Virus record (IMG/VR): IMGVR_UViG_3300018080_000233
Location: 1-52,051 of that record
From: a virus
DNA length: 52,051 bases
Reading direction: 5' to 3' (one strand)
Position 1 is the stretch's first letter, and each line of letters begins with the position of its first letter. The position numbers and the translations under genes were made by a program. Below the pieces are notes generated by a model. The model did no database searches and was not told the origin of the DNA. It was given only the letters and a program-made list of their open reading frames with translations. Of this stretch, positions 1 through 52,051 are shown piece after piece.

Positions 1-1
1 A

Positions 2-127
2 CAATTTTCTGATACGAGAAGTCTTCACGGAAAGATTGACAATTTCAGGGTAGTGAAAGGACGTGCGCTCTGGACGGCGGCGTTCTCCGGGACACTACCG
101 ACAAGCAGAAATGACTATGAGGGATAA
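2..127 (+). CDS. C-terminal end of a tail-fibre/lectin-like protein (5' truncated by window edge)
   Basis: The reading frame is open from base 2 and stops at TAA 125-127, giving the last 41 residues of a gene that begins before the window. The fragment reads GKIDNFRVVKGRALWTAAFSG. This resembles the last strands of concanavalin/laminin-G-like domains of phage fibres, where an 'iDdfRi.kG.Ary...F' motif is common. It is followed after 5 bases by the next gene and sits in a fibre gene cluster, so a fibre or host-recognition role is inferred. The fragment is too short to be certain. Confidence 0.5.
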   Translation, partial: QFSDTRSLHGKIDNFRVVKGRALWTAAFSGTLPTSRNDYEG

Positions 128-132
128 TTAAA

Positions 133-411
133 ATGGCTTTACAGATAACAAAAGAAACAATTCACGGAGTTGACGCGGAATACTGGAAAATAACAGAGAT
201 GCGATTCAACTGGTGGAATAATTTTGCAACGTGCAAACTGTCAGGATTCGTGAATCAACAGGCACGTACGGACAATAAGGTTCCTCTAAAAGAATATGGA
301 TTCAGATTCAATGGTGACGACTTCGACTTCAATGTTGATGGTCAGCTTGTCGAGGCCCTGTACCTGAAAATAAAAGCACTTGCAGACTGGACCTCTGCGG
401 TGGACGTGTGA
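133..411 (+). CDS. small tail-associated protein, paralogue of the gene at 27244
   Basis: A 92-residue soluble protein. The ATG at 133 has a GAGGGAT ribosome site nine bases upstream. Its N-terminus (ALQITKETIHGVDAEYWKI) matches in pattern the start of the gene at 27244 (GFQLEQENDAGLSGNYWKI), and both then run into a short beta-rich segment. Both follow a fibre gene, so they look like two members of one small virion-associated family, perhaps a fibre connector. No catalytic motif or membrane segment is visible. The function is unknown. Confidence 0.7.
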   Translation: MALQITKETIHGVDAEYWKITEMRFNWWNNFATCKLSGFVNQQARTDNKVPLKEYGFRFNGDDFDFNVDGQLVEALYLKIKALADWTSAVDV

Positions 412-449
412 TATTTATATACTATTAAACACAAAGAAAGGAATTGACA

Positions 450-800
450 ATGGATTTAATATTGACAATAGCTGTAGTGATAATGGTTGTTCTATGCCTT
501 GTAATGTTCGCATTCGTATTTTTCGGGCCGTCAGCTCCGGCAAAAGTCGGAGTGATGGTTGACGACATTAAGGCAATTAGAGCCCGACTGGAAAAATCTG
601 ACACCATTCTCGGTAAGATGGTGAAAGGATTCAAAAACTATTCAGAGAGTTTTAAGGAACAACAGGTCAATAATAGATTACTGATGGAGGAAGTCAGGAC
701 GCAATCTGCTCAACTGACAAAGTTGACCGAGAGTCACTACAAGCTCGAACAAGAGCTTATCAGGCGGCACGGTCTTGATCCTAATTACAAGCGGAAGTGA
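450..800 (+). CDS. small membrane protein with coiled coil
   Basis: A 116-residue protein. ATG 450 is preferred over the in-frame TTG at 444 because AAAGGA sits at normal distance from the ATG. Residues 3-28 form one hydrophobic membrane segment (LILTIAVVIMVVLCLVMFAF). The remainder is polar and rich in Glu, Lys and Gln, compatible with a cytoplasmic or periplasmic coiled coil. It overlaps the next small membrane gene by one base. The pair resembles phage holin, antiholin or Rz-type proteins in size and topology, but no family signature proves that. Confidence 0.65.
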   Translation: MDLILTIAVVIMVVLCLVMFAFVFFGPSAPAKVGVMVDDIKAIRARLEKSDTILGKMVKGFKNYSESFKEQQVNNRLLMEEVRTQSAQLTKLTESHYKLEQELIRRHGLDPNYKRK

Positions 801-1054
801 TGGAAACAATCGGAATAATTCTGGGAATACTTACCGGACTCGGAGCGGTCGCGGGAGGGCTCTGGCGTGTGTCCGTGCAATTTGCTGGATACAAACAGGC
901 GGCGGATACTTACACGAAGGCTCTGCTTGAGGTGAAGAATGACATCTCGGAGCTCGGAAAGAAATTTGACGACTACAAGATGCTCAATGATTCGAGAGTG
1001 GCAACAATAATGGGACGCCTCGATGCTATTGACGACAATCTGGAGGCCGATTAA
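800..1054 (+). CDS. small holin-like membrane protein
   Basis: An 84-residue protein starting at ATG 800, which overlaps the previous stop (TGATG). A GTG at 797 is an alternative. Residues 3-22 (ETIGIILGILTGLGAVAGGL) form a Gly-rich membrane segment. The rest is an amphipathic helix with heptad-like spacing, ending in an acidic tail. One membrane span plus a short coiled coil is a frequent layout for phage holins or for XhlA-type lysis-associated proteins. This is inference from topology and position next to another small membrane gene. Confidence 0.6.
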   Translation: METIGIILGILTGLGAVAGGLWRVSVQFAGYKQAADTYTKALLEVKNDISELGKKFDDYKMLNDSRVATIMGRLDAIDDNLEAD

Positions 1055-1176
1055 TGAGCACTATCGTTGCACTGCCAATACTTGAGGCCGGAGCGATTTC
1101 TGCAAACCTGGTCATAACGACGACGCTTGATTTTGCAGTATCGACGTCAGGCGATTTCATTCTCTGGGGAGGATAA
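1054..1176 (+). CDS. 40-residue protein, possible remnant of the family at 4194
   Basis: A short gene starting ATGAGCACT and overlapping the upstream TAA by one base. It ends in TAA 1174-1176, and its last codons carry the GGGGAGGA ribosome site of the large fibre gene at 1180. Its start (STIVALPILEAGA) resembles the start of the 101-residue protein at 4194 (EKLIVLPILRDGL), so it may be a shortened relative. Otherwise it may serve mainly to couple translation to the fibre gene. Function unknown. Confidence 0.45.
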   Translation: MSTIVALPILEAGAISANLVITTTLDFAVSTSGDFILWGG

Positions 1177-1179
1177 AAC

Positions 1180-3768
1180 ATGGCTAATGTACAGCACAAT
1201 ACTCTGGACGGTGTTGAGGTTCATACACCGTTCCGATGGGACGTGGCCGATGACGCGGCTCGTCTTGCTCTGGTTGTATCGGTAAGCGATATAAAGAAGT
1301 TGTGCTATGTTCAGGCCACAACCGGAGTCTGGATTCTGACTGGCGTAAGCCCGGCGACATGGAAGCAGGTTGACCTGGGAGCTGTCAGTACAGGCACAGT
1401 AAAAGTAACGGCGGCGGATACGGGTCTGGACTTTCTGGGTGCGAAAGTAGCCGCAGGCGGAGGTATCACACTCAATGTTCTGAATCCAGGCGGTAATGAA
1501 CAGCTTGAGATTTCTGCAAGTATTGGAGCAATAGATCATAATGCTCTTTTGAATACCCACAATCTGACAACAGACATTGATCACGATACAATCACAAATG
1601 CTCATAACTTAACCACAGACATTGATCATGACACACTCACGAATGCTCATAACTTAACCACAGACATTGATCATAATGCAATTACCAATACTCACAATCT
1701 GACGACCGACATTGACCATGACACAATCACAAACAATCACAATCTGACGACTGACATTGATCACGATACAATTACCAATACGCACAATCTGACAACAGAC
1801 ATTGATCATGACGCATTGACAAATTTCGTTCTTGCGGAACACATTGACTGGTCAATAAATGGACCGGAGACTCTGCATGACAATCGTGTGCCCGCTTCCT
1901 GCGTGACACAACATGAGGGAGTTATTGATCATAATGCTCTGACCAATACGCACAATCTCACGACTGATATTGACCACGACACAATCACGAATGCTCATAA
2001 TCTCACGACTGATATTGACCATGACGCTCTCACAAATTTTGTTGCCGCAGAGCATATAAACTGGACCGTGCCTGGCATTGAGGTTCTTGACGATAGTCGT
2101 GTGCCTGCGTCAAACGTATTGCAACATGAAGCGTCTATTGACCATGACAATCTGACCAATACTCACAATCTGACGACCGACATCAATCATAATACTCTGC
2201 TCAATTATCTGGCGGCTGAACACATAAACTGGAATATTAATGGAGCGGAAACCATTCATGACGGACGTGTGCCCGCGTCTAATGTCACGCAACATGAAGG
2301 ATCAATCGATCATAATAATCTTCAGAATACACACGACCTGACAACAGATATTGATCATGACACGATTACTAACAACCATAACCTGACAACAGATATTGAT
2401 CATGACACGCTTACGAATTATCTTGCGTCGGAGCACGTTGATTGGGCGGCGAATGGAGCGGAAACACTTCACGATAACAGAGTGGTTGCTTCTAATATTA
2501 CACAACATGAAGCGTCTATCGACCATGACAATCTCCTGAACAGTCATAACCTCACGACTGACATTGACCATGACGGCCTGCTCAATTTTGTTGCTAATGA
2601 GCACATTGACTGGTCAATATCAGGCCCGCAAACTCTTCACAATGCCAGAGTTACTCTTGCGAATGTGACACAACATGAAGCTAATATTGATCACGACGGC
2701 CTGGCGAATACTCACAATCTCACGACTGACATTGATCACAATACCATTCTGAACAATCACAACTTAACGACTGACATCAATCACGATACCATTCTGAACA
2801 ATCACAATCTGACAACCGATATTGACCATGACGCAATTAATAATTATGTTGCGGCTGAACATATAGCCTGGGCAGTTATTGGAGCGGAAACACTTCATAA
2901 CAGTCGGGTCACGGCTGGAAATGTGACACAGCACGTCGGGTCTATTGATCATGACCTGCTTCTGAATACACACAATCTCACGACAGATATTGATCACGAC
3001 GCATTGACAAACTATGTTGCGAATGAGCATATCGACTGGACTGTGACAGGAGCGGCGGATATACATGACGACAGAATAGGATCGACAAGTGTGACACAGC
3101 ACGTCGCTCTCATCAACCACAATTCTCTGCTCAATACACACAATCTCACGACAGATATTGATCACACAACGATAAGTAATATCGGAACAAATTCACATGC
3201 CACGATTGATACTCACCTGGCTTCGACTACAAATCCTCATTCGGTAACTGCGGCACAGGTCGGTAACACTACCGCACAGTGGAATGCCAATCAATTACAG
3301 GGCCGTGACGTTCAGAATGTCGCTCCGAATAATCTGGATGAACTGGTCTGGAGCACAGGCAATACAAGATGGGAGCCCAGAGCCGCTCGAATGGGCTGGA
3401 TGCTTCATGGAGGCGTCGACGGTGTCGGAGCTAACAATACGACTCCGATTTCAATGGGAACGAATGCGGCGAATAACGGTGTTCCTATGATCCGGGCCGG
3501 ACGAATTGTTGGAATATCGATTTCAATTAATACTCCATGTACCTCCGGTACTCTGGACGGACAGGTGTTGCTCAATGGAGTTGCACAGACAGGCGCGGGC
3601 GAGACCGTACAAATCGAATCAGTGACCAATACAACAGACAACTATCAGATAATTCCGACTCCGATTACTTATGCGGCTGGAGATGTAATTTATGCACAAA
3701 CAGTGACAGTCGGTTTTGCTCCGAATGGAGCGGACGCGACGGTGTGCGTTTTCTGTGAGGACACATAA
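1180..3768 (+). CDS. large repetitive tail fibre protein
   Basis: An 862-residue fibre. Residues 1-115 form a globular N-terminus ending in the GGGITLNVLNPGGNEQLEIS segment common before fibre shafts. Residues about 116-700 are a shaft made of roughly 15-residue units of type HNLTTDIDHDTITNA (17 HNLTTDI-like copies), broken by seven EHIDW...ETLHDNRVPAS modules. The last 150 residues (GWMLHGGVDGVG onward) look like a beta-sandwich tip, probably the receptor-binding or trimerisation head. His and Asp recur regularly, and such residues can bind metal along a trimer axis, as HxH motifs do in T4 gp37. ATG 1180 has an overlapping strong ribosome site. Two accessory genes follow directly. Confidence 0.9.
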   Translation: MANVQHNTLDGVEVHTPFRWDVADDAARLALVVSVSDIKKLCYVQATTGVWILTGVSPATWKQVDLGAVSTGTVKVTAADTGLDFLGAKVAAGGGITLNVLNPGGNEQLEISASIGAIDHNALLNTHNLTTDIDHDTITNAHNLTTDIDHDTLTNAHNLTTDIDHNAITNTHNLTTDIDHDTITNNHNLTTDIDHDTITNTHNLTTDIDHDALTNFVLAEHIDWSINGPETLHDNRVPASCVTQHEGVIDHNALTNTHNLTTDIDHDTITNAHNLTTDIDHDALTNFVAAEHINWTVPGIEVLDDSRVPASNVLQHEASIDHDNLTNTHNLTTDINHNTLLNYLAAEHINWNINGAETIHDGRVPASNVTQHEGSIDHNNLQNTHDLTTDIDHDTITNNHNLTTDIDHDTLTNYLASEHVDWAANGAETLHDNRVVASNITQHEASIDHDNLLNSHNLTTDIDHDGLLNFVANEHIDWSISGPQTLHNARVTLANVTQHEANIDHDGLANTHNLTTDIDHNTILNNHNLTTDINHDTILNNHNLTTDIDHDAINNYVAAEHIAWAVIGAETLHNSRVTAGNVTQHVGSIDHDLLLNTHNLTTDIDHDALTNYVANEHIDWTVTGAADIHDDRIGSTSVTQHVALINHNSLLNTHNLTTDIDHTTISNIGTNSHATIDTHLASTTNPHSVTAAQVGNTTAQWNANQLQGRDVQNVAPNNLDELVWSTGNTRWEPRAARMGWMLHGGVDGVGANNTTPISMGTNAANNGVPMIRAGRIVGISISINTPCTSGTLDGQVLLNGVAQTGAGETVQIESVTNTTDNYQIIPTPITYAAGDVIYAQTVTVGFAPNGADATVCVFCEDT
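1525..3170 (+). repeat. nested tandem repeats encoding the fibre shaft
   Basis: Degenerate direct repeats of about 45 bp encode the HNLTTDIDHDxxxN unit and are interspersed with seven longer units beginning at the EHIDW-coding segments. Neighbouring units differ mainly at third codon positions, so protein sequence is conserved more than DNA. The region from about 1550 to 1840 holds six short units in a row. Elsewhere one to three separate the longer modules. Such an arrangement can change length by recombination. Confidence 0.9.
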
Positions 3769-4194
3769 ATGGTATATGCAATAATTTATAAAGATACTGA
3801 CCGGGTCGACCGGGTTTGCACTCATTCGGCAAATCTGGACGCAGAGTCAGAATTTTACGAAGTCGAGACCGATCATGTATTCAATCCTCCGGTGTTTCAA
3901 ATATGGTGGAAATACGACAGTCTTCTGGAGACATTCAGTGAGGACGGAACGCGGGTTCACATGGACGACGACGAGCAGACAGAGCATCTTACAGCTTATA
4001 TGACGTACCTTGCGGCCCAGGGATTCTCCGGCAATGCTCTGGATATAGACGAACTGGAGGCATGGTGGTCTGATAAAATTGATGCTGTGACTACTCTGGA
4101 AGAGATGAAAACCGTCATTAAAGATATAATAAAGATTATTGGACGTTCACAGTCAGCAACATTGTATGGCTGGAAGATCAAAAAGACTAAATAA
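3769..4194 (+). CDS. fibre-associated protein of unknown function
   Basis: A 141-residue acidic protein whose ATG directly follows the fibre stop codon, so the two are translationally coupled. The first 60 residues look beta-rich (FQIWWKYDSLLETF). The C-terminal 70 residues look helical with a basic end (KIIGRSQSATLYGWKIKKTK). The layout, a small gene immediately after a fibre, is that of fibre-assembly chaperones or fibre tip adapters. I recognise no family, so that role is only contextual. Confidence 0.65.
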   Translation: MVYAIIYKDTDRVDRVCTHSANLDAESEFYEVETDHVFNPPVFQIWWKYDSLLETFSEDGTRVHMDDDEQTEHLTAYMTYLAAQGFSGNALDIDELEAWWSDKIDAVTTLEEMKTVIKDIIKIIGRSQSATLYGWKIKKTK

Positions 4195-4499
4195 TGGAGA
4201 AGTTGATTGTATTGCCAATACTGCGAGACGGCTTGCCCGATAGCGGCGTCGTCCCTCACATTCGTATCAGAGATGCGGACACGAAGTCGGTTGAGGTCGA
4301 TTTTGATGCGATGGAAGAAGTCGGAGACGGCTGGTTCAGATATTATTTTCAGACATATAATCCAAAAAAGAATTATGTAGTAACAGTCGAGGTAGTAAAT
4401 TCGGAGGGTAATATTATTTATTATTTTGCCAGTAACGTGAGTTATGTCGAGGACATGAAATACGTCATTAAAGGCCCGGTAGCGAGGTTCAATCCATGA
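4194..4499 (+). CDS. small beta-rich virion-associated protein
   Basis: A 101-residue protein whose ATG overlaps the preceding TAA. Alternating hydrophobic strands (VPHIRIRDADTKSVEVDF, FRYYFQTYNPKKNYVVTVEV) suggest an immunoglobulin-like or related beta-sandwich. Its stop overlaps the start of the adaptor-like gene (ATGA). The next protein begins with a similar Ig-like segment, so the two may pack together in the neck or on fibres. The function is not established. Confidence 0.6.
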   Translation: MEKLIVLPILRDGLPDSGVVPHIRIRDADTKSVEVDFDAMEEVGDGWFRYYFQTYNPKKNYVVTVEVVNSEGNIIYYFASNVSYVEDMKYVIKGPVARFNP

Positions 4500-6220
4500 G
4501 TGCGGTTAAAAATCAAGAAATAGGTCAACAGGGAAGCACAATCACTCTGGATGTGTACTTCCATGAATTCGACGGAGGAGCTCTGGTCGATCCTGACACC
4601 CAGGTTGCTAACTATGAAATATTTGACCCGTCCGGTTCATCGCAAGAGACCGGTACGGGCACACGTCTCGGTCAGGGACGATACCAGGCTCAATTCGATA
4701 TTCCTGCGGCGGCGACAGTATCGGATCAGTGGAAAATCCAGTGGTCGGTAGTTATCGGAGGTCAGGGCGTCATTGACTATGAATACTTCCGTGTTGTTGC
4801 GGCGGGTTCAATACAATTCAATGAGGAAGAATATCGCAAGGGCAAATCGTTCGCTAATGAAGACCGGACAAGCAGTTATCATGCTCCGAATTGGGGTTAT
4901 ATCATAACTCCTGACGAACTCCGCTACATGGTTGGATTCGGAACAAAGCTCGTATCTCCTGACGCTTCACAGACTTATGACGACAACATGCTTCAGTATT
5001 ATATTGACGCGGCTATTGGAGTTTTTGCTAATGACCTGCGAATCGATATTTTTCCTCATGTTATTACTCATCAGGCTCCCAGAGACGCTGTGACAGGACT
5101 CCGGGGAGAACGAACTGACCTTCCCGCAGATTACATTACATTTATCAATTCACTTACTGACGAGCAGGCAGACCTGCGAATTATTGAAAAGGGTTATCCT
5201 TATCGACAGCCTCCGGCCAAAAAGAATTATATGTATATGAGGTTGCGGAATAGACCCGTTCGGTCAGTTGACAAAGTGGTCATGGTCGATCCTGTACAGC
5301 AAACACTTGTTGATTTGCTTCCTTACACGCAGGAGGAGCTCGGAATGGGAGGCACACTCCAGTTTACATTCTCGCAGTTGTCAAACATTCCTGTATTCCT
5401 GGGAATGCTCTCACCATTTCAGTATCCATTCCGGGATTACCCGAATGCATTTCTGATTGATTACAAGACGGGCTATGAGAATTCAAGAAATGTGCCGAAA
5501 GACCTTGTCGAAGTAATACGAATGCTCGCAGGCATTATGCTCCTGAATGATTTTGGGGACGGCAAGAGTCCTGGTCTGGCAAGCGCGTCGGTCAATTTGA
5601 ATAGCATATCAGAATCATTTGGCACGACGCAAAGTGCAAGTATCGGGCCGCGAGATGAAGTCGATCTCATGAATCCGAGGGGAGGTTTTCTGTCAGTACC
5701 TATTGGAATTCTTTACAAGCGAGTAAAGGACAAACTTATTGATCCGACGAATTATAAGGTCAGAGCAGTCAATCCTCTCAATGTTCTTGATATACAGTGG
5801 AAGCCATTGCTTGACGTGGTCGAGCATGTTGTCCCTGAAAAATTCTGTTATGAAATATCGACTCCCGATGCACACATCACGGTAACAGAGGATCATTCAT
5901 TATTTTATGTTGATCGATTCGGGCTCACACAAAAACGCGGCGATGAGTTTTTTGTCGGAGAATCAATTGCCTGCGTGACAAGAGCTGGAGTTGTTACTAA
6001 TGACAGGGTCGTCAAAGTTGAGCCTGTGAAAGTGCCGGGAGGAAAGGTGTACGACCTCTCGGTTGCAGACTTCCAGAATTTCATTGTGAACAATAGAATA
6101 ATTGCTCACAATACGAATGCTCTGTATGGAGCTCGAATCGGAGAGTGGTTGAAAACGATTGCGATATGGTGGAAGCGCAACAAATACAAATACGGTGTTC
6201 AATTTATAGGTGTTTTATGA
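4496..6220 (+). CDS. neck/adaptor-like structural protein interrupted by a mini-intein
   Basis: The 574-residue precursor starts at ATG 4496 (ATGA overlap). Residues 1-105 form an Ig-like beta domain. Residues about 130-370 carry the pattern of phage head-tail adaptor proteins (YIITPDELRYMVGFG, then YYIDAAIGVFANDLRIDIFP, then RLRNRPVRSVDKVVMVDP). Residues 382-539 are a self-splicing element, described separately. After Thr540 a basic helical tail resumes (TNALYGARIGEWLKTIAIWW). Splicing would give a 416-residue protein joining GTTQSA to TNALYG. A neck or connector role is inferred from this pattern and from the neighbouring head-tail joining genes. The adaptor assignment is family-level only. 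Confidence 0.7.
   Translation: MSAVKNQEIGQQGSTITLDVYFHEFDGGALVDPDTQVANYEIFDPSGSSQETGTGTRLGQGRYQAQFDIPAAATVSDQWKIQWSVVIGGQGVIDYEYFRVVAAGSIQFNEEEYRKGKSFANEDRTSSYHAPNWGYIITPDELRYMVGFGTKLVSPDASQTYDDNMLQYYIDAAIGVFANDLRIDIFPHVITHQAPRDAVTGLRGERTDLPADYITFINSLTDEQADLRIIEKGYPYRQPPAKKNYMYMRLRNRPVRSVDKVVMVDPVQQTLVDLLPYTQEELGMGGTLQFTFSQLSNIPVFLGMLSPFQYPFRDYPNAFLIDYKTGYENSRNVPKDLVEVIRMLAGIMLLNDFGDGKSPGLASASVNLNSISESFGTTQSASIGPRDEVDLMNPRGGFLSVPIGILYKRVKDKLIDPTNYKVRAVNPLNVLDIQWKPLLDVVEHVVPEKFCYEISTPDAHITVTEDHSLFYVDRFGLTQKRGDEFFVGESIACVTRAGVVTNDRVVKVEPVKVPGGKVYDLSVADFQNFIVNNRIIAHNTNALYGARIGEWLKTIAIWWKRNKYKYGVQFIGVL
5639..6112 (+). mobile_element. 158-residue Ser1 mini-intein (no homing endonuclease)
   Basis: In-frame intein from Ser382 to Asn539 of the host protein. 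Block A is Ser-I-G-P-R-D-E-V-D-L, followed by a Gly-Gly turn and VPIG. Block B is at intein residues 74-91 with the TxxH signature T83-E-D-H86. Block F is KVYDLSVADFQNFIVNN. Block G is IIAHN followed by Thr at +1. Ser1, the block B His, the penultimate His, the terminal Asn and Thr+1 are all present, so it should splice. The block F position often occupied by His is Gln. At 158 residues there is no room for a homing endonuclease. The N-terminal boundary was placed by motif, so it could be off by a few residues. Confidence 0.82.
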
Positions 6221-6393
6221 GATTTGTAAGATTTGCAAAATTAATAGTCCTGGTTTTACCTGGATACATCAAAGCCAGGATAAGCGGGACGGTCCTGCGA
6301 TTCAGAATAGTGTGTGAGGTACTATGGATAGTAAGTGAATGCCCGTCAATGACAGCACAAATACTCGAAGGTGGAAAACATGGAAAAGGATAA
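6217..6393 (+). CDS. small basic hydrophobic protein
   Basis: A 58-residue protein starting at ATG 6217, overlapping the previous stop (ATGA) and overlapping the next gene by 14 bases. It has a Leu/Val-rich N-terminal half (RFVRFAKLIVLVLPGYIKAR) and several Arg. It could be a small membrane peptide or simply a coupling ORF, since its end carries the ribosome site (AAGGTGG) for the gene at 6380. No family recognised. Confidence 0.45.
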   Translation: MRFVRFAKLIVLVLPGYIKARISGTVLRFRIVCEVLWIVSECPSMTAQILEGGKHGKG

Positions 6394-7582
6394 GAAAGCA
6401 GAAGCAATGTCACACCCGGATAAACCAGGAGCGGGAGCAGAGAAGCGCAAGAAAGTCAAAGACCCGCAGGACAAGGTCGAGGTTGTCATGTCAGAATTCA
6501 AGAGAGGAACGCTCCGCTCTGGCTCTGGCGAGAAAGTGACTGACAGGTCACAGGCCCTCGCAATCGCAATGTCGGAATCTGGACAGTCAAAGAAAAAGCT
6601 CAAGGGCTGTGATAAGATTAAAAAGGCGGAGGAGATGAGCCCTGGAGAACTCCTCACGTCTATTGTTGAACTCGAACTCATGCTCAAGGCGAAGTATGAA
6701 AGTAAAAAGCGCGGACCTGACGGGAAATGGATTTATAAATATACAAAGCCCGGAACTAAACAGCCGGGGAGTCAGGACTACCAGAATCGAATTAAGCAGA
6801 TCAGACAGAGCGGTAGTGTTTCCGAGCACGGCCCTGGTTATGATCGAGCGAAAGAACTGGCAGTCGAATTGTCAAAAAAGCACGGAAAGAAAGTCAGTGA
6901 AATACTGGACGACATTCTGGGAGAAAATGTGCCTATTAATAAAGCACAGGAGACGAATGAAATGAACGAGAATACTGAATATCTGGAATCATTAATCAAA
7001 GCAGGCCCGACAAAGTACAAGCGTAAGTGGCGCGGCAAAGATGGAAAGTGGCGGTACGAATACGAAAAACCGAAAAAGGGCAAAGAAAAAGCCGGAGAAG
7101 AAAGACCGGGAGTGCGTCCTCATTCAGAAAAAGAGTTGAAAGAATTGTCACAAATTCAAAAAGACCGGGATATACAGGCAATGGAATTGAACATGCCAGG
7201 AAAGCGCAAGGGCCGCTCCGAATTCGATACGCCGCAGGATTATCACGAATATATCCGAAGCGAATTCGACAAATACGTTGACACGGTCAAAAAGAAATCT
7301 GGCGAGGAGATAAAGACAGGTGTACTACCACAAAAATTGGTAGACTACAAGAAAGAACATCATGAAATTGCAATTGATAAACTATCTAAAATGCCTCTCA
7401 AAGAATTGAGACGGCGACAGGACATGCTCCGGTCGTCCAGAAAGAAAGCACTGGAACAAAAAAATGAAACGCTTATAAAAGAACTTGATGTTGCTGAAAA
7501 GCATCTTATTCATGCTATTGACAGGAAAGAATTCGGAAAAGCAGAAAGCGACATTAAGAAACTAACTGGATTACTGAAATGA
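6380..7582 (+). CDS. highly charged structural/morphogenesis protein with DUF6496-like N-terminus
   Basis: A 400-residue protein, extremely rich in Lys and Glu. ATG 6380 is chosen over GTG 6371 because AAGGTGG lies seven bases before it. Residues about 34-70 (VMSEFKRGTLRSGSG, then QALAIAMSESG) match the pattern I associate with the small DUF6496 family of phage and bacterial proteins. Two copies of a G-P/K-DGKW-Y-Y-K-P motif occur near residues 115-125 and 217-232, a type of short aromatic repeat often seen in phage head or maturation proteins. The remainder is helical. It lies among neck genes, so an assembly or virion-internal role is plausible but unproven. Confidence 0.6.
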   Translation: MEKDKKAEAMSHPDKPGAGAEKRKKVKDPQDKVEVVMSEFKRGTLRSGSGEKVTDRSQALAIAMSESGQSKKKLKGCDKIKKAEEMSPGELLTSIVELELMLKAKYESKKRGPDGKWIYKYTKPGTKQPGSQDYQNRIKQIRQSGSVSEHGPGYDRAKELAVELSKKHGKKVSEILDDILGENVPINKAQETNEMNENTEYLESLIKAGPTKYKRKWRGKDGKWRYEYEKPKKGKEKAGEERPGVRPHSEKELKELSQIQKDRDIQAMELNMPGKRKGRSEFDTPQDYHEYIRSEFDKYVDTVKKKSGEEIKTGVLPQKLVDYKKEHHEIAIDKLSKMPLKELRRRQDMLRSSRKKALEQKNETLIKELDVAEKHLIHAIDRKEFGKAESDIKKLTGLLK

Positions 7583-8010
7583 TAGAAGCAGAACAGGGAA
7601 CAATTGATGGACAGCCATTCAAGGTTGTTCATTGTATGACTCCAGAGGAAGCCCGAAAAGCCGGACTCCCGGAAGGAATGACATCATACTTCATGATCGG
7701 AAGTGAAAAGGTTATTTATCCGGGCGATGTCATGAATCGTATACAGGACGCGGCTGTCAGAGGAGAATTCGGTGTGCGTCCGAATCGTGCCGGAATAGCT
7801 GAATTTCATCGCAGGGTTATGGAGTACCAGAAAAATGCCGTCAATGAAGGCTTCAAAAAGATAGCAGAGATGAACAGAGGAAAGCCTGACGAGCAGATTT
7901 CAAAAGAAGCAATTAAAGATGCAAGAGGTGTCCTGGACAATGTCGACCTTAATGCCGATTTGCTCGGACGTCTGCATACTAAAAAAGAAAGGAGAGATGT
8001 GCGTTTATGA
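7579..8010 (+). CDS. uncharacterised protein of the neck region
   Basis: A 143-residue protein beginning at an ATGA overlap. The N-terminal half looks globular and mixed alpha/beta (QPFKVVHCMTPEEARKAGLPEGMTSYFMIG). The C-terminal half is a charged helix. It is coupled to the zinc-ribbon-like gene that follows by another ATGA overlap. I recognise no motif. The position suggests a structural or assembly role. Confidence 0.6.
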   Translation: MIEAEQGTIDGQPFKVVHCMTPEEARKAGLPEGMTSYFMIGSEKVIYPGDVMNRIQDAAVRGEFGVRPNRAGIAEFHRRVMEYQKNAVNEGFKKIAEMNRGKPDEQISKEAIKDARGVLDNVDLNADLLGRLHTKKERRDVRL

Positions 8011-8324
8011 GTATAGATGTGCCGGAGGAGCGGCCCGCTCAATGCGTGAAATGCGGCGAATTCAAAACCGACTGCAATCCGCTTGATATGTGTCGTGCCT
8101 GTCAGGAATATGAGGAAGCTGAACAACGCATTAAGAAAGAAAAATCTGATCTTAAAAAACGTGAAGCCCTCATGACAGAGAGTGCCAGTCTCAAAGCCAA
8201 AAGGGAAGAGGCAAGGCAGAGGGAACTCGACGAGGTTGTGGATCACAGACCCGCACCTGGATTGAGAGAAAGAATACGGGCTCGCAGAGCCGGGAGAGGA
8301 AACGATGATACTGGAAATGATTGA
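8007..8324 (+). CDS. small zinc-ribbon-like protein with helical tail
   Basis: A 105-residue protein. Near the N-terminus four cysteines occur as CVKCGEFKTDC and CRAC, a plausible zinc-binding ribbon. Residues 35-75 form a strongly charged helix likely to be a coiled coil, and the C-terminus is Arg-rich. It overlaps both neighbours: upstream by ATGA, downstream by 20 bases. The function is unknown. Zinc-ribbon plus coiled coil in a neck cluster could indicate an assembly factor or regulator. Confidence 0.6.
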   Translation: MSIDVPEERPAQCVKCGEFKTDCNPLDMCRACQEYEEAEQRIKKEKSDLKKREALMTESASLKAKREEARQRELDEVVDHRPAPGLRERIRARRAGRGNDDTGND

Positions 8325-9027
8325 GAAAGCGGACGACTACGCTCTGGATTTTTTCATCGACGAATTGAAATATTTTGTTGAGAACGATTTGAGCCAGGTC
8401 AAATCAAATGGAATTGAGAAGACGATTGACTGGTTGCAATCGTCAAAGGAAGGCAAAAAACTTGTCAAAGAAATACTGGATTCAAAGAAAGCCGGAAAAT
8501 TCCGTAAACAGAGTCCCAGAGCGATAGCTCACAGCTCATGTACGATTGCGTCACGATATGGCTATATTATCGGAGCAATGTTTGTCGCTCCTCATGTTGC
8601 CAAAAATCCGCTCGTACCTTACGGTGAACATTATATCAAGCGTATTGCTGACGAGAGTGTTGTGCTTGACCGCAATGAAGACCCGGAGAAAAAAGTATAT
8701 ACTTATATTTCTGATTCTGCAAAGCTCGTCGCTCCGTACGCAACGCCGTCGTACTGGGAGATTGCAAGAGGAGAGTTATTCTCTCGCAATGCCGATATGA
8801 TCGCGGAGATGAAGCGGCAGAACCGAAAGGTCGTTCTCATTCGTGAGAATTCAGAAGCCGAATATGACGGATCGGGGCACACGCTTATGGCTATCAGGAA
8901 TAGCAAGGGTCAGTATGAAATTAATGACACGTATCACGGCCAGAGATTCGGCAAGACTATGGAGGAGCGGTATCACACGAACGGCTCTAAATGGTTGAGA
9001 TGGATTTATGGTGAATTGAATATATAA
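8305..9027 (+). CDS. candidate papain-fold (C39-like) cysteine peptidase
   Basis: A 240-residue protein with a good ribosome site (GAGAGGA) inside the end of the previous gene. A candidate catalytic triad is visible: Cys79 in HSSCTIAS at the start of a helix, His192 in GSGHTLMAIRNSKG, and Asn207-Asp208 in YEINDTY. The arrangement of Cys helix, then 'GH...' strand, then 'xND' strand is that of C39-like and related papain-fold peptidases. The first 70 residues are a helical extension. It precedes a holin-like gene, so it may be a lysis enzyme, or it could process virion proteins. The motif order is seen; the activity is inferred. Confidence 0.45.
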   Translation: MILEMIEKADDYALDFFIDELKYFVENDLSQVKSNGIEKTIDWLQSSKEGKKLVKEILDSKKAGKFRKQSPRAIAHSSCTIASRYGYIIGAMFVAPHVAKNPLVPYGEHYIKRIADESVVLDRNEDPEKKVYTYISDSAKLVAPYATPSYWEIARGELFSRNADMIAEMKRQNRKVVLIRENSEAEYDGSGHTLMAIRNSKGQYEINDTYHGQRFGKTMEERYHTNGSKWLRWIYGELNI

Positions 9028-9046
9028 TAAAACAAGAGGAAACATT

Positions 9047-9376
9047 ATGGCTTATGTAAAGCGTCTCTACAAGCGCACAAATGTCTGGATCGGGATCGGA
9101 ATGATTCTGATCGGATTTTTAGTGCCTATCGTCTGGTCAATCGGGTGGCCAAAGGCTTATGAACTGGCGATGAAAGATTTTGTCGTCGTCTGGGGCACCG
9201 TAAAATTCAATATGATTGTTCTTCTGATCCCGGTCGGAATGATAGCAATGATCGGTCACAAATTAATGCAATGGGGTATTGGCCAGGCAATTATTGGAGC
9301 TATCGGTGGTTTATTTACACGAATATTTGGAGGCGGTGGTCAGACACCTCCGCCTGCGACGGGAGGACGAAAATGA
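9047..9376 (+). CDS. two-span membrane protein, possible holin
   Basis: A 109-residue protein. AAGAGGAAA precedes ATG 9047. Two hydrophobic spans are evident: residues 13-32 (VWIGIGMILIGFLVPIVWSI) and about 52-72 (KFNMIVLLIPVGMIAMIGHK). The C-terminus is Gly- and Pro-rich (FGGGGQTPPPATGGRK). Size and topology fit a holin, and the three following genes are also membrane or exported proteins. The call is by topology and context only. Confidence 0.6.
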   Translation: MAYVKRLYKRTNVWIGIGMILIGFLVPIVWSIGWPKAYELAMKDFVVVWGTVKFNMIVLLIPVGMIAMIGHKLMQWGIGQAIIGAIGGLFTRIFGGGGQTPPPATGGRK

Positions 9377-9591
9377 TACCTGATAAGTTGAAAGTACATT
9401 TGAAAGAACTTGTCGCATTGAAATATTTCTGGCACGTTGCGGTCGGCCTTATAATCGTTGCATTGATTTTCTTTGCAGGACGTTCATGTGGCTATGACGC
9501 TGGACTCAAGCATGGATATACGAAAGGCCGTGCGGACGGAATACGGAGTATTGATTGCAAGGGTTCAAAGCACGAACCGGGGCCATTATGA
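9373..9591 (+). CDS. 72-residue single-span membrane protein (inner-membrane spanin-like?)
   Basis: ATG 9373 overlaps the previous stop (ATGA). The single membrane span is at residues 20-36 (WHVAVGLIIVALIFFAG), preceded by a short positively charged N-terminus, so the C-terminus should be periplasmic. The product is unusually short for an i-spanin and lacks a clear coiled coil. It is immediately followed, with ATGA overlap, by a lipoprotein gene, which is the usual order for i-spanin and o-spanin. The role is therefore suggested, not shown. Confidence 0.55.
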   Translation: MIPDKLKVHLKELVALKYFWHVAVGLIIVALIFFAGRSCGYDAGLKHGYTKGRADGIRSIDCKGSKHEPGPL

Positions 9592-9971
9592 AAATTGTAA
9601 AATTCATTCTGTCTTTCTTTCTCGTTGTTGGATGCTCGACGTGCGCTACCGGAGGCATGAAAATCATGCTCCCGGATTACAGCGAACATTGTCCTCCGTA
9701 CACAATGGTTGACGATAATGGAAAGGTGAAGTACTACGGCATGTACATTCGTCCTCACATTCGCAACAAGTGGGTACTGACAACAGAGGTAAGAAAGCTG
9801 GAAGGTGTTACAAAACAATGTCTCAAGCATCTGGACAGAGTCATGTTTCACAATATCGGTGAAATGCGAACGAAGTCATGCGGATATATGTGTCAATTAA
9901 AAACATTTGGAAAGGGAGCAGGAACGGGAGCTGTGATTACAGCTCTCATCATTCTGGCAATTGCTTTATAG
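9588..9971 (+). CDS. exported lipoprotein with lipobox VVGC
   Basis: A 127-residue protein. The N-terminus MKIVKFILSFFLVVGCST is a typical lipoprotein signal with Cys16 as the modified residue. The mature part is rich in Cys and His, and it ends in a hydrophobic stretch (GAVITALIILAIAL), which is odd for an o-spanin. Start ATG 9588 overlaps the preceding stop by ATGA. Together with the two genes before it this may be a lysis cassette, or it may be a superinfection-exclusion lipoprotein. Confidence 0.6.
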   Translation: MKIVKFILSFFLVVGCSTCATGGMKIMLPDYSEHCPPYTMVDDNGKVKYYGMYIRPHIRNKWVLTTEVRKLEGVTKQCLKHLDRVMFHNIGEMRTKSCGYMCQLKTFGKGAGTGAVITALIILAIAL

Positions 9972-9974
9972 ACT

Positions 9975-11195
9975 ATGGAAGATCGTCACCTGGGAAGAAA
10001 TAGTCCGGTCTTCACGATTGAAGGACACCCGGATAAATTTATCAATCTGATAAATTATCATGGTGTCCTTGCGCGTATCGTGAGAGCCAGGAAATGTCCC
10101 TGTGGTGGAAGTCAGGGCGGGCCGGTCATGCACTGCAAGCTCTGTCAGGGTGACGGATTCGTATATGATTACCAGAGGAAAATGCTTCAACTTGACGAGG
10201 ACTCTGACGTAAGAGGCCAGAGTCATATTGTCTTTCCATTTCGTGTCCCCGTGATTGAGCCCCTCAAAGTTGAAAGACTTATTGCGTCAGAGCAGGGAGG
10301 AATCGCAAAGTACAATATCGTATCATTCGATACGGAATCAATAACAATATCCAGTAATGGAATACATCGGCTTCCACGTCATTATGAAAAGATGAGGGTT
10401 TCGTATTACTTCGACCGCTTTACGAAAGTGACTGGAGAACGTGTGACGGTTAATCCCTCCCGACGGCTTCTGACAACGACGACAACGCTTTATAATGGTG
10501 AGCACAGATTTGGCAATGCTCAAAACATGCACGGTGACGTGACTATTGTCGATAAGATATACCATGAAGACACGGGCTACGAATTCACAGATTATACTTA
10601 CAAGCGCAATCAAATACATCTCAATAAGTCAGAACCAGAGCCCGAAGTCGGCAAGATACTGGTGGACTATTACTATGCTCCTCCCGTGCGAGTGCTTCCC
10701 GCAGACCTGGACTTCCGGGAAGAGAAAGAAACATGGACATCAAATATTACATCAGGACTGACACGAATCGGAGTCGAGCCCTGGTGGGAACTCGGACCAG
10801 GTGATCTTATCACGCTCCTCCCATTCGAGCTGTTCAGGGATCAGGCTCTTGTGCATGGAGCTCATGGAATTGACAGGCTTGTCGAATTCGATGTTGCTTA
10901 TCTTGACGACGAGATATTTGATCAGGACGGGGAGCGGTATCGTAAGAACGAAGATTTTGAATTACAGGACTTTCACAATATTGTCTGGATTGGCAACCAG
11001 CCGAATCCGGGCAAGCACATTTCTGTGCGGTACAGTTATCGACCGACCTATGTCATTTTTCAGGATCAGCCAGTACCGAATGCAATGGAGAACAAGAAAT
11101 TTCCGCTTACATTCAATGTGAAGCTATACAACCGAACAATTCACAAAGAGGAGAAAGTGTTCAAGCCAATCGAATTCCCAGGTCTTAATTTATGA
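9975..11195 (+). CDS. structural protein of the neck/head-tail region with zinc-knuckle
   Basis: A 406-residue protein. Near residue 41 a CPCGG...CKLC pair suggests a small zinc knuckle of the kind found in several phage neck proteins. The rest is beta-rich, with repeated VDYYYAPPVRVLP, ISVRYSYRPTYVI-type strands. It is followed by HK97-gp10-like and tail-completion-like genes through ATGA and eight-base overlaps, indicating a shared neck operon. No enzyme motif is seen. A neck or collar role is inferred from position. Confidence 0.6.
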   Translation: MEDRHLGRNSPVFTIEGHPDKFINLINYHGVLARIVRARKCPCGGSQGGPVMHCKLCQGDGFVYDYQRKMLQLDEDSDVRGQSHIVFPFRVPVIEPLKVERLIASEQGGIAKYNIVSFDTESITISSNGIHRLPRHYEKMRVSYYFDRFTKVTGERVTVNPSRRLLTTTTTLYNGEHRFGNAQNMHGDVTIVDKIYHEDTGYEFTDYTYKRNQIHLNKSEPEPEVGKILVDYYYAPPVRVLPADLDFREEKETWTSNITSGLTRIGVEPWWELGPGDLITLLPFELFRDQALVHGAHGIDRLVEFDVAYLDDEIFDQDGERYRKNEDFELQDFHNIVWIGNQPNPGKHISVRYSYRPTYVIFQDQPVPNAMENKKFPLTFNVKLYNRTIHKEEKVFKPIEFPGLNL

Positions 11196-11956
11196 CACCG
11201 CAGGTATTCAACATATTCGATGACAACGCAGAGCAGAATGCTCGAATGCTCCAGTCTCTTCTTGAGGCGGCAGGAGACAAATGTCCGAAGCATATTGTCA
11301 GAATGACGAATGCAATATTGTATGCAATACAGAGCAAGTGGGCCTCTCTTGCAATCGACGAAGCCGGAGGTTGGGGTCGTCGATATGCTGGCACACTCAT
11401 GGTTGACCCGATTCAAGAGGAAGGCGGAGAGGGGGCTGTGTACGCGGATCAGTCGAGCCCGGATTATATGTTTGTTCTCATGGTTGAGAACGGTGTGAAG
11501 TCGTGGTCTATTAAAGAGGCTCTGCTTGCCAGTGAGAAGGTACGTCGCAAAAAGACCGGGCCGGACATCGGACGGGCATATATCATTGTCCCTTTTAGAT
11601 GGAGGACACCGCAGGCAACCACAGGCAACAAAGCACAGGCAACAAGCACATTCGCAGGGGTCATGCCAAAGGACGCTCATGAAGCGGCCCTCCGGGGAGA
11701 AGCTATCACTCCGGCAATGGCCGAAAAACTGGAGAATGTTAATCTGGCGGGTCTGAAAAGAGTGTCCGATACTCCTCACGCTCAATACTTTACATTCAGA
11801 ATGGTCACGGAGGACTCAAAGGGCTGGCAATATCCTGCTATTCCTGGAGTGCCAGTATTTGAAATAGTAAAGGGAATGGTCGAGGACGCAATCTCAAAAG
11901 GCATTGCAAACTATATTGAAAAATTCGCAGAAGAATTGAAGAGAGAAAATGAGTGA
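11192..11956 (+). CDS. HK97-gp10-like head-tail joining/tail completion protein
   Basis: A 254-residue protein starting in an ATGA overlap. The C-terminal part has the pattern of HK97 gp10-type neck proteins: an aromatic strand (YFTFRMVTEDSKGWQYP), then 'PGVPVFEIVKGMVEDAI', then a long helix to the end. The N-terminal half is helical. It lies between a neck protein and the next tail-completion candidate just before the sheath gene, the expected location. The match is by pattern, so the precise family is tentative. Confidence 0.55.
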   Translation: MTPQVFNIFDDNAEQNARMLQSLLEAAGDKCPKHIVRMTNAILYAIQSKWASLAIDEAGGWGRRYAGTLMVDPIQEEGGEGAVYADQSSPDYMFVLMVENGVKSWSIKEALLASEKVRRKKTGPDIGRAYIIVPFRWRTPQATTGNKAQATSTFAGVMPKDAHEAALRGEAITPAMAEKLENVNLAGLKRVSDTPHAQYFTFRMVTEDSKGWQYPAIPGVPVFEIVKGMVEDAISKGIANYIEKFAEELKRENE

Positions 11957-12812
11957 GACGATAACAGAATACACGGAATATTTTGTCGACAATCCAGGCT
12001 GGTTCATCGACACGATTGGAGAGGCTCTGGGTCGCCGTGACATCTCCGGCATAACAGGCGGACGTTTCGAGGCAATCGCAGTATCGGAGGAGCACCCGCT
12101 TGTTCAATTGACCGGATCGATAATGAAAAACGGTGAGCCGGATCATGCCGGGCTCATTCCGGCAATCAGTGTAATTGAACAGCCGGAGAATGAATTTCAG
12201 ACGACAATGGGTGACGGAATGCAGGTTGCCAGAGCAATAACCTGGGAGTATCTCCAGGGAATCCGTACCAATTATCCTCACCAACAGGATCGCGTCAAAG
12301 AAGGACTGATTACTGACGACCAGATCACTCTCATTGAGACGGCTCTGGAAAAGCAGGCGGAGACGTACAGCATTCCTCTGGAGGAAACGAGTGTTAAGGG
12401 TCTTGTCGATGCGTACTGGATTCAGGAATCGGCTTATGTGTCATTATGGTGTCATTCAATTAATGAGCGTAAGATTATCGGGAGTCTCCTGCGGTCAATA
12501 TTATTTGCAATGAGAAAACCCATGAGACAGCGCGGCCTGCGAGATATAACAATGCGAACGAGCAAGGGCCTGGTCAATTTTAATTTTGGACGAATACTTC
12601 ACGGCCAGGAGTCGGAAATAAGTTTTTTGAACAGAGTCATGAATATCAATGTGACCGATGAATCAGGTCAGGGCCTCCAGGCTTATGTTATTGCGGAATT
12701 TACTACCAGAGATGATAGTGACTATATAACAAATGACTCAAGAACAGAAACACGACCGAATAACCCCGACGGTCAATTTGTGGCAGGGGAAGGAGCATAC
12801 AGTGGACAATGA
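11949..12812 (+). CDS. putative tail-terminator/completion protein
   Basis: A 287-residue protein overlapping the previous gene by eight bases. It is mixed alpha/beta with no enzymatic motif. Its place directly before the sheath gene and after the gp10-like gene matches that of the tail terminator in contractile phages. The C-terminus is polar and overlaps the next small gene. I do not recognise a specific family, so the role is positional. Confidence 0.5.
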   Translation: MSETITEYTEYFVDNPGWFIDTIGEALGRRDISGITGGRFEAIAVSEEHPLVQLTGSIMKNGEPDHAGLIPAISVIEQPENEFQTTMGDGMQVARAITWEYLQGIRTNYPHQQDRVKEGLITDDQITLIETALEKQAETYSIPLEETSVKGLVDAYWIQESAYVSLWCHSINERKIIGSLLRSILFAMRKPMRQRGLRDITMRTSKGLVNFNFGRILHGQESEISFLNRVMNINVTDESGQGLQAYVIAEFTTRDDSDYITNDSRTETRPNNPDGQFVAGEGAYSGQ

Positions 12813-13074
12813 AAACGAAAAAATAGATGATGGTAAGGATAAGGACAAGAAAGGCAAGAACAAGGACGACAAGCCAAAAGTCGAGTTGAAGTCTGTGCCT
12901 GGAGGTCTGACAATCGATGGGTTCATCTCCAATTACAGAGAACCAAAGTCACTCGGAAATGCCGGAGAAGCCGGATTCAGAGCATGGTGCAAGCGGAAAA
13001 AGATACCTTACAGACAATCAGAAAGTGAATGGAAAGCTCTCTGGAAGAAATTCACAGAGTCAAAACCTGACTGA
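12802..13074 (+). CDS. small lysine-rich protein
   Basis: A 90-residue protein. GTG 12802 is chosen because AAGGAG lies seven bases upstream. An upstream ATG in the same frame (12733) would lie deep in the previous gene without a ribosome site. Residues 1-30 are almost entirely Lys and Asp. The C-terminal half (EAGFRAWCKRKKIPYRQ, then EWKALWKKFTE) is a compact aromatic/basic helical domain. It is the last gene before a terminator-type hairpin. Function unknown; perhaps a small virion or DNA-binding protein. Confidence 0.6.
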   Translation: MDNENEKIDDGKDKDKKGKNKDDKPKVELKSVPGGLTIDGFISNYREPKSLGNAGEAGFRAWCKRKKIPYRQSESEWKALWKKFTESKPD

Positions 13075-13156
13075 AATTTATATTGACTAATTAATCATAT
13101 TGTGGTACGGGTATAAAAACCCGGCGATCAATCATAAGGAAGCAGGCAATTACAAT

Positions 13157-13206
13157 AAACCTGCGATGAGGCCGAATGACGGTCTTGTTGCGGGTTTTTT
13201 ATTTTA
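13157..13206 (+). terminator. long hairpin with U-tract just before the sheath gene
   Basis: A 17-bp stem (13157-13173 with 13181-13197, including G-U pairs), loop GAATGAC, then TTTATTTT. It ends only 15 bases before the sheath start and almost abuts the GAGGAG ribosome site. Upstream, GCAGG at 13142-13146 could instead pair with CCTGC at 13160-13164, which would break the stem. CGGGT (13108-13112) with ACCCG (13119-13123) forms another small hairpin. It may end the neck transcript, act as an attenuator, or stabilise a processed sheath mRNA. I see no convincing -10 box for the TTGACT at 13083. Confidence 0.8.
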
Positions 13207-13220
13207 GAGGAGTAAGAACT

Positions 13221-14996
13221 ATGGGAGTAACAAAGCAAAAATTCGCCGGGATTGAAACGAATATTCCGGGCGCGTACACTAAATCGAATTATCTCCAGAG
13301 TCCTGGGGCTCTCGGTGCAGTCAGCAATGCCGTGCTTGTTATCGGATCAGCTAACGGCGGCATTCCTTATAATGCAACGGGAAAGTCAGACGCGGAGAAA
13401 ATCAACAAATTCAGCTCGACGGGAGAATTACAGGATATGCTCCGGGGAGGCCCTGGATACTATATGTCCGAATTCTATATGATCCCGACCAAAAACGAGA
13501 ATCTGAATAAACCATCGGAGGTCTATTTCATCAGAGTAGACCCGGCAATTCCTGGATCAGCAACGCTCCAGGACGCGCTGTTAAACGACATCATTGATAT
13601 TACAACGACCCGGTACGGTTCGCTTGCAAATCAATTGAGCCGCAAAATTGAAGCGGCAACGACTCTGGGCCATAAAGTGACCGTGAAATTTCAGGGTAAT
13701 ACGATTATCCAGAGAGACAATGTCGGATTCGAGTATATGGAAATTCAATATACCGGAGCGGCGGTTACGTCGACAATGAATATTACAGCGACACAGCTTG
13801 ACACTACCTGTGCGGCTGTTCCTGCGGACGACCTTGTCCTTCTATTCGCAGACTTCGAGAAGCTCGGAGGCCTCGTTGCTTACATCAATGAGCAACCGAA
13901 TTATACGTGCACACTCAAAGCTGATGCGGACACTGACACAACCACGTTCGACGCGGTTACGGCACAGGACATTAAGACACTGCCGTACGTTTGTGTAGCA
14001 CACGTCGAGGCCCTCATTCAATTCCTGACGAATGAGACTCTGGGTGAGCTTACTGCGTCTCTTCATGCTGGCGCGGTCAGAACGGATGTCACTAACGACG
14101 CAAATTTTATATTTATGTCGTCAGGCACTAACGGAGTTGTTACGAATACACAGTGGGCCGGAGCCCTTGAACTTGCGGCAAAGTTTAATTTCAATCACAT
14201 TCTTCCGGCAAGCGGTGACGCTTCTGTTCATGCAATGGTGGTCAATCATTGTACCGAATATAGTAACATTGAGAATAAGAAGAATCGTTCATGCGGTCTC
14301 GGAGCATTGTCGTCAATTGCAAATAATGACGCAACCATGATCGGTGAAATGATTGCTCTCAACAGCTCAAGATCGGAATACCATATCACGGAATTTGACA
14401 GACCCGATGTATACAACCAGGGACAGAACGCAACATTCGCTCCGTTCTATGGAGCGGCTCTGACCGCAGGAATAAGGTTTGCAAATCATATCACAACGTC
14501 TCCGACGTTCAAAGATGTGTATGTGACCAAAGTCTCTCGTATCTATTCGAGAACAGAGAAGAAAGACCTCATTCAAGCTGGAGCGACAATGTTCGAGCAA
14601 CAGGAACGCGGATTTGTCGTTGTTCATAATGTATCGACTTACCAGGGCACAAATCTCCTGCTCAATGTTCCTGCGGGACTGCGAACCTGCGATTTTATCA
14701 CTCTGGACCTCCAGGTGAAAATTGAGGCGCGTCTTGCTCGAATGGTCCAGGCTCCGACCGCAATCGTCATTGCGGACATGGTGAACTGGTTGTCGTCAAG
14801 TGTGCTTCCCGGATACAAGGAAGCAGGTTATCTTACCGATGATCCGAATAGCGGTGATCCGGCCTTCTCGGACATATCGTTTCAGTTGATTGGAGACCGA
14901 TTCAATTTTGGATTCAGAGGAATTGTTCCGGTTATGATTCATTATGCATTCATAACGCAGGATTTTGCAGTTGTCGGATTGAGAAATGCGGCATAA
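13221..14996 (+). CDS. tail sheath protein
   Basis: A 591-residue contractile sheath. ATG 13221 follows GAGGAG at ideal distance; an upstream in-frame start lies inside the terminator hairpin. The N-terminal segment GIETNIPGAYTKSNYLQSPG and the C-terminal subtilase-type sheath domain (RIYSRTEKKDLIQAGATMFEQQERGFVVVHNVSTYQG, in two parts) show the expected layout. The C-terminal LVKIEARLARMVQ-like helix and the final YAFITQDFAVVGLRN strand also fit. An extra beta/alpha domain at residues about 174-235 has a sequence relative in the baseplate-J protein. It polymerises around the tube and contracts on infection. Confidence 0.88.
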   Translation: MGVTKQKFAGIETNIPGAYTKSNYLQSPGALGAVSNAVLVIGSANGGIPYNATGKSDAEKINKFSSTGELQDMLRGGPGYYMSEFYMIPTKNENLNKPSEVYFIRVDPAIPGSATLQDALLNDIIDITTTRYGSLANQLSRKIEAATTLGHKVTVKFQGNTIIQRDNVGFEYMEIQYTGAAVTSTMNITATQLDTTCAAVPADDLVLLFADFEKLGGLVAYINEQPNYTCTLKADADTDTTTFDAVTAQDIKTLPYVCVAHVEALIQFLTNETLGELTASLHAGAVRTDVTNDANFIFMSSGTNGVVTNTQWAGALELAAKFNFNHILPASGDASVHAMVVNHCTEYSNIENKKNRSCGLGALSSIANNDATMIGEMIALNSSRSEYHITEFDRPDVYNQGQNATFAPFYGAALTAGIRFANHITTSPTFKDVYVTKVSRIYSRTEKKDLIQAGATMFEQQERGFVVVHNVSTYQGTNLLLNVPAGLRTCDFITLDLQVKIEARLARMVQAPTAIVIADMVNWLSSSVLPGYKEAGYLTDDPNSGDPAFSDISFQLIGDRFNFGFRGIVPVMIHYAFITQDFAVVGLRNAA

Positions 14997-15007
14997 GTAC
15001 AGTATAA

Positions 15008-15134
15008 AAAAGCGTCAATTGATACTGGCATTGACGCTGGCTTAATAGGCCACGTATTGCGTGGCTTGAGAAAAAGTGCTGGTAAATACAATTGGAGTTA
15101 TGCAGTGGCATAGATACTCCGGGAGGATAGTATC
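15008..15134 (+). promoter_or_regulatory. structured 5' leader of the tail tube gene
   Basis: The 138-base gap between sheath and tube genes contains several hairpins. AGCGTCAAT (15011-15019) pairs with ATTGACGCT (15030-15038). GCCACG (15049) pairs with CGTGGC (15060). GGAGT/ATGC (15094-15103) pairs with GCAT/ACTCC (15108-15120). GATACT (15113-15118) can pair with AGTATC (15129-15134), and ACTCC (15116-15120) with the GGGAGG ribosome site at 15121-15126. The ACTCC strand therefore can pair either upstream or with the ribosome site. On the - strand the first stem is followed by TTTTTT, so it could terminate antisense transcription. A translational control role is inferred. Confidence 0.55.
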
Positions 15135-15596
15135 ATACCGTTTACAGGAGTTGCGGTCAATACGGAAGGCCCCGTCGGTGCAGGTCTTGACTCAATCTTG
15201 ATTCAGGACGGACGTGTAGTCACATTCGCAAGCGAGGTGACATTCGACGAGGACTTTGAACTCGAAGGCATAAGGACTCTGGGTTATCATGGAGATAGAT
15301 TCTTCAAGAGCATGGGCTATACAGGCCAGGCCCAGATCGGTACTTATGTATTGCGGGAAAAGGAGCACCCTGGAGCATTACACACTCCAGGCTGGCAATG
15401 GGACAATACGTTCAATTTGAACACGGCGGGAGAATTCGACTTTGTAATATGCGATGTCGATTCTCTTATCGTCCTTTTCACGTTGCTCGGTGTTAAGCTC
15501 TCGACCCAGAATGTTCAATTTCCGGCGAGAGGTCTTAATGCAAAACAAACAAACTGGCGTTTTTCCAGGGCACTTCCTGGACTTGAAACGTCATAA
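15135..15596 (+). CDS. tail tube protein with apparent AUA start
   Basis: A 153-residue tail tube protein if read from ATA 15135, which lies eight bases after GGGAGG. No ATG, GTG or TTG exists between that ribosome site and residue 22. The next possible start, TTG 15198, has only a weak GCAGGT before it and would remove a coherent N-terminus reading PFTGVAVNTEGPVGAGLDS. The body (VTFDEDFELEGIRTLGYHGDRFFKSMGYTGQ, in parts) fits the tube fold of contractile phages. It follows the sheath gene, the canonical order. Either a rare AUA (or AUC 15132) start is used or a sequence change removed an ATG. Confidence 0.75.
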   Translation: MPFTGVAVNTEGPVGAGLDSILIQDGRVVTFASEVTFDEDFELEGIRTLGYHGDRFFKSMGYTGQAQIGTYVLREKEHPGALHTPGWQWDNTFNLNTAGEFDFVICDVDSLIVLFTLLGVKLSTQNVQFPARGLNAKQTNWRFSRALPGLETS

Positions 15597-15639
15597 ACGT
15601 AAAGTAAGTGTTTGAGGAAGCTCGAACAGAGGAGTATAT

Positions 15640-16035
15640 ATGAGCGATACTTTACAGGTAAGGAATAATGTTCTCGATGAAGAGACATATACGAAAACTA
15701 TTAAAGAGGGAACTCACGGATCATTCAAGTTGAGAGCCCTTTTTCCAAAACAGCAAAGACTCATTGCAGGGATTATCGCAGGCCCTGGATTTCAGAATGG
15801 CATGTCAGTGGACGCATTCACGACGGAGGATCAATATCGATTCTCCAGAGATGCAACGCTTGAGGTCGCCGTCGTGGAAGGCCCGGAATGGTGGTCAGGT
15901 CCAGACGATTGTCCCGATGAGGATTTACTGAATCGTATCTTCAAAGAGATAATTAGCTTCTCCAGAGACATTCAGGAGAAGTTAAAAAAAAATAAACTGG
16001 TTAAAAGAGGCGCGAAAACAGGAGCACCTGATTGA
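15640..16035 (+). CDS. tail assembly chaperone, short form (gpG-like)
   Basis: A 131-residue protein starting at ATG 15640 with AGAGGAG upstream. It sits between tube and tape measure, where contractile and siphovirus phages encode a tail assembly chaperone with a frameshifted extension. The fold cues (THGSFKLRALFPKQQRLIAG, then RDATLEVAVVEGPEWW, then a C-terminal helix) fit the XkdN/gpG type. The last 14 codons after the A9 tract are read only in the short form. A second product is described separately. Confidence 0.72.
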   Translation: MSDTLQVRNNVLDEETYTKTIKEGTHGSFKLRALFPKQQRLIAGIIAGPGFQNGMSVDAFTTEDQYRFSRDATLEVAVVEGPEWWSGPDDCPDEDLLNRIFKEIISFSRDIQEKLKKNKLVKRGAKTGAPD

Positions 16036-16549
16036 TGCATTCTTTTTAAGGGAATTCAAAATATTCCCGGACGGATGTGAGCCGGAAAATCTCCGGCCTC
16101 ATCAGAAGGAATTCATTATGTATCTGTGCGCCAGTGTTCCGTCAATGGAGACCCTGACGCTTGCCTTTGCTTACGAGGGCGAGAAGTCAGAAATAGAGGA
16201 CCGTGACTATGTTAAGATTTTCTATAAGAGGATCAAGAAACAGGGACGCCTCGAAGTGGTAAAAAATCTTGCCAGAGTCAGAAGTATGACCCTGGACGAA
16301 TTTGCAGAATTCAGAGCAGAACGAATGAAATCGATTGCTCTGAAAAAGCTAAAAGAGAAATTTACTGGAGTGCTTTTTGAAGAAAAGAGCGACGTGGAAG
16401 ACGCACGACAGGCGGCTATTGACAGAGCTCACAAAGTTGCAGACAAGATGAAAGAGGGCGAGGCTTACAGAGAAAAATTCAGGGAGATACTGAATAATGT
16501 TCCTGACGGAGCTCCAGAGGCCCTCAAGTCTGCATTCAGGAAAGTATAA
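15640..16549 (+). CDS. tail assembly chaperone, frameshifted long form (gpGT-like)
   Basis: The second frame is open from 15986 to TAA 16547-16549 and overlaps the short form by about 50 bases. It encodes coherent protein well before its first ATG at 16118 (NWLKEARKQEHLIDAFF, then REFKIFPDGCEPENL). A shift at the A9 tract would fuse the two into about 302-303 residues. The needed change is +1 or -2, or loss of one A by polymerase slippage. The lambda G/GT pair uses -1, whereas phage Mu is reported to use -2. The long form is expected to bind the tape measure during tail assembly. Confidence 0.72.
15982..15999 (+). promoter_or_regulatory. slippery A9 site for chaperone frameshift
   Basis: The sequence TTAAAAAAAAATAAACTG is read TTA AAA AAA AAT in the upstream frame. 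Lys codons on a homopolymer allow tRNA or RNA polymerase slippage. The downstream frame lacks a stop from 15986 onward, and its preceding stop is TAA at 15983-15985, so the shift must occur inside this tract or within the following 42 bases. Confidence 0.7.
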
Positions 16550-18306
16550 TGTCCGATCACAGAATTACTATCGAAGCAAAACCCGTCGGACGGGCCGGAC
16601 GTTCCGGGAGCACAGGCGCGTCTCTTGCGGCCATTCGAGAACAATCACAGAAGTCAAAGGCAATGAAAGACCTTGCTCCTCCCGGCGGGAGGCCCGGAGG
16701 ACTTGCACAGAGCCAGGAACGTCTTACCAGAGCGACACAGGTTCTCGGACGACATACAGCACTGCTCACCCGCGAAGTGTCCACGTTGTCAAAGGAAATG
16801 AAGACAATGCGTCGTGAGGGAGGCGGCGGTCGAGGCGGTGTCTTTGCAGGCGGGTTTTCAGGCGGTCAACGTGCCGCAGGCGGATTCACTGGCGGAAATG
16901 TCGGAGCAGGAATCGGTCGGATTGGCGGAGGACTCGGATTCGGAATTGGAGCTCTGGTCGGAGCTCTGGGTTTTATTGTCGGTCAGGTCACGAAAGTCGG
17001 ACGGGCATATATGCAGACCGTCGAACAACAGGCCGGAACAGAGGGTGTCGCTGGCTTCCAGAAAGGACGCGGGGCTCTTATGGGCGCAGAAGTCGGTCAA
17101 TTTGTGAGAGCCCGGAGAATGGCCGGAGGCACATTTGAAGGTCAGGCCGGACAATACCAGGGTACAATGCTCCAGTACGGTTTCAGAATGGGAGTCGGAA
17201 TGCAGGAGCTCGGTCAACAGGTCGGAACGGTCGGTCGATTTACCGGACAGCAAAAGGCCGGAGCTACATTTGAGAATATAATCAAACGCGCAACCGGAGC
17301 TGGAGCGGAGACGCAGGTCACGGAATTGATGAGCGCAATGACTTCCGAATTGAAATCGGCGGTCACGGAAGGCATGGACGACAGCAAAATGCCTGACCGA
17401 ATTGCGAATGAAATGATCATGTTTTCAAGGACCAGAGGCGGCGGTTTTAATGTTCAGGCCGGAGCTAATATCGCCAGAAAATTACAACAACAACAGGTCG
17501 CAGTCAGCCAGGGAGATGTCCAGACAGTAGCGTCCCAGAGAATGCTTGGCATTGCCCGGAACATGCTTGAAGACAAGGACGTCAGGTATCAACTTGCGGC
17601 GAAGGGAATTATAACAACCGAACAGCTTGACGACCCGACAAAGATGGGAGCAAATACTCGACGGGTAGCGGCTCAATACTTAATGACGAATAACAGAGAC
17701 GAGATCAAGCAAAGATACGTTCAACAATTGATAAGTGATAAGGGAGTTGCCGGGAAGACGAAGGCTGAACAGCTTTCAGCGATTGCACCATTCATTCAGG
17801 ATTATTCCGGCCTCAAAATGACCATCAGTGAAATATCACAAATGCTTGAGGCATTCAGGACTCCCAGAGGCACGGAACGAGAAGTGACTGTTCGCAGGGC
17901 GGAACGCGGTCGAAAGAAAACAGGTGTCGGATTAAAACCGGGCGAACAGCCGGAAGGTCTGGAGGTTGAGCGTGTCAGAGGATTGAGAGTGCAAAAAGAA
18001 TTATTGCTCTTGAGTGAAGTCGGAAGGACTGCGGCTCTGGCAACGCACAAACTTGATATGTCAATGATCAATCTTGCAAAGAAAGCCGCTCCCGCCGCGA
18101 CGGGAGCGATCAAATTAATGACGGACGCTACATTGAAAATGGCAGAAGCAAGTCATAAGGCTTATGGCATTATGAATAAAGCCGGAAAGGGAGGCGGAAA
18201 AATGCCGTTTGTGAATATGATGTTGCAGGCAATGATGTCAATGTCGGGAGGCGGCGGATTGAAAAGTGGAATACAGGGTCTTATTAATTATGGGAAAGGT
18301 AAATAA
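16549..18306 (+). CDS. tape measure protein
   Basis: A 585-residue protein starting in a TAATG overlap after the chaperone. The first 90 residues are polar with a predicted helix. Residues about 93-160 are a Gly-rich hydrophobic region (GGGLGFGIGALVGALGFIVGQ) likely to insert or pack in the tube. The rest is long helices rich in Gln, Ala and Met. Gene order (chaperone, tape measure, hub) and composition make the assignment. At about 1.5 angstrom per residue it would set a tail of roughly 85-90 nm, a short contractile tail. Confidence 0.78.
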   Translation: MSDHRITIEAKPVGRAGRSGSTGASLAAIREQSQKSKAMKDLAPPGGRPGGLAQSQERLTRATQVLGRHTALLTREVSTLSKEMKTMRREGGGGRGGVFAGGFSGGQRAAGGFTGGNVGAGIGRIGGGLGFGIGALVGALGFIVGQVTKVGRAYMQTVEQQAGTEGVAGFQKGRGALMGAEVGQFVRARRMAGGTFEGQAGQYQGTMLQYGFRMGVGMQELGQQVGTVGRFTGQQKAGATFENIIKRATGAGAETQVTELMSAMTSELKSAVTEGMDDSKMPDRIANEMIMFSRTRGGGFNVQAGANIARKLQQQQVAVSQGDVQTVASQRMLGIARNMLEDKDVRYQLAAKGIITTEQLDDPTKMGANTRRVAAQYLMTNNRDEIKQRYVQQLISDKGVAGKTKAEQLSAIAPFIQDYSGLKMTISEISQMLEAFRTPRGTEREVTVRRAERGRKKTGVGLKPGEQPEGLEVERVRGLRVQKELLLLSEVGRTAALATHKLDMSMINLAKKAAPAATGAIKLMTDATLKMAEASHKAYGIMNKAGKGGGKMPFVNMMLQAMMSMSGGGGLKSGIQGLINYGKGK

Positions 18307-20060
18307 TGCCGGATACCTATTCAGCACTACAGCCTGATCGTTTTCCGATTTACACGGCAGGAGTGGAAGCCGTGCGTGAATATCGTGAAGGAAAGAAGAA
18401 TCGTATTGTTCGTCCGAAAGTACGTCTTACAGTATCTCCGTTTGTTCCGACTCTTATTCCAGTCGAGCTTGTCGGTCAGGATATGGGAGGGCTCATTGTA
18501 AGCGTATCGTATCAGAAAAGTCGAAGCACTCCAGGCGGCGTATTTATGGTTACTCTTGGAGGCGATGACGTCAAGGGCACTAATTCAATTACAGGACAAC
18601 CATTGAAAGGAATCTGGAGGTCTCTCGGAGCAAGCATGAGGGACGTATTCAAACAGCGAACAGTCGGACGTCTTTACATAAACGGCTATCATGTAATGAC
18701 TGGATTTTTACGTTCATTCCGGCGTAAAGCCGTAAAGACCGGAAATGGCTTCGACATAACTTATGAAGCTCAATTCTATGAACTCGGTTCTATTTATGAA
18801 GAAAATATATTGAAGACAATGACCATTGAATTCGGAAGTGAGATCAATGGCTATATGTGGCCGAATCGTATATTTGATCTCGGTGGAAAAAAGATGGTTC
18901 CGTCAGGTCTCGGAGGACTGACGACTGCGGTGCAACAATACGTCCAGGCGTTTCTATTGAGCACTCTTGACTATGGCATGGGAGGCCGGGGTTTTCCATA
19001 CTATCAAATGAGTGATGGACTTCCTCTGATGTACCGGTTCATTGCCGCTCCTGCTCCTCTCGGTGCAATTTCCAATTCGACATTATTCAAAGAGGTCGGA
19101 GTCGATACGGCTCTGTTCAAAGCGGCGGGAGGATCATCATTCTGGTCATTCTTACAGGGACTCATCGGCAATCCATTCTATGAGATGTTTACAGAAAGCG
19201 GCGGGCGAACAATGACCGTCGGACGATACGTGCCATTGAATCCGGCCACAGTACCTTACAGCGCATTATCATCAGTCTTATCAGGTCTTGCTCCTCCGCA
19301 ACATTCAATTATGCTTCCCGGATTCAATTATCTTGTAATACGAAGTGTTCCTTATTATAATCCATTAATCGGCACAATAAATCCGGCACACTTCTTTCAG
19401 TTATTTCCGTTCATTATGTCAGTCTGGGACCTGGTTCTCGGAGGAGACTTTATTATAATTACAGACGACGACATAATTGAAAAGGATTTGGGAACGTGCG
19501 ATTTTCAACAGTACACAGGATTTCATGTCTCATTCGGAGGAAAAGCTCCGACAGGTGTTCTCGGAACGACGACACGGCCTTCACTATCGTCCGGCCCGAC
19601 TCTTCCATTCTATCCGGGAGGCGTCAAGACATTCGGCATGAAAGTCATGACAACAAATCTTGACGGACGCAACAATAATTTTGAAGGCCGGGCCTGGTCG
19701 GAATATGACAAGTCAAAAAAGAAATACGATTCGCATGGACTATCTCACTTACTCAATTATTATTTTCGCAATGCATCAAAATTTATGGAGGGAACAGTAA
19801 TAGCCAGAGGAATTCCTTACGCCAGGCCAGGAATGGTGTGCTTGTATCTCCCGTCAAAATCCGGCACTCCGGTTGACGACGAACGAGAATGCCCTGGTCT
19901 GTATTACATTGATAATGTTCAATACGGCTTGCAGGTCGGAGGAATTGATACAACGACATTATCTTTAATAAGAGGGACACCGTTTCCCATGAGTGGGTCT
20001 GCGGTTGCACAGTTATTTTTTGATTGGGAATTATTCCCTCCGCACTCCAATACAGTATAG
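18306..20060 (+). CDS. baseplate hub-like protein
   Basis: A 584-residue protein, TAATG overlap with the tape measure gene. Near residues 60-90 it has the hub pattern of alternating strands (GGLIVSVSYQKSRSTPGGVFMVTLGG), like the early segment of gp27/gpD-type hub proteins that adopt a tube-like beta-barrel. The rest is large, aromatic-rich and without enzyme motifs. It is followed at four bases by the spike-like OB protein, the usual hub-spike pair. I assign hub by pattern and order, not by sequence search. Confidence 0.6.
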   Translation: MPDTYSALQPDRFPIYTAGVEAVREYREGKKNRIVRPKVRLTVSPFVPTLIPVELVGQDMGGLIVSVSYQKSRSTPGGVFMVTLGGDDVKGTNSITGQPLKGIWRSLGASMRDVFKQRTVGRLYINGYHVMTGFLRSFRRKAVKTGNGFDITYEAQFYELGSIYEENILKTMTIEFGSEINGYMWPNRIFDLGGKKMVPSGLGGLTTAVQQYVQAFLLSTLDYGMGGRGFPYYQMSDGLPLMYRFIAAPAPLGAISNSTLFKEVGVDTALFKAAGGSSFWSFLQGLIGNPFYEMFTESGGRTMTVGRYVPLNPATVPYSALSSVLSGLAPPQHSIMLPGFNYLVIRSVPYYNPLIGTINPAHFFQLFPFIMSVWDLVLGGDFIIITDDDIIEKDLGTCDFQQYTGFHVSFGGKAPTGVLGTTTRPSLSSGPTLPFYPGGVKTFGMKVMTTNLDGRNNNFEGRAWSEYDKSKKKYDSHGLSHLLNYYFRNASKFMEGTVIARGIPYARPGMVCLYLPSKSGTPVDDERECPGLYYIDNVQYGLQVGGIDTTTLSLIRGTPFPMSGSAVAQLFFDWELFPPHSNTV

Positions 20061-20064
20061 AATT

Positions 20065-21024
20065 ATGAGCGGCGACAAATACAACGAAGGGGCCTGGGCC
20101 TCAAAAAACCATGTAGTCGGAGGCGATTCAAAGCTCCGATCTGCGGAATACGATTATCAATCTGAATTCACGAAGGGAATCACAGAATTGTATCTCGGAT
20201 ATGTTGAGTATCCAGAAGCGGAGGATTACTACGGAATCACGGCGGTAAGTATCAAAATGGCCGCAGGCGACACGGCCAGAATCGGAGCAGTCGCCTGGCC
20301 CGGCCCGGCTGTGAATGTAAATCCTGCGGGACTGGCCGGAGGCGTTCCTCTGGGAATTCATGGATTGCATACTGCTCCCGCACAGGGTCAAATGGTTGCG
20401 ATTGGATTTGCTCATGGATCAGGAAATCAACCGATGGTTGTTGAGAAGTATCCGTATATTGCATGGGACAGACCTGACCTTCAATCCATGCATGTACTTC
20501 CATTAACAACAAATTTACATCGATGGGACGACAATGTTCTCGGTCATTATTCCGGCGCGTACATTGCTTTACGCGGGACAATTCCTATGCCCGGTCTGAT
20601 CGAGCGGTATACACAGACGCAGATATGGGACTGGCCGCTTGCCGGATACGATCTCACAACTCCGGCTTTCTGTTCATTGTCGATTGGAGGGGCATATACC
20701 GCACAGGTCGGAGGAGTTTATTCGGTTACGGCTGGCACGTCCGTTTCAATAACTACGACAGGCCCGGCCACACTCTCATCTGGAGCGGCCACAATTGTTG
20801 CAGGATTGACAGTGGCATTGATGGGTGTCGGTGTTTCAGAGCCAGTGGTTAAGGGATTGCAATTATCAACTCAATTAATAGCATTATGCACTTTACTGGC
20901 GGCACATATTCACAATGACAGTCTGGGCCTTCCATGTACCCCTCCGGCTAATGCGGCGGCAATCACGGCCTGGGGAGCAGGCGTCGGAGCCATTGTGAAT
21001 TCAGTATCGGTGACAACGACATAA
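20065..21024 (+). CDS. baseplate spike / gpV-like protein
   Basis: A 319-residue protein. ATG 20065 is chosen because it follows the previous stop by four bases; the longer reading frame starts inside the hub gene. Residues about 50-130 look like an OB fold (ITAVSIKMAAGDTARIGAVAWPG, then GQMVAIGFAHGSGNQPMVV). Residues about 210-270 are Thr/Ser/Ala/Gly-rich short strands (SVTAGTSVSITTTGPATLSS), consistent with a trimeric beta-helix needle. A HIHND motif occurs near the C-terminus. This is the layout of membrane-piercing spikes. No lysozyme domain is present. Confidence 0.65.
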   Translation: MSGDKYNEGAWASKNHVVGGDSKLRSAEYDYQSEFTKGITELYLGYVEYPEAEDYYGITAVSIKMAAGDTARIGAVAWPGPAVNVNPAGLAGGVPLGIHGLHTAPAQGQMVAIGFAHGSGNQPMVVEKYPYIAWDRPDLQSMHVLPLTTNLHRWDDNVLGHYSGAYIALRGTIPMPGLIERYTQTQIWDWPLAGYDLTTPAFCSLSIGGAYTAQVGGVYSVTAGTSVSITTTGPATLSSGAATIVAGLTVALMGVGVSEPVVKGLQLSTQLIALCTLLAAHIHNDSLGLPCTPPANAAAITAWGAGVGAIVNSVSVTTT

Positions 21025-21076
21025 GAGCTTGACATGAGAGAAAGAGAGTCATAATTATGAGAATACAGAGGTCAAT

Positions 21077-21868
21077 GTGAGCGTTCAACAGATAGTCCAG
21101 TCTTTGCACGGCAATTATGACGCAACCGGAGCGTATTCACTTGAATTCGTCCGTGATCATCGGAGAATCGAAGTGTTTCTCTTATTACCGCCGGAGGAAG
21201 TGGAAGTCAGTGAGCCAATGAAAACAACAGTCGCTCAAACGATTGGAGGGACTTACATAACTGACTATGGAAATGCTCCGAAGCCGATCACAATTTCAGG
21301 TGAATGCCATTTTTTTCATGCCGGGGCTCCTGGCGTCGGAAAGCCCTTACCCGGAGCGTCCGTGCATGGAGGCTTCGAGGAATTTATAAAGCTCCGCTTT
21401 CTGTTCGGGAGATTCAGGGATTACACAATGTCACCTGACGGCAAGCTGTCCGCTCCAATGTTTGAAGTATCAAATATGGCTGACGTTGCGGCGATCAAAA
21501 TGGAAGTAGCCCGGCTTATCGATGACGGTATCGGAGCGACGGCGGATAAGGTTGACCTGTACTGGCATGACTATGATTATAATGATCATTTCAAAGTTAT
21601 AGTGAATGAATTTTCATGGAGGCGGTCGAAGGACGATCCCTGGACAGTATTCTACACACTTGATATGACGGGCATTGAAGTCGATCCCCTTCGCTCTGGA
21701 TGGGTCGGATTCAATGAACCAGTGGTCACAAAGAGAACGACTCTGGAGGCCCTCCAGGACGTCAAGAATTTGATTAATAATGAACACGCCGCAACGAGGC
21801 CCTCACAATATTCAGTGACGAAAGAAGGTACTGAATATATCGTATCAACGGAGGAAGCACTTACATGA
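21077..21868 (+). CDS. baseplate protein preceding the LysM protein
   Basis: A 263-residue protein starting at GTG 21077 after AGAGGTCAAT. Segments such as RRIEVFLLLPPEEVEVSEPMK, TTVAQTIGGTYITDYGNAPKP and ITISGECHFF resemble the N-terminal domain that in other phages is fused to LysM in XkdP-type tail proteins. Here LysM is in the next gene, so the function appears split over two genes that overlap by ATGA. A baseplate or hub-stabilising role is inferred. Confidence 0.6.
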   Translation: MSVQQIVQSLHGNYDATGAYSLEFVRDHRRIEVFLLLPPEEVEVSEPMKTTVAQTIGGTYITDYGNAPKPITISGECHFFHAGAPGVGKPLPGASVHGGFEEFIKLRFLFGRFRDYTMSPDGKLSAPMFEVSNMADVAAIKMEVARLIDDGIGATADKVDLYWHDYDYNDHFKVIVNEFSWRRSKDDPWTVFYTLDMTGIEVDPLRSGWVGFNEPVVTKRTTLEALQDVKNLINNEHAATRPSQYSVTKEGTEYIVSTEEALT

Positions 21869-22989
21869 GCAGTGTTGCGGATATACCTATTCAATTGCAA
21901 TCGGCCCTGAATATGGCTTCAATGCATCTCAAGATCACGTATCTGCGTGAGGACTTATTGTCTCTCGATGCAAAACTCCAGAGCGGTCAATACGGAATGA
22001 AACGAGTCCTGTCAGAATGGCTTCAGGAATGGTACGCAATTCTGGACGAGGCAATCACAATTATTGAAGGCACGATTATTCCGAAAGACAAATGGACTGA
22101 TTTTGAAGCGGGAACAGTCACACTTGACGAGTATGGAGATACTGATTCGATTGAATATTATAACGGTCTGCGAAAATTGCGAATGATTGGAACACAGCTT
22201 GAGGTTGCGCTTATCAGCTTGCAGGATACAAAACCCAGAGCTCTCTCGCCGTATTCAAATCAACAGAGTGGCATAATCGGAGTGCTCACAGAGGAAGAAT
22301 TCATTGACCAGGGAGCGATTACTCCGACGACAGAAGTGGAAGATCAGTACATTCATTATACAATAGACTATGGTGACAGTCTAATGCGAATCGCAAAAAA
22401 GGTTTATAATGATTATTCCTTATGGACTGAAATTTCCAGAGCGAATGACCTTTACGATTCTGATCTTATTGATAACAATATGGCCGGGCAGACCATTAAA
22501 ATTCCTATCGAACAGAAAGGGGTCACAAAACGTCAGGCGGAAAATCTTGTGTATGAACCTGTATTCAAAGGCACGGATCAAAAAGACATTGACCGATACT
22601 TTTTTGGCCGTGACATCAAACTCGAAGACAAGAAAATAGTTGTCGACGGTCAGAATGATCTTGCCGTCATGGAAGGCGTCGAATGTGCGGTCGAAAATAT
22701 CAGAGATAGATTTGCTTCGACCAGAGGAAGTCTCAATCCACAGAATCCGACCTGGGGGCTGACTCCAATTGACTTCAAGGGAGGAATGCCATTCGCAATA
22801 TTTCTTGAGAAGTTGTTTCTTGATATGGAGGGTCAGGCTATGTTTGATCCTCGAACGTCATTCGCTTCCGTCCTTCGCTCAAAACTGTTTCTTGAAGGTG
22901 ACACATTCAAGGTCGATATGACCATCAATCTAATTGGAGGCCGGACAGGGAAACTCACCCTGACTGATCCTCACAAGGCGGTATTATAA
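21865..22989 (+). CDS. LysM plus gp25-like baseplate wedge fusion
   Basis: A 374-residue protein. Residues 1-125 are helical. Residues about 163-215 form a LysM domain (YTIDYGDSLMRIAKKVYN, then EISRANDL, then GQTIKIP). Residues about 255-374 match the gp25/gpW wedge fold (DLAVMEGVECAVENIRDRF, then NPTWGLTPIDFKGG, then VDMTINLIGG). Both functions are separate proteins in P2 and T4. Fusion of LysM with a gp25-like domain would join hub and wedge in one chain. It is coupled by overlaps to the genes on both sides. Confidence 0.7.
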   Translation: MSSVADIPIQLQSALNMASMHLKITYLREDLLSLDAKLQSGQYGMKRVLSEWLQEWYAILDEAITIIEGTIIPKDKWTDFEAGTVTLDEYGDTDSIEYYNGLRKLRMIGTQLEVALISLQDTKPRALSPYSNQQSGIIGVLTEEEFIDQGAITPTTEVEDQYIHYTIDYGDSLMRIAKKVYNDYSLWTEISRANDLYDSDLIDNNMAGQTIKIPIEQKGVTKRQAENLVYEPVFKGTDQKDIDRYFFGRDIKLEDKKIVVDGQNDLAVMEGVECAVENIRDRFASTRGSLNPQNPTWGLTPIDFKGGMPFAIFLEKLFLDMEGQAMFDPRTSFASVLRSKLFLEGDTFKVDMTINLIGGRTGKLTLTDPHKAVL

Positions 22990-24413
22990 TGGCATTCTTA
23001 AAAGTATATACAACCGAGCAATTATATGCATTCATGGAGGCGAAAATGCTCGCGTCAGGTTGCGGCCTGACGAACATGAATAAGGGAAGCCGGACGCGCA
23101 CGACTCTTGAAGCGGTTTCCGAAGTCTGTTCCTTTATTGGATTTGATTTTCTTGCGGGTCTGCGGAGCGCAATTCCAGTCGCATTCTTTGATGCGTTTGA
23201 CTTTCAGCGCAAGCCGGAGACCGTATCGGCTGGCTATTTGAGATTTTTTAGAATGCCCGTCATGGTTGTCACGTACACAGGAACGGGCTCTGATTGTCTC
23301 ATGTCAATTACCGCTCTCAATTTCACAACGACATGCACGGGAGCTCCAGGCGACAATCTGGTTTTGCCTCTGGCTACCTATGCCACAATTAATGCTCTGG
23401 CGGCACAGATAGACGCACAACCGAGTTATTCAGCGACAGTTATCAGTAACGGCACAGACAATTCCAATACGTTGTATCAATACACGAATGTTGATGTAGT
23501 TGCAAGCACAGATTATCTCGGAGTGACAAGCAGTCGGAATCTCCTCAAAGACCCGGCCACAGCAATTGTAATACCTTCCGGGACGCAGGTCACAGTGGAC
23601 GGTCTGACATTCACTACCACAGCAATCGGGAATATCCTGGTCGGAGATGCAAACAGTGATCAGATAACAGCTCAATGTGAAACGACCGGGCCGGAGGGAA
23701 ACATTGCGGCACAGGCTATTGATACCAGAAATGGAAAAGGCTCTGCTCTCAATAAACCTCCCGATGTTGATTATGTAATTAATGATTCGGCATTCGCAGG
23801 CGGGCTCGACGAGGAGACGGACGACCAGAGACGTGAGCGTTTCGCAATCACGGTTGAGGGCCTGGCCGGATCAACCGTGAGGGGTCTGGAAGCGGCAACG
23901 CTGTCAGTCGATGGTATCAGGAGTGTGTCAATCAGAGAACGGTATCCGAATGCCGGGGAAGTCACAGTCATTGCCGATGACGGGACTGGCAATCTTACTC
24001 CCGCAAAACAACAGGAAATACTGGATGTTCTCAATGGAGACCCGACGGACTACATTAATTTTCCTGGATTCAGGGCGGCAGGTATTCTTATTTATGTTCA
24101 GCCTCCGGTGGTTGTTCCGATAAATTGGGACTTGACACTTTACCGGGTCGGAATTACATCGGATGAAAATGAAATCAAAAATGCGGCACAGACTACCGTC
24201 GAGCAATATACCAATACCAGAAAGCTCGGAGAAGACCCGATTTTAACGGAGGTAATACGTCGTGTGAAAAATGCTCACCCGGCAATTGTTGATATGGCAA
24301 TAAACTTGCCATTAGCAAATCCTATTATAAGCGGATCACAGCTTGCTCGCACAGGTGCGGGTTCCGGGGCTACCGTGACAATAACACTTGTGACCTGGGG
24401 TGCATATCCATAA
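22989..24413 (+). CDS. baseplate wedge protein, gpJ-like
   Basis: A 474-residue baseplate J-family protein beginning at a TAATG overlap. Core signals are PSGTQVTVDGLTFTTT, then TTGPEGNIAAQAI, then FAGGLDEETDDQRRERF and VRGLEAATLSVDGIRSVSI. These are the well-known J-family run in which Gly-(Leu)-Asp-Glu-Glu-Thr-Asp and RRxRF recur. Residues about 93-153 are an insert related to that in the sheath. It assembles into wedges around the hub together with the next gene product. Confidence 0.85.
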   Translation: MAFLKVYTTEQLYAFMEAKMLASGCGLTNMNKGSRTRTTLEAVSEVCSFIGFDFLAGLRSAIPVAFFDAFDFQRKPETVSAGYLRFFRMPVMVVTYTGTGSDCLMSITALNFTTTCTGAPGDNLVLPLATYATINALAAQIDAQPSYSATVISNGTDNSNTLYQYTNVDVVASTDYLGVTSSRNLLKDPATAIVIPSGTQVTVDGLTFTTTAIGNILVGDANSDQITAQCETTGPEGNIAAQAIDTRNGKGSALNKPPDVDYVINDSAFAGGLDEETDDQRRERFAITVEGLAGSTVRGLEAATLSVDGIRSVSIRERYPNAGEVTVIADDGTGNLTPAKQQEILDVLNGDPTDYINFPGFRAAGILIYVQPPVVVPINWDLTLYRVGITSDENEIKNAAQTTVEQYTNTRKLGEDPILTEVIRRVKNAHPAIVDMAINLPLANPIISGSQLARTGAGSGATVTITLVTWGAYP

Positions 24414-25060
24414 TGACTACGCTGGCACAAAGATTTGCCGATTTACTGACGGCCATATATGACGCTGACGACGACGAATTCAAGAATTTTCTTGTTGATA
24501 TTGACGGTGTGCCTGCGGGCATTATAACGCAACCGCAGGATTACAATATCGGAGCGATAGGAAGCACTCTTGAATGGTTGCGACGATTGTCACTTGATTT
24601 ACTTGATCAAATTTATGTGCATCTTGCAACGACTGAATATGTGACCTTTGCTCTTGAGGATTTTCTCGGAATATATCGATATGCCGGAGAAACCGATGTC
24701 GAATTAATTGAACGTGTTAGAATTCTTTTGTTCGAGCACAAAATGTCCGTGCCCGCAATAATAGAACATACACGTCGCTTCTCTTCTCCAGGACCTCCGG
24801 CAATTCTGGAAGGCGGAGCAATTATGGCCTATGCCGACGTATCATTCTCTGATGTGTATTCGTCATGGCAAAACCAAACTCCAGGGCCTGAATTTGATTA
24901 CTGGATATTTCCTGCGATAGCCGCAAGCGGTTCCGGGACGGCTTATTATTTTATGCTTGTATTACAGAATACCGGAGCAACCGATCTTGTGGAAGCAGTC
25001 GATCTTGTAAATAAATTGATTGCCGCAGGGGTCTATTATGAAATTTTAGTGGAGACATGA
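24413..25060 (+). CDS. baseplate wedge component (gpI position)
   Basis: A 215-residue protein starting in a TAATGA overlap with the J-like gene. Residues 40-120 are helical (GSTLEWLRRLSLDLLDQIYVH, in part, then RYAGETDVELIERVRILLFEH), as in gpI- and DUF2612-type wedge proteins. The C-terminus is a beta-rich globular part. It precedes the fibre gene, where gpI lies in P2-like phages. The assignment rests on order and a loose pattern. Confidence 0.6.
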   Translation: MTTLAQRFADLLTAIYDADDDEFKNFLVDIDGVPAGIITQPQDYNIGAIGSTLEWLRRLSLDLLDQIYVHLATTEYVTFALEDFLGIYRYAGETDVELIERVRILLFEHKMSVPAIIEHTRRFSSPGPPAILEGGAIMAYADVSFSDVYSSWQNQTPGPEFDYWIFPAIAASGSGTAYYFMLVLQNTGATDLVEAVDLVNKLIAAGVYYEILVET

Positions 25061-25061
25061 G

Positions 25062-27212
25062 ATGAAAAATAATTTAAGAGTATTAAACCAGAGCTTGCGA
25101 CAGCGTATAGAGCACGACATGGTTCTTACCAGAATGGGAGAACTCGGTCGCCGGAATATGGAAACAATGCTCGGATCAATGTTCATTGATTTTGGGGCAA
25201 CCGCAAAGGCTTATGTATTTAAGGGATTTGTTGCGGCTCCTGGAGCGGCTCTGGATGTCGATCTGGCTGTACCCGCAGAAGCCGTGCATGACATTGACGG
25301 CGACAATATCAGAATAGCAATCGACAGTAATGGAGGGACTGCTTATAATGTTGCGCTTGCGGCGGCTGATCCGGCCAATCCGAGAATTGATATAATTACT
25401 GCAAGAGTCGCACAACGCAATGTCTTCACAGACGCAAGTGCGTCAATCGCAGACCCGGCCACAAAGACTGTTTCACCGCAAAGTGTTGAGCGGGACATCG
25501 AATACTATTTTGAATTACAGAAGGTCGATGGAATACCTGCGGGAGCCCCTGTACCTCCGGCCATTCCTGGCGGCACGGCGGGCTCTATTACAGGCGTTCC
25601 AGTGATCACGACAGTCGATCTATCACTTGAGTATATTCTGTGCTTCGCAATCGGTGAGGACTCTGAATTTATAGAGGTTGATTGTCGGGGAGCAATACCG
25701 TCAGCAACGACGATTGCCGAGGTTATCAATGCTATTAATCTGGCCGGATTTGGAGCGGTTGCAAGTAACGACGGAGGAGATCATCTTGTAATTACCGCTC
25801 CTGGAACGGGAGAAACGTCAGTCGTAAAAATCAAACAGCCTGCGAATACGGACCTTGATTGTTATAATAACATTCTCGGAGGACTTGAATACGTCCAGTA
25901 TGTTGATATATTCAAAGGCGGCAATGCCTGGTTCAAAGTCTGTGAAATATACGTTCCGGCTCTGGCCGTGACTCTGACGGCTGGCAATGTGCGAAGCATT
26001 GAAGAAAAGGACACTGATTGGGACGCTGACAATGACAAAGTTGTGTACAGTCCAGGCGGAATTGTGACGGGCTCATTGAAATCGTTTTCAGAAGATGCGG
26101 AGCCCGGATTTACCGCAGTCAATTCACAGGCAAGCACGACGGCGGCAGGGTTCGACGCAATTAAGAGCCGCAATCACGGACCTGTCAATGCAGGAGATTT
26201 TCTGGGAGGTCTCCGAGCTTATGGATTGAATTCAGTCGGAGAGAAGGAATATTTCGGAGCAATATACATCAAAGCTAATGACCCGACTGACGGCGCGGAG
26301 AAAGGTGACATTGAATTCTGGACCAGGGACGCGGCTGGAGGTTCTCCCTGGGCCAATCGAATGACGATTGCGTATAATGGAGATATTACCTATTATGGCA
26401 CGACGATATTCGGAGGGAATGTTCAGATCAATGGCAATACCGGAATGGGTGTTGCTCCAGGCACCGCACGACTTCACACATTCAGGAACGACGCGAATGC
26501 ATCTATATATGCCGAAAATACGGGAGCCGGTTATGCACTACAGGCTCAATCTAATACGGGAGCGGCGATTTATGCAAATTCGACAGCCGGATATGCTTTA
26601 GAAACGGCGACGGGAAATGTATATTTTGCAAATAGTCTTGGAGTTGGTGGTGCTCCTGGAGCACATCGTATTTATGCATTGATAAATAGTGCGAATCATG
26701 CTGTTTACGGATACCAACAGGGCGGCGGATATGCTATTCGTGGTCACGCAAGCGCGGCTGGTGGTGGCGGTTCGTTTACATCGACGTCAGGTATTGGCCT
26801 TTACGCTGAAGCTGGAAACGGTCAAATGGCGATTCGTGGACATAATGTAGGCAACGCCTGGGGCGGTTATTTTTCCACGACGTCAGGATATGCGCTTGGC
26901 AGTGGCAACCACTTTTATTTGTCTGCCGGTGCAATGTACCATGCTGGCAACGCTGTCATGGGTTATCAAATCACGGGCTCTGCTCCTGTATACCTGCGGG
27001 ATTTGTTTATATTCGTGCCTCCTGGATGGGGGTCTAATATTGCTGGAGTTGGAAATTTATTGGGAGTATGTGCACACCGTCAGACCGACGCAAATCCATA
27101 CGGAGGAATGCAATTAGCGTACTGGGCGGGTAATATTGGAATAAGACATGACGGCATTGATTTTCTTACTGGTCACAGTTGGCAAGTATATTATTTTTCG
27201 AGCGCACCTTAA
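25062..27212 (+). CDS. tail fibre with repetitive Gly/Ala-rich shaft
   Basis: A 716-residue fibre. The N-terminal 150 residues resemble a baseplate-attachment region. Residues about 350-600 have repeated short turns such as AVYGYQQGGGYAIRGHASAAG and IYAENTGAGYALQAQSNTGAA (both interrupted by small variants). These are typical of triple beta-helix shafts of trimeric fibres. The tip (residues about 620-716) is aromatic- and Gly-rich, probably for receptor contact. It is preceded by GGAGA and followed by a small gene of the same family as 133-411. Confidence 0.78.
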   Translation: MKNNLRVLNQSLRQRIEHDMVLTRMGELGRRNMETMLGSMFIDFGATAKAYVFKGFVAAPGAALDVDLAVPAEAVHDIDGDNIRIAIDSNGGTAYNVALAAADPANPRIDIITARVAQRNVFTDASASIADPATKTVSPQSVERDIEYYFELQKVDGIPAGAPVPPAIPGGTAGSITGVPVITTVDLSLEYILCFAIGEDSEFIEVDCRGAIPSATTIAEVINAINLAGFGAVASNDGGDHLVITAPGTGETSVVKIKQPANTDLDCYNNILGGLEYVQYVDIFKGGNAWFKVCEIYVPALAVTLTAGNVRSIEEKDTDWDADNDKVVYSPGGIVTGSLKSFSEDAEPGFTAVNSQASTTAAGFDAIKSRNHGPVNAGDFLGGLRAYGLNSVGEKEYFGAIYIKANDPTDGAEKGDIEFWTRDAAGGSPWANRMTIAYNGDITYYGTTIFGGNVQINGNTGMGVAPGTARLHTFRNDANASIYAENTGAGYALQAQSNTGAAIYANSTAGYALETATGNVYFANSLGVGGAPGAHRIYALINSANHAVYGYQQGGGYAIRGHASAAGGGGSFTSTSGIGLYAEAGNGQMAIRGHNVGNAWGGYFSTTSGYALGSGNHFYLSAGAMYHAGNAVMGYQITGSAPVYLRDLFIFVPPGWGSNIAGVGNLLGVCAHRQTDANPYGGMQLAYWAGNIGIRHDGIDFLTGHSWQVYYFSSAP

Positions 27213-27243
27213 TCGGGCAAAATTAAGACAAAAGGAGATTACA

Positions 27244-27756
27244 ATGGGATTTCAATTAGAACAGGAGAATGACGCTGGATTATCCGGTAATTACTGGAAA
27301 ATCTTGATGCTACAAATTGACACGAAAGGAATGCACACAAGCGTTTCAGTCGGTTTGTACAAAGATAAGGCAAGTCGTGACGCCGGTAAAGAGCCTATGC
27401 AAATTGAGAATTATCAAATTGCAAATATCACAAATGAGAGTATGGACGGTGAAAGTCCGCTCAAGACGGCTTACAATCGTCTGAAAACAGAATCCATGAA
27501 TCAAATACTTCTCGGTACTGTGTCAATATCTGGTACGGACGTCACAGGCGTCGGGACAACTTTCACAACTGATCTTGTAGAAGGTGACAGAATTATGGCC
27601 GGGTCTGATATGGCTTATCGCACAGTCACATCGATCACATCAGACACGGAAATGACAATCAATGAAGCGTACTCAAGCAATATTGAAAATACGACGTACG
27701 CCAAAGATGCAAACAAATTCAAGAATGCCGATAGTGTTCTTGAATCCGGGCAATAA
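27244..27756 (+). CDS. small tail-fibre-associated protein with C-terminal beta domain
   Basis: A 170-residue protein. ATG 27244 follows AAAGGAG; a longer frame starts within the fibre gene. Residues 1-85 belong to the family seen at 133-411 (SGNYWKILMLQID). Residues about 95-155 add a compact beta domain with the pattern VSISGTDVTGVGTTFTTDL then GDRIMAG, TVTSITSDTEMTI. This module occurs in many unrelated phage virion proteins. A fibre connector or decoration role is inferred from position. Confidence 0.65.
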   Translation: MGFQLEQENDAGLSGNYWKILMLQIDTKGMHTSVSVGLYKDKASRDAGKEPMQIENYQIANITNESMDGESPLKTAYNRLKTESMNQILLGTVSISGTDVTGVGTTFTTDLVEGDRIMAGSDMAYRTVTSITSDTEMTINEAYSSNIENTTYAKDANKFKNADSVLESGQ

Positions 27757-27771
27757 GGGAGGCGATGTTTT

Positions 27772-28245
27772 ATGAGATTGATGACAATAAAAAATGCGGA
27801 GACAGGCATACACAAATTTTTGAAAGCGGAACATTTCACGGTCGGAACTTCATTTCATTTGATGCAAAAATTTGATGACATATTAAAGGTGCTGGATTTA
27901 ATAGAAGTACAACGACAGCGTATTTTTAAGAATCACGCTGATGAAGGCAGGTTGCAAATTGATGAAGGCACACCGGCATATCAAACATTCTGGGAAGAAT
28001 TCACTAAATTTCTTAACGACCCGAAAAATGACGTTGATATAGAATTCTCTCTTGAAGTGCCCATTGAGGGAACAGGTGACATGAAACTGACTGTTCTTGA
28101 AGTTATGGCATTGCAAGAGCTTGGTATTAAGTGGAAACATGCCGCCTGGCCTGGCGACAATAGAGACGACCATTCTAAAAGCAATAATGGCAAAGCGTTT
28201 CCACCTCAAGTAAGTCAGCTTTTAGAAGAATTAAAACCAAAGTAA
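27772..28245 (+). CDS. uncharacterised tail-region protein
   Basis: A 157-residue protein with GGGAGGCGATG before ATG 27772. N-terminal helix and strands (HKFLKAEHFTVGTSFHLMQKF), then an acidic middle. It may be a fibre chaperone or a small tail structural protein, judging from its position between fibre and exported hydrolase genes. No motif recognised. Confidence 0.6.
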   Translation: MRLMTIKNAETGIHKFLKAEHFTVGTSFHLMQKFDDILKVLDLIEVQRQRIFKNHADEGRLQIDEGTPAYQTFWEEFTKFLNDPKNDVDIEFSLEVPIEGTGDMKLTVLEVMALQELGIKWKHAAWPGDNRDDHSKSNNGKAFPPQVSQLLEELKPK

Positions 28246-28257
28246 CAGGAGAAAAAC

Positions 28258-28545
28258 ATGACGTATAAAATTAGATACCGCCGGAGAAGGTCATTCTTCT
28301 GGCGAACAAAAACAATTATCGGGCACAGAATTGATCCATCAATGAACAGACTTGATTTATTCTTACCCGACGGTTCTCTTTACAGTCTGGGAAAGGCCGA
28401 CGAATACACGATCTTACTCGGAACTGATTGGGTTATCGTAACAGAAAAACTCAAAAAGCAGGCACAGCAACAACAGGCAAATCAGGCACAGCCAGGAGCC
28501 GGAGTTATTGTCGAACCTGGAGCAAAGGGAGGCCGACGTCGATGA
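28258..28545 (+). CDS. small basic protein with Gln-rich tail
   Basis: A 95-residue protein with ribosome site AGGAG. The start TYKIRYRRRRSFFWR is strongly basic. The centre looks like a small beta domain, and the C-terminus is a low-complexity Gln/Ala/Gly/Arg tail (KKQAQQQQANQAQPGAG). Nucleic-acid or membrane-surface contact is possible. Its stop overlaps the start of the SGNH hydrolase gene. Confidence 0.55.
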   Translation: MTYKIRYRRRRSFFWRTKTIIGHRIDPSMNRLDLFLPDGSLYSLGKADEYTILLGTDWVIVTEKLKKQAQQQQANQAQPGAGVIVEPGAKGGRRR

Positions 28546-29315
28546 AAAAACTTTGTACCATACTCATGCTTCTGATCATGACTCTGTTCATGATCAATGC
28601 GAGGTGTGAGGACGATAGTGATAAGAAACGCCGGGAAAGAATGCTTCTGGCGGCCTGGCTTATCACACAGCCAGTATATACTCCGGCGAATTGCATAACA
28701 TATATGCAACCACTCAATCCATTTTACGGACTCCCGGATTATTACTTACGGTGGAAAAGTGATCCGACGCAATACGACGTGATTATTCGTGGCAATTCGA
28801 CAATGGATATTTCATGTCGATACGACGGATTTTTGTCAGCAACAACTCAATGTGTTGCTATTGGAGGCAATACACTATGCGATATGACGACCCAGAGAGC
28901 CTCAATTAATACCATTGATCCGTCTGCGGTGATCATTTCTTCCGGCGGAGGAAATGACGTGATACGACTTGTGAGCGGCGAATACGGTATTACAGAAACA
29001 AACGTGTACGACAATGGAGTCGAGCTTGTCAATCAGACCAGAGCGGAATTTCAGAATGCAAAGATTGTATGGCTGACCATTCACCCGACAAAAAATGCGG
29101 CTCTTAATGCGGCAACAACGTCGATTAATGCCAATTTATCGGCCTATGTAAACAGCCTCTCGAATACGTGCGTCGTCGATATGTATGCTTTATTTGGTAA
29201 GTCGCCTGGAGAAGCGGCTGACAATTCTCAAATGCTCGATGATATACACTATACACAGGCAATGTCATTTATCGTGAAAGACGCTGTGTACAATCAATGC
29301 GGGGTCAGTATATGA
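28542..29315 (+). CDS. secreted SGNH/GDSL-type hydrolase
   Basis: A 257-residue protein starting at ATG 28542 (ATGA overlap). Residues 1-20 are a signal peptide (KKLCTILMLLIMTLFMINA). The SGNH blocks are visible: IIRGNST with nucleophile Ser86 (Asn in place of the usual Asp), Gly108 in AIGGN, SSGGGND with Asn138, and D233-D-I-H236 with the catalytic His. The family contains esterases and polysaccharide acetylesterases. A signal peptide is unusual for a virion enzyme and suggests export from the infected cell, perhaps to modify surface polysaccharide. The activity is predicted from motifs. Confidence 0.72.
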   Translation: MKKLCTILMLLIMTLFMINARCEDDSDKKRRERMLLAAWLITQPVYTPANCITYMQPLNPFYGLPDYYLRWKSDPTQYDVIIRGNSTMDISCRYDGFLSATTQCVAIGGNTLCDMTTQRASINTIDPSAVIISSGGGNDVIRLVSGEYGITETNVYDNGVELVNQTRAEFQNAKIVWLTIHPTKNAALNAATTSINANLSAYVNSLSNTCVVDMYALFGKSPGEAADNSQMLDDIHYTQAMSFIVKDAVYNQCGVSI

Positions 29316-29680
29316 GTGACATGCCGATGAATGCAGACATGCCTCTGGAATTCTTTTTGCCTCTGATGAATGTCAAGGCCGTGAAACCAGAGCATATCAT
29401 TGTGTATTCGTGGCTTGTATTCCGGGCAACGTGGACGGGCTCCTGGGAAGTTGACTACAAAGAATTGAGTCAGCTCACAGGGCTCTCAATCATGAAGCTA
29501 TCGACTTCAATTGCCGCTCTGGAGAAGGCGGCTCTTATTGAAGTCGAGCGCGGGCCTCGACGGATCAGAGCATACCCTCTGGATATACCTGACAGACTGC
29601 GGGACATAATGGAAAGAAATATGCAGGACATAAACGACAAGCAGGCAGTGAAAAAACTGGCAAAACAGCAATTCGGATAA
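29312..29680 (+). CDS. winged-helix DNA-binding protein
   Basis: A 122-residue protein, ATG 29312 overlapping the previous stop. Residues about 35-95 have the winged-helix pattern: HIIVYSWLVFRAT, then YKELSQLTGLSIMKLSTSIAALE as the recognition helix, then AALIEVERGPRRIRAYPL as the wing. Such proteins are commonly regulators of phage genes. It is the last gene of the tail operon, just before a strong terminator, so it could control the switch to or from late expression. Its target is unknown. Confidence 0.6.
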   Translation: MSDMPMNADMPLEFFLPLMNVKAVKPEHIIVYSWLVFRATWTGSWEVDYKELSQLTGLSIMKLSTSIAALEKAALIEVERGPRRIRAYPLDIPDRLRDIMERNMQDINDKQAVKKLAKQQFG

Positions 29681-29719
29681 ATTTCTCCGTATAATCAATA
29701 CCTTGCCCGGTATTTACTC

Positions 29720-29766
29720 GCCTCCGGTTTTTCCGACATTCCTGGAAGCCGGAGGCATTTTTTTCA
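29720..29766 (+). terminator. intrinsic terminator ending the tail operon
   Basis: GCCTCCGG (29720-29727) pairs with CCGGAGGC (29749-29756). An inner extension TTTCC/GGAAG lengthens the stem, and it is followed by ATTTTTTTCATTTT. It lies 40 bases after the winged-helix gene, closing the long tail transcript. Confidence 0.88.
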
Positions 29767-29772
29767 TTTTGA

Positions 29773-29802
29773 GTGACCCCTTTTTCCTTTGAATCTTACT
29801 AT
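29773..29802 (+). promoter_or_regulatory. weak candidate promoter for the small-gene cluster
   Basis: GTGACC (29773-29778) and TACTAT (29797-29802) are separated by 18 bases, each matching sigma70 consensus at four of six positions. It lies after the tail terminator and before the first small gene, where a promoter is required. The match is modest. Confidence 0.3.
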
Positions 29803-29850
29803 TAAGTGAAGGGAGCTACCTCACAATTACATTGTACTTGGAGGTACACC

Positions 29851-30081
29851 ATGTCTAAAATAACCATCGAGCAAATCCTTGCAGAGCTTGAGATATTTGA
29901 CTACCCGGAGGTTGTGACCAATCCGTTTTCAGGACGCTCCTGCGAACTTGAACCGGAGGCCGTCGCTCTTTACGACTTCATTAAAGGATGTGAGATATTC
30001 GAGCAATGGGAGGCGATGCGAGTGGCTCTGGATTACTTCATGACGAAGTGGCCCGGAGAATATATGACTTTATTGGATTGA
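29851..30081 (+). CDS. small acidic accessory protein
   Basis: A 76-residue protein with the strong site TACTTGGAGGTACACC before ATG 29851. The same TACTTGGAGGT(A/G)CAC string precedes the gene at 31276. It is acidic and probably helical, with an aromatic-rich C-terminus (AMRVALDYFMTKWPGEYMT). No family recognised. It is the first of a series of small genes separated by terminators, typical of host-takeover accessory genes. Confidence 0.65.
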   Translation: MSKITIEQILAELEIFDYPEVVTNPFSGRSCELEPEAVALYDFIKGCEIFEQWEAMRVALDYFMTKWPGEYMTLLD

Positions 30082-30092
30082 CCTTAACTCCA

Positions 30093-30131
30093 GGGTCGGC
30101 ACTTGAAGACGGTGTCGGCCCTTTTTATTTT
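30093..30131 (+). terminator. intrinsic terminator
   Basis: GGGTCGGCAC (30093-30102) pairs with GTGTCGGCCC (30112-30121), loop TTGAAGACG, then TTTTTATTTT. It begins 12 bases after the upstream gene, and the next start codon follows the U-tract by two bases. Confidence 0.85.
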
Positions 30132-30133
30132 AG

Positions 30134-30361
30134 ATGAAAGCACTTTTAGCTGATATGCAATCCAAAAAATTGCTAATCGTTTCCGCCGGAGATATTGGAA
30201 TGCTCGACGATACCGGGATTTTTCCGATGTCTCTGACGCTGGAAGGTCAAGAGCCTCTTTACAAGGGTAATTGGCTATTCCATAAATTGAGGGCTGAACG
30301 TCCGTGCGGCATTGAATATGTCAACGAACAAACAGTCGTTCAAGTTATGCTTCCGGCTTAA
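30134..30361 (+). CDS. small uncharacterised accessory protein
   Basis: A 75-residue protein. Its ATG at 30134 follows the terminator U-tract almost directly, with no clear ribosome site. The internal ATG at 30155 has no better one. The product looks globular (KLLIVSAGDIGMLDD, then GQEPLYKGNWLFHKL). How it is expressed, given the terminator just upstream, is unclear. Read-through or antitermination would be needed. Confidence 0.5.
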   Translation: MKALLADMQSKKLLIVSAGDIGMLDDTGIFPMSLTLEGQEPLYKGNWLFHKLRAERPCGIEYVNEQTVVQVMLPA

Positions 30362-30422
30362 CGAGGGTTCACGGGCTACCGTGCGGACCTCCGACCTGGT
30401 CTGTTACTCAAGGGTCAAATGA

Positions 30423-30447
30423 GGGAGCGAACGACGCTCCCTTTTTT
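30423..30447 (+). terminator. intrinsic terminator, GGGAG family
   Basis: GGGAGCG (30423-30429), loop AACGA, CGCTCCC (30435-30441), TTTTTT. It lies 62 bases after the preceding stop and 30 bases before the next ATG. The core GGGAG...CTCCC recurs in the following four terminators. Confidence 0.9.
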
Positions 30448-30476
30448 GTTTGGATAAGAACAATACGGAGGATAGT

Positions 30477-30962
30477 ATGGAAAGACATGCTACAGAAAAA
30501 CAAATCAATTTCATTAAAAAACTGATAGTTGAAAAGGACTACGAATTTGATGAAAGCAATTTTGACGTGATAACAATAAAGGAAGCGTCTAACTTGATCC
30601 AGGAATTACTTGGCAGGCCGAGTAAAATTCGGAATGTCGAGAAACCGATTGCCTCCGGCGTCGAGTCTGGATACTACGCAGTAATTGAGGACGGTGTCCT
30701 TCATTTTTTCAAGGTCGATTCACCGACCGAAGGTAAGTGGGCAGGATACACCTTCATAAGAATACAGGCGAGTAACGAGACATATCCTATCAAGAACAAA
30801 GAAAGACGGGAAAAAATCCTGGACCTCATTAAAGCTGACCCGCGTGAGGCAATGGAACGATACGGCCAGGAGCTCGGTATATGCGGGCGATGCGGTCGCA
30901 CATTGACTGACGAGGAATCTCGCGCAAGAGGCATCGGGCCGATATGTGCGGGCCTCTTATGA
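30477..30962 (+). CDS. accessory protein with C-terminal zinc finger (DUF6011-like)
   Basis: A 161-residue protein; ATG 30477 follows ACGGAGGA. Residues 1-45 form a small helical domain (ATEKQINFIKKLIVEKDYE) often found in phage and mobile-element proteins. The middle is a beta domain (SGYYAVIEDGVLHFFKVD). Residues about 135-161 (ICGRCGRTLTDEESRARGIG then PICAG) are a compact Cys-based finger that I associate with DUF6011. A nucleic-acid-related role is plausible; the specific function is unknown. Confidence 0.7.
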   Translation: MERHATEKQINFIKKLIVEKDYEFDESNFDVITIKEASNLIQELLGRPSKIRNVEKPIASGVESGYYAVIEDGVLHFFKVDSPTEGKWAGYTFIRIQASNETYPIKNKERREKILDLIKADPREAMERYGQELGICGRCGRTLTDEESRARGIGPICAGLL

Positions 30963-30970
30963 AACTGACA

Positions 30971-30995
30971 GGGAGTCGAAAGACTCCCTTTTTTT
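30971..30995 (+). terminator. intrinsic terminator, GGGAG family
   Basis: GGGAGTC (30971-30977), GAAA tetraloop, GACTCCC (30982-30988), seven T. A GNRA tetraloop on a GC-rich stem makes it very stable. The next ribosome site (AAGGAGG) starts about ten bases later. Confidence 0.92.
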
Positions 30996-31015
30996 ATTTG
31001 GGTAAGGAGGTATTT

Positions 31016-31213
31016 ATGCCAGAGACAATTCCTCAAGAGGACAAAATAAAATTACTCGAACAATTCAATCTGGAAATTGGAGGACTGTGTCGCGTGACAA
31101 CAACGCATATAATCCAGGACGTTGTATATGACGACGCGGGTCAGATTGAAATTCTTATGCAGGGAGGTAAAAAGGTCAGTCTGGATAAAATTTCAGAATA
31201 CCCGACTGATTGA
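31016..31213 (+). CDS. 65-residue accessory protein
   Basis: ATG 31016 lies five bases after AAGGAGG. Strands such as GGLCRVTTTHIIQDVVYDD and IEILMQGGKKVSLDKI suggest a small SH3-like or related beta barrel. No family recognised. It is flanked by GGGAG-type terminators on both sides. Confidence 0.65.
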   Translation: MPETIPQEDKIKLLEQFNLEIGGLCRVTTTHIIQDVVYDDAGQIEILMQGGKKVSLDKISEYPTD

Positions 31214-31221
31214 TAATTTCA

Positions 31222-31246
31222 GGGGAGCACAATGCTCCCCTTTTTT
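31222..31246 (+). terminator. intrinsic terminator, GGGAG family
   Basis: GGGGAGCA (31222-31229), loop CAA, TGCTCCCC (31233-31240), TTTTTT, nine bases after the preceding stop. Confidence 0.9.
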
Positions 31247-31275
31247 ATTTGGTAAAGATGTACTTGGAGGTGCAC

Positions 31276-31407
31276 ATGGACGAGATTTATGAATCTCTTG
31301 ATTTTGAGCCTGACACGGAGGACGACGACGAGCTCGACGACCGTGTGGTTATAGATAAAAATGCATTGCACTATGAGGGCGAATTCATCGCACGAATGGT
31401 TGCATAA
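31276..31407 (+). CDS. 43-residue acidic protein
   Basis: ATG 31276 follows TACTTGGAGGTGCAC, nearly identical to the ribosome site of the gene at 29851, which supports a real gene despite the small size. Residues 8-25 are almost all Asp and Glu (EPDTEDDDELDD). The rest is a short amphipathic segment. Highly acidic small phage proteins can mimic DNA, but nothing here proves that. Confidence 0.6.
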   Translation: MDEIYESLDFEPDTEDDDELDDRVVIDKNALHYEGEFIARMVA

Positions 31408-31426
31408 AAACCGGGCAAGGTTTTTT

Positions 31427-31452
31427 GGGAGGTCTGCGGGCCTCCCTTTTTT
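31427..31452 (+). terminator. intrinsic terminator, GGGAG family
   Basis: GGGAGGTC (31427-31434), loop TGCG, GGCCTCCC (31439-31446), TTTTTT. An extra TTTTTT lies just before the stem. Confidence 0.88.
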
Positions 31453-31473
31453 GATCAGGTAAAGGAGACAAAT

Positions 31474-31737
31474 ATGCACACTAATGAAATCGGTACATTA
31501 TTGACCGGCGACATACTTACCGGTGGATGGAGTCTTTTCACACCGAACGAAAAGAAGGAATTTGCAAGAGACAATAATCTGGGAGCTAATGACCCTGACC
31601 TGGAAAAAGTGGACGGCGGTCATTACATACCAACAATTGTCGCTCTATTCAAAAAAGATGGGACTTGTGAGATGTTTGACATTGAGTCTTTGTCCAGAAA
31701 TGGGGATTGCATACAGCTCAACATTCGTGAGTCATAA
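31474..31737 (+). CDS. 87-residue accessory protein
   Basis: ATG 31474 follows AAAGGAG. The N-terminal part is TGDILTGGWSLFTPNEKKEFA. A globular segment follows (HYIPTIVALFKKDGTCEMFD). No family is recognised. It is flanked by GGGAG-type terminators and precedes the promoter of the DUF932-like gene. Confidence 0.62.
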   Translation: MHTNEIGTLLTGDILTGGWSLFTPNEKKEFARDNNLGANDPDLEKVDGGHYIPTIVALFKKDGTCEMFDIESLSRNGDCIQLNIRES

Positions 31738-31744
31738 AATTGGA

Positions 31745-31768
31745 GGGAGTCGAGAGACTCCCTTTTTT
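31745..31768 (+). terminator. intrinsic terminator, GGGAG family
   Basis: GGGAGTC (31745-31751), loop GAGA, GACTCCC (31756-31762), TTTTTT. The stem is identical to that at 30971. The next promoter's -35 box starts two bases later, giving a clean transcriptional boundary. Confidence 0.92.
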
Positions 31769-31769
31769 G

Positions 31770-31797
31770 TTGACAGCTTTTCATATTCGTGTAGAAT
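31770..31797 (+). promoter_or_regulatory. sigma70-type promoter for the DUF932-like gene
   Basis: Perfect -35 TTGACA (31770-31775), 16-base spacer, -10 TAGAAT (31792-31797). The start point should fall near 31803-31805. It lies directly after a terminator and 30 bases before the gene's ATG. GTGT...ACAC (31789-31804) brackets the -10 box and could be a small operator. Confidence 0.82.
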
Positions 31798-31827
31798 ATG
31801 ACACAAGAACAAAATTGGAGGTTCAAT

Positions 31828-32622
31828 ATGAATTATTTGACTACGGATACCATTAAGAAGTATTATCCGTCAGTATCACAGACACAGGCTTATGAAGGCA
31901 TGAGCGACAAATACTGTCATGTATCGTCACTCAATGTAATTGATACGCTGGCCGATCATGGTTGGAAGCCAGTCAAGATTGACGAGGCTTTCACGCGCAA
32001 GACCGAGTATCAGGGATACCAGAGACACACGATCAGGTTCAGGCATGACATCTATTCCGCGCCTCCGGCTCTGGTCGGAGATACGTTTCTTGAATTACTC
32101 GGAGTGAACAGTCACAATGGATCAAGCTCATATCAATTCCATGCGGCCATTCATGAAAAGGTCTGCGGGAACGGCCTGGTTGTATGCGACGGGACTCTTG
32201 CAAAAATGGCTATCCGGCATATCGGTGTTCTTGAGAAGGACATTCTCGAAGCTCTGGAGCATTATGTGATCGGTCTTCCATCGGTAATTGAATCAATTAC
32301 TGATATGAAGCAAAGAGAAATGAGGCAAGAGGAGCGCATGGACTTTGGACAGAAAGCCCTGGCTATACGCTGGCCGGAAGGTTCACCTATTACTCCTGTG
32401 CAGATATTGAAGCCCCGCCGGGGAGTCGATGAAATACCGACCCTCTGGAAGACATTCAACGTCATTCAGGAGAATTTCTTCAAGGGCAAGGTCAGATATA
32501 AAAAGCAGGGTGAGGACGGCAGGGTCAAAAGTCTTGCAACCAGAGCGATAAGCTCACCTCACGTCTCGGTTGACCTGAACAAGCGGCTCTGGGAGCTGGC
32601 GGAGGAATACCGACACAATTAA
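31828..32622 (+). CDS. DUF932 phage/plasmid-like protein
   Basis: A 264-residue protein. ATG 31828 is used because TTGGAGG precedes it and the in-frame ATG at 31798 is upstream of the likely transcription start. It has the DUF932 pattern: VSSLNVIDTLADHGWKPVKI, then RHTIRFRH, then PALVGDTFLELLGVNSHNGSSS (in part), then FHAAIHEKVCGNGLVV. The family is widespread in phages and plasmids and its biochemical role is not known. It has its own promoter and terminator, so it is a self-contained unit. Confidence 0.85.
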   Translation: MNYLTTDTIKKYYPSVSQTQAYEGMSDKYCHVSSLNVIDTLADHGWKPVKIDEAFTRKTEYQGYQRHTIRFRHDIYSAPPALVGDTFLELLGVNSHNGSSSYQFHAAIHEKVCGNGLVVCDGTLAKMAIRHIGVLEKDILEALEHYVIGLPSVIESITDMKQREMRQEERMDFGQKALAIRWPEGSPITPVQILKPRRGVDEIPTLWKTFNVIQENFFKGKVRYKKQGEDGRVKSLATRAISSPHVSVDLNKRLWELAEEYRHN

Positions 32623-32665
32623 ACGAACTGCCTTTAATTTTATTAAAGGGTATTTCTCATCACCT

Positions 32666-32692
32666 GGGAGGCCGTAAGGTCTCCCTTTTTTT
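32666..32692 (+). terminator. intrinsic terminator, GGGAG family
   Basis: GGGAGGCC (32666-32673), loop GTAA, GGTCTCCC (32678-32685), TTTTTTT. It closes the DUF932 unit. Confidence 0.92.
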
Positions 32693-33003
32693 GTCTCCAG
32701 AGCTACAGAGAGCCACAGAGCGGCCATTTTCCGGCCTGATCCGACCCGACATACACCTTTCCACAGAAACCGCCCTCCAGAGCTTTTATTTCAAATGCAC
32801 CATTTAGTGCTTGACAGTGTGACATAATCGTGATAATGGCAGATTTATCAGTTGTACCTCCAATACAACCGAGAATTGGCGGCGGTGCCCCTGGAGCACA
32901 GGTCAATCCAAAAGATACTTTCCAACACACCCGCGCCGTCGCCGATTCTCACCTTTCTCTGATTGACGTGATTGGAGGAGCACTTACAGTATTGGAGGAT
33001 ACT
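32693..33003 (+). other. intergenic region upstream of the replication module
   Basis: About 310 bases without a supported gene. From 32836 a frame is open and continuous with the initiator gene (ATG 32836, low-complexity Pro/Gly product, no ribosome site), so an N-terminal extension of 56 residues is possible but unlikely. The stretch 32700-32810 shows no feature I can support. A promoter-like TTGACA at 32811 and a TGACATAAT sequence follow. Confidence 0.6.
32811..32837 (+). promoter_or_regulatory. candidate promoter with overlapping TGACATAAT site
   Basis: Perfect -35 TTGACA (32811-32816). The best -10 is GATAAT (32832-32837) at 15 bases, or TAATGG at 17, so spacing or sequence is suboptimal. 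Between the boxes is TGACATAAT (32820-32828), the reverse complement of the ATTATGTCA found at the -10 regions of the promoters at 34047 and 42548. It probably drives the initiator gene with a leader of about 160 bases. Confidence 0.5.
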
Positions 33004-34050
33004 ATGAAAAAGAATACCGATCTCGATCTGGCTTCCGACTCAATAGAAATTAAGGACCGACGCAGGCGCGGATTTTATCAAGTCGATAATGCAGTCACGG
33101 ACGCCGTGACAAACGGAAAGCTCTCACTCGAAGCTCACTTCATATATTCCTTTCTCGTAAGACACGCGAATCGTGAAACAATGCAGGCGTACGCCGGAAT
33201 AAATTATCTTAACAGGCGAATCAAAATGTCAAAGTCAACAATAATTCTGGCATTCAGAGAGCTCTGTGACAAGTATCTGATCGAGCACATTCGCACAAAA
33301 CCGAATGGTCAGAAAGTATATGCCATACTTGATATTGATGAATTTCTGGACTTCCTGGGTGGTTCTCCAGAGAACCGGGGTGGTTTCCAGGAGAACCGGG
33401 GTGGTTCTCCAGAGAACCGCTCTATATGTGGTTCTCCAGAGAACCACAAATCAAGAGGATCAAGAGGGGAGGGATCAAGACGTACGAACAAGGCCCGCCA
33501 GGGTAAGGAAAATCCTTCTATCCCTGGTCCAACGGGAGAGCGTATTTCCGAGCTCCGGGAAATGTATGCCTCTGGAAATCGTAAGCCGTCGCAGGCCGTG
33601 TGCTCCGAAGTTGCGGAAATACGTGACCGTGCGATTCGCAATAAGATTGATGCGGCGATAGATGAGGCTAACGCAATCAACGAGGCGTTTTTTCAGTCAC
33701 AGCCGGAGTACGAATGGTTTGTAAAAATAGGAGATCGCCTCCGGGTGTCTGGACTTCCTATTCGTAAGACAATAGTGAAATATGACGGGCCTGCGAAGGC
33801 GGCAGTATCGTCTGTACTGGAGGCAAGGATTGAAGACCCGCTCAAGTATGTTGATTGGTTTGTTGAGAAGAAAGTTGGTAAGGCCGGATTCACCTGGAGA
33901 TTTTTCGGAGCGGAGACGTTCCTCTGTGAATATATGGCTTCTCATCAGAATGGCAAAAAGGAAAAAGAATCGGAAAAGGAAGCCAGGGCAATGAGCATGA
34001 GAGAGCGGGCTCGACAGGACAGAGAGAAGAGACAGAAAAAACGTGCTTGA
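33004..34050 (+). CDS. replication initiator-like winged-helix protein
   Basis: A 348-residue protein. ATG 33004 follows TTGGAGGATACT. Residues about 23-115 form a winged-helix domain (FYQVDNAVTDAVTNGKLSLEA, interrupted, then SKSTIILAFRELCDKYLIEHI and a wing) as in phage and plasmid initiators and lambda O-type proteins. Residues about 119-150 are encoded by the iteron-like repeats (GGSPENR units). The rest has an acidic/basic helical tail, possibly for helicase or loader contact. It is the first gene of the replication half, in front of DnaC-like and DnaB genes. The role is inferred from architecture. Confidence 0.65.
   Translation: MKKNTDLDLASDSIEIKDRRRRGFYQVDNAVTDAVTNGKLSLEAHFIYSFLVRHANRETMQAYAGINYLNRRIKMSKSTIILAFRELCDKYLIEHIRTKPNGQKVYAILDIDEFLDFLGGSPENRGGFQENRGGSPENRSICGSPENHKSRGSRGEGSRRTNKARQGKENPSIPGPTGERISELREMYASGNRKPSQAVCSEVAEIRDRAIRNKIDAAIDEANAINEAFFQSQPEYEWFVKIGDRLRVSGLPIRKTIVKYDGPAKAAVSSVLEARIEDPLKYVDWFVEKKVGKAGFTWRFFGAETFLCEYMASHQNGKKEKESEKEARAMSMRERARQDREKRQKKRA
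33361..33480 (+). repeat. iteron-like repeats inside the initiator gene: candidate replication origin
   Basis: Four copies of the 16-base near-palindrome GGTTCTCCAGAGAACC start at 33361, 33382 (variant GGTTTCCAGGAGAACC), 33403 and 33430, spaced 21, 21 and 27 bases. Each has arms GGTTCTC/GAGAACC. A purine-rich tract with three ATCAAGA copies (33450, 33459, 33474) follows. Phage lambda places its O-binding iterons inside gene O, and this resembles that plan. The repeats are in frame (21 bp is 7 codons), so a purely protein-level explanation remains possible. Confidence 0.6.
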
Positions 34051-34075
34051 CCTTTTTTGGTATTTGTGATATTAT
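34047..34075 (+). promoter_or_regulatory. strong sigma70-type promoter
   Basis: -35 TTGACC (34047-34052), 17-base spacer, -10 TATTAT (34070-34075), preceded by TGA for an extended -10. It starts inside the last codons of the initiator gene. The -10 is embedded in GTGATATTATGTCAT, and 14 bases (TGATATTATGTCAT) are identical to the region of the promoter at 42548. It should drive the structured leader and the operon from 34210. Confidence 0.85.
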
Positions 34076-34080
34076 GTCAT

Positions 34081-34190
34081 TTATTGAGTGCTTCCTTACC
34101 TGTACGGGTTGAGATTGACTTCTGAAAAGACGTCGTCAGAGGGAAGGATGGACGCCGCTTGACCCGTGCCGGGATGAGAGCACTCAATAA
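34081..34190 (+). ncRNA. structured 5' leader RNA, possible riboregulator
   Basis: The transcript from the promoter at 34047 begins near 34081 and folds on a perfect 12-bp closing helix (34081-34092 with 34179-34190). Inside, ACGGGT (34104-34109) can pair with ACCCGT (34162-34167), and CTTCTGA (34119-34125) with TCAGAGG (34136-34142). TCCTT (34093) can pair with AAGGA (34144). These cannot all form at once, so alternatives exist. The closing helix is followed by seven A, not U, so it is not a terminator. The ribosome site of the leader peptide starts a few bases later. I do not recognise a known riboswitch class. Confidence 0.6.
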
Positions 34191-34209
34191 AAAAATTGGA
34201 GGTGCTAAC

Positions 34210-34254
34210 ATGAATGAAAAAATTGGAATTAGTCCGGCGGCTCTGAAAATATGA
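34210..34254 (+). CDS. 14-residue leader peptide coupled to the methyltransferase-like gene
   Basis: ATG 34210 follows a strong TTGGAGGTGCTAAC ribosome site and encodes MNEKIGISPAALKI, ending TGA 34252-34254. The stop overlaps the next start (ATGA). The larger gene has no good ribosome site of its own, so its translation probably depends on ribosomes finishing this peptide. The pairing of structured leader, leader peptide and coupled gene suggests regulated translation. Confidence 0.6.
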   Translation: MNEKIGISPAALKI

Positions 34255-34895
34255 GCTATCGTCCGATTACAGATTGCATGATCCTCGGTCGACCGAAGCA
34301 AAAGTATCACGGTCATTTTCCGAGTGGCTTTCTTGAGAGAGCCCGTTTTCTGCTCGGATGTACATGCCCCGACGAAGGGCTCTGGCATATATGCTCCGGG
34401 AAGGTGAAGGATTATAATAAAGGTGACGGCTTTATAAAACTCAAGGGATTCAACAAAAAGCACGACGTGTGTGTCGATATTGATTGCGATCTCAAGCCGG
34501 ACATTGTTTTTGACGTGCGTGATCTGCACAAAGTTAAAAAGACAAAAAGCGATCTCATTTTTCCAGGCCGGGAAATAAAATGGGAGCACAACGGCAATAA
34601 GCAACGGAGTTATATTGCCCTCCCGGAGACCTGGGACCGACCGAAGGCGATGCTCATTGACAGACCTTATGACGAAGCGAACGCAGAGAAGTATCGATGC
34701 GGGCCTGACATGCTTCCGAACATTCACAAGCTCACGAAGGATTGTCTTGAGCTGGTCAGACCTGGAGGACTTGTCGGTACTCTGGATTTCACCTGGCCGA
34801 GACCTGGCTCCGGGTACAAAGAACTGTATGTCGGAAGCGTCGGGACGGGCCGTGCGAATACCGCAAGATGGTTTATTGTATGGAGTAAGATATGA
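34251..34895 (+). CDS. class I methyltransferase-like protein
   Basis: A 214-residue protein. Towards the C-terminus, AMLIDRPYDEANAEKYRCG has the motif IV-like D-R-P-Y of DNA amino-methyltransferases (usually DPPY), followed by a helix and the LVRPGGLVGTL strand that such enzymes have after motif IV. The N-terminal half (FLERARFLLG, then WHICSG) is a loose match to the SAM-binding part, without an obvious GxGxG, but SG in HICSG may serve. It could modify DNA or be a degenerate relative. It is expressed by coupling to the leader peptide. Confidence 0.5.
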   Translation: MSYRPITDCMILGRPKQKYHGHFPSGFLERARFLLGCTCPDEGLWHICSGKVKDYNKGDGFIKLKGFNKKHDVCVDIDCDLKPDIVFDVRDLHKVKKTKSDLIFPGREIKWEHNGNKQRSYIALPETWDRPKAMLIDRPYDEANAEKYRCGPDMLPNIHKLTKDCLELVRPGGLVGTLDFTWPRPGSGYKELYVGSVGTGRANTARWFIVWSKI

Positions 34896-36073
34896 GCCGG
34901 ATAAAGACGCGAAGATCAAGGCGGGGTCATAACAGTCGATTACACCGAGTTATTGACGGGCGTGAGTTACTTCTTGAGTTTTTTGATCAAGATTTTGTAT
35001 ATGAGCCTAATCCTGATCCGAGAAAGACTGCGGAGGAATTCAAAAATACAATTTTGGATGCTAAATCATTTTTATTGGGCTCTGCTCCGAAGCCTGGCGA
35101 GAAAGTATTTGTTGGTGATCTTGATTTAATTATGGACAAGAGCAAACTATTTATGCCTTATCCGTCATGTCTTTTGCGCTATGAGCAGGAGTCAGGAAGT
35201 CTTGACGAACGGAGTGATGAGACACAAATTCTTGTGCGATATGCATGGTATACTGTTATTGGAAACTCACATTTATTTGCGGCGATAGTTAATTTTCCAA
35301 AAGACCGTGAATATATTCTTGGCTCGGAGGGTGTGCGCTGTACTCTTGGTTTTTGCTTTCCAGAATTATCTGATTTGTATGAAGCGTATTCGTCAGAGAA
35401 AGAATTTTTATTTGATATGAATGCGATACGACTGTTTTTTAAGGACGATGAGGGGTGGGAAGAGGTGTCCGAACGGATAGCAAAGAGAGGCCACAGGTCA
35501 TTTATTTTGGAAGTCCTAACTGATCTTGCCGATTTTTTAATAACTGTAAATAGTAGCGGCAATTTTATTGCTAAAACTTATTTGGCAAGCGAAAATAAGA
35601 AACCGATAAAATTCCTTGAGCCGAGAATTCAATATGTGATAATTGATAAAAATAAGAAAAAACTTGCATTGCGTGACAGATTAGATGATACGAAAAAAAA
35701 GAAGGGAGGCTCTTATTCTATCAAAAGTCGTGTTGCTCATAATCGTCGGGGACATCAGCGTGTTTTGCGGAGTGACTACTATAAAAACAAACAGGGTCAA
35801 ACTGTCTGGGTGAAAGAGGCATGGATCGGACCTTCAAAGTGGAAGCACGGAAATTCCATTTATGAAATTGTCGATTTGAAAAAGGAATTAGAGATGGAAA
35901 ATAAAATTGAAGTTGTTAAAGAAGTCAAAGAGCCTGAATTCAAAGCGGGCAGTTATCGCATTGCCGATTCATTGCCTCCGATAAACGGACTCGGACGATT
36001 CGTGCCTGTAATAGATCACAATGCTCCGTCATTATGGGAGCGATTAAAAAACTGGATTCGGAGGACTGAATGA
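34892..36073 (+). CDS. uncharacterised protein with C-terminal RNA/DNA-binding-like motif
   Basis: A 393-residue protein, start overlapping the previous stop by four bases. The N-terminus is Arg-rich. The centre is mixed alpha/beta. Residues about 280-330 (YSIKSRVAHNRRGHQRVLRSD, in part, then QTVWVKEAWIGPSKW) match a pattern I have seen in phage and mobile-element proteins: RGH, then spaced aromatic residues, then W-V-K..W.GP. A nucleic-acid-contacting function is possible. Codon use includes more AT-rich codons (TTTTTA, AAAAAT) than its neighbours, which may mean later acquisition. Confidence 0.55.
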   Translation: MSRIKTRRSRRGHNSRLHRVIDGRELLLEFFDQDFVYEPNPDPRKTAEEFKNTILDAKSFLLGSAPKPGEKVFVGDLDLIMDKSKLFMPYPSCLLRYEQESGSLDERSDETQILVRYAWYTVIGNSHLFAAIVNFPKDREYILGSEGVRCTLGFCFPELSDLYEAYSSEKEFLFDMNAIRLFFKDDEGWEEVSERIAKRGHRSFILEVLTDLADFLITVNSSGNFIAKTYLASENKKPIKFLEPRIQYVIIDKNKKKLALRDRLDDTKKKKGGSYSIKSRVAHNRRGHQRVLRSDYYKNKQGQTVWVKEAWIGPSKWKHGNSIYEIVDLKKELEMENKIEVVKEVKEPEFKAGSYRIADSLPPINGLGRFVPVIDHNAPSLWERLKNWIRRTE

Positions 36074-36330
36074 ACTTACGCGGATATAAAGTTGATAATG
36101 AAGGATTTGATTCGATGTGTGAAACCTGTTTGAATTTCACCTGGGTAGTTATTGATTGGGCGAAAAAGAATCCTGACAGGAGTCATACGTTTCCGACACA
36201 GAACATGCGGTGTGAGAAAATACCCGGTGCTTTTAATGGATTGAAAGCGGGACAATTCAATAAGAATGAAATACCCTATGTTATACGGTGCAACCAGTAC
36301 AAGCAATCGAGAAAGAAGGTGGTACAATGA
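36070..36330 (+). CDS. small cysteine-containing protein
   Basis: An 86-residue protein (ATGA overlap). Cysteines at MCETCLNF and later RCEKI, IRCNQY could form a zinc site. The product is otherwise basic and aromatic. It forms an overlapping set with the next two genes before the SNF2 helicase. Function unknown. Confidence 0.6.
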   Translation: MNLRGYKVDNEGFDSMCETCLNFTWVVIDWAKKNPDRSHTFPTQNMRCEKIPGAFNGLKAGQFNKNEIPYVIRCNQYKQSRKKVVQ

Positions 36331-36587
36331 AACGAGTATTTTTACCGATGCGATTGACGGGCCGAATGAGGCGAATGGCTTACAGGTCTATTGAGATGCA
36401 ACGCAGGACGACTCAATATGGATTGATTGGAGCAAAGATGGCTTTACGGGGGGAGACGACTCTTGAGGAGATGATAAACAATATATCGGTATTACAGACC
36501 CAGAGCGTATTGATAATGACTCGAATTGATAGAACGGCAAAAATGATTGCGGCGATGGAAGAGAGGCTGACAAATGACAAGGGGTAA
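36327..36587 (+). CDS. small helical protein
   Basis: An 86-residue protein; ATG 36327 overlaps the previous stop and follows AAGGTGG. It consists of an Arg/Met-rich N-terminus (KRVFLPMRLTGRMRRMAYRSI) and two long helices with coiled-coil spacing. No motif recognised. Confidence 0.6.
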   Translation: MKRVFLPMRLTGRMRRMAYRSIEMQRRTTQYGLIGAKMALRGETTLEEMINNISVLQTQSVLIMTRIDRTAKMIAAMEERLTNDKG

Positions 36588-36900
36588 GAGAGGTAGTCGT
36601 GTAAGCGATTCGGAACGGCAGAAACGGCGTGAAGTATTATTGCGGTTCATGGTCGATTTTTTTGTAGAGCGAGGCTCTTATCCCTCAATTTTTCAATTGG
36701 TTGATGGGACAAACCTGGCAGACACAACATTGTACCGGATGCTTAAAGAGATGGTCAAGGAGAATACCAGTATTGGTATTGTACGCGATGAGCACAATGG
36801 TAAATATAAAACCGGGACGTATAAATTAATTGGAAGATGGGAAGTGCTTGCATTGCAGGCGAGATTGAACATATTACAGTTTGAAGGGACTGACGAATGA
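36574..36900 (+). CDS. small winged-helix-like regulator
   Basis: A 108-residue protein overlapping the previous gene by 14 bases. Residues about 20-62 (LLRFMVDFFVERGSYPSIFQ, then TNLADTTLYRMLKEMV) have the helix pattern of LexA-like or MarR-like winged helices, with a likely wing at SIGIVRDEHNGKYKTG. The N-terminus is basic. It could be the protein that binds the shared TGACATAAT sites, but nothing links them directly. Confidence 0.5.
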   Translation: MTRGKRGSRVSDSERQKRREVLLRFMVDFFVERGSYPSIFQLVDGTNLADTTLYRMLKEMVKENTSIGIVRDEHNGKYKTGTYKLIGRWEVLALQARLNILQFEGTDE

Positions 36901-38531
36901 CAGCAAAGCAAATTCAAAGAGTGATTGATTATCAAAACTGGAAAGAAGACGGGATCAGGAATGGCAAGCACGTCTCGAAGGCAACGCCAAACGCAATGTT
37001 CTGGGACGCCTGGAAGCTGGACAAAGAAGGGATCAAGGCCGCAGGCATCTCCTGTAAGAAGACGAGCTCCGGCTGGTTTATCTATTACTGGCAGAATATA
37101 CATCAGGTGAACAGTGAGAAAATCACACCCGTACCGCAAAGCCTCAAAAAATTGAACAATAATAGCGGACTCCTGAAATACCAGGAAACGCACGTTGCGG
37201 CCCTGATTCATGCCCTGGAGATGAACGGTGCGGCTCTGGACGGGAGCGATACCGGAACGGGAAAAACTCCCTCCGCTCTGGGAGTGGTCAGGGAGCTGAA
37301 CTCTAAATTTTTCATACTGTGCCCGAAAACTATTATTCCTGTATGGTACGAATGGTGTGTGCATATCGGTGTTGATCCGGTCGAAGTGATTAATTATGAA
37401 GCTCTCAAGAACGACAAGCATGAGCTCATGCGAATTGAGAAATACAAAGACAAGCGGGGTAAGGCACAACATAAGATTGAATGGCTTATCCCTCACGGCT
37501 CGATTATGATTTTTGACGAAGGGCATTATTGTAAAGGCCGGGACACTATAAACAGCAAAATGATGATTGCGGCGAAGGATCAGGGATACAAGATAATGAT
37601 TCTGACAGCGACACTCGCAGACAATCCGCTTCAAATGCAGGCAAGCGGATATGCTCTGGGGCTATTTCCGCAGATTAATGATTTCTGGAGATGGATTGAA
37701 GCGTACGGTTGTCACAGGAATGGCTGGACAAAGAATGGACGTGCGGAGACGAAGGCTGAAATGATGCGTTCCGGGTTTTCATTCACATCAAATAAGCGGG
37801 AACAGCAAGAGGCTCTTGAGAGATTGCACAATGCGATATATGGAGCGGGCCGGGGCTCTCGAATGAGAATCAAAGACCTGGGGAGTGCATTTCCAAAAAA
37901 CCAGGTTGTTGCGGCGGCTTATTATTCTGACAATGCAAAGAAAATACAGAAAGTGTATACCAGTCTGGAGCGTGAGATACGAAGGCTCAAGGCCCTGAAA
38001 GAAAAGTCGACGAACATTCTGACTGTGCTCCTCCGGGCGCGTCAGGAGATTGAATTGCTCAAAGCTCCGACATTTGTTGAGCTTGCCCGGAATGCGGTAG
38101 CGGAAGGAAATTCGGTTGCGATATTTGTCAACTTTCAAAAGACGCTTGACTTTATTGCCGACGAGTTGCAAACTGACTGTATAATCTGCGGCGGTCAGAA
38201 ATTAAAAGACCGGAACAGATTTATAAAAGCGTTTCAGGACGACCTTTCTCCGTATATTGTGTCGAACATGAGAGCCGGAGGGGTCGGAACGAGTTTACAC
38301 GATTTGCACGGTAATAGACCCAGAGTCTCACTTATCTCGCCGTCGTTTTCGGCACAGGATACAAAGCAGGCTCTCGGTCGAATTTACAGAGCCGGAGCAA
38401 AGTCTCCGGCAATACAGCGAATCATTTTTATTGCCAATACGGTTGAGCATGGTGTCTGTGAGACCGTGAAGAAAAAGATTGGCAGAATTGACACATTGAA
38501 TGACGGAGATTTTGAGCCGACATGGAGTTAG
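36897..38531 (+). CDS. SNF2-type superfamily 2 helicase
   Basis: A 544-residue protein. Motifs in order: Walker A DTGTGKT (118-124), a motif II DEGH (207-210), LTATLADNP (236 onward) as motif III, and the C-terminal lobe with IFVNFQKTLDFI, then GGVGTSLHDL and QALGRIYRAG as motif VI. This is the two-lobe layout of phage SNF2/UvsW-like helicases that remodel branched DNA, reverse forks or aid origin opening. The N-terminal 90 residues are an extra domain. It is coupled by ATGA to the regulator upstream and overlaps the loader downstream. Confidence 0.88.
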   Translation: MTAKQIQRVIDYQNWKEDGIRNGKHVSKATPNAMFWDAWKLDKEGIKAAGISCKKTSSGWFIYYWQNIHQVNSEKITPVPQSLKKLNNNSGLLKYQETHVAALIHALEMNGAALDGSDTGTGKTPSALGVVRELNSKFFILCPKTIIPVWYEWCVHIGVDPVEVINYEALKNDKHELMRIEKYKDKRGKAQHKIEWLIPHGSIMIFDEGHYCKGRDTINSKMMIAAKDQGYKIMILTATLADNPLQMQASGYALGLFPQINDFWRWIEAYGCHRNGWTKNGRAETKAEMMRSGFSFTSNKREQQEALERLHNAIYGAGRGSRMRIKDLGSAFPKNQVVAAAYYSDNAKKIQKVYTSLEREIRRLKALKEKSTNILTVLLRARQEIELLKAPTFVELARNAVAEGNSVAIFVNFQKTLDFIADELQTDCIICGGQKLKDRNRFIKAFQDDLSPYIVSNMRAGGVGTSLHDLHGNRPRVSLISPSFSAQDTKQALGRIYRAGAKSPAIQRIIFIANTVEHGVCETVKKKIGRIDTLNDGDFEPTWS

Positions 38532-39253
38532 TGCAATTAAGTAAAGAATTCACAGAGGACGAGCTTGATGCTTGTCGTGATTATGCCGTGCTGATAAGCG
38601 AACATGAGAAATGCGACGGCTCTGGAATTATGTACATTGATGGTCAGGTGACTGATTGTGATTGCCGGGTTATGTATTATTATATCCGTGAAATGATGTA
38701 CGCGAGATTGCCGTCGAGTTACTGGAAAGCATTGATTGATAAGCCGAAAATGAAAGTTGAAAATCAGGAAGCTATCGATCAATTTTTCACAAAGCCAAAG
38801 GGCTCAATAGTTGTCGGAGGTTTTGAGACTATCGGCAAGACACAATTCCTTGTAATGACTGGTAAAAAGTTATTGCAAAAAAACATAAGAACAATTTTCA
38901 TGGATGCGTCCGATCTTGTCAGGCTCTTGACTGATAAGGATTTGGAAGTATTACAGGATCGCGTTTCCGGGTGTGACGTGATTTTAATTGACGACTTTCA
39001 CCGATTGAAACTCGAATGGAAGAGAGATATTGTATTGCAATTCGTACGAAAACGACTCGGAGCCGGTACAGGATTTGTATTTGCAATAGACTCTGATGAC
39101 GGAGAACTGTACAAACTGGTTGATAAATCTCCGGGAGGATTTTTTACTGTCAGTCTGTTCGAGCCGAGAGTTGTCGACAACTTTTTGAATAAAGACCTCA
39201 TCAAAGAAGCGAGAGAAATGGAGAGTATCGATGGAATTGGAGGACTACAATGA
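38522..39253 (+). CDS. DnaC-like helicase loader
   Basis: A 243-residue AAA+ ATPase. An N-terminal zinc-finger-like segment (KCDGSGIMYIDGQVTDCDC) is followed by Walker A GGFETIGKT, then a DASDLVRLL sensor-like strand, then Walker B VILIDDFHRL. The order and size match DnaC/IstB-type loaders. It precedes the DnaB-like helicase with a 23-base overlap, so it probably loads that helicase at the origin. Start ATG 38522 overlaps the end of the SNF2 gene. Confidence 0.82.
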   Translation: MELVQLSKEFTEDELDACRDYAVLISEHEKCDGSGIMYIDGQVTDCDCRVMYYYIREMMYARLPSSYWKALIDKPKMKVENQEAIDQFFTKPKGSIVVGGFETIGKTQFLVMTGKKLLQKNIRTIFMDASDLVRLLTDKDLEVLQDRVSGCDVILIDDFHRLKLEWKRDIVLQFVRKRLGAGTGFVFAIDSDDGELYKLVDKSPGGFFTVSLFEPRVVDNFLNKDLIKEAREMESIDGIGGLQ

Positions 39254-40607
39254 TTTTTCAAATGAAGTACTTGAGCGACAATTATTAAAATATATCACAG
39301 TCAAAGACTATTCGCTTGCTCCTGAATTGAATCCTGACATTTTCGCAGGTGAATCCGAGCGCAAGATATTTAATATCCTCACAAAGAAGCTCCAGAGTAA
39401 TTTTCCGGCAAAGACTGTGCCGGATATGGTATTGCAACATGTACGCGGATCGGACGCGGAATTTGACGCAATGGCCGAAGCGGTTGACCGGGTTCTCCGG
39501 GCTGACAATCTGAATAATTATGGAGCGGCCAGAGCGGTCGTCAAATCTCTTCAACATATCCAATCACAGAGAGTCCTGGCGCGGGCCTCTGATACAATCC
39601 GGGAGGCGGCTCTGGAGGGAGACGTTGAGACCGGGTACAAAGCCCTCCGGCTGGCCCTGTCTGCGAATCCTTCCCGTGTTGAGATGGGAGAATACATTGA
39701 GGATTATTCGATGCGGGCCTCAAAGATTGACGAGCGCATGAAGCGTAAAAAGACCGTGAAGGATATTGTTCCGACGGGAGTCATTCAATTTGATCGTGTT
39801 GCCGGAGGTCTGAAAAAGGGAGAGGTCGGTGTCATTGCCGGAGCGACGGGAGTCGGAAAGTCAATGACGAAGTTGAATTTTGCCGCCGCCGCCTGGCTAC
39901 AGGGATTTAATGTTGTATTCTATGGACTGGAAATGAGCTCGGAAGAGAATGAATTCCGGCTGGATACACTCCTGACAGAAATACCGACGCAGGCATTCAG
40001 GCTTGCGAATTTGACAAAGGAAGATCGGGCATACTGGAATAAATTAATGATAGAGCTCAAAAAAGAGCGGGCAAAAAACTATCTCATGTTTGTCGGAGCA
40101 AGGGGTCAGAGTATGCCTGACATTTTGAGCACGGTCGAAGGTATTGAACAGAGACGCGGAAGACTTGACCTGTTAATACTCGATCATATTCTGCTTGTCA
40201 AAAGGGAGTATCCGAGAGAGCTCAATTTGAAAATCTGGGAGAATTTTGACGAATTATCAGACTGGAGTAAGGATCATTTTATTGCGACGTGGACCTCCTC
40301 ACAGGTGACTGACGAAGCACAGAAGCAGTCACGTAAGGGTGGAATGAGGGCGAATGCTGTCAAATACGGGCGGGCGGTGAGTGAGATCGCACAGGTTGTC
40401 GTTTCAATCTGGCAGAATGATCAGGACGAAGCGATTGACGATATGAACATGCAGATTGTGAAGGGCCGGAACATAAAGCGTCCGCCGCCGTTCAAACTGC
40501 GAATGAACATGGAGAAGATGGTACTCGACCGGGTGTCGTTCTGTATGCTCGGTCTGGACAAGTACCGGAAGCTCCGGGGCAAAAAGAAGTCAGGGAGTTT
40601 AGTGTGA
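39231..40607 (+). CDS. dnaB: DnaB-like replicative helicase
   Basis: A 458-residue protein with DnaB layout. N-terminal helical domain up to about residue 150, a linker, then a RecA-fold domain with GVIQFDRVAGGLKKGEVGVI, Walker A GATGVGKS (204-211), YGLEMSSEE, and a Walker B near residue 327 (LDLLILDHILLV). A later QVVVSIWQND strand matches motif H4. As a hexamer it unwinds the fork in the 5' to 3' direction and recruits the primase. It is overlapped by the loader upstream and joined to a small gene downstream by GTGA. Confidence 0.9.
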   Translation: MELEDYNDFSNEVLERQLLKYITVKDYSLAPELNPDIFAGESERKIFNILTKKLQSNFPAKTVPDMVLQHVRGSDAEFDAMAEAVDRVLRADNLNNYGAARAVVKSLQHIQSQRVLARASDTIREAALEGDVETGYKALRLALSANPSRVEMGEYIEDYSMRASKIDERMKRKKTVKDIVPTGVIQFDRVAGGLKKGEVGVIAGATGVGKSMTKLNFAAAAWLQGFNVVFYGLEMSSEENEFRLDTLLTEIPTQAFRLANLTKEDRAYWNKLMIELKKERAKNYLMFVGARGQSMPDILSTVEGIEQRRGRLDLLILDHILLVKREYPRELNLKIWENFDELSDWSKDHFIATWTSSQVTDEAQKQSRKGGMRANAVKYGRAVSEIAQVVVSIWQNDQDEAIDDMNMQIVKGRNIKRPPPFKLRMNMEKMVLDRVSFCMLGLDKYRKLRGKKKSGSLV

Positions 40608-40798
40608 AGATATTAGTAAGATACGACGAAGAAAAGCCGACGGGTCTTTTATTAGGTTTTGAAAATCCTGACGATTTGCATTTTGTGAGAATGGTTTTTC
40701 AATCTGTTTTACATGGCAGAAAACCGATTGTGACGAAGGAAGAGAATAAGGATACTCTAAAAATGATAGTAAGCAAACTCGGATACACAGGTAATTAA
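40604..40798 (+). CDS. small protein between helicase and primase
   Basis: A 64-residue protein with a GTG start overlapping the helicase stop (GTGA). It has a strand-helix-strand pattern (MKILVRYDEEKPTGLLLGF, then FVRMVFQSVLHGRK). It may be a helicase or primase accessory factor, by position only. No family recognised. Confidence 0.6.
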   Translation: MKILVRYDEEKPTGLLLGFENPDDLHFVRMVFQSVLHGRKPIVTKEENKDTLKMIVSKLGYTGN

Positions 40799-40802
40799 GC
40801 GA

Positions 40803-41804
40803 ATGAGCTATCTTGATTTATTACAGAAATACTACGGCGAAGTCAGAGGCGGCGAATACTGGATGTGTTGTCCATATCATAATGAGAGTAAGCCGTCTAT
40901 GAGTGTGAACATAAACGAAGGGCAATTCTATTGTTTTGGTTGTCACGAACGCGGCTGGATTGATAAATTGATTGCACAAAAAGAGGGTATCAGTCGTTCG
41001 GAGGCGATGCAAATTGTGACGCAGGCCGAGCTTGGAGGACGACGCAGGAATGGCCAGAGAGTCGAATACAATTATTTGAGTGAGGATATACTCGACGACT
41101 TTTTTATGTTACAGTCGAAGGAATATCTCCAGTATATCAGAAGCAGAGGACTGACGCGAACGGCTGTGAAGGAATTCGATCTCCGGGAGGGAGGTTCTCA
41201 TGATCGGTTCTGGAGCAAGCGTGTTATTTATGCGATAAGGAATCTCAAGGGTCAGATTGCCAGTATAGAAGGGAGAGCGATTGATAAGAAAGTGGACCTC
41301 CGGCATTATAATGCTCCGGGCTCGAAGGCGGCTTATGGTTTATTCGGAGCGGATCGTTTTGTCGGCTATCGATACAAATGGCTGTTTGTAGTCGAGGGTC
41401 CGTTTGACTGCATGTCAGTCGTTCAATCTGGAGACCCGGCGGTTGCGATGTGTACCTCGACGCTTTCTGATGAGCAGTACCGGATACTTGAGATTCTCAC
41501 GGATCACCCGATTGTCATTCTGGATGGTATCAAGCCGGGAACGGAGCGGGCCAGAGAAGATGTTGTCAATATTCTTCATAAAGGTTTGAGCACAAAATTT
41601 CCGAACAGTTATACTCTTCATACAATACGTCGGAAGAATACTGATCCGAACGACCTGTTAAAAAAGGGCACTCTTAAAAAATATCTTACAGACATTTTGA
41701 GAGAAAAAGGTTTACGGAGGAAAAACAATGGCACGAAAAAAAAGCGGCAGGCTATCGTCGGCAAAGGAGGCATTCGTCGAAACAACCGTAAAGATCGGAG
41801 ATAA
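40803..41804 (+). CDS. dnaG: DnaG-like primase with altered TOPRIM
   Basis: A 333-residue primase. A CHC2-type zinc ribbon is present: Cys23-x2-His26 and Cys44-x2-Cys47. The TOPRIM domain has the first motif LFVVEGPFD (Glu198) and second motif VILDGIKPG at 238-246. The usual DxD of the second motif is D241-G-I243, so the second metal-binding Asp is replaced by Ile. The C-terminus is a basic tail. It overlaps the next gene by 77 bases. Primer synthesis for lagging strands is expected, but catalytic strength may differ. Confidence 0.82.
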   Translation: MSYLDLLQKYYGEVRGGEYWMCCPYHNESKPSMSVNINEGQFYCFGCHERGWIDKLIAQKEGISRSEAMQIVTQAELGGRRRNGQRVEYNYLSEDILDDFFMLQSKEYLQYIRSRGLTRTAVKEFDLREGGSHDRFWSKRVIYAIRNLKGQIASIEGRAIDKKVDLRHYNAPGSKAAYGLFGADRFVGYRYKWLFVVEGPFDCMSVVQSGDPAVAMCTSTLSDEQYRILEILTDHPIVILDGIKPGTERAREDVVNILHKGLSTKFPNSYTLHTIRRKNTDPNDLLKKGTLKKYLTDILREKGLRRKNNGTKKKRQAIVGKGGIRRNNRKDRR

Positions 41805-42213
41805 GACGTTCAAATTCGAGGCCGATATGTTTGACCTGGACGGTGTGAACGTCGGCATACTCAATCAACAGATTGAGAAAATTCCTGCGTCACTCGCACA
41901 GACAGGTGTCGCTCTGGGAGAGGCCGAACGGGAGCACAAGCGACAGGAATTGGCTCTGGACATCTGGAAGGCTGACAGATTAATGGCAATCGGAGCGGGC
42001 TCTAAAATGACGGAGACTGCAAAGAAAGACACAATGAAGTCTGAATATTCTGCGGCTCTGATAAAGGAAGAAGACAAGGTCATTGAGGCCGCGTATCTGG
42101 TCAGACTCCTGCGAAGCTATCGGGAGGGCCTTCAGGCAAAGCTCCAGTTAGCACAGACGCTTTCTGCGAATATTCGGGCAGAGGGAGAAGCATTCAGAAG
42201 CGGAGCAAATTAA
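41728..42213 (+). CDS. helical protein overlapping the primase gene
   Basis: A 161-residue protein with a strong ACGGAGGA site before ATG 41728. The first 26 codons lie inside the primase coding sequence. It is mostly helical (QEKHKRQELALDIW-like segments), suggesting a coiled-coil or recombination-mediator-like accessory factor. I recognise no family. The overlap suggests it is translated together with the primase. Confidence 0.6.
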   Translation: MARKKSGRLSSAKEAFVETTVKIGDKTFKFEADMFDLDGVNVGILNQQIEKIPASLAQTGVALGEAEREHKRQELALDIWKADRLMAIGAGSKMTETAKKDTMKSEYSAALIKEEDKVIEAAYLVRLLRSYREGLQAKLQLAQTLSANIRAEGEAFRSGAN

Positions 42214-42225
42214 TCGAGGGCGGTC

Positions 42226-42570
42226 GTGTCTTTACTCAATGATTATATAGATTTTCTCCGGGCGACGGCAGGGCCGGGTGACTATTATTATGATCGCGAT
42301 CCTGTTACCGGAGGAATCATGCCATATTTCAAACGGGGAGATATTGTCTCCAGAGATGGTACTGATGAACATTTGATTTATGATATGAACCGGGCCGGAG
42401 ATTTTATCAATGTAATTTGTCTCAAAGCTCCGAAAGATAAATGGACTGCGGTCGGTGAGACAGAGGGAAATGTGGCACGACGATACACATTGAAAGAGCA
42501 TCTCCTGAACTGGAGGGAGGTCTTTGAGAGGCTGAAAGGAATTCCAGTTGACAAATTTTTAGAACAATGA
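42226..42570 (+). CDS. small uncharacterised protein
   Basis: A 114-residue protein with GTG start after GAGGGCGG. It is beta-rich with an aromatic N-terminus (GPGDYYYDRD) and a motif KRGDIVSRDGTDEHLIYDM that looks like an SH3 or KOW-like barrel. Its end overlaps the downstream promoter. No family recognised. Confidence 0.6.
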   Translation: MSLLNDYIDFLRATAGPGDYYYDRDPVTGGIMPYFKRGDIVSRDGTDEHLIYDMNRAGDFINVICLKAPKDKWTAVGETEGNVARRYTLKEHLLNWREVFERLKGIPVDKFLEQ

Positions 42571-42576
42571 TATTAT
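42548..42576 (+). promoter_or_regulatory. near-consensus sigma70-type promoter
   Basis: Perfect -35 TTGACA (42548-42553), 17-base spacer, -10 TATTAT (42571-42576). The 15-base imperfect palindrome ATGATATTATGTCAT covers 42567-42581. The gene starts at 42597 with ACGGAGGA upstream. It should drive the ssDNA-binding-like gene, recA and the downstream repair set. Confidence 0.88.
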
Positions 42577-42596
42577 GTCATAACGGAGGAAAGTAT

Positions 42597-43490
42597 ATGG
42601 CAAAAAGACCTGTTAAAAACGCAGAAATCAAGAAACGAGGGGTCTCTCTCGGAACGGATGAAGGTGATCATATAGTTGATCGGGCACTGGCCGATGATGA
42701 CCGTCTAAAACTATCGAATGATAATGGACCGAACGTGTTTCTGTTATTGCATTCGGACGCATTCGCTCTGTCAGAGCACTTTGTTCGTAAGGCTGACAAT
42801 AGCATTGTACGGACATATTGTGGAGTCCACAAAGAAGGGGACTTCCGGGCAATTCTGGATACGGCAAGGTGGGCTGTGCCGGAGAATTGTGAGATGTGCA
42901 AGCGTGTTGTTGAGCTCCGCCAGAGAGCGAAGGACGACAAGAAGGGCGGAGATAAGATCAGAGAGATTGCAAGAGATGTTGGTTGCGCTGTGAGTGCATT
43001 GCTCGTTGCCGCTCCTGCGGATTATGAATCTCGCAAGGTTGGAGCTAAAAAGAGGATTATTCCTTTTTGTGATTCTCCGGCTTCTTATGGATTGTTGTCG
43101 CTGACCTATGCGGCATTTTCTTTTTTCTGGCAGGAATTCAAAGAGCAGGGGTTCAATGCGAACGATCTTCGCAAGGGATTATTCGTCAATTTTGAACGCG
43201 GCTATAAAACGCGCAAGGGCGGCGGCAAATCAAAATGGTCGCAGGTTATTGGCGTCGAATTCTTCAAGTCGAGCATTCCCGCAAACAAACTCCCGAAGTT
43301 GCCGGATGCTATTGATTTCAGTAAGTACGGCGATTATGGAGACTATCGTGAGGAAGCGATGAAAGAAACCTGTGAGGTTTTTGATGCGAGTTTAGCGTCA
43401 AAGCTATCAGGAACGTCAGCGCGGCGGAGTGGTAGTCGAGCAACGACTTCCAAAAAGAGACCTTCAAAGAAAGCTCCCCGGAGACGATAA
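42597..43490 (+). CDS. possible ssDNA-binding protein with zinc-binding residues
   Basis: A 297-residue protein; ATG 42597 follows ACGGAGGA. CGVHKEGDF... then CEMCKRV could bind zinc, as T4 gp32 does with a Cys/His set. Basic aromatic segments (LFVNFERGYKTRKGGGKSKW) would suit DNA contact, and the C-terminus is a Ser/Lys/Arg-rich tail. It directly precedes recA and has its own promoter, both typical of a phage SSB. No OB-fold signature is clear, so the call is tentative. Confidence 0.4.
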   Translation: MAKRPVKNAEIKKRGVSLGTDEGDHIVDRALADDDRLKLSNDNGPNVFLLLHSDAFALSEHFVRKADNSIVRTYCGVHKEGDFRAILDTARWAVPENCEMCKRVVELRQRAKDDKKGGDKIREIARDVGCAVSALLVAAPADYESRKVGAKKRIIPFCDSPASYGLLSLTYAAFSFFWQEFKEQGFNANDLRKGLFVNFERGYKTRKGGGKSKWSQVIGVEFFKSSIPANKLPKLPDAIDFSKYGDYGDYREEAMKETCEVFDASLASKLSGTSARRSGSRATTSKKRPSKKAPRRR

Positions 43491-44636
43491 ATGTCGGTAG
43501 CGTCAGCCAGAGCCCGGAAAATAGCGAAGGCCGTCGGAGAAAAATTCGATAAGGGCCTTGTTCGTACCCTCCAGAGCGGATTTCAATTGCCGTGTCTGGA
43601 GGGATTTTCCTGGGGTCTTGCTTCGCTCAACCATATTTGTACGGGTGATCCGACAATTGGTCTGGTCAGGGGTCGTATATATGAGCTCTATGGGCCGTTG
43701 TCGGGAGGCAAGACGACACTTTGCCTACATGCTGTCCGAGAGGTACAGTGTGCGGGCGGTGTCGTTGCATTTATAGATTCAGAACATGCTCTCGATCCGA
43801 GATACGCGGTGAAACTTGGGGTCTTGCCGAAGGACGTTTTATTCTGTCAGCCGGACAATGGTGAGGAAGCGATGACGGTTGCGGAGGAATTCATTAAGGA
43901 AAAGGTTGACCTCATTATATTCGATTCGGTTGCGGCTCTCACGCCGAAGGCTGTCATTGAAGGTAAGTATGATAAAAACCCGATTGGAATACAGGCACGG
44001 TTCATGTCGCAGTCACTTGCAAAATTACATAAGATTATCGCAAAGAACAAGTGCGTCGCATTATTTACCAATCAGGTCAGATTCAAAATTGGAGTTATGT
44101 TCGGGAGCCCGGAGACGACCCCTGGAGGAGAGGCTCTGGGTTTTTATGCATCGGTACGATTGCGCTCAATGGTCAGCACGGCCTCTGACAAGGCTGTGAA
44201 AGGTCAGGGCTCAATAACCGGTGAGAAAGACATCAAGCGTCTGGGCTCGGAAGGCACAATCAGGTGTGTCAAGAACAAGATATATGATCCATTCGGTGAG
44301 ACGACAATCCCTCTGTATTATGGCAGAGGATTTGATGCGGTTGCTGATGTATATAAACTTGCGGCCAGAATGCATCTTATTACTCACACGACTGGCGGCT
44401 ATCGCATTCCTGGAGTGCGTCTGGTCGTGAAATATGCTGGAATGGAGGAGCATGTCTCGAAGGTCTGGACATTGATACAGGAAGGTGATCGCGGTGTCAT
44501 TGAAGTCGATGCGGAAGTGGTTGACGACGAGCCTGTCAGTCTTCCTGCTCCAAAAAAGAAGACTGTAAAGAAGAAAGCGGTGAAAAAGAAGACCGCAAAG
44601 AAAAAGGTTGCAAAGAAAACCGGGAGGAAGCGATGA
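43491..44636 (+). CDS. recA: RecA recombinase with lysine-rich C-terminal tail
   Basis: A 381-residue RecA. Walker A is GPLSGGKTT (68-76; Escherichia coli has GPESSGKTT). E98 in SEHALDP is the catalytic Glu, LIIFDSVAALTP is Walker B, and ALFTNQVR (190-197) carries the Gln sensor. It lacks most of the E. coli N-terminal extension. From about residue 351 the tail is KKKTVKKKAVKKKTAKKK-like; the bacterial RecA C-terminus is normally acidic and autoinhibitory. Here it is basic, which could increase DNA binding or act as histone-like contact. It likely catalyses strand exchange in replication and repair. Confidence 0.92.
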   Translation: MSVASARARKIAKAVGEKFDKGLVRTLQSGFQLPCLEGFSWGLASLNHICTGDPTIGLVRGRIYELYGPLSGGKTTLCLHAVREVQCAGGVVAFIDSEHALDPRYAVKLGVLPKDVLFCQPDNGEEAMTVAEEFIKEKVDLIIFDSVAALTPKAVIEGKYDKNPIGIQARFMSQSLAKLHKIIAKNKCVALFTNQVRFKIGVMFGSPETTPGGEALGFYASVRLRSMVSTASDKAVKGQGSITGEKDIKRLGSEGTIRCVKNKIYDPFGETTIPLYYGRGFDAVADVYKLAARMHLITHTTGGYRIPGVRLVVKYAGMEEHVSKVWTLIQEGDRGVIEVDAEVVDDEPVSLPAPKKKTVKKKAVKKKTAKKKVAKKTGRKR

Positions 44637-45037
44637 AAGACGGAACATTGGTTACGGTGCATGACTTGAATACCGATAACCGTTTAATTGGTTATGTAAT
44701 GAACTGGAAAAACGAATCGTTTGAATTGTACCAGGGTAGCAGATTGATTGGAGACCATTTTCAACCAGGCGGTATGTGTTGGATATTTAATGAACAGAAT
44801 CCTTACGACGAGCTTGAGGTTGTTGTGGTAATGACTCAAAAAGGTTATGACGAGATTCAGGAGAGAGCCGTCGAGGGATACAAAGAGAAGTTGACGTCTA
44901 AAATTTCTCGACATGAAATGCCGTTTAACGTCCCAATTCCAGGCGCAAAATTTAGCACAGAATTTATCACACCTGTCAGTCAATTTCTTGACGAGCTTGA
45001 GAGGTTTGCAGATATACGTAAAAAATTAATTGATTAA
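44633..45037 (+). CDS. uncharacterised protein after recA
   Basis: A 134-residue protein (ATGA overlap with recA; GGGAGGAAG upstream). N-terminal strands (LVTVHDLNTDNRLIGYVMNW), then a helical C-terminus. It is followed closely by the SbcDC-like gene, so a repair accessory role is possible. No family recognised. Confidence 0.6.
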   Translation: MKDGTLVTVHDLNTDNRLIGYVMNWKNESFELYQGSRLIGDHFQPGGMCWIFNEQNPYDELEVVVVMTQKGYDEIQERAVEGYKEKLTSKISRHEMPFNVPIPGAKFSTEFITPVSQFLDELERFADIRKKLID

Positions 45038-45056
45038 AGCAATTGGAGGTTGCAAC

Positions 45057-48026
45057 ATGAGCAAGTATGTTATTAGTGCCGATTGGCATATCGGACTTTC
45101 AGAAGGGCATGACGAATGTATTCGTCGGGGTGTTGAACACATCGCAGAGGTCTGTGAAAAAGAGGACGCTGACTTCATTTTCGCAGGCGATTTATTTGAC
45201 CGACCGAGACCGTCGCCGGAGGACTACAGACTGGCGGGAGATTGTCTGGGACTGATCGAATGCAAACAGTATATCATTTCTGGCAATCATGATCGTACCG
45301 GATCAAAAGGTGTGACTGTTCATGCCTTTCAGAGCAATATGTTTACACGACATGCGAATGTGTATATTGCCGGAGATGAACCGGCAAGACATGAGCCGCG
45401 AGATCATGAATTAATACTTGCACCATTTGTGCATGATCAGGAAGGCCGGACTTACGGTGACGTGATAATTGAGCACTGCAAGGAGATAGGAAGTCCCGAT
45501 GAGGATATTCCCAGAATACTCGTTGCTCACGCGGATATTCCCGGAGCGATGTATGGAGCGGAGCAAGAAATTCAGCTCGGTCGTGTTGGTTCACTTCCTC
45601 CCATGCATGAATACGTTGACGTGATAATTGCCGGGCATATTCACAGACATCAGACATTCCGATATGGGCCGTGCACTGTGATTTATCCGGGGGCTCTCTC
45701 ACGGACGAGCCATACAGAGGAGAAAGAATACAAGGGATTTATTCTATTCGATACGGAAACGCAGGACGTCAAGTTTGTACGCCGCAAGGACGCACGGAAG
45801 TATCACACCGTCAAAATAAAGTGGCCGGGACAATTCCGAATGCCTGCGGCTCTGGCGAAGGCTGACGGTTGTGTCCGCTTGCAGATTGACGCGGCCAGGA
45901 GATACTCCGGCATGATCGACCGCAGAGCTATTGAGAAAAAACTGGCACAGAAATTTGATGAGGTTAAACTGGAAATCAATTATGAACGGAAAGTGAGCGC
46001 GTCCGCAAAGGCAGTGGCAACAGGCCGAGGCTTCGACGATTATGAGGAGCTCTGGCTTAAAGAGAATGTTGCAAGCAGGCTGACGACTGTGCGTAAATTA
46101 TTGATGAAATATCTCAAACAGGTGGACACGGGGGAGTCCCTGTCAGGGTCGAGAACGGGAGTCATTCTGAAACGTGTCAGGATCAAAAATTATCAGTCAA
46201 TCGATGAGGTTGAAATAGACCTCACGTCTAATGATTGTGTCGGAATTCTGGGAGAGATAGACGGCAAGCTCACGAAGTCAAACGGAGCTGGCAAGTCGTC
46301 GATACTTGAGGCAATAAGATTTGCCATGAACGGTGAGACACGCTGGTCAAAAAATGAGAAGGCTATCCGGCGCGGGACGGATAGTGCCGACGTCGAGATT
46401 GACATGGAGAACGGCTCCGGGGTTTATACCGTGCATCGAACGCTCAAAGCCAGGGGGGCTACAGCCTGGATCAGGCATGACGGTGAACAGCTTGCCAGAG
46501 GCCCGAACGAGGTCACAAAATGGTTTGAAGATAATTTCGGAGCGTCAAAGAAATTCTTTGATACTCTTATCTGGATTGGCACGAAGCGGAGGTCTGCATT
46601 ACTGGAAGCAAGGCCGCAGGAACGTCTAAAAGCAATTCAAGAGCCCCTCCCTCTGGGCCGCTACGAGAAAGCTCTCAAATTGATTCGTTCCGAGCGGACC
46701 TCGGCAAAGAGCAAGGTCGACGCGGCTCAAGGCGTGATTGAAGCGTTCGGCAACATGAAGCAATCCGATGTGACGAAGGCGGAGACGGAATTATCGGGGC
46801 TCACTAATAAGCGGAAAATGATTGAGGATCAGATTAAGGTATTGAATACCAAACTCAAAAGTCATGACATAATTGCCAGAGATCAGGACAAACTCGATGA
46901 GCTTATTGACGAGCTGGAAGAATGTCGGGACGAATTCAAAGATTGCCCCTGGCTCAAGCAGTCACCTGACGTGTACGTGCGGGAGACAAGAAAAGTGCTG
47001 GACGGATTGGATTCAGTATCCAGTCAAATGCTTGCGGATTTGTCACAGCTTGACGCCGGAATAAAGCTGGCAGAATTGAAGCGGAACGAAGCACAGGAAG
47101 CTATTGACACATTATTCGGTAAGTCACAATGTCCGACGTGCAATACGAAGCTCAAGCCTGACGCATATAAAGCGACAATGCAGGAGAAGAATGACGAGTT
47201 AAAAAAGCACAGTGATGATTGCGAGATTTATATTCAGAAATATCATGAGCTGGACATAAAATTCAAATCTAACAAAAAGAAAATCGATGATCTTAATGGT
47301 CGAAAATTGTGGGCTGAAGGACTTGTCAAGACCCAGAAGCGGATTGATACGATTCAGCCTCGTATTGATGAATTGAGGGCGAAGCATGACTATTCAGCTC
47401 TCAAGGGAATAAAAAAGCTGGAAAAGGATCATGAGACCCTGGAAAGGAATCGACGGACAACGTCGGATGCAATTTCTGACAAGCGGGCTGAAATTGATAG
47501 TATCAAGAAAGACCTGGAACGCTTGCAGAAAGCAAAGACGGAGCTCAAAAGTGCGGAGCAATTGAGCCAGGATTTGAATGTTGTGTATGAAGCATGTTCG
47601 CCGCGAGGAATTCCCTCTCTGGTTTGTAGTGAAATAATCAAAGAAATCAATGAAACGATACCGGACGTTGTTGAGGATTATAATTTCTGGCAGGATATTC
47701 AGGTTGCAATCTGGGAGATGACTGACGGTAATATCGTGATTGAAGCGGCAATTGACGACGAAGAATTGAACGAGGTCGAGGGCCTGTCAGAAGGTGAACG
47801 GGAGATTGTCAATCTGATTCTCATGTCGACATGGAAACGGGTGCTTGAGAGTCTGCTCGGTAGCTCATATAATTTCATCTTGATTGATGAGGCTCTGGAT
47901 AAGATGGACGAGGAGAACAGGAAGAGAGCTGTCAAGTATTACAGGCGGGTCAAACAGCAATCGCTGGTAATATCGCACAGTAATATCAGGGACTCATTCA
48001 GCAAGACGTTGATTGTAAGCCGATGA
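45057..48026 (+). CDS. single-chain SbcD-SbcC (Mre11-Rad50) nuclease
   Basis: A 989-residue fusion; ATG 45057 with TTGGAGGT is preferred over TTG 45030. Residues 1-360 are the nuclease with all metal motifs: SADWHIG, AGDLFD (43-48), SGNHD (75-79), VAHAD (156-160), AGHIHRH (192-198). Residues 367-989 form an SbcC/Rad50 ATPase: Walker A NGAGKSS (409-415), coiled coils around a CPTC zinc hook (692-695), signature LSEGERE (910-916), Walker B ILIDEA (941-946). Bacteria and T4 (gp47/gp46) encode these as two proteins. One chain would fix the 1:1 ratio. Likely role: processing double-strand breaks and hairpins for RecA. Confidence 0.92.
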   Translation: MSKYVISADWHIGLSEGHDECIRRGVEHIAEVCEKEDADFIFAGDLFDRPRPSPEDYRLAGDCLGLIECKQYIISGNHDRTGSKGVTVHAFQSNMFTRHANVYIAGDEPARHEPRDHELILAPFVHDQEGRTYGDVIIEHCKEIGSPDEDIPRILVAHADIPGAMYGAEQEIQLGRVGSLPPMHEYVDVIIAGHIHRHQTFRYGPCTVIYPGALSRTSHTEEKEYKGFILFDTETQDVKFVRRKDARKYHTVKIKWPGQFRMPAALAKADGCVRLQIDAARRYSGMIDRRAIEKKLAQKFDEVKLEINYERKVSASAKAVATGRGFDDYEELWLKENVASRLTTVRKLLMKYLKQVDTGESLSGSRTGVILKRVRIKNYQSIDEVEIDLTSNDCVGILGEIDGKLTKSNGAGKSSILEAIRFAMNGETRWSKNEKAIRRGTDSADVEIDMENGSGVYTVHRTLKARGATAWIRHDGEQLARGPNEVTKWFEDNFGASKKFFDTLIWIGTKRRSALLEARPQERLKAIQEPLPLGRYEKALKLIRSERTSAKSKVDAAQGVIEAFGNMKQSDVTKAETELSGLTNKRKMIEDQIKVLNTKLKSHDIIARDQDKLDELIDELEECRDEFKDCPWLKQSPDVYVRETRKVLDGLDSVSSQMLADLSQLDAGIKLAELKRNEAQEAIDTLFGKSQCPTCNTKLKPDAYKATMQEKNDELKKHSDDCEIYIQKYHELDIKFKSNKKKIDDLNGRKLWAEGLVKTQKRIDTIQPRIDELRAKHDYSALKGIKKLEKDHETLERNRRTTSDAISDKRAEIDSIKKDLERLQKAKTELKSAEQLSQDLNVVYEACSPRGIPSLVCSEIIKEINETIPDVVEDYNFWQDIQVAIWEMTDGNIVIEAAIDDEELNEVEGLSEGEREIVNLILMSTWKRVLESLLGSSYNFILIDEALDKMDEENRKRAVKYYRRVKQQSLVISHSNIRDSFSKTLIVSR

Positions 48027-48289
48027 GTAAAGGGGAACAAATATCTCTGGCACAGAGGCTCGATGAACAATTCGAGTCTAATGTCAGATTTGTCATGGAC
48101 AAATGGCCCGTCGAGAAGATCACGGCGATACGGGATAGCTGGATGCGCTTCTGGGTGAATCCTCACGGGCCGAATCCTCTCAATCACGACATGGTCAAGG
48201 CATGTTATCTGATAACAATAATGGACGAAGCAATACGGAGGTCACAGAATGATAATGCGATTGACGCTGACAATCCAGAAGGAACATGA
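48023..48289 (+). CDS. small helical protein
   Basis: An 88-residue protein, ATGA overlap with the SbcDC-like gene. It is helical with conserved-looking tryptophans (MDKWPVEKITAIRDSWMRFW), then GPNPLNHDMVKACYL. No family recognised. It overlaps the acidic protein downstream by 41 bases. Confidence 0.6.
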   Translation: MSKGEQISLAQRLDEQFESNVRFVMDKWPVEKITAIRDSWMRFWVNPHGPNPLNHDMVKACYLITIMDEAIRRSQNDNAIDADNPEGT

Positions 48290-48467
48290 AGTTGAGTCAG
48301 AGGACGAATGGGAGGAGCTCCGGGACGAGATTGAGGCGGAGCTCACGGAGCTCGGCTGGTCTGTAAATATAGACGACGAGAGTGACGTGGAATCTGATGA
48401 CGAGCCGAAGCCGGAGAAGGAAAAAGTCGATCTCAAGGAAGTGGTTGAGGACTTATTGAATGCGTGA
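48249..48467 (+). CDS. small acidic protein
   Basis: A 72-residue protein with CGGAGGT before ATG 48249, overlapping the upstream gene in another frame. It is very acidic (EVESEDEWEELRDEIEAEL, then a DDESDVESDDEP segment). Possible anti-DNA or regulator protein by charge, but no family recognised. Confidence 0.6.
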   Translation: MIMRLTLTIQKEHEVESEDEWEELRDEIEAELTELGWSVNIDDESDVESDDEPKPEKEKVDLKEVVEDLLNA

Positions 48468-48780
48468 AGAAAACATAATATGCAATACTGACGAGGAATG
48501 GTCGAAGGCGGTACGCGAACGAGACAATAATATGTGCCGTCTTGTGTTGCCCGGATGTCTCGGTCGGGCCAGTGAATCACATCATATTTTCGGACGTAAG
48601 CTCCAATTTGTACGATTTGATATTGATGACGGGATTGCGGTGTGCTCAAGATGTCACAGAATGATTGAGGATAGTCCAGAAATGTCAATGAATTATATTC
48701 GTCGCAGGTTGAGGCCGGAAGTATGGAATCGTCTCGTTGAAAAGATTGAGACGATGTATGGTAAGGGCGTATATACGTGA
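48460..48780 (+). CDS. HNH nuclease-like protein
   Basis: A 106-residue protein, start overlapping the previous stop by eight bases. The HNH motif is present: a pair of cysteines in the region MCRLVLPGCLG, HH in ESHHIFGR, then DIDDGIAVCSRCHRMI with C-x2-C-H. The central residue that is usually Asn is Asp (D-D-G). HNH proteins in replication clusters may be homing or recombination endonucleases of the NinG type. The activity is inferred from the motif. Confidence 0.7.
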   Translation: MREENIICNTDEEWSKAVRERDNNMCRLVLPGCLGRASESHHIFGRKLQFVRFDIDDGIAVCSRCHRMIEDSPEMSMNYIRRRLRPEVWNRLVEKIETMYGKGVYT

Positions 48781-48795
48781 CTATTGGAGTAATTT

Positions 48796-49215
48796 ATGAT
48801 CACCGACGAATTGATTAATGGAATAGAGACCCTGAAAAAAAAGGGCTATTCAGAGGATGTTCTCGCGGCCTGTATTATTCATAATGGATTGAGTAATGTC
48901 GAGCGGGCCTTGCATGAGTTATTTGCTATGACAGAGGAAATAAGCGATAAGCCAGAGCCCGATAAGCCGGAAAAAGTGATAGCCGACGCACTCGACCGGT
49001 TTTCGGATAAATTCAGTGAAGGGCAAAAGACTTTAATGGCTCTGTTCAATGAGGAGCAAGAAAAGCATGATCGCGTCCTGGAAATATATCGGGACGGACA
49101 AAAAGAGCTGGTCGATTCAATAGTCGGGAATGTGAAAGTTTTAATTGAGACAATTACGCAGAGATTTGATGCGTTCGCTTCTATCGCAGTAAAATTTTAC
49201 AGGAGATTTGAATAA
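48796..49215 (+). CDS. helical protein of unknown function
   Basis: A 139-residue protein; TTGGAG precedes ATG 48796. N-terminal residues about 15-45 (GYSEDVLAACIIHNGLSNVE) resemble a UBA/CUE-like three-helix fold, followed by a proline break and a long coiled coil. The similarity is only in pattern. No function assigned. Confidence 0.55.
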   Translation: MITDELINGIETLKKKGYSEDVLAACIIHNGLSNVERALHELFAMTEEISDKPEPDKPEKVIADALDRFSDKFSEGQKTLMALFNEEQEKHDRVLEIYRDGQKELVDSIVGNVKVLIETITQRFDAFASIAVKFYRRFE

Positions 49216-49445
49216 TGGCACGGCAGGGGACAAAAGGAATGCTGTATTATTCCGACGACGGAGACCAGGAATTTTTTGACGGCTGTGATAAGCTGGAGGA
49301 AATGATTGACTCTGGCGACATGGACTGGTGTCTGGACACTCTGGAATCGATTCGGGAGTGGGCCGAAGAAAAGGAAATGATTACCGAAGCTCAATACGAT
49401 TCAATCAATAATTTCTGGGACAAGTATCAGGAGAAACAAAATTAG
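49215..49445 (+). CDS. small acidic protein before the polymerase
   Basis: A 76-residue acidic protein (TAATG overlap) with several aromatic residues (GMLYYSDDGDQEFFDG, then DTLESIREW). It overlaps the polymerase start by one base, so the two are translated together. Function unknown. Confidence 0.6.
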   Translation: MARQGTKGMLYYSDDGDQEFFDGCDKLEEMIDSGDMDWCLDTLESIREWAEEKEMITEAQYDSINNFWDKYQEKQN

Positions 49446-51976
49446 TGGCTCGCAGTAAGAAAGCTGACATGCAGTTGGTCGAATATGATGACGGCCAATT
49501 TTGTCGGAGATGTGAGGGCCTGACGACGTCGGGTCTTAATTGTTGCCCAGGCCGATTCGCTGACGACAGAGATCACAAAAAAGCCGATATTGCGATTATC
49601 GGTGAGGCTCCAGGTCAGGAAGAGGACCGGCTGGAGAAGTTTTTTGTCGGGCCTGCGGGTCAGGTCTTGAACGAATGGATTACTCACGCGGGTCTCGGAG
49701 GCCGAAAAATATGGTTGGATAATGTTGTGAGATGCACTCTTCCCGGAGACCTGGGAGACATGAATTCCTCGCAGGCCAATAAGCTCATAAGGAATTGCAA
49801 GCCGTATTTATTCAGGAATCTCGAACGCTTGAAGCCGAAGGTTATTGTCACGGTCGGCAACAAAGCTCTCAAAGCAATGACCGACCTGGCGGGAATCACG
49901 CGCTGGCGCGGACGGCTCCTGAAGTACCCGGCTCTGGGAGCATATATTGTACCAACATTTCACCCGGCGGCTGTGCTTCATGCTCACAGACCTCTCTGGG
50001 AGGAGCAGGCGGTCAGCGATCTCATTCTGGCGCGTAAGACACTACAGGCAAAGAAGCTGACGTCCAGGGCTCGCAGGTTTGTCTGGGTCAGGACCGAGAA
50101 GGAATTTCGGGCCTGTATGGACGAGATGAGCAAGGCTGACGAGATTGCACTTGACTTCGAGACGACAGGTCTTAACTTCCGAACGGACAAGATTATCGGA
50201 CTGATTCTTTGTGCTTCCCATACGAAGGCATATTTTATTCCATTCCTTCCGGTGATCAGTGAAGTAGTCAGTGACGAGAGCAAGGGTGACGTCATTTACA
50301 AATGGGTGGACGGTGACTATGTTATAAAGCGTCAATGGCTGTCAGCTATCAAGAGAGTCGTTGAGAATAGACGCAAGCTCAAGATACTGCATAATGCGGG
50401 TTTTGATCTTTTGTGGTTTATGACTCTCGGATGGGACTGCTATCCGATTTATGATACAATGATTGTGAACAGTATTATTGATCATATAGATAATGGTCTC
50501 AAGGATTTGAGCTATATTTACACTGACTTTGCCGGATACGACGACGACATTATTCAATATACCGGACGCGGAAATAAAAAACAATATATCAAAGTGCCGC
50601 CTCCGTTACTTGCAAAGTATGGGTGTCTTGACGGTATTGCAACATTTATTGTGAAAAAGGAGCACACAAAGGTTCTCCAAAAGAACAGAGCTCTTGCCCG
50701 GCTCTGTGCCGAACATAATGAGCTCCGATATAATCTGACGACAATGGAATACTACGGGATCAGGACTGCAAAGACTCACGCCAGTAAATTGAAGACACAG
50801 TATCTTGAGGAGACGCAGGCAATTGTCAAGCGGCTTCGACGCAAACTGAAATTGCCCGATCTGAATCCGAATGCCTCCGCTCAATTGATTGATGCGTTCT
50901 GGGGACCGAATGGGCCTCTGAATATTCGGGATTATAGAGGAGTAAAGAAGCCCTCGACGGACGCCAGGATACTCAAGGTAGTAAAGCGTCAGTGTAAATC
51001 AAAGAAGGCTCTTGCGCTTATCAGTGACCTCCAGGATTACAGAGTCATGTCAAAGAGGGTATCGACCTATCTGGATAAATTTCTTGAGGTTCATGAGGCC
51101 GGAGGGGACGGGAGAATTCGTACACATTTCACGCAAGATATTGCGCGTACCGGCAGACTATCTTCTCGCGCTCCGGCCTTGCAGAATATACCGCGCTTCG
51201 ATGCGATGAGAAATTGTTTTATTGCCGCTCCTGGACGGTCGTTTGTTGAACACGACTACAAACAGCTTGAAATATGTATTGCGGCGGAGGAATCTCTCGA
51301 TCCGACAATGCTGGAAATTATCAATACTGGAGGGGACTATCACAGCTATGTCGGAAGCACGACAATGACTGCTCCCGACGGTAACAGGTATCCGAAGCAA
51401 TTATTTATAACAGATAAGGAAATGAGGGCGGCGGCGAAAATCATTTCCTTTTCTGTTATTTATGGCAAGACGCCGCAGGGCCTTGCGAATGATTTGAATT
51501 GTAGTATTGATGCGGCGGCTCACATAATTGTTCAGCTTACCAGAGCGGCGTTTCCTGTTCTCGGTGAATGGATGGATCAGCAATACGCTTTTCTCCGTGA
51601 TCATGGTTATGTCAGGACAATATTCGGTCGAGAGCTTCCGATTGCAAATTATGATTCGGCTGACTCATTTGAGCTGGAAGCGGCGGAACGTCGAGCAATC
51701 AATTATCCGATTCAGAGCGGTGCGTCCGATTGTGTTGTAATTGGAATTAATCGGGTCGCACAGAAGCTCCGAAGGGTGAAGCTCCCGGTCGATCTCCGGC
51801 TGACGGTACACGATTCGCTCCTGGCCGAAGTGGACGACGACTATGTTGAGGAGTATGCGGCTCTGGCAAAAAAGGAAATGGAGAGGCGAATACCGGAAAT
51901 AAAAAGAGTGAAATTGAGTGTTGACGTTGCGGTCGGTAAAGCCTGGGGTCGCATGAAAGAAGTCAATGTTAATTAG
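49445..51976 (+). CDS. polA: uracil-DNA glycosylase (family 4) fused to DNA polymerase I
   Basis: An 843-residue fusion with GTG start (TAGTG overlap). Residues 1-205 are a family 4 UDG: iron-sulfur Cys20/23/97/118, GEAPGQEEDR (53-62), VPTFHPAAVL with His173. Residues 210-410 are a 3'-5' exonuclease: LDFETTG with D237/E239, NAGFD (317-321), Y392-x3-D396. Residues about 420-843 are a family A polymerase: motif A EHDYKQLEI (D604), motif B RAAAKIISFSVIYG with R661, K665, F669, Y673, motif C VHDS with D790 (Ser replaces the usual Glu). There is no 5' nuclease. Likely the replicative polymerase, able to excise uracil on the same chain. Confidence 0.93.
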   Translation: MARSKKADMQLVEYDDGQFCRRCEGLTTSGLNCCPGRFADDRDHKKADIAIIGEAPGQEEDRLEKFFVGPAGQVLNEWITHAGLGGRKIWLDNVVRCTLPGDLGDMNSSQANKLIRNCKPYLFRNLERLKPKVIVTVGNKALKAMTDLAGITRWRGRLLKYPALGAYIVPTFHPAAVLHAHRPLWEEQAVSDLILARKTLQAKKLTSRARRFVWVRTEKEFRACMDEMSKADEIALDFETTGLNFRTDKIIGLILCASHTKAYFIPFLPVISEVVSDESKGDVIYKWVDGDYVIKRQWLSAIKRVVENRRKLKILHNAGFDLLWFMTLGWDCYPIYDTMIVNSIIDHIDNGLKDLSYIYTDFAGYDDDIIQYTGRGNKKQYIKVPPPLLAKYGCLDGIATFIVKKEHTKVLQKNRALARLCAEHNELRYNLTTMEYYGIRTAKTHASKLKTQYLEETQAIVKRLRRKLKLPDLNPNASAQLIDAFWGPNGPLNIRDYRGVKKPSTDARILKVVKRQCKSKKALALISDLQDYRVMSKRVSTYLDKFLEVHEAGGDGRIRTHFTQDIARTGRLSSRAPALQNIPRFDAMRNCFIAAPGRSFVEHDYKQLEICIAAEESLDPTMLEIINTGGDYHSYVGSTTMTAPDGNRYPKQLFITDKEMRAAAKIISFSVIYGKTPQGLANDLNCSIDAAAHIIVQLTRAAFPVLGEWMDQQYAFLRDHGYVRTIFGRELPIANYDSADSFELEAAERRAINYPIQSGASDCVVIGINRVAQKLRRVKLPVDLRLTVHDSLLAEVDDDYVEEYAALAKKEMERRIPEIKRVKLSVDVAVGKAWGRMKEVNVN

Positions 51977-52051
51977 TGCCGGGGTTTGAGAACGGTGTTC
52001 AGCCGTGAATGGAATTGCTCGAGCCGATACGTCACGGTTCAGAAGGGTTCG
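51977..52051 (+). other. 75-base tail of the window after the polymerase gene
   Basis: No gene or terminator is visible. ACGG (51994) can pair with CCGT in a small hairpin, and CGTGA/TCACG elements could form a second. The region is too short and cut off by the window edge to interpret. I do not see a complete tRNA. Confidence 0.5.

Follow-up and report, generated by a model that had tools for sequence, protein, structure and literature searches.

A mini-intein without an endonuclease in a predicted phage neck adaptor, and a related intein one codon away in a distant homologue

Gene content and features of the locus

The window, by which we mean the whole 52,051-nucleotide stretch of the viral record IMGVR_UViG_3300018080_000233, contains a 574-residue ORF in which a predicted phage neck (portal-to-tail) adaptor is interrupted by a 158-residue mini-intein; the carrier is a phage of the spirochaete type. 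The features of this ORF are listed below with the basis of each in brackets, L007 being an intein-free homologue and L050 a second, homologous carrier.

4496–6220, plus strand: precursor, predicted neck adaptor split by the intein (ORF of 574 aa; PHROG 772, E 1.8e-32; PHROG 442 head-tail adaptor, E 1e-8)
4496–4810, plus strand: extra N-terminal domain, about aa 1–105, predicted to be beta-rich and Ig-like (AlphaFold2 strands 15–101)
4823–5638, plus strand: N-extein, predicted neck adaptor core, aa 110–381, C-terminal end GTTQSA (alignment to empty homologues; L007 fold)
5639–6112, plus strand: mini-intein of class 1 type, 158 aa, aa 382–539 (PF14890, TIGR01443 and PDB inteins; missing from 100 homologues)
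5639–5641, plus strand: Ser1 codon AGT, predicted first nucleophile, Ser382 (sequence; boundary set by empty homologues)
5885–5896, plus strand: block B TEDH, of the form T-x-x-H (sequence; same in L050, ITVTEDHSLF)
6047–6082, plus strand: block F VYDLSVADFQNF, with Gln where His is common (sequence; L050 counterpart MYDLCVEDNENF)
6098–6112, plus strand: block G IIAHN, with the penultimate His and terminal Asn (sequence; VLAHN in L050)
6113–6115, plus strand: Thr+1 codon ACG, predicted second nucleophile and first C-extein residue, Thr540 (T in 77/102 family members, E in 25/102)
6113–6217, plus strand: C-extein of 35 aa, TNALYGARIG...FIGVL, predicted adaptor C-terminal helix (empty homologues; helix 266–287 in the L007 model)

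Translation of 4496–6220 reproduced the originally predicted length of 574 residues, and excision of residues 382–539 leaves the expected 416, with GTTQSA joined to TNALYGARIGEW. The inserted module scored above cut-off with Pfam PF14890 Intein_splicing (41.1 bits, cut-off 35.8; E 2e-10) and NCBIfam TIGR01443 intein_Cterm (22.8 bits, cut-off 15.6), and under the cut-off of 24.5 with NCBIfam TIGR01445 intein_Nterm (18.9 bits), block A (SIGPRDEVDL) being divergent. Among solved structures the CDC21 intein (chain 6rpq, E 2.5e-6) is the best match, and the nearest such relatives are archaeal inteins. The class 1 motif set is complete (Ser1, TEDH, VYDL, HN and Thr+1), while the marks of class 3 (a WCT triplet, a block F Cys and no nucleophile at position 1) do not fit an element with Asp in block F and Ser at position 1. 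The original prediction, made from the letters alone, of a Ser1 mini-intein at 5639–6112 was thus correct to the residue, and the motifs that it quoted are all present (Ser at the N junction, TxxH, VYDLSVADFQNF and IIAHN followed by Thr), including the Gln in place of the common block F His. Pfam and NCBIfam family searches found no endonuclease domain in the 158 residues, again as predicted, and the element is not in its present form a homing intein. Codon usage and GC content of the intein are inside the range of the phage genome and the ORF is intact; this likeness in composition suggests that the insertion was not very recent, or that the donor genome was similar. A PHROG 18112 'recombinase' label was rejected, the match being to residues 508–546, i.e. 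the intein C-terminus.

Other ORFs in the window include an 862-aa protein (1180–3768, plus strand) just upstream of the neck genes, with many near-identical repeats like HNLTTDIDHDTITN, and a 403-aa ORF (6371–7582, plus strand; DUF6496) with two repeats, RGPDGKWIYKY and RGKDGKWRYEY. The latter sits between the window neck gene and a 143-aa gene, the likely counterpart of which is directly 3′ of the neck gene in the homologous loci L007, L009 and L010. Further downstream are a 998-aa ORF (45030–48026, plus strand), which resembles SbcD (phosphoesterase, aa 9–307) fused to SbcC (ATPase, aa 300–996), and an 843-aa family A DNA polymerase with a 3′–5′ exonuclease domain (49445–51976, plus strand), whose N-terminus is a uracil-DNA glycosylase superfamily domain (PF03167, E 6e-24).

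Identity of the interrupted protein

In the AlphaFold model of the precursor the exteins are usable and the intein part has no confident structure (pLDDT ~33), because a single sequence covered that part; two rows from annotated phage records were left out of the structure-prediction alignment. Foldseek matches of this model were mostly Ig-like domains, and since the search was dominated by the N-terminal domain, the empty homologue L007 (52–53% identical) was modelled on a 41-row alignment (pLDDT 82). The L007 model matched the phage 812 neck (8q01_b, E 1e-10 and 2e-10, TM 0.69), the GTA neck (E 1.9e-4), DT57C neck chains and, weakly, T4 gp13, as well as viral models that carry a head-tail connector annotation. 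The Ig-like N-terminal domain of the window precursor is missing from its nearest homologues, L007 and L009; the neck protein of L010 also has an N-terminal extension.

Gene order points the same way. In L007 and L050 the neck gene has the major head protein gene (PHROG 752) on its upstream side and a PHROG 1004/3738 gene on its downstream side, and the window neck gene is upstream of a PHROG 1004/3738 protein (9975–11195) and the tail sheath (13176–14996). The L007 fold and gene order together support assignment of the host protein as a neck adaptor of the HK97 gp6, SPP1 gp15 and phage 812 type, in line with the neck/adaptor-like protein first proposed. PHROG searches with the extein returned 772 'tail fiber' and, more weakly, 442 'head-tail adaptor'; the 'tail fiber protein' label, which agrees with the annotation of phage LE1, was rejected, as fold and gene order indicate a neck protein. 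On family labels alone the protein would pass for a tail fibre of 574 aa that includes a recombinase-like segment, whereas the predicted mature protein is a 416-aa neck adaptor.

Insertion site and second carrier

The family, collected from annotated phages (tblastn), viral-contig scans and a genome scan, has 103 distinct members after removal of duplicates: two carriers, 100 uninterrupted members and one ending before the site. Inteins are therefore sporadic (2/102 members with an intact site), and all 100 empty members are contiguous exactly at SA/T or SA/E (slash, cut point), so that the comparison with insert-free homologues proposed in advance bears out the predicted junction. When the precursor was compared with annotated phages by tblastn, the alignment ended at residue 381–382 in LE1-type Leptospira phages, whose proteins cross the junction ungapped (LE1, STTQSA/TSSMYGARI); the closest empty homologue, L007 (about 53% identity over 279 columns), reads SESFNTTMSA/TNAMYGARI. 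The insertion can be placed exactly because empty homologues and splicing chemistry independently give the same boundary.

The top-scoring ten-column conservation block of the family starts at the Ser-Ala directly before the cut, and both inteins are within that decapeptide. The L007 model places the site in a loop between the last strand (250–253) and the C-terminal helix (266–287), a low-confidence loop that is perhaps ordered only in the assembled neck. An insert of 158 residues at this position is unlikely to be compatible with the neck ring, and because the intein breaks the most conserved decapeptide, ahead of the C-terminal helix, the unspliced precursor should not form a normal neck.

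A genome scan with the intein gave one relative, L050, in the Spirochaetales MAG JAQQAP010000038, where the homologous neck gene (489 aa) reads ...FSSTQSAT/SIAGSSLV...VLAHN/SAYFGAR.... The insert is a 134-aa mini-intein with 39% identity to the window intein over 108 aa (blastp E 1e-17), and the exteins of the two neck proteins are 32% identical. Rejoined, the L050 exteins read SSTQSATSAYFGAR, in agreement with the empty relatives of L050 (SSTQSATSAYYGAR; 64–69% identity over the N-extein). The two insertion sites are one codon apart (SA/T in the window, SAT/S in L050), and the window site shifted by one codon would fail, because the next residue is Asn and position +1 needs a nucleophile. The L050 intein keeps the catalytic set (TEDH, YDL, AHN and Ser+1), with Glu at the block F Gln position, and the retention of these residues despite divergence to 39% argues for selection on splicing. 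In the maximum-likelihood tree a branch supported at 100/100 separates the halves in which the two carriers lie; each carrier adjoins empty relatives, and two label changes are needed for the carrier state. Related inteins may have been inserted or transferred twice, or an old intein may have been lost many times and shifted by one codon. With related mini-inteins at sites one codon apart in deeply separated branches, and around a hundred empty alleles, the family offers a case for intein targeting, site shift and persistence.

Splicing, origin and comparison with known inteins

Class 1 inteins splice by an N–O shift, transesterification to the +1 residue, Asn cyclisation and an O–N shift. In the window intein, Ser382 would attack the preceding peptide bond (N–O shift), Thr540 would take the N-extein by transesterification and Asn539 would cyclise, aided by the penultimate His538; an O–N shift would then free the joined 416-residue adaptor (...GTTQSA-TNALYGAR...) for assembly on the portal. 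Ser1 with Thr+1 is a less reactive pairing than one based on Cys; the combination probably has a precedent in a Thermococcus polymerase intein. Loss of the block F His should be tolerable because the penultimate His is present; a block F His can in turn substitute for the penultimate one (PMC5050341).

We consider it very probable that the gene encodes a neck adaptor with a class 1 mini-intein that lacks an endonuclease and would splice constitutively before neck assembly. Splicing is probably fast and constitutive, since a normal neck should require the spliced protein. The window intein most likely derives from a once mobile homing intein and was retained because only its precise removal would be tolerated. 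The sporadic distribution and the location within the most conserved decapeptide are as expected of an ordinary mobile intein after loss of the endonuclease. The original suggestion that virion assembly could be coupled to splicing conditions found no support.

The divergent block A, the block F Gln, the lack of an endonuclease and the single sequence known for the window allele could also be signs of a degenerate intein that does not splice or only cleaves, the phage record being a defective genome or the insert being tolerated. We regard this as improbable: the residues for every step are retained in an open ORF, the near-invariant motif before the C-terminal helix makes it unlikely that a retained 158-aa domain is tolerated, and the diverged L050 intein has the same residues. 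Slightly less probable again is a conditional intein, whose slow or cue-responsive splicing would time neck assembly. It would suit a structural host protein that is required late, and tuned rates are possible in published phage inteins (PMC5050341), but no conserved cue-sensing feature was seen in the window intein, its catalytic centre is without the Cys nucleophile of the redox-control type, and 100 relatives manage without an intein. We give an equally low rating to the proposal that inteins of spirochaete phages repeatedly target the conserved C-terminal loop of the neck adaptor and that splicing is a checkpoint delaying neck assembly until late infection; if this were true, the intein would be a functional part of morphogenesis. 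The weak match of L050 to Pfam pretoxin-HINT (E 2e-4, below cut-off) would suit a Hint domain of the bacterial intein-like (BIL) or Hedgehog type, able to cleave but not to ligate, a reading that we judge highly improbable and the least likely of these alternatives, given the conserved site, the +1 nucleophile in both carriers, the in-frame conserved C-extein and the empty homologues. BIL domains are, moreover, typically found in variable secreted proteins.

Phage inteins are best known from terminases, polymerases and nucleotide enzymes. The expectation that an intein in a connector-like protein would be unusual holds in part: inteins of the portal protein (PORT) are on record for Cluster C1 mycobacteriophages (PMC5050341), while no neck-adaptor intein was found reported in the open full-text papers searched. 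The PORT inteins are likewise in a connector-region virion protein, but theirs is the portal, unrelated to the neck adaptor. Mycobacteriophage TerL1-a and TerL1-b (PMC5050341) are also a pair whose sites, within a strongly conserved motif, differ by one residue; there the site is the ATPase P-loop, whereas the neck site is a structural loop and the neck inteins have no endonuclease. The phiCbK TerL intein (PMC3556154) is similarly a phage intein with boundaries drawn from empty homologues, but differs in its length (341 aa), its terminase host and the Pro at its N junction. Archaeal class 1 mini-inteins (CDC21 6rpq, Pol-II) share the Hint module, blocks A, B, F and G, the HN end and a length of 130–170 aa; the window intein differs from them in its location in a predicted phage neck adaptor, its Ser1 with Thr+1 and its block F Gln. 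What is new is the neck adaptor as host protein and the second example at an adjacent site, the kind of element being already known, if rather rare. This extends the list of intein-bearing phage proteins to the neck adaptor. Small mini-inteins with a Ser1/Thr+1 or Ser1/Ser+1 pair are candidate protein ligation tools.

Searches for further relatives of the window intein gave no match by tblastn against phages and plasmids. Viral contigs, scanned for close relatives first with this intein and then with both inteins aligned, gave no confirmed relative. The junction DNA pattern had three matches over all viral contigs, all due to chance (short frames, not inteins). Searched with the intein alignment, Spirochaetota genomes yielded only that of L050, plus weak Hint-like matches in one other. 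These matches (L070, L071 and L072) are on one contig of the Spirochaetota genome G005 and are possibly bacterial intein-like domains; a neck gene of this genome, L052, is free of inteins.

Follow-up and report, generated by a model that had tools for sequence, protein, structure and literature searches.

The window analysed here, a 52,051-nucleotide stretch of viral DNA, carries at 45057..48026 (+) a single-chain SbcD-SbcC (Mre11-Rad50) fusion of 989 aa plus stop, which was identified from its open frame and from Pfam and PHROG matches. We regard this fusion as confirmed in the sequence as given, and our best reading of it is a divergent new member of an already known architecture. By analogy with T4 gp47/gp46, the protein very probably acts as a phage nuclease of the Mre11-Rad50 (SbcCD) type that processes DNA ends for recombination-dependent replication, with the nuclease and the ATPase motor, which many organisms make as two separate proteins, joined in a single polypeptide.

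The gene begins with an ATG that has TTGGAGG just upstream and continues for 989 codons without an internal stop, the stop codon ending at 48026. Frames +1 and +2 contain dozens of stops around the gene, several of them on either side of the junction, and the chance of a 989-codon open frame is ~1e-26 at the base composition of the window. The SbcD-side and SbcC-side homologies share this open frame; the sequence as given therefore encodes one chain. The initial annotation, which had placed all five Mre11 metal motifs and the Rad50 motifs in one 989-residue frame, was correct on this point, as the frame is intact and the motif residues are invariant in our alignments. Further, a search of the whole 52-kb contig for a second SbcC or SbcD copy returned the fusion gene as the only match.

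The SbcD/Mre11 phosphoesterase domain comprises residues 1-245 (45057..45791; this and all other features of the fusion are on the plus strand) and is matched by (i) Pfam Metallophos PF00149 at residues 5-197, above the cut-off, (ii) the PHROG family SbcD phrog_100 at residues 1-298 (E 3e-30), and (iii) the structures of Staphylococcus aureus SbcD (7dog, residues 1-279 of our model, Z 24.9, rmsd 4.0 over 257 residues) and Escherichia coli SbcD (4lty, Z 24.4). In an alignment of the window protein with six separate phage SbcDs, the following residues are invariant: D9 and H11 of motif I (D9-x-H11, 45081..45089); G44 and D45 of motif II (G44-D45-L-F-D48, 45186..45200); G76-N77-H78-D79, namely motif III (45282..45293); H158, namely motif IV (45528..45530); and H194 and H196 of motif V (G193-H194-I-H196, 45633..45644). 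The catalytic His and all the metal ligands (D, H, D, N, H, H, H) of the calcineurin-like phosphoesterase fold of SbcD/Mre11 are thus present. Residues 246-356 (45792..46124), which align to SbcD C-termini, putatively hold the place of the capping domain and a C-terminal Rad50-binding helix. Residues 246-326 occupy the capping-domain place, with pLDDT <50 in 255-276, 278-284, and 305-336, and a helix predicted at 327-356, directly before the linker, is positioned like the Rad50-binding helix.

The SbcC/Rad50 half is matched by Pfam AAA_23 at residues 373-625 and SbcC_Walker_B (PF13558) at 904-963, by the PHROG SbcC family at residues 291-987 (E 4e-59), and by the Rad50 chain of an archaeal Mre11-Rad50 complex (3av0_B), which superimposes on residues 367-989 of the model with Z 29.6 and rmsd 4.6 over 347 residues. 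Alignment with six separate phage SbcCs showed that all four ATPase elements are present, with their key residues (989-aa numbering) invariant: Walker A NGAGKSS at residues 409-415 (46281..46301), where N409-G410 and G412-K413-S414 fill the invariant NGxGKS columns; the ABC signature LSEGER at 910-915 (47784..47801), with S911 and G913; Walker B FILIDE at 940-945 (47874..47891, within the PF13558 match), with D944-E945; and the H-loop His974 (47976..47978). The CxxC zinc hook, CPTC at residues 692-695 (47130..47141), has both C692 and C695 invariant and sits between the predicted helices 534-686 and 701-847. The ascending coiled coil spans residues 534-689 (46656..47123; model helices 534-564, 569-628, and 637-686) and the descending one, likewise helical in the model, spans residues 701-847 (47157..47597). 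At 0.15 nm per residue, these predicted arms of ~150 residues would reach ~20 nm, which would be shorter than those of cellular SbcC.

The same division was returned by other searches of the whole protein. A PDB sequence search matched SbcD/Mre11 in the first ~300 residues and SbcC/Rad50 from residue ~369 to the end, and in NCBIfam both domains were significant by E-value, yet below the curated cut-offs. The AlphaFold2 model, built from 26 sequences, has a mean pLDDT of 78.7; with a pTM of 0.47 and low confidence across residues 255-336, it gives no established placement of the SbcD half relative to the SbcC half. Between the domains, the linker (residues 357-368, 46125..46160) is a predicted loop of ~12 residues (~36 nt). 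In the normal complex, the Mre11 C-terminus and the Rad50 N-terminus lie ~28 Å apart, a distance that a linker of 9-12 residues suffices to bridge (PMC3175470). The normal geometry is therefore compatible with fusion in the window protein, and the earlier view that fusion would force a fixed geometry on nuclease and ATPase does not follow. The junction of another viral fusion, from IMG/VR locus L057 (3005-6223), MKLMKEAGQGESKIRSAEGTKI, resembles that of the window, MKYLKQVDTGESLSGSRTGVI, both linkers following the pattern MKxxKxxxxGES...G, though our trees do not pair the two proteins.

A sequencing or assembly artefact could in principle mimic such a gene, if two neighbouring or overlapping genes had been merged at the ~36-nt linker through an indel or the loss of a stop codon. 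Most relatives do keep sbcD and sbcC apart, frequently side by side or with an overlap of a few bases, so that a single error could join them. Against this, the SbcC homology opens at GTC ATT CTG (residue ~369-371) with no ATG, GTG, or TTG in the 13 codons upstream, and neither the in-frame ATG at 46104 nor the GTG at 46122 has a clear Shine-Dalgarno site. Moreover, the linker has the length expected of a fusion, and the same architecture occurs in contigs that are independent of one another and represent at least three lineages, as well as in published cases (PMC3175470). We consider an artefact very unlikely. A related reading keeps the fusion and adds a free SbcC, initiated at a non-canonical start within the linker (ATT 46164 or CTG 46167) behind CGGGAG. 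The purine-rich GGGAG does lie ~5 nt 5' of CTG 46167, where the SbcC homology starts, but short GA-rich stretches are frequent by chance, and two products appear very improbable. Very little probability attaches to the compound case, in which an independent fusion in an unsampled lineage of small myophages would be combined with an internal linker start, yielding fused protein plus free SbcC in mixed stoichiometry. One SbcD-SbcC chain remains our reading of the gene.

Fusions of this kind were described in 2011, when Yoshida, Claverie, and Ogata reported Mimivirus R555 and twelve further Mre11/Rad50 fusions from bacteria, plasmids, eukaryotes, and Bacillus phage 0305phi8-36 (PMC3175470), among them A7KV18 of 0305phi8-36 and proteins of Clostridium kluyveri and a Deferribacter plasmid. 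The window gene agrees with their definition of a fusion, as both domains lie in one open frame, SbcD first, with a short linker; its linker length and domain order match those of the published cases, which makes it a new, divergent member of a known architecture. A profile search for one-chain fusions elsewhere, which the initial annotation had proposed, did find them. From a profile-like scan of IMG/VR we obtained 31 SbcC loci and tested the ORFs of each with SbcC and SbcD profiles: 4/31, representing three lineages, encode single-chain fusions, namely L045 (963 aa from its ATG), L062 (1003 aa), L057 (1072 aa), and L056 (1150 aa), and the remaining loci have separate genes. The sample is small and motif-selected, and 4/31 is no estimate of frequency. 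Together with the 2011 report, these cases remove the suggestion that the architecture is rare and possibly novel. The L056 fusion (1376-4828) has an atypical nuclease site, with GQHD for GNHD and DCH for HxH, and has GKT in Walker A.

No close relative of the fusion was found in viral contigs or genome contigs. With tblastn, 50,697 phage records yielded 339 matches, none covering >80% of the protein; among the matches listed, no annotated phage protein exceeded ~27% identity. A plasmid search gave six matches. Four apparent fusions, namely those of Pseudoalteromonas phage XG4 and Vibrio THAF (by their tblastn appearance), a Nicoliella plasmid, and Lactobacillus phage 3-521, were rejected, since each proved to consist of two ORFs. 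The 18 best matches in the viral structure library were chains of 866-1417 aa aligned over ~1000 or more columns; several giant viruses are represented among them, as are Listeria phage LMTA-57 and Tenacibaculum phages. The fusion already published for 0305phi8-36, A7KV18, ranked 43. In the closest IMG/VR relatives of the window RecA (L002-L004, 33-37% identity), sbcD, recA, and sbcC are three separate genes, arranged in this order, and in L023 sbcD and sbcC are adjacent but separate. Between recA and sbcC, L003 and L004 contain a 254-aa ORF (9002-9766) with a GIY-YIG-type homing endonuclease-like start, YKVTCLINGLIYVGHHS, and L002, which is near-identical to L003, has a 104-aa ORF at that place.

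The history of the fused state was examined in a tree built for 40 loci from concatenated SbcD and SbcC, in which canonical cellular SbcCD clades are poorly sampled. Across these loci the label changes between fused and separate at least twice on starred branches and three times in the best tree, and a single clade of all five sampled fused proteins was rejected (AU p 2.8e-5). As no single clade unites the five, fusion or splitting has recurred, and tree and sample together back the 2011 proposal that fusions formed recurrently in viruses (PMC3175470), with splitting as the alternative route. L057 falls inside the T4-like gp46/47 group, L045 and L062 form a clade of their own, and the window protein is a long branch of unsure placement. 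A clade of the window protein with L057, prompted by their similar linkers, was disfavoured (p 0.013), and a pairing with L056 joins two long branches and was not trusted.

The source contig, a 52-kb virus record, contains tail sheath and baseplate wedge genes, and the virus is therefore a myophage. Its replication module runs in the order SF2 helicase, helicase loader, DnaB, primase, RecA, a 134-aa ORF, the fusion, a weak HNH match, and PolA. The phage RecA/UvsX-like recombinase reported beside the fusion in the initial annotation is indeed there, two genes upstream at 43491..44636 (+) (PF00154, E 4e-74; phrog_97, E 8e-60), and it bears a Lys-rich C-terminal tail, KKKTVKKKAVKKKTAKKK, beyond its core. 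The two ORFs flanking recA, that of 134 aa between recA and the fusion (44633..45037, +) and one of 307 aa (42567-43490), gave no family match in Pfam or PHROG. The DNA polymerase A (49445-51976), which has a 3'-5' exonuclease, carries an N-terminal domain of the uracil-DNA-glycosylase superfamily (PF03167, residues 46-193, E 6e-24) and is a second fusion within the same module; no close relatives of this PolA were found in viral contigs. The UDG-PolA fusion itself seems common, because matches to many phage polymerases begin at residue ~20.

For the SbcD-SbcC fusion, we propose that two chains would dimerise through their ATPase heads, SbcD parts, and hook into the usual 2:2 complex, in which ATP-controlled closure of the heads would allow DNA ends to be trimmed, or hairpins opened, by the nuclease. 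The phage RecA encoded close by could then receive the resulting 3' ends for break repair and recombination-dependent replication, in the way proposed for T4 gp47/gp46 with UvsX, and the fusion itself may chiefly secure 1:1 expression and co-inheritance of the two activities. SMC-like ATPase-nuclease systems serve in phage-host conflicts too, and Lamassu and Jet SMC chains do appear among the structure matches, at lower rank, in keeping with a role outside replication-linked recombination, such as degrading host DNA or countering host defence. The gene context is nevertheless a replication/recombination module, and three of the four fused IMG/VR relatives (L045, L062, and L057) also carry a UvsX-like recombinase gene no more than a few kb away, which makes such a role very unlikely. 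Our preferred function remains end processing for recombination-dependent replication.

The window fusion reveals no new kind of system. For biochemistry and cryo-EM, however, one-chain Mre11-Rad50 proteins naturally supply both components at 1:1, and a small version from a phage, with its short coiled coils, would be handy for such work.

Among known systems, T4 gp47/gp46 and the cyanophage homologues share with the window protein the two activities (predicted here), a setting in a replication module, and a RecA/UvsX partner, but they are encoded by separate genes and are only ~20-22% identical to it in the SbcC half. SbcC and SbcD are near-universal in jumbo myophages (PMC7824862). The SPO1-like Herellevirus SbcD/SbcC proteins, for example those of Lactobacillus phage 3-521, have the same kind of insertion before Walker A as the window protein; this phage is among the best matches, with ~24% identity over both halves, but its two genes are separate. 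The four IMG/VR fusions have the same one-chain SbcD-SbcC arrangement, with only 17-19% identity to the window protein; the full-length alignment used trimmed rows, since whole SbcD rows misplaced SbcD C-termini into the SbcC part. The fusions of Yoshida et al. (PMC3175470) have the same domain order in one chain, a short linker, and a virus or plasmid setting, and, as in Mimivirus and 0305phi8-36, the fusion is the sole copy in the window virus. By the published descriptions, the window protein differs from Mimivirus R555 in length (989 versus 1351 aa) and in motif II, where its GDLFD keeps the last Asp that is a His in R555, and it contains both halves of the ATPase, in contrast to the 0305phi8-36 protein.
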